The notes under the pieces: model-generated
Seen by the model: only the letters and a program-made list of their open reading frames with translations
Databases searched by the model: none
Told to the model about the DNA's origin: nothing
From: a virus
Reading direction: 5' to 3' (one strand)
Virus record (IMG/VR): IMGVR_UViG_3300020472_000178
Span: 1-23,177 of that record
DNA: 23,177 nucleotides
Program-made: the position numbers and the translations under genes
Shown here: in pieces, positions 1 to 23,177 of the stretch
Numbering within the stretch: position 1 is the first letter of the stretch
How the letters are laid out: the number at the start of each line of letters is the position of its first letter

Positions 1-1145
1 CATGTCAACTTGAAGGATTCTGTCTTTATACCAACAGTATTACTGTCAGTAAGACCATGAGATGCTTTAGTAAATGTAGTTACACCACTTGTCGGATCAT
101 AATCAATAGCAGTTGGAGTAACTGATGCTCCAGTGTGCCAGTTAGGTCCAACCTTTACAGCATCAGTAGCACCATAACCAGATACAAACTTATGTGTGTT
201 GACTATTCCCTGTGGTGGGAATGTAACCATTGCACCAGTACTAGCAGCACCAACGAATGATAAGTTCTGTATCAGTACACCATTAGTTACTTGGAACAGA
301 TCCTGACCAGCGTTTGATGGAATAACCTGTGTGTTTCTTAGATCATCTCCATCTATAGTAACATTACGTGGAACAAATACTGGATTATTTTCTGTGTATA
401 TTCCGCCCGTAACTCGTATAACATTACCTGCTTTTGCTCTTAGACAAGCAGCTTCAATAGTTCTTTTAGCAGTCTTTATAGTATCACCATCATTTCCATC
501 GTTACCATCTTCAGTAACATAGATGATATTAGAAACACTAGCACCTGCACCTACCCATATCAATGAACCTGTAGAATCAGCAGCAAGAATACTCTTACCA
601 GTACCTACAGTACCAGAAGAGTCAAGGAAAGTACCACCTATCTGAACATAACCATTAGATCCTTGAGGTTGTACTTGGAGAAGATACTCTGGAAGTGTAC
701 TACCTATACCTACTCGCTTATTTGTAGAATCGTAAACAAAATTATCTGCACCACCAAACTTACTATTAGATTTCTTATATTGTACTGAGTTAGTACCATC
801 AGATGCATCACCATAAACTGTAGCAGTGTTAACCCAGTCAACACCTGATCCAGTAGTCATCAATACTTGACCACTAGTACCTGCAGAAGAATTACTATCT
901 TCAACCAGTCCAGTAAATCTAGCACTACCTCTTACGTCTAGGTCTCTTACTGGTTGTGTACTGCCAATACCAACCTGACCTGCGGCTACAATACCATCAA
1001 AATTTGCCGTAGATGCTACATCAAGACCGTATAATGGGTTAGTTTTACCAACGCCAGTCTTGTTAGAATCTGCATCAACAATCAGAGCCTGATCGCCTAC
1101 TTCTAAGCCTTTTTCGACAGCAAACTTCTTATTTACTGATGCCAT
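1..1145 (-). CDS. Large tail-fibre-like structural protein, partial (C-terminus beyond left edge)
   Basis: An open frame begins with ATG at 1145 and stays open for 381 codons to the window edge, so the C-terminus is missing. A TAAGGAG ribosome site lies 11 bases upstream (1157-1163). Residues 1-200 carry short beta repeats of the type GIGSTxPxxxLxV, seen at 'VGIGSTQPVRDLDV' and 'VGIGSTLPEYLLQV'. Around residues 205-310 is a right-handed beta-helix-like segment opening with 'SNIIYVTEDGNDGNDGDT', followed by AKRTIEAA and ENNPVFVPRNV. This layout is common in long fibre or adhesin proteins of T4-like cyanophages. It lies just downstream of the 1744-residue fibre gene and shares its IYV...TI..A opening, so the two are probably related. 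It has its own late promoter. The likely role is host-surface recognition; the exact fibre position is unknown. Confidence 0.8.
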   Translation of the reverse strand, partial: MASVNKKFAVEKGLEVGDQALIVDADSNKTGVGKTNPLYGLDVASTANFDGIVAAGQVGIGSTQPVRDLDVRGSARFTGLVEDSNSSAGTSGQVLMTTGSGVDWVNTATVYGDASDGTNSVQYKKSNSKFGGADNFVYDSTNKRVGIGSTLPEYLLQVQPQGSNGYVQIGGTFLDSSGTVGTGKSILAADSTGSLIWVGAGASVSNIIYVTEDGNDGNDGDTIKTAKRTIEAACLRAKAGNVIRVTGGIYTENNPVFVPRNVTIDGDDLRNTQVIPSNAGQDLFQVTNGVLIQNLSFVGAASTGAMVTFPPQGIVNTHKFVSGYGATDAVKVGPNWHTGASVTPTAIDYDPTSGVTTFTKASHGLTDSNTVGIKTESFKLT

Positions 1146-1170
1146 TTACTCAGTCACTCCTTAGTATTTG

Positions 1171-1178
1171 TATTTATC
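1171..1178 (-). promoter_or_regulatory. T4-type late promoter (GATAAATA) for the left-edge fibre gene
   Basis: The minus strand reads GATAAATA, matching the NATAAATA late-promoter pattern of T4-like phages. It sits 25 bases upstream of the ATG at 1145, in the short gap after the tandem TGA TGA stops of the 1744-residue gene. The predicted transcript would start close to the TAAGGAG ribosome site. Confidence 0.55.
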
Positions 1179-1179
1179 A

Positions 1180-4100
1180 TCAAATAGCGTTAGTACTTAG
1201 AGCACCATTGTTGGCAACAACAAGTCTATACTTAGTTCCATCAGGAGATGTAAGTATAATACCAACCGCCTGACTGGTTCCAACATTCATATCTGCTGAG
1301 AATGTTGTAACTCCAACAAATGTTTGGTTAGCAGCAGTGATAGTACCAGTGTTGGCAATTATATTACCACCAACAATCAGATCATCATCAACTGTTATGT
1401 CATCTGTAGAGTGGAAATGCTCTGCAGTAGTAATACCAGTAACATGTAAATGACGTGATAAACTTGTATCTCCACCTACATTAGTATTATTCTGAACTAT
1501 AAGTGTGTTGACACTTACAGTTGCACCTGAGAATGTCAATGATGAACTATCTTGTAACTCACCACCTACACCCACTGTAACTATTCTACCCTGAGTAAGA
1601 TCAGTAACCTTTAGACTTTGAATGCTTGCATCACCAATTACACTCAATACCTGTCCAGTACCACACTCAGTCAGACCAATTGCAACCTTATCAACAGCAT
1701 AATGCTCAACACCAGCTTCTACTGATATTGGACCCCAACGTTGCCACTTCTGAGCACCTGCATCTACAGTCTGAATCCATCCAGCATACCCACCTCTAGT
1801 GAAATCTGTATTGAATAGTACGTTATTATTAGTATCTGTAGCAGCAGGTACAGCCTGTGATATACCTACGAATAATTCTTTATTCTGTACTGCACCACCC
1901 CTGTTACCTCTAAACTTGAGGTCAATAACAGAATCATTACCATTACTGTAAAGGTTCTGATTGACTGTTAGGTTATCAAATGTAGCATTGGTAGCTGTCT
2001 GTGTGTTAGGAGAAGAAACTGATGTAGTATCAAACTCGTCAATGGTGGATATTTCCTCACCAGTTAGAGCATCAATCTTCTTCCTACCAACATAAAACTC
2101 ACCCTTATCATTCATGGCAGTGTATACTACCAATCCACCTCTAGTCTGAGATGCCTGAGCAAGTAACTGTTCCTTATCATCCAAGATTCTATCTTGAACT
2201 TGAGGCATTGCAGTTGAATAGTTACCTGGACCAAAACCAACATACTCAAATGTATGTCCTGATGCACGTATAAGAGAATTTCTTCTATTCTCTACAGGTA
2301 ATACCCTAATCTTTACGGCTGCTACATTTCTAAGGTGTGCTCCAGCATTAGTTCCTAATGCACCCCTAAGAACCTTAGTGATATTCTTATCTGTAATCCT
2401 TACAATCTCATCTTCAATCTGCAGATAATCTCCTCTACGGAGCATTGCTCTATCTTTCAAGTTGATAGTAGTTGCAGTTACAGTAATATCATTGTTCAAT
2501 GTGGTAGTTTGACCACCGTATATCGGTATATTCTGATTGAATCCTCTTGCACCAATACCAGCACCATGTCCCACAGAACCAGAACTATATGCTGGTTGCT
2601 CTGAGGTTATACCAATATTGACCATCAGAGATGATCCATAACCTACTCTATCAGTAACAGTATGAGTACCATGATATAGTATAGGACCACCACCAGATAT
2701 GGTAAGATGATCTCCTCTCCTCAAACCAATGTCTGATGCTAAGGTAACAGTAGCAATACCACTGGCCATATCATGTACGATATTGTTGACAGCAGTTGCA
2801 ATACCTACGTGGTATATGAAACCACCAGCACCTGAACCACCATCTAATGTACCGTTATAAGCTACCTTTCTATTATTCTCAATGTTAGTGATACGATGAA
2901 CACCATTGTATCCAGTACTTCCTACACCAACAACTTGTATTACATCACCCTGATTATTACTAATCTCACTTACTTTTATAGTACAAGCACTTGTAGAACC
3001 ACTCGGACGGAATGGTACTCCAGTTATTGTTAGAATATCATTTACATTATAACCTGAACCTGGGTAGTTAATAGCAGCAGCAGTTATAGTACCAGCAGCA
3101 GCAACAGTAACATCTACAGTTGCACCCTGACCGTTACCACTACCACCTGTCAGTGGTATATTATAATAGAATTCTGCATTACCACTACTTGTACCATATC
3201 CTGTACCACCAGTTATGTTAGTAACAGCCTTGATACCATCAAAGTTATGGTCTATTACAGTATCAAGAGTTAGTGTTCCAGTTGAATGAGAAGCAGCAGT
3301 AAGTCCTACACCAATGTTAGTATTCTCAAGGAAGGAGTGAACCATCTCCTTAGTAATACTATTCTTAGGATCATTACTTACTACATGACCTATCTTATCT
3401 CTTAGAGCATAAGACTTAGTAGCAACAGGATCATCAACATAGTTGTCCTGATCAATAGAAGGACGTAATCTGTTTATATCCTGTGGGAAATAATTACTTG
3501 CAGTAGAGAATGGTGATACATCAGGTTGTGTGATATATCCTAATACTGTAAGATCATAGATACCATCTTGTACTCCCTTGGAGAACTCCTGTACTACCTC
3601 ATTATTGAATATCTGGAAGGAAGGACCAAGATTTCTCTTAGTAAAGAATGGTGCGAAAGTTCTACCAGATCCAACAATACCCTGATCGTAGAAAGTATAT
3701 GGTGTTCTAAGACTAATAGTTGAAATGCTACCTGGGTTAGTATTCAAACCAACAGTAAATGTCTTACCATCAGTGATAGTAAGTACTTCAAACATTCCAT
3801 TGAAACCACTATTATCTACACCATTGACGTTCTCTGTACTCTTGATTCTGCTTAGTTCAACTTGGTTACCAGTACTCAATCTATGTGATCCTTGTGCAGT
3901 AATAACACCAACGTTACCACTTGAATTCCAACTTGCATCTATAATAGCATTGTTAGTTCTAAGATCACTTACAGATGTTAGATCAGTATTATCATTCTTA
4001 TAGTATGTGTCATCAAGGAAGGTAGCAGATTCTTGAAGTGTAAATCCATTGCTAGGTGGAGATGCTACCGTTGCATTATCAGGTATAACATACCTCAAAC

Positions 4101-6414
4101 GATATATCTTCTCTAAATCTTTTCTAGTATCAGGTTTTCTAACAACATAAGTATTTTGAGTAACAGTTGCAGTTGTGGCTTGGTTAGTAACAATTGCCTG
4201 ACGTAAACTATTACCTGCACCTACATTGATATACCAACCACTACCATCTGTATATTGTATTGGATGTCCTGGTTCGCCTGGTTCTTTACCTGCTACAGTA
4301 GAAACTACTTGTAACTTACCACCTAAGTTGTTTAGTGTGGTTATATTACTACCAGCAATTGCATTGTTATATGTGGTAGCAAGTTTGATCTGATCGGCTT
4401 GTACTCCAGCAGAGATAACAAAATAATCTTTATCATTTACGATACCATCAGGTAACGATCCAGTATCAGCATAGAATCTAATCTTCTCACCAGTATTGAA
4501 ATTATGATCATCTTCAAGTGTTATAACATTAGCAGTAATAGAGTTGATACCAGAGTTACTACCAACAAATACTTCTTTCTTACCCTTACCCCAAGTATCA
4601 GGGTTTGAGTTTGGTCCTGGCATTAGAATGTCAGCACCAAAAACACTATTGTTTATTGAACAGAATAACTTATCGTTCTCCTTATTACCTACTTCGTATC
4701 CACTAGCACTCTTGATAGGAACAGTATCCTTTACATTATAACCACGTATAAACAATTGTGTATCTGTACTTACACCAATAGTCTTCTGGACATCAAGTGA
4801 CTCCCAGTTTACATTCTCAACCTTATTGAAATTCTTCTTAGGTGGTACAATAGAAGTAATATAACCTTTATCATCCTTGATGAATGCTGCAGGTTTGAAT
4901 CCATCAGCCTCTAAACCTATAGCACCAAAGTTTGAGTTAGAGTTAGTAAGAGATATATCACCACCAGATGCAACAGAGAACTGACGACCATAACCAACAG
5001 CAAATGTTGATACTACCTGTAGTACAGCTTCATTTGTTGCTCTAATATGGAATGATTCCCAATCTGGTTTATATCTTGCTAGACCATCAGTATGTAATGT
5101 TACTGAAGTACCTAGTGTTGCTTGATCCTGCCAAGAACCAGAGGTAGAATTATATTTTACGAATGCATTATCATCTTTCTGTAGTCCAATACCTGTGTAC
5201 TGAGCACAGACCATGGATTTGAATCCTGTTGACTTGCTACCATCAGCAAGCATACCACACATACCATAAACTGATCTCAATGAGCAGTTGAATATGTAAG
5301 GTGATGCAGAAGTTACACTATCACTCTCAACTATAACTGTTGGAGATAAACCAGTCAGCGATGGAGTCGCTGTAGATGTAGGAATCGCTGGTAAATTATA
5401 GGTGAAAGAAGTAGTACTTAGTACCTGTGCTACAACATGACTACCATCATATTCAGTGTTACTAACACCATTGATAATAACAGGAGTATCAACGTTTAGA
5501 TTATGCTCTGTCTTTGTTATAACAGTAACTACCGAAGTCGCTGAGACAGCACTCGGATTAACACCTGAGTAGATGTCATCAATTTCCAGATCACCCAACC
5601 TAGAAACCGCACCAACAATCCTCGATTCGTCGATGACCTTTTGGAAGTCCTTATTAGCAGGGTAGTCAGGAAGTGCTCTACCACTATTAGTACCGTAAGC
5701 AAGCGTAAGCTTAGCATAGTACATATCGAGGTCTGTGTTCCCCTTCCCCTCAATCGTGTTCTGACCATCAGCAAACTCAAAACATGTTAACTTATGGTGA
5801 GAGTAGTTAGGAGCATATACGTTATTAGTATAGTCTTTGAAAACCCTATCTGCTGGATCACCGTCAAATAAACTAAAATTAAAGAAGAAACAACCACCAG
5901 TTACTTTGAATATGGCAGCGTTTGCAATACTATCATTATCTGGTTGAGGAATATACTTTGGCTTTATCTTAGTCTTTCTAAGATCTGAACCAATAATAGA
6001 TGTACCACGAGGTAATATTACACCACCAGTAACTGAGTTGAAGTGATATAATACATTATCTGGATCTTGTATATCAAATTTCGTACCAATAGAGAATTCA
6101 CCTATGGTTGCTGCACTACCACTAGCATCTGTTATATTACCACTATCATCAATTGTTAGACCTGGACGGTTATCAATATAATGTGTCCCTGGAGACACCA
6201 TAATACTAGTCTTATCAAACTTATCGTTATCTTTACCTAACTGATATGAAAACCGAGCAGACTCAATCAGTGCTCTCTGAATAGTTTTAAATGGACGAGT
6301 TCTGGAGTTACCAGTATTACTAACGTCATCAGTTGCATCAAGTTCCTCAGGGTTGACGTATATTACGTTACCCTGAACATTCTTGAGGAAATTTTCAAGT
6401 CTACTTAATGGCAT
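1180..6414 (-). CDS. Giant tail-fibre/adhesin-like structural protein, 1744 aa (VrlC-like)
   Basis: This is the longest gene in the window. The N-terminus (residues about 15-50) has 'GNVIYVNPEELDATDD' followed by 'RTRPFKTIQRALIESARF', the usual opening of pectin-lyase-like right-handed beta-helices in cyanophage fibres; the helix probably covers the first 400 or so residues. The middle holds Ig-like or beta-sandwich stretches. Residues about 1060-1140 contain a Gly-rich module ending in 'PGSGYNVNDILTITG'. The C-terminus has short beta repeats and the ending 'SPDGTKYRLVVANNGALST'. Cyanophage proteins of this size and opening have been labelled VrlC; I give that name by resemblance only. It is expressed from its own TATAAATA promoter and ends in tandem TGA stops. 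The likely role is virion adhesion at the baseplate or fibre. Confidence 0.8.
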   Translation of the reverse strand: MPLSRLENFLKNVQGNVIYVNPEELDATDDVSNTGNSRTRPFKTIQRALIESARFSYQLGKDNDKFDKTSIMVSPGTHYIDNRPGLTIDDSGNITDASGSAATIGEFSIGTKFDIQDPDNVLYHFNSVTGGVILPRGTSIIGSDLRKTKIKPKYIPQPDNDSIANAAIFKVTGGCFFFNFSLFDGDPADRVFKDYTNNVYAPNYSHHKLTCFEFADGQNTIEGKGNTDLDMYYAKLTLAYGTNSGRALPDYPANKDFQKVIDESRIVGAVSRLGDLEIDDIYSGVNPSAVSATSVVTVITKTEHNLNVDTPVIINGVSNTEYDGSHVVAQVLSTTSFTYNLPAIPTSTATPSLTGLSPTVIVESDSVTSASPYIFNCSLRSVYGMCGMLADGSKSTGFKSMVCAQYTGIGLQKDDNAFVKYNSTSGSWQDQATLGTSVTLHTDGLARYKPDWESFHIRATNEAVLQVVSTFAVGYGRQFSVASGGDISLTNSNSNFGAIGLEADGFKPAAFIKDDKGYITSIVPPKKNFNKVENVNWESLDVQKTIGVSTDTQLFIRGYNVKDTVPIKSASGYEVGNKENDKLFCSINNSVFGADILMPGPNSNPDTWGKGKKEVFVGSNSGINSITANVITLEDDHNFNTGEKIRFYADTGSLPDGIVNDKDYFVISAGVQADQIKLATTYNNAIAGSNITTLNNLGGKLQVVSTVAGKEPGEPGHPIQYTDGSGWYINVGAGNSLRQAIVTNQATTATVTQNTYVVRKPDTRKDLEKIYRLRYVIPDNATVASPPSNGFTLQESATFLDDTYYKNDNTDLTSVSDLRTNNAIIDASWNSSGNVGVITAQGSHRLSTGNQVELSRIKSTENVNGVDNSGFNGMFEVLTITDGKTFTVGLNTNPGSISTISLRTPYTFYDQGIVGSGRTFAPFFTKRNLGPSFQIFNNEVVQEFSKGVQDGIYDLTVLGYITQPDVSPFSTASNYFPQDINRLRPSIDQDNYVDDPVATKSYALRDKIGHVVSNDPKNSITKEMVHSFLENTNIGVGLTAASHSTGTLTLDTVIDHNFDGIKAVTNITGGTGYGTSSGNAEFYYNIPLTGGSGNGQGATVDVTVAAAGTITAAAINYPGSGYNVNDILTITGVPFRPSGSTSACTIKVSEISNNQGDVIQVVGVGSTGYNGVHRITNIENNRKVAYNGTLDGGSGAGGFIYHVGIATAVNNIVHDMASGIATVTLASDIGLRRGDHLTISGGGPILYHGTHTVTDRVGYGSSLMVNIGITSEQPAYSSGSVGHGAGIGARGFNQNIPIYGGQTTTLNNDITVTATTINLKDRAMLRRGDYLQIEDEIVRITDKNITKVLRGALGTNAGAHLRNVAAVKIRVLPVENRRNSLIRASGHTFEYVGFGPGNYSTAMPQVQDRILDDKEQLLAQASQTRGGLVVYTAMNDKGEFYVGRKKIDALTGEEISTIDEFDTTSVSSPNTQTATNATFDNLTVNQNLYSNGNDSVIDLKFRGNRGGAVQNKELFVGISQAVPAATDTNNNVLFNTDFTRGGYAGWIQTVDAGAQKWQRWGPISVEAGVEHYAVDKVAIGLTECGTGQVLSVIGDASIQSLKVTDLTQGRIVTVGVGGELQDSSSLTFSGATVSVNTLIVQNNTNVGGDTSLSRHLHVTGITTAEHFHSTDDITVDDDLIVGGNIIANTGTITAANQTFVGVTTFSADMNVGTSQAVGIILTSPDGTKYRLVVANNGALSTNAI

Positions 6415-6446
6415 TGCCTATTTTACCGTATACCAGTCCTTCAAGT

Positions 6447-6454
6447 TATTTATA
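6447..6454 (-). promoter_or_regulatory. T4-type late promoter (TATAAATA) for the 1744-aa fibre gene
   Basis: The minus strand reads TATAAATA, an exact match to the T4 late-promoter consensus. It lies in the 44-base gap between the small membrane-protein gene and the fibre gene, 32 bases upstream of the ATG at 6414. I found only this and the 1171-1178 site as NATAAATA matches on the minus strand outside genes, and both precede fibre genes. Confidence 0.7.
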
Positions 6455-6458
6455 GGAA

Positions 6459-6773
6459 CTAAATTCGTGGTATTCGCTGAACTAACGGCATAACATCAGA
6501 TTCAACCTTTTCAACTATCTGATCAACTATGCTTACATCCAAGTCCATAAAGGGAGGAATTATACCTAGTATCCTCAATAACCCATCAACAAATAATGCA
6601 AGACATATGAATCCAAGAACCATACTAATAATAGTTGCCTTGAAGTTATGTTCTGCCATAGATGCTTCATCAATTGCTCTTGCCTCATCAAGAGCAGCAG
6701 CAACCATAGCATCAACTTCTGCTTTAGTATAAAAATCTCCTAAGAATGGTATATCGTGTCTATCAGGGCTCAT
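6459..6773 (-). CDS. Small single-pass membrane protein, unknown function (104 aa)
   Basis: The protein has an N-terminal hydrophilic part (residues 1-42, opening 'MSPDRHDIPFLGDFYTKAEV' with an acidic, Ala-rich helix), one hydrophobic segment at about 45-73 ('ATIISMVLGFICLALFVDGL' and onward), and a C-terminal helix with acidic and basic residues. This predicts one transmembrane helix. I do not recognise a family. The ribosome-binding sequence AGGAG directly abuts the ATG with no spacer, which is odd, but an in-frame TAA just upstream rules out an earlier start. It lies 5 bases after the 60-residue gene and directly before the late promoter of the giant fibre. A holin or spanin-like role is possible but nothing in the sequence proves it. 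Confidence 0.7.
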   Translation of the reverse strand: MSPDRHDIPFLGDFYTKAEVDAMVAAALDEARAIDEASMAEHNFKATIISMVLGFICLALFVDGLLRILGIIPPFMDLDVSIVDQIVEKVESDVMPLVQRIPRI

Positions 6774-6778
6774 CTCCT

Positions 6779-6961
6779 TTATTCGGTATATTCTATATCT
6801 AGAAGGTCTTCTGCCTCCCGTGTGACTTTCAATACATTCATGAACTCCTCTGGAGTATCACATTTTATCTTCTGTTTGGATCCATCAGACCCAACCAACT
6901 CGAAAGTCCTTGCTGCTACGTCAACGTTTACACTGTCAACGTACTCTTGATCGAATGTCAT
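6779..6961 (-). CDS. Small protein of unknown function (60 aa)
   Basis: The frame can be read from a TTG at 7012 or an ATG at 6979, but the ATG at 6961 ('MTFDQEYVDSVNVDVAARTF') is preferred. A strong extended -10 box lies at 6984-6989, so transcripts would begin near 6977 and the upstream starts would be outside or at the very end of the mRNA. The protein is acidic, with a beta-hairpin-like N-terminal half ('FELVGSDGSKQKIKCDTPEE') and a helical C-terminal half ending 'EDLLDIEYTE'. No family is recognised. No clear Shine-Dalgarno sequence is present. It lies between the 85-residue beta-domain gene and the membrane-protein gene. Confidence 0.55.
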   Translation of the reverse strand: MTFDQEYVDSVNVDVAARTFELVGSDGSKQKIKCDTPEEFMNVLKVTREAEDLLDIEYTE

Positions 6962-6983
6962 AGGAATGTGTAGATACATGGCT

Positions 6984-7012
6984 ATTATAGCATATGTAGC
7001 TAGATATCGCAA
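6984..7012 (-). promoter_or_regulatory. Sigma70-type extended -10 promoter before the 60-aa gene
   Basis: On the minus strand, TATAAT at 6989-6984 is preceded by TGC (an extended -10) and by TTGCGA at 7012-7007 with a 17-base spacer. It overlaps the 3' end of the 85-residue gene. The design matches the promoter at 7278-7306. Confidence 0.5.
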
Positions 7013-7257
7013 TCCCCTGTTACATATCCTTTAGGTCCCTTAGGATGAGCACACACTTGGTAGTAAGCATTGATGGGACCACCAGCACCATTTCTTATGA
7101 TAACCTTTGCACCATACTGAACAGCATCTACAAATAGTTCTTGGTATACTCCAATAGGTGTTAGTTGTACTGTAATAGTTTCTGGGTCAGCACTACCTCT
7201 CCAAGTCTCAGGTAACTCAATGATACCATCAACCTTTACAATTCCGCTTGCTTCCAT
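7000..7257 (-). CDS. Stand-alone beta-domain protein, paralogous to the C-terminus of the 259-aa protein (85 aa)
   Basis: The core reads 'GIIELPETWRGSADPETITV' followed by QLTPIG, then a stretch ending in YYQVCAHPKG. The same pattern appears in the C-terminal third of the 259-residue protein at 8172-8951: 'NYITLPDYWRDLVHIDSITV', then QTQAIG, then FYHVYAERKD. The 85-residue protein thus equals the second half of the HP/EGPE structural domain without its first half. It is probably a small beta-sandwich, either a virion decoration or an assembly partner. It has its own strong sigma70-like promoter and only a weak ribosome site (ACAAGATT before ATG). Confidence 0.7.
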   Translation of the reverse strand: MEASGIVKVDGIIELPETWRGSADPETITVQLTPIGVYQELFVDAVQYGAKVIIRNGAGGPINAYYQVCAHPKGPKGYVTGDCDI

Positions 7258-7277
7258 AATCTTGTAGATTTTCTAAT

Positions 7278-7306
7278 ATTATAGCACAAATTATACCTTG
7301 TGCCAA
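7278..7306 (-). promoter_or_regulatory. Strong sigma70-type extended -10 promoter before the 85-aa gene
   Basis: On the minus strand, TTGGCA (7306-7301), a 17-base spacer and TATAAT (7283-7278) are present, with TGC before the -10 box. This matches the host-type consensus closely. The -35 box lies inside the 3' end of the sulfotransferase gene. The predicted transcript begins about 14 bases before the ATG at 7257. It would let the two downstream small genes be read by unmodified host RNA polymerase, apart from the late operon. Confidence 0.65.
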
Positions 7307-8175
7307 GCTTCAGGTATATATCCAAACCTATTTTCAAAATCTTTGTATATATTATAAAATCTTTTCTTACCTATATCCAATAACTCTGGTTCCAAAGGTC
7401 GTGTATCAGACCACTGATCTTTCAATCCTTTATACCTAGGTGCTTTTGGACCTAATTCTGGCCAATAAACATTATCATGTATTTTATTAATCTTACAACC
7501 TAAAAATTTTTCAACAGGTTCAACTTTCCCATCAAAAAATTCTTCCATTATAATTACATAAGTATCTGGAAATATAGATTGAAATTTATCAAATACTTTA
7601 GTATAGTATGATTCCAACCTCAATTTTATCTCACGTCCGTCAAGTTCTCTTCCAACAAATGCTAATCCTGGATCATTAGGTGTCATACGATGACATTGTG
7701 ACCACCATCTACGAATAGGATCTCTAAAAATAATCAAAACTTTTATATCAAAATAATCCTTTAGTACTTCAAATTTTTGTAAATTTATCTTATTATTTTT
7801 AGTAGAAAAATCAGCAACCATCGGATAGTCTGGATTTCTTTCAGACAACTTCTGATAATATCTTACATACTTCTCTAAAGTAAACTCAGGAGAAAAGAAC
7901 TCATCTATTTCCTCTTCAGTCCAATCACCAGGATCTAAGTAAAGTTCATTCTTATAATACTCATTAGTCTTTTGATATAATGGTCTATCATAAAACTTTC
8001 TTCTTATATTTTTAATCTCACTTGTATTTCTATCACGGTTAGCTAAAAGATAAAGATAATGATGCTCTTTATGATGTCCTGTATGACAAATCTTATTATC
8101 ATGAGAAAGTGTATACCATAAAGGAGTAGTGGCAGAAAACATCGTGCCACCACCCAATACTAAAGTCGGTTTCAC
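7291..8175 (-). CDS. Sulfotransferase-like protein (294 aa)
   Basis: The start is GTG at 8175, overlapping the previous stop as GTGA. It gives 'MKPTLVLGGGTMFSATTPLW', which aligns with the N-terminal 5'-phosphosulfate-binding loop of PAPS-dependent sulfotransferases (usual form KPTFLIIGxxKxGTTSL). The usual Lys of that loop is not obvious. At residues 146-159, 'VLIIFRDPIRRWWS' matches the 3'-phosphate-binding motif (RDPxxRxxS, with Arg151 and Ser159). Length fits the family. The product probably transfers a sulfo group from PAPS to a glycan or other acceptor, perhaps modifying a host surface or a virion protein; the acceptor cannot be told from sequence. The gene is embedded in the tail operon behind the 259-residue structural gene, so late expression is expected. 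Confidence 0.75.
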   Translation of the reverse strand: MKPTLVLGGGTMFSATTPLWYTLSHDNKICHTGHHKEHHYLYLLANRDRNTSEIKNIRRKFYDRPLYQKTNEYYKNELYLDPGDWTEEEIDEFFSPEFTLEKYVRYYQKLSERNPDYPMVADFSTKNNKINLQKFEVLKDYFDIKVLIIFRDPIRRWWSQCHRMTPNDPGLAFVGRELDGREIKLRLESYYTKVFDKFQSIFPDTYVIIMEEFFDGKVEPVEKFLGCKINKIHDNVYWPELGPKAPRYKGLKDQWSDTRPLEPELLDIGKKRFYNIYKDFENRFGYIPEAWHKV

Positions 8176-8951
8176 TTAGATAATCTAGACCATATAGGAT
8201 CATTATATTCTGGATCAGGATAATCTTGCCAAGTCTCACCCTCATACTCTACAACTAATGGATTCACATCCTTACGTTCTGCATATACATGATAAAAACA
8301 ATCCTTTACTCCTTCAAGGAGTATCATCTCATCATCCCATTCCTTTACTACAATATTCTGTATTGGTCCTGACCCTATTGCTTGAGTCTGAACAGTTATA
8401 CTATCAATATGTACTAAGTCTCTCCAATAATCTGGTAATGTAATATAATTCTCTTGAGTTCTACCTCTAAAATATACACCAACCTCTGGTCCCTCAATAC
8501 AAGCATACCTCAGTCTGTGACCTTCACCCTTGCTAGGATGAACCATATCAAATGGTTTTGGCTTTGAGTCTGCAACTGCATGTCTTTCTTCTAATCTACC
8601 AGTAGAAAGACAATCTACTGTGCTACTTACATAGACCTTACCTTCAATGTAACAATCACCTGTAATATGAACATGATCTGGACCTTGCTCACCCCTAATA
8701 GCAACATCACCATCAATATCTAATGCACGACCTGCTACACCAGGACTAAAATCACCAAGGTCAGTGCCAAGATTAGTAACTCCCTTAGCAAACCCACCTT
8801 CATGTTTACCAATAAAAGCAGGTCCAGTAGAACATAACGTACCATTGAAAGGTGCATCACCATTCAATGTCTCTGTTGCTTGGTCTAATTTGTTTGGTAT
8901 CTCTTGACCAATGTAGACCTTACCTGTTTCAATGTCTCTAATACCTGCCAT
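8172..8951 (-). CDS. Tail needle/fibre-like structural protein with HP/EGPE domain (259 aa)
   Basis: Residues 1-130 are Gly-rich with short beta repeats ('ALDIDGDVAIRGEQGPDHVH', 'ITGDCYIEGKVYV'), resembling beta-prism or needle segments. From about residue 130 comes a domain found widely at the ends of phage fibre proteins, with 'KPFDMVHPSKGEGHRLRYAC' followed by IEGPEVGVYFRGR, then LPDYW and beta strands to the end. It follows the needle gene by one base (TAG T ATG) with AAGGA as ribosome site, and overlaps the sulfotransferase by four bases. The context suggests a tip or side attachment on the central spike. A simple fibre role cannot be excluded. Confidence 0.7.
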   Translation of the reverse strand: MAGIRDIETGKVYIGQEIPNKLDQATETLNGDAPFNGTLCSTGPAFIGKHEGGFAKGVTNLGTDLGDFSPGVAGRALDIDGDVAIRGEQGPDHVHITGDCYIEGKVYVSSTVDCLSTGRLEERHAVADSKPKPFDMVHPSKGEGHRLRYACIEGPEVGVYFRGRTQENYITLPDYWRDLVHIDSITVQTQAIGSGPIQNIVVKEWDDEMILLEGVKDCFYHVYAERKDVNPLVVEYEGETWQDYPDPEYNDPIWSRLSK

Positions 8952-8952
8952 A

Positions 8953-9678
8953 CTATCCTTTTAGTGGTTTTACATGTGTATCAATGAACTCTCTAAGTGC
9001 GTCTGGAACTAACTTAGATCTTGGTTCATGCATTCTAACTGTACGACCTACTATAACATTCCATCCTTCAGAATGCAATATCATGTCGTTTTTGGCATCT
9101 AATGTAACATTCTCTGAAGTAACTGTGATCGCTTTATCTGCATCAAGTTTGATATTCTTTGAAGCTTTCAGGTTTATAGAACCACTTTGGTTCCAAGGTT
9201 TTTCAAGACCTCTCCTATTCTTTGCTCTCATCTGAATATCATTTGCTGTTACAGCAAACGTACCCTCACAATCTATTATAATACCACCCTTAGAATGTAT
9301 AATAAGGGGTGCATCTTCAACCAATTGCATAATCTGAGAACCTTGAATACCACTCTCATCAGGAGTAGATCTCAATTCAAATCCACCATCATGAAATAAT
9401 CTCAATGATGCTGCAGGACCACCAGACTCACAATTACCACCTTGGATACTAACATCTGCTTTTCTAACAGTCTTCTTATCCTCTGGAGCACCAGTAGTCT
9501 CCTCTTCCTCAGGATGTTCCCTACCAATTCTAAAGATACCATCCTCAGGATGTTGTATTATAATAGGAGGTACTCTACCACTTTTCTTAGCAGCATCAAG
9601 TTGCTCAGATGCAGAAGGTTGACCACCTGGACCCCATTCATTCTCTTCTCTTTCTATTGCACCAGCAGATGAAGTCAT
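8953..9678 (-). CDS. Central-spike needle protein, gp5 C-terminal beta-helix-like (241 aa)
   Basis: After an acidic, Gly/Pro-rich N-terminal 70 residues, the protein runs into repeated short beta strands: 'GGIIIDCEGTFAVTANDIQM', 'GSINLKASKNIKLDADKAIT', 'SENVTLDAKNDMILHSEG'. The roughly eight-residue alternation with D/A/S turns is typical of the triple-stranded beta-helix at the C-terminus of T4 gp5 and VgrG spikes. The ATG follows the stop of the gp5-like hub gene directly (TAAATG), so the two products are likely made together and act as hub plus needle. In T4 both parts belong to one polypeptide. Confidence 0.7.
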   Translation of the reverse strand: MTSSAGAIEREENEWGPGGQPSASEQLDAAKKSGRVPPIIIQHPEDGIFRIGREHPEEEETTGAPEDKKTVRKADVSIQGGNCESGGPAASLRLFHDGGFELRSTPDESGIQGSQIMQLVEDAPLIIHSKGGIIIDCEGTFAVTANDIQMRAKNRRGLEKPWNQSGSINLKASKNIKLDADKAITVTSENVTLDAKNDMILHSEGWNVIVGRTVRMHEPRSKLVPDALREFIDTHVKPLKG

Positions 9679-11751
9679 TTAGTAAATCCTCGCACAGTCG
9701 ATAACCCTAACAAGGGTAGCAGTAGCAGGTATAGCAGCCACTGTTTCTTCATAAGTCTTCCTTTCAGTAAACTTAGTAATAGGTCTTATTATAGCACCAA
9801 AACCTTTACCAGTAGGATCCTTGATAGTCAACTTAGGAATGTCTGTAAGACCAAGTTCACATTGACCAGACACACCAACAAGTCTACCATTCTCAATGGT
9901 AGGTGTTAGTTGACACCCACTAGGTGTAGTAATGGTTGTCTCTGGAGAATATCCCCCACCAGTTGATACTACTTCTGCACCATCAATAACACCTATAACA
10001 TCAACACCTTCATCAGTTGAAGTTGCTGTTTCAGGTCCAAGATAGCCACTACCAGGATTTGTTATAACAACATTCTCCACTTCTCCTGTTATTGGATTTA
10101 TAACAGCATGTCCAGTAGCACCTGCACCCCTATTACAATCATCAAATATACTAACATAAGGTGGAGCTGTAAATCCTAGACCAAGTGATTCCATATTTAC
10201 ACCAACAACCTTACCAGTTTCATTGATAACTGCATTTGCAACAGCACCAAATCCACCACCACCAAAAATTTCAATCCTAGGAGGTCCACATTTCTTCTGG
10301 TATGGGTTACATCCACCAACAAGAGATTCCATATTACCAATAGAACTTACTGATCCCTTTATACCTAGTACAGTGTTTATTGCACCACTCACTGCTCCTA
10401 TACCAGGGAACATTCCTTTCACAATACCCTCAATTCCTTGACCACTAAGAATACCAGTAGCAGTGCTAAGAACATTATTCAGATTCATTATACTCTTAGG
10501 ATCTGGACCAATATTAGTAATGAAATCATATGGTTGTGGATCACATTCGTTCTCTTCACAAGAAAGGAATGCTAAACCAACCTGAGCCAACTCCATTGCT
10601 TTCTCAATCAATCCCATGAAAGAAGGAATTGTTATACCTGCAAGTTGACCAATAGCAGCAGTAAATGGTGCTATAAGTCCTTGAATCTTATCTGCAATAT
10701 CACTAAGTAAACCACCAAGGAAACTTTCTGCAGCACAAAGTGGCATACTCAATAACTTCCCAAGCAATTCTTTCAAAAAGTTCTTGATCATATTCTGAAG
10801 TCCTTTCAGAAAATTCTCAATCAAACAAAAAATAGTATCTTGTTCTTTCTTTACTTCTAATTCTTTTATAAGATTTTCTGGATCTAAGAAAGTAAGAGCA
10901 TTCTCAACTCCTTCATTTACAGTCTTGAACAGTTCTGTTCTTGCTTTTCTTACTATACCAGATATTGCACCATCAAGTTCTCTTGCTGCTTTATCAACCA
11001 TCTTATCCATATTGACAAGAGTGCCAAGGATAGGATCAACATAACCATCCTTAACCTTCTCAAGTCTATTGACACCATCAAGAAATGTTTGGAGAATTTT
11101 AGTTGTCTCTCCACCCATACCAGCAGGTTTAGTACACTCTGCATCCGCTTGTTCAATCTTTTCTGCCTTATTATCCTGATACTTATTCATGGTGCTAGTC
11201 TTCACCAAATCCTGATTCAGGACTTGACTATTACTATCCGTAACACCACCAGGATCTGCAGGTTTATTCTCAGATGGTGTAATAGGTCTTATGTGTTTTC
11301 CATACTGTATTTCTTCATCATATCTAACAGGATAGAATCCAGTAGTGGCCTTATCTAATACCTCTGCAAATTCTGTGAATCCAAGAGCACCTTCATTAGC
11401 ATAAAAACATCCAAGAACCACTGGTTGCTGACCTTCTTCCCCATCAAGGAAGAATCCAAAAACCATCTCACCACCTTGCAGTGCAAAACTTGTACCACCA
11501 TAATTATTACCTGCACCAAACTGAGGTGATACTAAGAAATGAGCCCATGGTAGGTTCACATCATCTATACCACCTTCTTCTTCATTCTCACCAGGATGAT
11601 ATCCTAATATTCTTACCTTAGCTCTATAACCATTCTGAAAATTTTGATTATTTTTAGTACGCCATGTGGGATCTGGGGCTACCTGTCCAATGAACCAGTG
11701 AAACCCATCCTTACCTGCAAATTCTATTGGCACATGGCGTGAATCAAGCAT
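9679..11751 (-). CDS. gp5: gp5-like baseplate hub protein without lysozyme domain (690 aa)
   Basis: Residues about 15-122 form an OB-fold hub domain like the N-terminus of T4 gp5: 'FHWFIGQVAPDPTW', 'YRAKVRILGYHPGE', 'GGEMVFGFFLDGEEGQQPVV' then LGCFYAN. Residues about 205-480 are long amphipathic and hydrophobic helices with several Cys. Residues about 495-660 hold Gly-rich beta repeats of the form GxGAxAxVxxxTGxVxxVxI.xPGSGY ('VVITNPGSGYLGP'). I see no T4-type lysozyme between hub and C-terminus, so the common label hub plus tail lysozyme should not be assumed. The start overlaps the stop of the CP12-like gene (TAATG). It should sit at the centre of the baseplate with the gp27-like protein. 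Confidence 0.8.
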   Translation of the reverse strand: MLDSRHVPIEFAGKDGFHWFIGQVAPDPTWRTKNNQNFQNGYRAKVRILGYHPGENEEEGGIDDVNLPWAHFLVSPQFGAGNNYGGTSFALQGGEMVFGFFLDGEEGQQPVVLGCFYANEGALGFTEFAEVLDKATTGFYPVRYDEEIQYGKHIRPITPSENKPADPGGVTDSNSQVLNQDLVKTSTMNKYQDNKAEKIEQADAECTKPAGMGGETTKILQTFLDGVNRLEKVKDGYVDPILGTLVNMDKMVDKAARELDGAISGIVRKARTELFKTVNEGVENALTFLDPENLIKELEVKKEQDTIFCLIENFLKGLQNMIKNFLKELLGKLLSMPLCAAESFLGGLLSDIADKIQGLIAPFTAAIGQLAGITIPSFMGLIEKAMELAQVGLAFLSCEENECDPQPYDFITNIGPDPKSIMNLNNVLSTATGILSGQGIEGIVKGMFPGIGAVSGAINTVLGIKGSVSSIGNMESLVGGCNPYQKKCGPPRIEIFGGGGFGAVANAVINETGKVVGVNMESLGLGFTAPPYVSIFDDCNRGAGATGHAVINPITGEVENVVITNPGSGYLGPETATSTDEGVDVIGVIDGAEVVSTGGGYSPETTITTPSGCQLTPTIENGRLVGVSGQCELGLTDIPKLTIKDPTGKGFGAIIRPITKFTERKTYEETVAAIPATATLVRVIDCARIY

Positions 11752-12020
11752 TATTCGTCGTATACCCTACATTCTAATGCATCTGGATGATTGTCACAAT
11801 AGACTTCAAGTTTTGAATCCTGATGTCTTGTATGCCAATCATTTATTGTAGCACCACCTTCATTTTCTTCATCCTCTGTATGATCATGAAATGCATCATT
11901 ATGCATTTTTAAATCTTCTTCAGAATATTCAATCATACCATGATTAACATGTTCTTTATGATCCTTTGGATCAATATAAACCTCATGGTTTAGATCGTGT
12001 TCTGGAACTTTAGTAGTCAT
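11751..12020 (-). CDS. Small acidic His-rich protein ending in a CP12 C-terminal motif (89 aa)
   Basis: The last 20 residues read 'SKLEVYCDNHPDALECRVYD' plus a final Glu. This matches the C-terminal GAPDH-binding module of CP12, the redox regulator of the Calvin cycle: two Cys eight residues apart (Cys75, Cys84), Pro and Glu in the loop, and the ECRxYD/E end. The usual CP12 N-terminal Cys pair and the central AWDxVEEL segment are missing. In their place are about 55 acidic, His-rich residues (HDHTEDEENEGG) that look disordered. The gene lies one base after the gp27-like gene and its TAA overlaps the ATG of the gp5-like gene, so it is locked into the baseplate operon. It could bind host GAPDH or be a virion or chaperone protein that borrows the fold. 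Confidence 0.75.
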   Translation of the reverse strand: MTTKVPEHDLNHEVYIDPKDHKEHVNHGMIEYSEEDLKMHNDAFHDHTEDEENEGGATINDWHTRHQDSKLEVYCDNHPDALECRVYDE

Positions 12021-12021
12021 G

Positions 12022-13284
12022 TTAGGTTGCTTTCGAAGTGTCTCTTACAAGTGCGAGTCCAGTAAAATCTCCTTTAGGATTGCCAAATACATGGGACAAT
12101 CTAACAATAAGATACTTACCTGAATCAGGGTTGTTCTCAGTATCTTTATTACTCTTATTTAGAGCAGGGAACTTGACATTCAAGCTATCACCTACTCTTA
12201 AAGATATGTTCATAGGAACTGTAATATTCAAGACCTGAGAAAATAGTGACGCATATCTAGCATTAGAATGTGCTTGATATCTAGCTTGATCTTGTGGTGT
12301 ATCTAATTCTTCACCTTCTGGTGGAGGAGAAAAAGTAGCCATATCAAGAGTACCTAGTATAATTCTAGAATACTGTGAAGCAAAATCTGCTTGAGGAATT
12401 ACCTCATCTTCATTTGCTTTTTCCATCTGCGTACTATCTTGGTAATTATACTCCGAGAAGTATGGGTTTCTATCTATTATGTTGAAATACCAATTAGCAG
12501 TTCTATATTGACCTGCCCTAAGTTTCTTCAAAATATCATGACTTTCTTCCCACTGTGGATTAGCAGCTAGAGTATAATTAGTCTCTGGATCAAGAGACTC
12601 CTTGACTGCTCTCATTACATACTCTACTCCATCCTCTTCACTAATACCCTTTTCTAATAGAGTATCAACAGATTTAAAATGATATCCATCATAATTCTCA
12701 AAGAAGAAATATCCTCCAGTTCCTTTTTCCTGTGATGTAGCATCAGCACTAGCAGGAATTGCTTTTGGACATAATTTAGTAATCACCTTGAAAGGTCTTC
12801 TAAAATTACCAGTAAACCTAGATTCATTCTGAGTCTCTTCAACATCCATACGATCCTCTGAAACTTCCATCGTTTCCTTGAGAATCTTCTTTACTGACTC
12901 AGATATCTTACCCTCATACCTTGTCCAACATCTTGTAGTATGATTAGATATAGAACTCTTAGTCTCTAATGTAAGAGTATACAGTTCTCTCTTATTATCA
13001 ATCGAATTCTGACTAATATTAGTAATGTATAAATCATCAATCGCCCAAGGTTCATCAGAACTAGGATGTTTTATCTCTACTTTTGCCTTTATTCCACTTA
13101 CAATAGGTATATGACTCTTGAAACCTGTAGTATCAACAATCATTACCTCCATATGAATAGCAGCATCAATAATATCCTCATAATATCTCAATATTCCAAA
13201 CTGAGGTATCATATCATAACCATCAATTTCGAACTTAGTCACCTGATGACCCCTTGTCCAAATTTTATTTTGTCCGTCGGCCAT
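12022..13284 (-). CDS. gp27: gp27-like baseplate hub protein (420 aa)
   Basis: The length (T4 gp27 has 391 residues) and position next to gp5 fit the trimeric hub protein that joins gp5 to the tail tube. The N-terminus ('FEIDGYDMIPQFGILRYYED', 'AIHMEVMIVDTTGF') is the first beta-barrel-like domain. The motif 'GGYFFFENYDGYHFKSVDTL' at about 205-225 is typical of gp27 and other myovirus hub proteins. The C-terminal part ('NITVPMNISLRVGDSLNVKF', then GKYLIVRLSHVFG) is the last beta domain of such hubs. It follows the tape-measure-like gene by one base (TAAGATG). Confidence 0.8.
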   Translation of the reverse strand: MADGQNKIWTRGHQVTKFEIDGYDMIPQFGILRYYEDIIDAAIHMEVMIVDTTGFKSHIPIVSGIKAKVEIKHPSSDEPWAIDDLYITNISQNSIDNKRELYTLTLETKSSISNHTTRCWTRYEGKISESVKKILKETMEVSEDRMDVEETQNESRFTGNFRRPFKVITKLCPKAIPASADATSQEKGTGGYFFFENYDGYHFKSVDTLLEKGISEEDGVEYVMRAVKESLDPETNYTLAANPQWEESHDILKKLRAGQYRTANWYFNIIDRNPYFSEYNYQDSTQMEKANEDEVIPQADFASQYSRIILGTLDMATFSPPPEGEELDTPQDQARYQAHSNARYASLFSQVLNITVPMNISLRVGDSLNVKFPALNKSNKDTENNPDSGKYLIVRLSHVFGNPKGDFTGLALVRDTSKAT

Positions 13285-13285
13285 C

Positions 13286-15016
13286 TTATACAGTCATTAG
13301 AGATGTCATTTGAGCATATTTAGCTGCAGAATGGAATGGATTCGCTGCTATAACTCGTGTACCACCACCTGAAGATGCTGGTGCTTGTTGTACTATAGTG
13401 TCACCTTGTTGATTCACCAGTACTATATTTTGCGATCCTCCAAACTTACCATGAGGAACAATATATCCATCTTGTTCAGGTACAAATAACTCCTCACCAA
13501 TCTCACCAACAACATATGGTCTACCTGCTGAAACGTTACCACCACTTGCCTTTCCTTTTGGTAATAACCTTTGTGGACCTAGCTGCATACCAGACTCACC
13601 ACCTACCTGAACAGTACCATCTCCTGAAACATATCTCTTTTTGATTACCTTCGTAGTAGATTGATTTGCTCTCTTTATCAGAGGAGAATTGATTCTCTTA
13701 AGAATAAGGTCTAAAGCATTTACCTCGTTTTGAGCTTCTAATATTTGCCTTTCTGCTTCCCAATCATATTCTCTAAGTCTTCTACCAATATTCATAAGAT
13801 CTCTCCAGATCTTTTTCATTTGACCTACCTGGAACCAATTGGTTCTTATTAGATTCAACTTACCTGGAGGACTAGCAACTATTGGAGCACCTTGTCTTAT
13901 AATTTCTACACTTATTGGTTTAACATTGATTACCTGCTGAGAAGCTGGTTTGCCAAGGTTAAAAATTTTCATTATTAATGGATATTTTCTAGCAACTCTA
14001 GCAGCATTAGCCCATGCAGCAATATCTCCAATAATTGCATCAAAAGGTATTACATTGAATAAAATTGCAAGTGCTACAGCTCCAATAAGATCACCATATG
14101 GAATACTAAAAGGAACTTTTGGAGCAAGAGGAGTACTTGGTACAAATTCTTTACCCTCATCTTTCTCACCAGGTTTTCTACCAGTAAGTAATAAGAAAGG
14201 TGAATTTACATTCTCAAGTAAAGCTAAAATATCATCAAACTTATCAAGTGAATGTGAGAAAGAAGTTTTAGTTTGTTCTAAAGCAATACCTGCTACTTCT
14301 TGCTGCCTTCTATTAGCACCAGTAAGGAAATCTGCTATATTAGAACCTATACCTGATCCTATTATACTACCACCTACACCACCAATAAATCCACCAATAG
14401 CTGCTCCTGGAGCAGCACCTACTCCACCAAATAATGCACCAATTGATCCACCAACAATAGCACCTGCTTTTGCACCTGCAGCACCACCTACTAATGCACC
14501 TGCTAGTCCACCACCTGCACCAACAGTAGCTTGAGTAAGGTTTTGACCTTCTCCTAATCTAGTACCAAAATCTAACGCAGTAAATGCAACAGCAAGTGGA
14601 CCTACCCTTGGAGCACCTCTAAGACCACCAGCACCTCTAGTTACTTGTGAACCACGGAAAGGTAATCTAAATCTAGGTCTACCACCTTGAGTTACTCTTG
14701 GTCCTCCACTAGGTCTACGAGGTCCACCAAATCCACGAGGTCCACCACGACCACGAGGAAAAAATCTTCTAGTAATACCACCTAAAATCCTACCACCAAT
14801 AAGACCTTCTAATATACCAAAAGCCCCACCTGATTTTTCATTAGATGCATTCTCTACAGATCTGAGAGTTATTCTTCTCTTTTCAACTAATTCCTTTCTA
14901 AGTTTAAGAGATTGTGCTTCAAGTCTTCTTTCAATCCTATAGCTAGTCCTCAAGTCACCTAACAATCTAGTAGATGATCTAACTGTCTTATTTGATACTA
15001 GTGCTAATCTACTCAT
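13286..15016 (-). CDS. Tape-measure-like tail protein with VGE/ELFVP motif (576 aa)
   Basis: The N-terminal 60 residues are a basic coiled-coil helix ('YRIERRLEAQSLKLRKELVE'). Residues about 83-140 are an Arg/Gly-rich, RGG-like tract ('RGRGGPRGFGGPRRPSGGPR'). Residues about 155-230 are Gly/Ala-rich and hydrophobic, and a second hydrophobic stretch follows near 300-335. Near the C-terminus, residues about 490-525 read 'GGNVSAGRPYVVGEIGEELF' then VPEQDGYIVPHG, a motif seen at the end of many phage tail tape-measure proteins. The start overlaps the preceding stop as ATGA. T4 uses gp29 as tape measure in this hub cluster; this protein or its upstream neighbour is the best candidate here, though coil length is shorter than expected for a single ruler. 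Confidence 0.65.
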   Translation of the reverse strand: MSRLALVSNKTVRSSTRLLGDLRTSYRIERRLEAQSLKLRKELVEKRRITLRSVENASNEKSGGAFGILEGLIGGRILGGITRRFFPRGRGGPRGFGGPRRPSGGPRVTQGGRPRFRLPFRGSQVTRGAGGLRGAPRVGPLAVAFTALDFGTRLGEGQNLTQATVGAGGGLAGALVGGAAGAKAGAIVGGSIGALFGGVGAAPGAAIGGFIGGVGGSIIGSGIGSNIADFLTGANRRQQEVAGIALEQTKTSFSHSLDKFDDILALLENVNSPFLLLTGRKPGEKDEGKEFVPSTPLAPKVPFSIPYGDLIGAVALAILFNVIPFDAIIGDIAAWANAARVARKYPLIMKIFNLGKPASQQVINVKPISVEIIRQGAPIVASPPGKLNLIRTNWFQVGQMKKIWRDLMNIGRRLREYDWEAERQILEAQNEVNALDLILKRINSPLIKRANQSTTKVIKKRYVSGDGTVQVGGESGMQLGPQRLLPKGKASGGNVSAGRPYVVGEIGEELFVPEQDGYIVPHGKFGGSQNIVLVNQQGDTIVQQAPASSGGGTRVIAANPFHSAAKYAQMTSLMTV

Positions 15017-16488
15017 GTAAATGCAGCATAAGTTTTAAGTGAAACAGCATAATCAAACTTATCAAATGCTCCACCAGAATTAACATACTTAGTAGCAACC
15101 CAAGGACTACCAGTTGCACCCTGACCTGTTGGTGGAGGTGGTAATACCTTTTGCTGTCCTTGATTATCAGTGGTAATAATATTAGTTGTACCACTCTTAT
15201 CTTTCTGCCAAGGCCAACGGAAAGGTTTTCTCTTGATATCTGGTACTTCTACTTCTTTATCACCAGTATCAATCAAATCAAACCCTCTTGACAAATCCTC
15301 TGGTTCAAATTTATTTCCTATTGATTCATAATTATTAAATGCACCACTGAGTGCTTGAAGATTATTAGACTCTGAAATAAACTCATTCCTCCTAGTATCA
15401 CCCAAAGAAATTCTCATTCCATCAAGACTACTAGAAGCAATAAGAACATCTTGTTCTAAACCAATAAGCTCACTACTGAACATCTTATTGAATGTATTGA
15501 TGTTTTCATCACCAGTATTTGCACTAGAAACTTTTTCTTCTTCAGGAGGAATAATAATTTGTTGAGAAGTTTCATCTCCTACAACAGTATTAGTATCTTT
15601 TGACCGATCTTCTTCCTCCTTTACAGCAGCAGCCGAGTCTACCTCCATATTAGGCATTTGTACATCAGCACCTCCAAGTTGTTCATTTATTGCATCTTGT
15701 GCAACCCCCTTCTTACCTGGTGCTGTCTGTCCTGTTTTTGGGTTTATACCAGAACCCATAGCAAGCAATATCCTCTCAAATCTATTCAGTTGACCTCTAA
15801 ATCTATCAGTATCACTTCTATTAAGAATTGGAGTATTGACTTGTGTTTGAGTAAGACCTGATCTTCTCTGATCAGCATTTGCTTGCTGTGCTCCACCCAT
15901 CAACAAAGCAGCAGCAAGACCAGCAATAGGCAATGCCCATCCCCATTTACCTCCACCTGCTCTGGGTGTACCAGCACCACCAGTAACTCCTGGTACTCTT
16001 CCTCTTCCCCTTCCACCAACTCCTAAACCTAATAGTGCAGCAACACCAGTTGCAATCTCAGGAAGAAAACTTCCAAGAGCTAATCCAAAATTACTTGTAG
16101 CAGTATCTACATCACCATCTTTTGCTGCAAGAAGTCCAGAAACTCCAGCAAAAATTCCAAAATCTCTACGTAAATTAAATAAAGAACCTGCTCTTATAGA
16201 ATCTAAATTATCTGAATCTTTCTTTAGTAATTTCTTTTCTTCATCAAAATATTTACGTCTTGCTCTTATATCACGTCGAATTTCAGCCTGCATGACTGTC
16301 ATATTATTGTTCAATCTCTCAAATTGAAGAATAATACGACCAAATTGTCTTGCTTCACTTCCCCTAGAAATCTCTAACTTCGCATTATCTTCACTACGCT
16401 GAAGTAATTTATCATAGGCACGTTCCATCCTACGTTCCACTGGAATCATAGGTGTTTGAGATTCTGCTGTACTACCAGGAGTTGGCAT
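15013..16488 (-). CDS. Tail-core protein, tape-measure-like, adjacent paralogue candidate (491 aa)
   Basis: Residues about 15-100 form a long charged coiled coil ('MERAYDKLLQRSEDNAKLEI', 'RRDIRARRKYFDEEKKLLKK'). A Gly/Ala-rich hydrophobic part follows, with an RG tract near 155 (GGRGRGRVPG) and a membrane-like helix near 181-198 ('WALPIAGLAAALLMGG'). The middle is acidic and Ser/Asn-rich. The C-terminus ends 'NIITTDNQGQQKVLPPPP' then a Gly-rich linker and KTYAAFT, similar in plan to the end of the 576-residue neighbour. It overlaps gp51 by 17 bases. It is probably a tail-core or hub protein, possibly a second tape measure or a gp28/gp29 equivalent. Confidence 0.6.
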   Translation of the reverse strand: MPTPGSTAESQTPMIPVERRMERAYDKLLQRSEDNAKLEISRGSEARQFGRIILQFERLNNNMTVMQAEIRRDIRARRKYFDEEKKLLKKDSDNLDSIRAGSLFNLRRDFGIFAGVSGLLAAKDGDVDTATSNFGLALGSFLPEIATGVAALLGLGVGGRGRGRVPGVTGGAGTPRAGGGKWGWALPIAGLAAALLMGGAQQANADQRRSGLTQTQVNTPILNRSDTDRFRGQLNRFERILLAMGSGINPKTGQTAPGKKGVAQDAINEQLGGADVQMPNMEVDSAAAVKEEEDRSKDTNTVVGDETSQQIIIPPEEEKVSSANTGDENINTFNKMFSSELIGLEQDVLIASSSLDGMRISLGDTRRNEFISESNNLQALSGAFNNYESIGNKFEPEDLSRGFDLIDTGDKEVEVPDIKRKPFRWPWQKDKSGTTNIITTDNQGQQKVLPPPPTGQGATGSPWVATKYVNSGGAFDKFDYAVSLKTYAAFT

Positions 16489-16669
16489 TTGCTGCTTCTG
16501 CTTGTTGTGCTTCTAGTTTTTGTTTTTCTAGATATTTTACGAGATAATTTACATAAATTTCCTTTTCCCAAGGAATCAAACTTTCAATATCACCAAGACT
16601 CCACTTATGGTATTGCATCAATGAGAAATTAGTTTCTAACATTGAATCAATAGTCACATGATACATCAT
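16472..16669 (-). CDS. gp51: gp51 baseplate hub assembly protein (65 aa)
   Basis: Residues 21-40, 'HKWSLGDIESLIPWEKEIYV', then NYLVKYL, match the short conserved region of gp51, which helps hub assembly but is not known as a virion part in T4. The position directly after gp26 repeats the T4 order 26-51. Stop and start of gp26 and gp51 overlap by one base (TAATG). A second ATG at 16666 is equally possible as start. The C-terminal tail is Ala/Glu-rich. Confidence 0.75.
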   Translation of the reverse strand: MMYHVTIDSMLETNFSLMQYHKWSLGDIESLIPWEKEIYVNYLVKYLEKQKLEAQQAEAANANSW

Positions 16670-17400
16670 TATGCGAAAAAATTTGCTAATCCCTCAATTA
16701 GAACTTCAGATTCAACCTCAGTGTTAGGATTAGTAACTGTACCCTTATACTGTAATTTTGGCATTGTCTCAAAGAATTTTTCAATCTCTTGGAATTGAGC
16801 AGAATTCAACTGTTCAATAAACTTGATTAATTCTTTCTTAGTACAATCACTTGCAGACCAGGCTTCATCAGCATTATAAATTGTGTCTATAGAATCAGCA
16901 ACGGCATCAAATGCCTTTTCAATTCTTTGACCACCAGTTTCATCAGTTCCCGTAGGGAAATTATTATCAATAAACTGCTGTAAAGATGGATACTTCAACT
17001 TCATAAGAAGACCGTCACCAAGATCAACTGTTTCACAATGACCGTCAGGAACATGAAGTACAATATCAGAAAGAGCAATAGTTAATGGAACTTTTGTTTC
17101 ATTGTCATCTTGACAAGTAACAACTAAGTCAACCGTTTCTCCTACAGATTTTCCTCTAATATTCAAAAACAAATATTCTAAATCAAAACTAGGGAGTTCA
17201 TCAACTTTGATACCACGAGTGATAATACAAGATTTTAATACTTCTTTTATCGTAGCAGCGATATCTTTTTCATTACCATTCTCCAAAGCAATCAATAAAA
17301 CCTTTTCCTCTTTTACGAGAAATGGTCTATATTTTACAGGTTTGGATGAAGACAGTAAGTTTAGTTCAAATGTAGGTGCAGTGACCTTAGGTAATGGCAT
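16669..17400 (-). CDS. gp26: gp26 baseplate hub protein (243 aa)
   Basis: The signature of the T4 baseplate protein family is clear: 'YRPFLVKEEKVLLIALENGN', then a helix with a Cys (VLKSCI), 'LPSFDLEYLFLNIRGKSVGE', and a short beta part with a Cys (VVTCQDD). The C-terminal half is helical ('ELIKFIEQLNSAQFQEIEKF'). T4 gp26 is somewhat shorter at about 208 residues. It starts 36 bases after the tube-fold gene and is followed without a gap by gp51. A CTAAATAA sequence occurs twice in the 36-base gap and may act as a weak late promoter (GCTAAATA at 17422-17429, one mismatch to NATAAATA). Confidence 0.85.
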   Translation of the reverse strand: MPLPKVTAPTFELNLLSSSKPVKYRPFLVKEEKVLLIALENGNEKDIAATIKEVLKSCIITRGIKVDELPSFDLEYLFLNIRGKSVGETVDLVVTCQDDNETKVPLTIALSDIVLHVPDGHCETVDLGDGLLMKLKYPSLQQFIDNNFPTGTDETGGQRIEKAFDAVADSIDTIYNADEAWSASDCTKKELIKFIEQLNSAQFQEIEKFFETMPKLQYKGTVTNPNTEVESEVLIEGLANFFA

Positions 17401-17421
17401 AGTAATTCACTTCAGTAGCTT

Positions 17422-17429
17422 TATTTAGC
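17422..17429 (-). promoter_or_regulatory. Possible weak late promoter (GCTAAATA) before gp26
   Basis: The minus strand reads GCTAAATA 22 bases before the gp26 ATG, one mismatch from NATAAATA. A second CTAAATAA lies a few bases upstream at the stop of the previous gene, so the pair could be simple AT-rich repetition. Confidence 0.3.
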
Positions 17430-17436
17430 GGGTTAT

Positions 17437-18234
17437 TTAGGCAATAGCATTTCTGATATTATCTTTAGTTTTATCAGATGTTTTAAGAATTGGTCCAACT
17501 CTAGAAGTACGATCAATATAATAATAATCATACTTGAATGTCACAGAAGTTTTTATCAACTCTGCTTGACCAAATGCTAATGGTGCAGCAACTATATTGA
17601 TAGGAAAAGCCTGCTGGAGATAATATGTGATACTACTAGGATCCCTTACCTGATAAGGGTTTGGTTTTCCTAATACATCAAGAGGAGAAGTAGTTGCTTT
17701 ACTAAAAGCAGTTATCTCCATATCAATCTTATATTCCTCAGGATACCTCAACTTCCTAAAAGAGTTTACTATTTTTCTAGCAGAACTGTTGCTTCCATGG
17801 GATCCACCTTGAATTCCAGTAGGTGAAATAAACTCCATCCAATTGTTGAATACTTCATTAGTATAGTAATCTGTTTGAGAATACCATGTTAGCACAACTT
17901 CAGGATAAGTTCTATAAGTAGCATAAGTTTGTTCTACACCTTGCCTCAAACCTTTTATCCTAGAAGTCTGAAGTGTAGATCCAGGTAAAACCGCTTCAGA
18001 ACAAAATAATGCTAAGTAATCTCCTGCATTGGTACTAGTACCTTTCTTATTATAAAATCCACCTTGATTGATATAATTCCTCAGTTTACCACCACTTCCA
18101 GCAGAGAAATTCATCCATACATCATAATTATTATTGAACGCAGGAGTAAGATTCCCAAACTTAGTTGATGTTTCATACAACTCAGCAGTTGGGAGATAAT
18201 ATCTCTTAGTTGCTATTGCGTTAGGACCTGCCAT
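17437..18234 (-). CDS. Tail-tube-fold baseplate protein, candidate gp54-like tube initiator (265 aa)
   Basis: The pattern is that of the gp19/gp48/gp54 tube family: 'FCSEAVLPGSTLQTSRIKGL', then YPEVVLTWYSQTDYYTNEVFNNWMEFI in the middle, and near the end 'YYLQQAFPINIVAAPLAFGQ' followed by KTSVTFKYDYYYI. That closing (FP..I....L..G...I..SVTF.YDYY) is the tube-forming beta strand set. gp48 is coded on the other strand, so this protein may take the part of gp54, the tube initiator, although T4 gp54 is longer (about 320 residues). It is the first gene of the minus-strand hub operon. A gp19 tube-protein paralogue cannot be excluded. Confidence 0.65.
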   Translation of the reverse strand: MAGPNAIATKRYYLPTAELYETSTKFGNLTPAFNNNYDVWMNFSAGSGGKLRNYINQGGFYNKKGTSTNAGDYLALFCSEAVLPGSTLQTSRIKGLRQGVEQTYATYRTYPEVVLTWYSQTDYYTNEVFNNWMEFISPTGIQGGSHGSNSSARKIVNSFRKLRYPEEYKIDMEITAFSKATTSPLDVLGKPNPYQVRDPSSITYYLQQAFPINIVAAPLAFGQAELIKTSVTFKYDYYYIDRTSRVGPILKTSDKTKDNIRNAIA

Positions 18235-18267
18235 CTAAATATAAAACGTGTAGCTTATATACTATGT
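18235..18267. promoter_or_regulatory. Divergent intergenic region with AT-rich promoter-like boxes
   Basis: This 33-base gap separates the hub operon (minus) from gp4 (plus), so both transcripts should begin in or near it. On the plus strand TATAAAAC at 18240-18247 is a degenerate late box (two mismatches). On the minus strand TATATTTA is equally degenerate. TATACT at 18257-18262 resembles a -10 box but lies only five bases before the gp4 ATG. No strong Shine-Dalgarno sequence is seen for either gene. Confidence 0.35.
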
Positions 18268-18702
18268 ATGTCATATAAAGGGAAGTTTAGACCAAAGAAC
18301 CGTAAAAAGTACAATGGTAACCCAAGTGAGATAATTTATAGGTCTTCTTGGGAACTAAAATTCATGAATTACTGTGATAATAACAATAAGATTGTAAAAT
18401 GGTCTTCTGAGGAAATTGTTATACCTTATAGATGTCCTACTGATAATAAAATCCATAGGTACTTCCCAGATTTTTATATAAAATATAAAGATGTGAAAGG
18501 TAAATTACATGAAAAGGTAATTGAGGTAAAACCTGCAAAACAAGTGAAAGAACCTAAGATACAAAAAAGAAGAACAAAAAAATACTTGGCAGAAGTATTC
18601 ACCTATGCCAAAAACATGGCAAAATGGGAAGCTGCAGAAGACTTCTGTAAAGACAGGAGTTGGGAGTTCCAAATACTAACGGAGAAAGAACTTGGAGTAT
18701 AG
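18268..18702 (+). CDS. gp4: gp4 head completion protein, PD-(D/E)XK nuclease-like (144 aa)
   Basis: Length and sequence fit T4 gp4 (also called gp50), needed to finish the head before tail joining. The nuclease-fold residues of the TnsA-like PD-(D/E)XK type are visible: Glu29 in 'YRSSWEL', Asp68 in 'RYFPDFYI', and Glu86 with Lys88 in 'VIEVKP'. The C-terminal helix is basic and Lys-rich ('KEPKIQKRRTKKYLAEVFTY'). It probably trims or processes DNA at the portal. It is the first gene on the plus strand and reads ATG at 18268; the ATG four bases upstream hits a stop at once. Confidence 0.85.
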   Translation: MSYKGKFRPKNRKKYNGNPSEIIYRSSWELKFMNYCDNNNKIVKWSSEEIVIPYRCPTDNKIHRYFPDFYIKYKDVKGKLHEKVIEVKPAKQVKEPKIQKRRTKKYLAEVFTYAKNMAKWEAAEDFCKDRSWEFQILTEKELGV

Positions 18703-19096
18703 GAACACTTTTCCTAAATCAACAACCACAGGTACAGCCACACCTGGACATCTGGTGATGTTCCAGTATGGTGCAAAAACTGCTGAGAAATTGAGGTATT
18801 ATGATAGAAATCCTCTATGTTATGTCACAGCATCACAAGGACCAGCATTTTGGGGTGTAAATCTACATTATTACGCACCAGACGAGCGAGAAATGATCAT
18901 GGAATGGTGTGATGAAGCTAATCCAGCAGAATTGCCTAGGGGATACCATAAATACCTAAGATCCTATGTCGATACACTGTTCTTGGATATAGCAATGGAA
19001 GAATGGGAAACTGCCTTCAATTTACCTGTTGAAGAATTCATTAGAGACCTCGGAAGCATTGAGATCAATGTCAGTAAAGCGAGGGTATGGCAATGA
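18692..19096 (+). CDS. Conserved T4-like phage protein of unknown role (134 aa, TTG start)
   Basis: The TTG at 18692 overlaps gp4 by 11 bases and has GGAG seven bases before it. The first ATG is at residue 22, but the stretch before it ('TATPGHLVMFQYGAKTAEKL') looks conserved in style (PGxLxxFxYxxKTxxxLxYYDxxP), which favours the earlier TTG. The middle reads 'GPAFWGVNLHYYAPDEREMI', and the end is helical and acidic. Similar small proteins with PG..F.Y..K....L.YYD..P and G.N.HY motifs are common beside T4-like morphogenesis genes. I cannot name the function with confidence; head completion or DNA-end handling is possible from context. Confidence 0.65.
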   Translation: MEYRNTFPKSTTTGTATPGHLVMFQYGAKTAEKLRYYDRNPLCYVTASQGPAFWGVNLHYYAPDEREMIMEWCDEANPAELPRGYHKYLRSYVDTLFLDIAMEEWETAFNLPVEEFIRDLGSIEINVSKARVWQ

Positions 19097-20658
19097 GTTA
19101 TGAAACTGAGCCAATAGGACCATTTGAAGATGGTGCAACTACAAAAGTAATATCATATAAAGTTAATGGTGTTCAATATCACGAGAAAATATCTATTGAC
19201 CTTCAAAATGCTGATTTTGGAACATCTAAAGGTATTACACGTGCTACAAGTATTATTGTTCCTGATGTTGCGAATGGAGGATACAATAGCGTATATACAG
19301 TGACTGAAGTTGATCCAGATAGTGCAGAAGGAAAAATAATTCTAAATGATCAATCTGGTGCTAGAGGAAATGCATATCTTAGTGCATTCCAAGATAGTGG
19401 TGGTATATTTGATAGGGCAGCACAAGAAAATCAAACTGTTAATGTAGAGAATGCATTACGTGAATCAGGAATGCTCGATGAAGCCAAAGGTACTTCAAGT
19501 TTTAATCAATCATCTTTTCCAACACATTCTGCAACTGCAAACGTATCAGATGAAGGAAAACCTACTGTAACTGATGCTAAACCAAGACCTAGAGATGCTT
19601 CAATGGAAATGGGGAGTATGGGTAATCTCAAATACCCTGTAGATGCCCTATATGGAAATGGTGAACAAGATCATCTTTTAATAGAAGCGTTTAGATACCA
19701 AGCACCTCAAGCAGGAAATATATCACAAAATCAAAAAACCAAATCTGGTGCTTATAGCGGTGCTCTGTCTGCTATAACAGGATTGAAAAGAGGAAGTAAT
19801 ATACGTAATACAAAGGGAGTAGAACAAAGCGAAGGACACTGCAGATTACCAATACCTAATAAACTAGGAGTAAGTAATGGTGTAGGTTGGGGTGAAGGTA
19901 GAGCAAATGCTGTTGAAGCAGGTGCTTTCTTTCAAGCGATGGGTCAAGCACAAACATTCTTAGGTCAAAATGGTCCAGAAGGACAATGGGATGTTGCAGG
20001 TGCTGTACAGGATGCTTTTGGTGCAACTACAACTGTAATAGACCAATTAGGTCAAGATCTTGATAGTCAAGGACAAACTGGTACAGTACTATCTGCTATG
20101 ATGGCAAAACTAGCATTGAGTAGACTAAACATCAATGTTGATCCTGCTCAATTTATTACTAGATCAACAGCACAAGCAGTCAACCCAAACCTAGAATTAC
20201 TATTCAGTGGTCCCAAACTAAGGAACTTTACATTTGCCTTCCAATTTGCACCAAATAGTAGGTCTGATTCAGCAATGGTAAGAAAAATAATAAGATGGTT
20301 CAAAATGGGAATGGCTCCTACCTTGGAATCTGAGCAAAGCATATTTCTTGGTTCACCAAGAGTCTTTAGACTGAAATATATGAATGGCAATCGAAGAATC
20401 AAAGGTTTGAACTTATTCAAGATATGTGCATTAACTGCATGTGAACTTGACATGTCTCCAGAAGGAATGTATCAGGCATATGATGATAGCAATGCAGTAT
20501 CAATGCCAGCAAGAATAAATATGGCATTATCATTCACTGAACTTACACCTATACTTGAAAATGATTACCACGGTAATGTAGACAAAAACAACGCTAGTTT
20601 CGCTGATCTAGGTCTAACTGGAGCAAGTGCAATTGGTGGAGATGACATAGGATTCTAA
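19087..20658 (+). CDS. gp48: gp48 baseplate tail-tube cap (523 aa)
   Basis: The C-terminal 180 residues carry the gp48/gp54 tube-family core: 'NLELLFSGPKLRNFTFAFQF', 'APNSRSDSAMVRKIIRWFKM', 'SIFLGSPRVFRLKYM', and 'INMALSFTELTPILENDYHG'. The protein caps the baseplate and starts tail-tube growth. It is longer than T4 gp48 (364 residues); the added N-terminal 300 residues are Gly/Gln-rich, with little regular structure visible. The ATG at 19087 overlaps the previous gene by 10 bases; a second in-frame ATG six bases on (19093, ATGA overlap) is an alternative start. Confidence 0.8.
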   Translation: MAMSYETEPIGPFEDGATTKVISYKVNGVQYHEKISIDLQNADFGTSKGITRATSIIVPDVANGGYNSVYTVTEVDPDSAEGKIILNDQSGARGNAYLSAFQDSGGIFDRAAQENQTVNVENALRESGMLDEAKGTSSFNQSSFPTHSATANVSDEGKPTVTDAKPRPRDASMEMGSMGNLKYPVDALYGNGEQDHLLIEAFRYQAPQAGNISQNQKTKSGAYSGALSAITGLKRGSNIRNTKGVEQSEGHCRLPIPNKLGVSNGVGWGEGRANAVEAGAFFQAMGQAQTFLGQNGPEGQWDVAGAVQDAFGATTTVIDQLGQDLDSQGQTGTVLSAMMAKLALSRLNINVDPAQFITRSTAQAVNPNLELLFSGPKLRNFTFAFQFAPNSRSDSAMVRKIIRWFKMGMAPTLESEQSIFLGSPRVFRLKYMNGNRRIKGLNLFKICALTACELDMSPEGMYQAYDDSNAVSMPARINMALSFTELTPILENDYHGNVDKNNASFADLGLTGASAIGGDDIGF

Positions 20659-21305
20659 TGGCTTATTTCGACTTATTTCCCAACGTTCTATTACCGTCAC
20701 ATTCGGATAAAAGAACTTCTAATAGAGATTTTGTTGCATCAAAAAACCTCTTCAAGAGAGGTGCAATTAGAAATGACTTTTTTGAAAATGCAGTTGCTTT
20801 CGAAAAATATAATGTTGTAGGTGATGATAGACCTGATAATGTAGCAAGTGAAATATATGACGATCCAGAATTAGATTGGGTTGTTCTACTGTCTAATAAT
20901 ATAATCAATGTGAGAGATGAATGGCCAATGAGTCAATATGACTTCCAGAGATATCTCGACAATAAGTATGATAAAGTTCAACTAGGTCAAATTCATCATT
21001 ATGAGACTGTAGAAATACTAAATCCACTGGGACTCAGAATATTAGAAGCAGGATTAAAGGTAGATGAAAGTTTTGAATATAAGTACTCATTCGAAGGAAC
21101 AAACTACACTGTAAGTGATGTGACCTCTGTCACCAATTATCAATATGAAATAGACAAAAATGATGCAAAAAGAAACATCTATGTATTGAGAAAAAGTTAC
21201 TTACCAATGATAATGGAAGATATGAGAGATATTATGACCTATGAAGATAGTTCACAATATATCAATAAGAGAACTAAAAAAGGATCAGATATTAGGCACG
21301 AATAG
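20658..21305 (+). CDS. gp53: gp53 baseplate wedge protein (215 aa)
   Basis: The N-terminus 'MAYFDLFPNVLLPSHSDKRT', then 'NLFKRGAIRNDFFENAVAFE' and 'IYDDPELDWVVLLSNNIINV' followed by RDEWPMSQYDFQRYL, is the gp53 wedge pattern (YFD.FP; D.P.LDWV.LL.N.I.. ..WP). T4 gp53 has 196 residues. The wedge protein joins baseplate wedges around the hub. The start overlaps the gp48 stop by one base (TAATG). Its 3' end overlaps the 3' end of the opposite-strand hydroxylase gene by 14 bases, leaving no room for a terminator. Confidence 0.85.
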   Translation: MAYFDLFPNVLLPSHSDKRTSNRDFVASKNLFKRGAIRNDFFENAVAFEKYNVVGDDRPDNVASEIYDDPELDWVVLLSNNIINVRDEWPMSQYDFQRYLDNKYDKVQLGQIHHYETVEILNPLGLRILEAGLKVDESFEYKYSFEGTNYTVSDVTSVTNYQYEIDKNDAKRNIYVLRKSYLPMIMEDMRDIMTYEDSSQYINKRTKKGSDIRHE

Positions 21306-21834
21306 TATGATGTGGGTTTCCTTCATTATGAGGTGTATCCCATACTAAAGTAATTCTATCAATATCACCTATATTATGTGCTCCGTGTGGTACTTTATTG
21401 TAAAACCAAAAGAAAGTACCAGGTTCCACTATCATCTCCTCATCCCCTACAGTGTAGTGATACCTTCCCTGTAGAGATAAGTGGTATCTGTCTTTAGTAA
21501 GATAATATGTCCCTTCATCAATATGCTTACCAACCCGTCCATCAGGTTGTAACTTGAAAAATGCTGCTCTAGCAGTTTTTTGGATATTCCACTCTTTCCA
21601 GAATTTATGCACTTCTGTGAAATGTGAGTATAATACGGTATTTCCCAATCCTTCGGTATTTTTCGGATTTTCGCCTTTTTTGATTTTTGCCATAGTTAGT
21701 GGTAAAAATCCATATGGGTTCTTTTTGCCTCCAATACCAGTTTGCTGAGAAACCCATTTCCAGTGTTTTGGTTGAATTTGCTCTAAAAATGGTTTTGGGT
21801 CAATTCCCGTTTTTATGATTTTGATGTTTTTCAT
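21292..21834 (-). CDS. 2OG-Fe(II) oxygenase, aspartyl/asparaginyl hydroxylase-like (180 aa)
   Basis: The ATG at 21834 is chosen over an upstream TTG because AAGG lies six bases before it. Fe(II) ligands appear as His104 and Asp106 in 'GRVGKHIDEGTYY' and His150 in 'KVPHGAHNIGDIDRI', with Arg160 likely binding 2-oxoglutarate. 'DRYHLSLQGRYHYTVGDEE' followed by EPGTFFWF is the central strand set of this jelly-roll family. It would hydroxylate an unknown protein side chain or small molecule; such enzymes are frequent in T4-like cyanophages. It is 72 bases downstream of another oxygenase gene, with a stem-loop in the gap. Confidence 0.8.
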   Translation of the reverse strand: MKNIKIIKTGIDPKPFLEQIQPKHWKWVSQQTGIGGKKNPYGFLPLTMAKIKKGENPKNTEGLGNTVLYSHFTEVHKFWKEWNIQKTARAAFFKLQPDGRVGKHIDEGTYYLTKDRYHLSLQGRYHYTVGDEEMIVEPGTFFWFYNKVPHGAHNIGDIDRITLVWDTPHNEGNPHHTIRA

Positions 21835-21846
21835 TAAAAACCTTAA

Positions 21847-21876
21847 GGGCAAAAAAAGTGCTGAGTTTTTTTTCCC
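21847..21876 (-). repeat. AT-rich inverted repeat between the two oxygenase genes
   Basis: GGG, a mismatch and seven A lead into an 8-base loop, then seven T, the mismatch and CCC, giving a 10-pair stem with one mismatch. It lies between the stop of the first oxygenase and the AAGG ribosome site of the second, beginning only two bases before that site on the mRNA side. It could weaken reading of the second gene or act as a partial terminator. The stem is mostly A-T pairs, so it is not a classic terminator. Confidence 0.45.
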
Positions 21877-21906
21877 GAATATTTGAAACTAAAAGTCGAA
21901 TTTCCC

Positions 21907-22461
21907 TCAGTTATAATGGATTCCTATATGGTAGGCAATCGAAACCCTGTCCTCTTTTGATCTATTGATGTCAACGTAGTGGATTAGATTACTGTTGAAG
22001 AACACACCTCTATTCGGTTGAGGGTGGAAGTACATAGCATTATAATCTTGCTTCTGTGCTATCGTACACGTATTCATAAACCTATTATAGAATGGGTTCA
22101 TCACTATAAGATCACCTGCATCAGGTTCTGCCTTCAACCACAGTGCTCCACTAAACTCACCAACTGTATGATGATGCATCATATTAGATGCACCTGGTGG
22201 ATTTATATTACAAAAGAACCTAGTAAAATCTAACCAATATGGTTCTTCTATACAATAATGCTTGATATATTTTCTAAACTCTCTTTCAATTACATTCTTG
22301 ATTGGATGATCTAATTGTTTCTGCCACCCACCTTTGTTAGAGTTACCATCAGACTCTGGGTATTGATCTCTTAGTTTATAGACATAAGATAAAGCAGAGT
22401 CTACGACAGATTGATCTCCATCGTAGACTCCAATGGTCTCTTCAAATGAGACGTACTCCAT
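21907..22461 (-). CDS. Putative 2OG-Fe(II) oxygenase of the T4-like phage type (184 aa)
   Basis: The jelly-roll signature reads 'NPPGASNMMHHHTVGEFSGA' then LWLKAEPDAGDL, with His96/His98 as likely iron ligands, and 'RGVFFNSNLIHYVDINRSKE' then DRVSIAYHI, with His161 as the distal ligand and Arg172 for 2-oxoglutarate. The family is the putative 2OG-Fe(II) oxygenases found in many marine T4-like phages. The substrate is unknown. The ATG overlaps the gp32 stop by one base (TAATG), so it is translated together with the single-stranded DNA-binding protein and likely belongs to the replication-time gene set. Confidence 0.75.
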   Translation of the reverse strand: MEYVSFEETIGVYDGDQSVVDSALSYVYKLRDQYPESDGNSNKGGWQKQLDHPIKNVIEREFRKYIKHYCIEEPYWLDFTRFFCNINPPGASNMMHHHTVGEFSGALWLKAEPDAGDLIVMNPFYNRFMNTCTIAQKQDYNAMYFHPQPNRGVFFNSNLIHYVDINRSKEDRVSIAYHIGIHYN

Positions 22462-23177
22462 TACTCTTCCGCTAAACGCTGAAAGTATTTTAGAGCATCA
22501 TCATCATCTGCTCCTGCAGCAACTGCTACTGGTTCAGGTTTTGCAGTAACTATCTCTTCTTCCTCATCAGCAACCTCAGGTGCTACCTTTGGACGAGAAG
22601 CATTCAAAACACTATTCAAACGCTTTTCTAGATCCTGATAGGACTTGAACTGATCTGGTGCAGTGAACTCTTCTAGTGAGTACTGCTTCTTCCACAATGC
22701 TTCAAGAGCATCGTCATCATCTAGTAAAGGACCAGATGCAGCAAACTCAGAGGAATCATAGTTCCTATAACCTGCTACGTTCTTTGCCTTCAACTTGAAG
22801 TTAGCACCTTGCCAGAAATCAAATGGATCAATTGCAGTCTCATCCTCAAACTCAGGTTGCATTGCTGCAGTGATCTTATCAAAGATCTTCTTGCCAAACT
22901 TGTACAAGAATACTTTACCTTCGTTCTGTGGATTAGTTGGATCCTTTACAACATAGATGTTGCTGATGTAACTAAGCTTACGCTTCTGCTTACGTGCAAG
23001 ATCTTTATCGGCATCGTTCCCACTGTTCCAGAGTAGTCTGTTGTACTCAGAGACAGGATCTTTACCACCAAGAGTAGTAAGACTGTTCTCAATGTACCAA
23101 CCACCAGGTCCTTGGAAAGCATGTGACCATACTTTTGCCCATGGTAGTTCTTCCTTGTCTGGAGCAGGAAGGAATCT
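22461..23177 (-). CDS. gp32: gp32 single-stranded DNA-binding protein, partial (N-terminus beyond right edge)
   Basis: The frame stays open to the window edge for 238 residues, starting 'RFLPAPDKEELPWAKVWSHA'. It aligns with T4 gp32 from 'RFLP' onward: 'KLSYISNIYVVKDPTNPQNE' then GKVFLYKFGKKIFDKI, and 'FWQGANFKLKAKNVAGYRNY' with DSSEF. About 45-50 N-terminal residues, which carry the cooperativity arm, lie outside the window. The T4 zinc ligands (one His, three Cys) are only partly kept: the His remains in 'WSHAF' but the Cys positions carry other residues. The C-terminus is acidic ('ADEEEEIV', 'GADDDDALKYF'), the usual site for contacts with replication proteins. An internal TTG at 22907 is not a gene start. 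Confidence 0.85.
   Translation of the reverse strand, partial: RFLPAPDKEELPWAKVWSHAFQGPGGWYIENSLTTLGGKDPVSEYNRLLWNSGNDADKDLARKQKRKLSYISNIYVVKDPTNPQNEGKVFLYKFGKKIFDKITAAMQPEFEDETAIDPFDFWQGANFKLKAKNVAGYRNYDSSEFAASGPLLDDDDALEALWKKQYSLEEFTAPDQFKSYQDLEKRLNSVLNASRPKVAPEVADEEEEIVTAKPEPVAVAAGADDDDALKYFQRLAEE

Follow-up and report, generated by a model that had tools for sequence, protein, structure and literature searches.

The 89-residue protein encoded between the gp27-like and gp5-like genes of the window, the whole 23,177-nucleotide stretch of viral DNA analysed here, ends in what its sequence identifies as a genuine CP12 C-terminal module. It is very likely that this protein is a T4-GC 63-type cyanophage CP12, which would act in the cytoplasm as a GAPDH-binding inhibitor of the Calvin cycle, and that its gene is a passenger at the gp27/gp5 position, probably co-transcribed with its neighbors. 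The features concerned are as follows.

11751..12020, minus strand: CP12-tail protein, 89 aa, phrog_2603 / T4-GC 63 family
11754..11846, minus strand: CP12-type C-terminal module spanning residues 59-89 (INDWHTRH...YCDNHPDALECRVYDE), with the predicted GAPDH-binding tail and the pair Cys75-x8-Cys84 (Pfam, PDB CP12 chains, dN/dS)
11880..12020, minus strand: N-terminal module, residues 1-47, His/Asp/Glu-rich and strongly conserved (alignment, dN/dS)
12022..13284, minus strand: gp27-like tail protein (phrog_350), upstream flank (PHROGs, E=2e-77)
9679..11751, minus strand: gp5-like baseplate hub / tail lysozyme-type protein (phrog_1922), downstream flank (PHROGs, E=3.5e-87)
13317..13323, minus strand: CTAAATA, which resembles a late promoter and precedes the start of the gp27-like gene by about 33-39 nt; a candidate promoter of the gp27/CP12/gp5 run

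The ORF begins with an ATG at 12020 and its stop ends at 11751 on the minus strand. The initial annotation had placed it 1 base away from both neighbors. There is indeed a 1-base gap on the gp27-like side, where the gp27-like stop ends at 12022, but on the gp5-like side the two genes overlap by 1 base, since the gp5-like start lies at 11751 within the sequence TAATG. Downstream of the gp5-like gene the window encodes a 259-aa protein (8172-8951) that belongs to phrog_17490, a family of unknown function (E=1.2e-45), and proteins of this type were also found downstream of gp5-like genes in three other loci.

The C-terminal end of the protein is YCDNHPDALECRVYDE, which includes Cys75-x8-Cys84, and these are its only two cysteines. 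Residues 64-88 matched positions 45-70 of the 70-position Pfam CP12 profile (PF02672) with E=2e-8 and 35.3 bits, above the curated cut-off of 22.7 bits, and the PDB chains found by phmmer were only those of CP12 or CBS-CP12, such as 3zdf, 6gfo/6gve, 3b1j and 3qv1. Both cysteines as well as E83, C84, R85, V86, Y87 and D88 were invariant in 81 sequences, namely the window protein and 80 relatives. The claim of a CP12-type tail is thus borne out, and the Cys pair has been retained in the close relatives. The AWD_VEE core and the N-terminal Cys pair are absent from the protein sequence, and the Pfam match begins only at profile position 45, in agreement with the earlier statement that the CP12 N-terminal module and the AWDxVEEL core are missing. 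The match is limited to about 25 residues and the remainder is unrelated to host CP12, so one might ask whether the likeness of the tail is coincidental or convergent and unrelated to GAPDH. This is extremely improbable in view of the Pfam score and the invariance of the tail; moreover, the loose pattern C-x8-C-[RK][VI][YF][DE] occurred once in the six frames of the window and never in 300 shuffles, and the tail pattern is not due to chance. A single CP12 match was found in the window, a 23-kb fragment of a genome that may carry a second copy elsewhere. None of five phage CP12 proteins had a match in NCBIfam, and an AlphaFold2 monomer model built on 22 aligned members was uninformative (mean pLDDT 44).

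Residues 6-89 of the protein match phrog_2603 in PHROGs (E=1.6e-18). Its closest match in an isolate phage, shared with P-SSM5, is PSSM2_066 of P-SSM2 (62% identity, 267 bp), a member of T4-GC 63. Table 3 of Sullivan et al. 2010 (PMC3037559) assigns CP12 to T4-GCs '337 + 63' and gives a length of 267 bp in the column of its first phage; we equated this entry with PSSM2_066 by its length and T4-GC number. The same study reported talC and cp12 at variable positions, 'near gp5' included (PMC3037559). Cyanophage CP12 proteins are also known to resemble mainly the C-terminal region of CP12 (CP12 review, PMC3906501). The contrast that the initial annotation drew with the known phage CP12 therefore does not hold: the known proteins themselves mainly resemble the C-terminal region, the other type occupies the same slot in several isolates, and the 2010 study had already listed T4-GC 63 as CP12 and noted cp12 positions near gp5. 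The window gene adds a new sequence to an established phage CP12 family, and its kind of location is likewise known. All 12 isolate genomes that were searched had a single CP12 match, which belonged to one or other of the two phage types; this suggests that the types are interchangeable and do the same job.

The location itself is recurrent. Among the 80 IMG/VR sequences closest to the window protein, 68 had both flanks; this fraction is biased because the relatives were chosen by similarity. The other type, the phrog_627-like CP12, lies directly between the gp27-like and gp5-like genes in SynMITS9220M01, DSL-LC03 and S-CAM9, and it is also in the slot in Syn9, S-CREM1 and S-SZBM1, with a cpeT, tRNA, 2OG-oxygenase or lipoprotein gene in between. 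A look at the same place in other cyanophages thus found the slot occupied in most of the closest relatives and, by the other type, in these six isolates. The remaining 12 of the 80 relatives were outside the slot; all 11 off-slot copies listed had small accessory genes as neighbors, and several had methyltransferase-like genes downstream, as judged by reading the sequences and not by profile search. No gene separates gp27 from gp5 in P-SSM2, Syn1, P-HM2 and AG-345-P14, which carry CP12 elsewhere; the two genes either overlap or lie no more than about 22 bases apart. Because the two genes abut in these four phages, the CP12 gene is not required at the junction and is a passenger there. The location that had seemed odd is used by two N-terminally different CP12 types, and gp27 and gp5 abut in the phages that carry CP12 elsewhere; this favors a metabolic gene lodged within a structural operon over a structural use of CP12.

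With the CP12 of S-SRM01 as the query, a viral scan returned mainly loci without recognizable flanks (both flanks in 2 of 80), although this detection of gp27 and gp5 may miss divergent genes. Apart from one host CP12, a genome scan yielded just three phage-like contigs. Cassettes of gp27-like, CP12-tail and gp5-like genes were also seen on contigs from deposited MAGs assigned to Actinomycetota, Flavobacteriales and Gammaproteobacteria; these contigs look like mis-binned cyanophage contigs. In some isolates the junction also holds cpeT, tRNA-Val, a 2OG-Fe(II) oxygenase or a lipoprotein A gene, so that it looks like a small hot spot for auxiliary genes.

The position of the gene in the gp27-like/gp5-like run, as given in the initial annotation, is confirmed, and its transcription with this run is probable from the placement of promoter-like motifs. 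Since CTAAATA is found upstream of the gp27-like gene and the 90 bases that precede the CP12 start contain no copy, CP12 is probably co-transcribed with the gp27-like and gp5-like genes from a promoter upstream of the former. The gp27-like gene itself contains a further copy of the motif, about 140 bases before CP12 begins. Among the slot loci, TAAATA preceded the gp27-like gene in 45 of 68 versus 4.3 in shuffles, the slot CP12 in 23 of 68 and the gp5-like gene in none of 58; these counts are only a hint, as related loci are not independent. The CP12 of P-HM2, which is of the other type and lies beside talC, belongs to the middle expression cluster and is strongly expressed in light (PMC5082946), and ATAAATA also precedes this middle-class cp12. 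It would be surprising for a metabolic switch to be co-transcribed late with the baseplate genes.

Conservation within the protein is highest in the tail. By simple pairwise counting across 81 sequences, dN/dS was 0.029 for residues 59-89, 0.30 for the linker and 0.071 for residues 1-47. Many His, Asp and Glu among residues 1-47 were invariant in these sequences. Similarity to host CP12 was not detectable in the N-terminal part; the phage family phrog_2603 was its only family match, and its conservation is near that of the CP12 tail. It is also kept in the off-slot copies beside small accessory genes. The invariant residues and the low dN/dS argue that the N-terminal module has a constrained role that CP12 homology does not explain, and because this part shares nothing detectable with host CP12, part of the function of the protein may differ from that of host CP12. 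A further idea, which we regard as rather unlikely, is that the slot provides late, baseplate-coupled expression that renews the Calvin-cycle shut-off during assembly, and that the N-terminal module has a ligand of its own, either a metal or a second target in the host, which would make the protein a two-part effector distinct from the ordinary phage CP12.

The initial annotation had also offered two readings tied to the baseplate, both of which are disfavored and unsupported by the present comparison. The tight spacing between two structural genes, seen in 68 of the 80 relatives, might suggest that the virion carries the protein in its baseplate or spike and introduces it into the host, where it would inhibit GAPDH as infection begins. 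However, some relatives sit far from structural genes, CP12 is not named among the 14 virion proteins in the S-CREM1 paper (PMC9964418), and mass spectrometry of S-SZBM1 virions (PMC9146016) detected the gp27-side neighbor (_65) and the gp5-like hub (_61) but not the slot CP12 (_64), which is of the other type. Proteins of 87 and 122 aa were detected in the same virions, though the absence of a small protein is weak evidence. Delivery with the virion is therefore very improbable. The position in the operon, together with the strong purifying selection on the N-terminal module, would also fit recruitment of the CP12 tail into the baseplate hub, for its structure or its assembly, but the empty slot in P-SSM2, Syn1, P-HM2 and AG-345-P14, the off-slot copies with the N-terminal module next to small accessory genes and the tail being the most conserved part make such a role highly improbable.

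The preferred reading remains a cytoplasmic CP12. The protein would be made in the host cytoplasm, where its C-terminal hairpin, when oxidized, is predicted by homology to bind host GAPDH. Such binding would damp the Calvin cycle and could leave NADPH for nucleotide synthesis. The gene would be a passenger at the gp27/gp5 junction, where auxiliary genes and tRNAs are known to occur, and is probably co-transcribed from a promoter upstream of the gp27-like gene. Of the earlier proposal of a GAPDH-only CP12 made late in infection, the true C-terminal module without the PRK-binding core stands, whereas GAPDH binding itself is inferred by homology and the late timing is a prediction.

Compared with known proteins, the window protein is closest to PSSM2_066 of P-SSM2 (T4-GC 63, phrog_2603), with which it shares the N-terminal module and the CP12 tail; the 62% identity extends over almost the entire length, and the size is similar (88 aa). 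PSSM2_066, however, is located among small hypothetical genes, whereas the window gene is in the gp27/gp5 slot. The phrog_627-like CP12 (T4-GC 337 in P-HM2; also Syn9 gp17, S-CAM9 and SynMITS9220M01) shares the CP12 tail and likewise has no AWD_VEE; it is present in one copy per genome in those searched and occupies the slot of the window gene in several isolates. It differs from the window protein in its length of about 70-75 aa, in its N-terminus and in that Pfam CP12 covers most of its length. CP12 of cyanobacteria and plants has the same C-terminal Cys pair, proline loop and GAPDH-binding ECR(V/I)YD end, but the classical host form has an N-terminal Cys pair and the AWD_VEE core, neither of which is present in the window protein; cyanobacteria also have variant CP12 forms without some of the classical features. 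CP12-like fusions such as the GapB C-terminal extension and CBS-CP12 likewise carry the CP12 tail on an unrelated N-terminal part, which is GAPDH or CBS in these fusions and a short His/Asp/Glu-rich module in the window protein.
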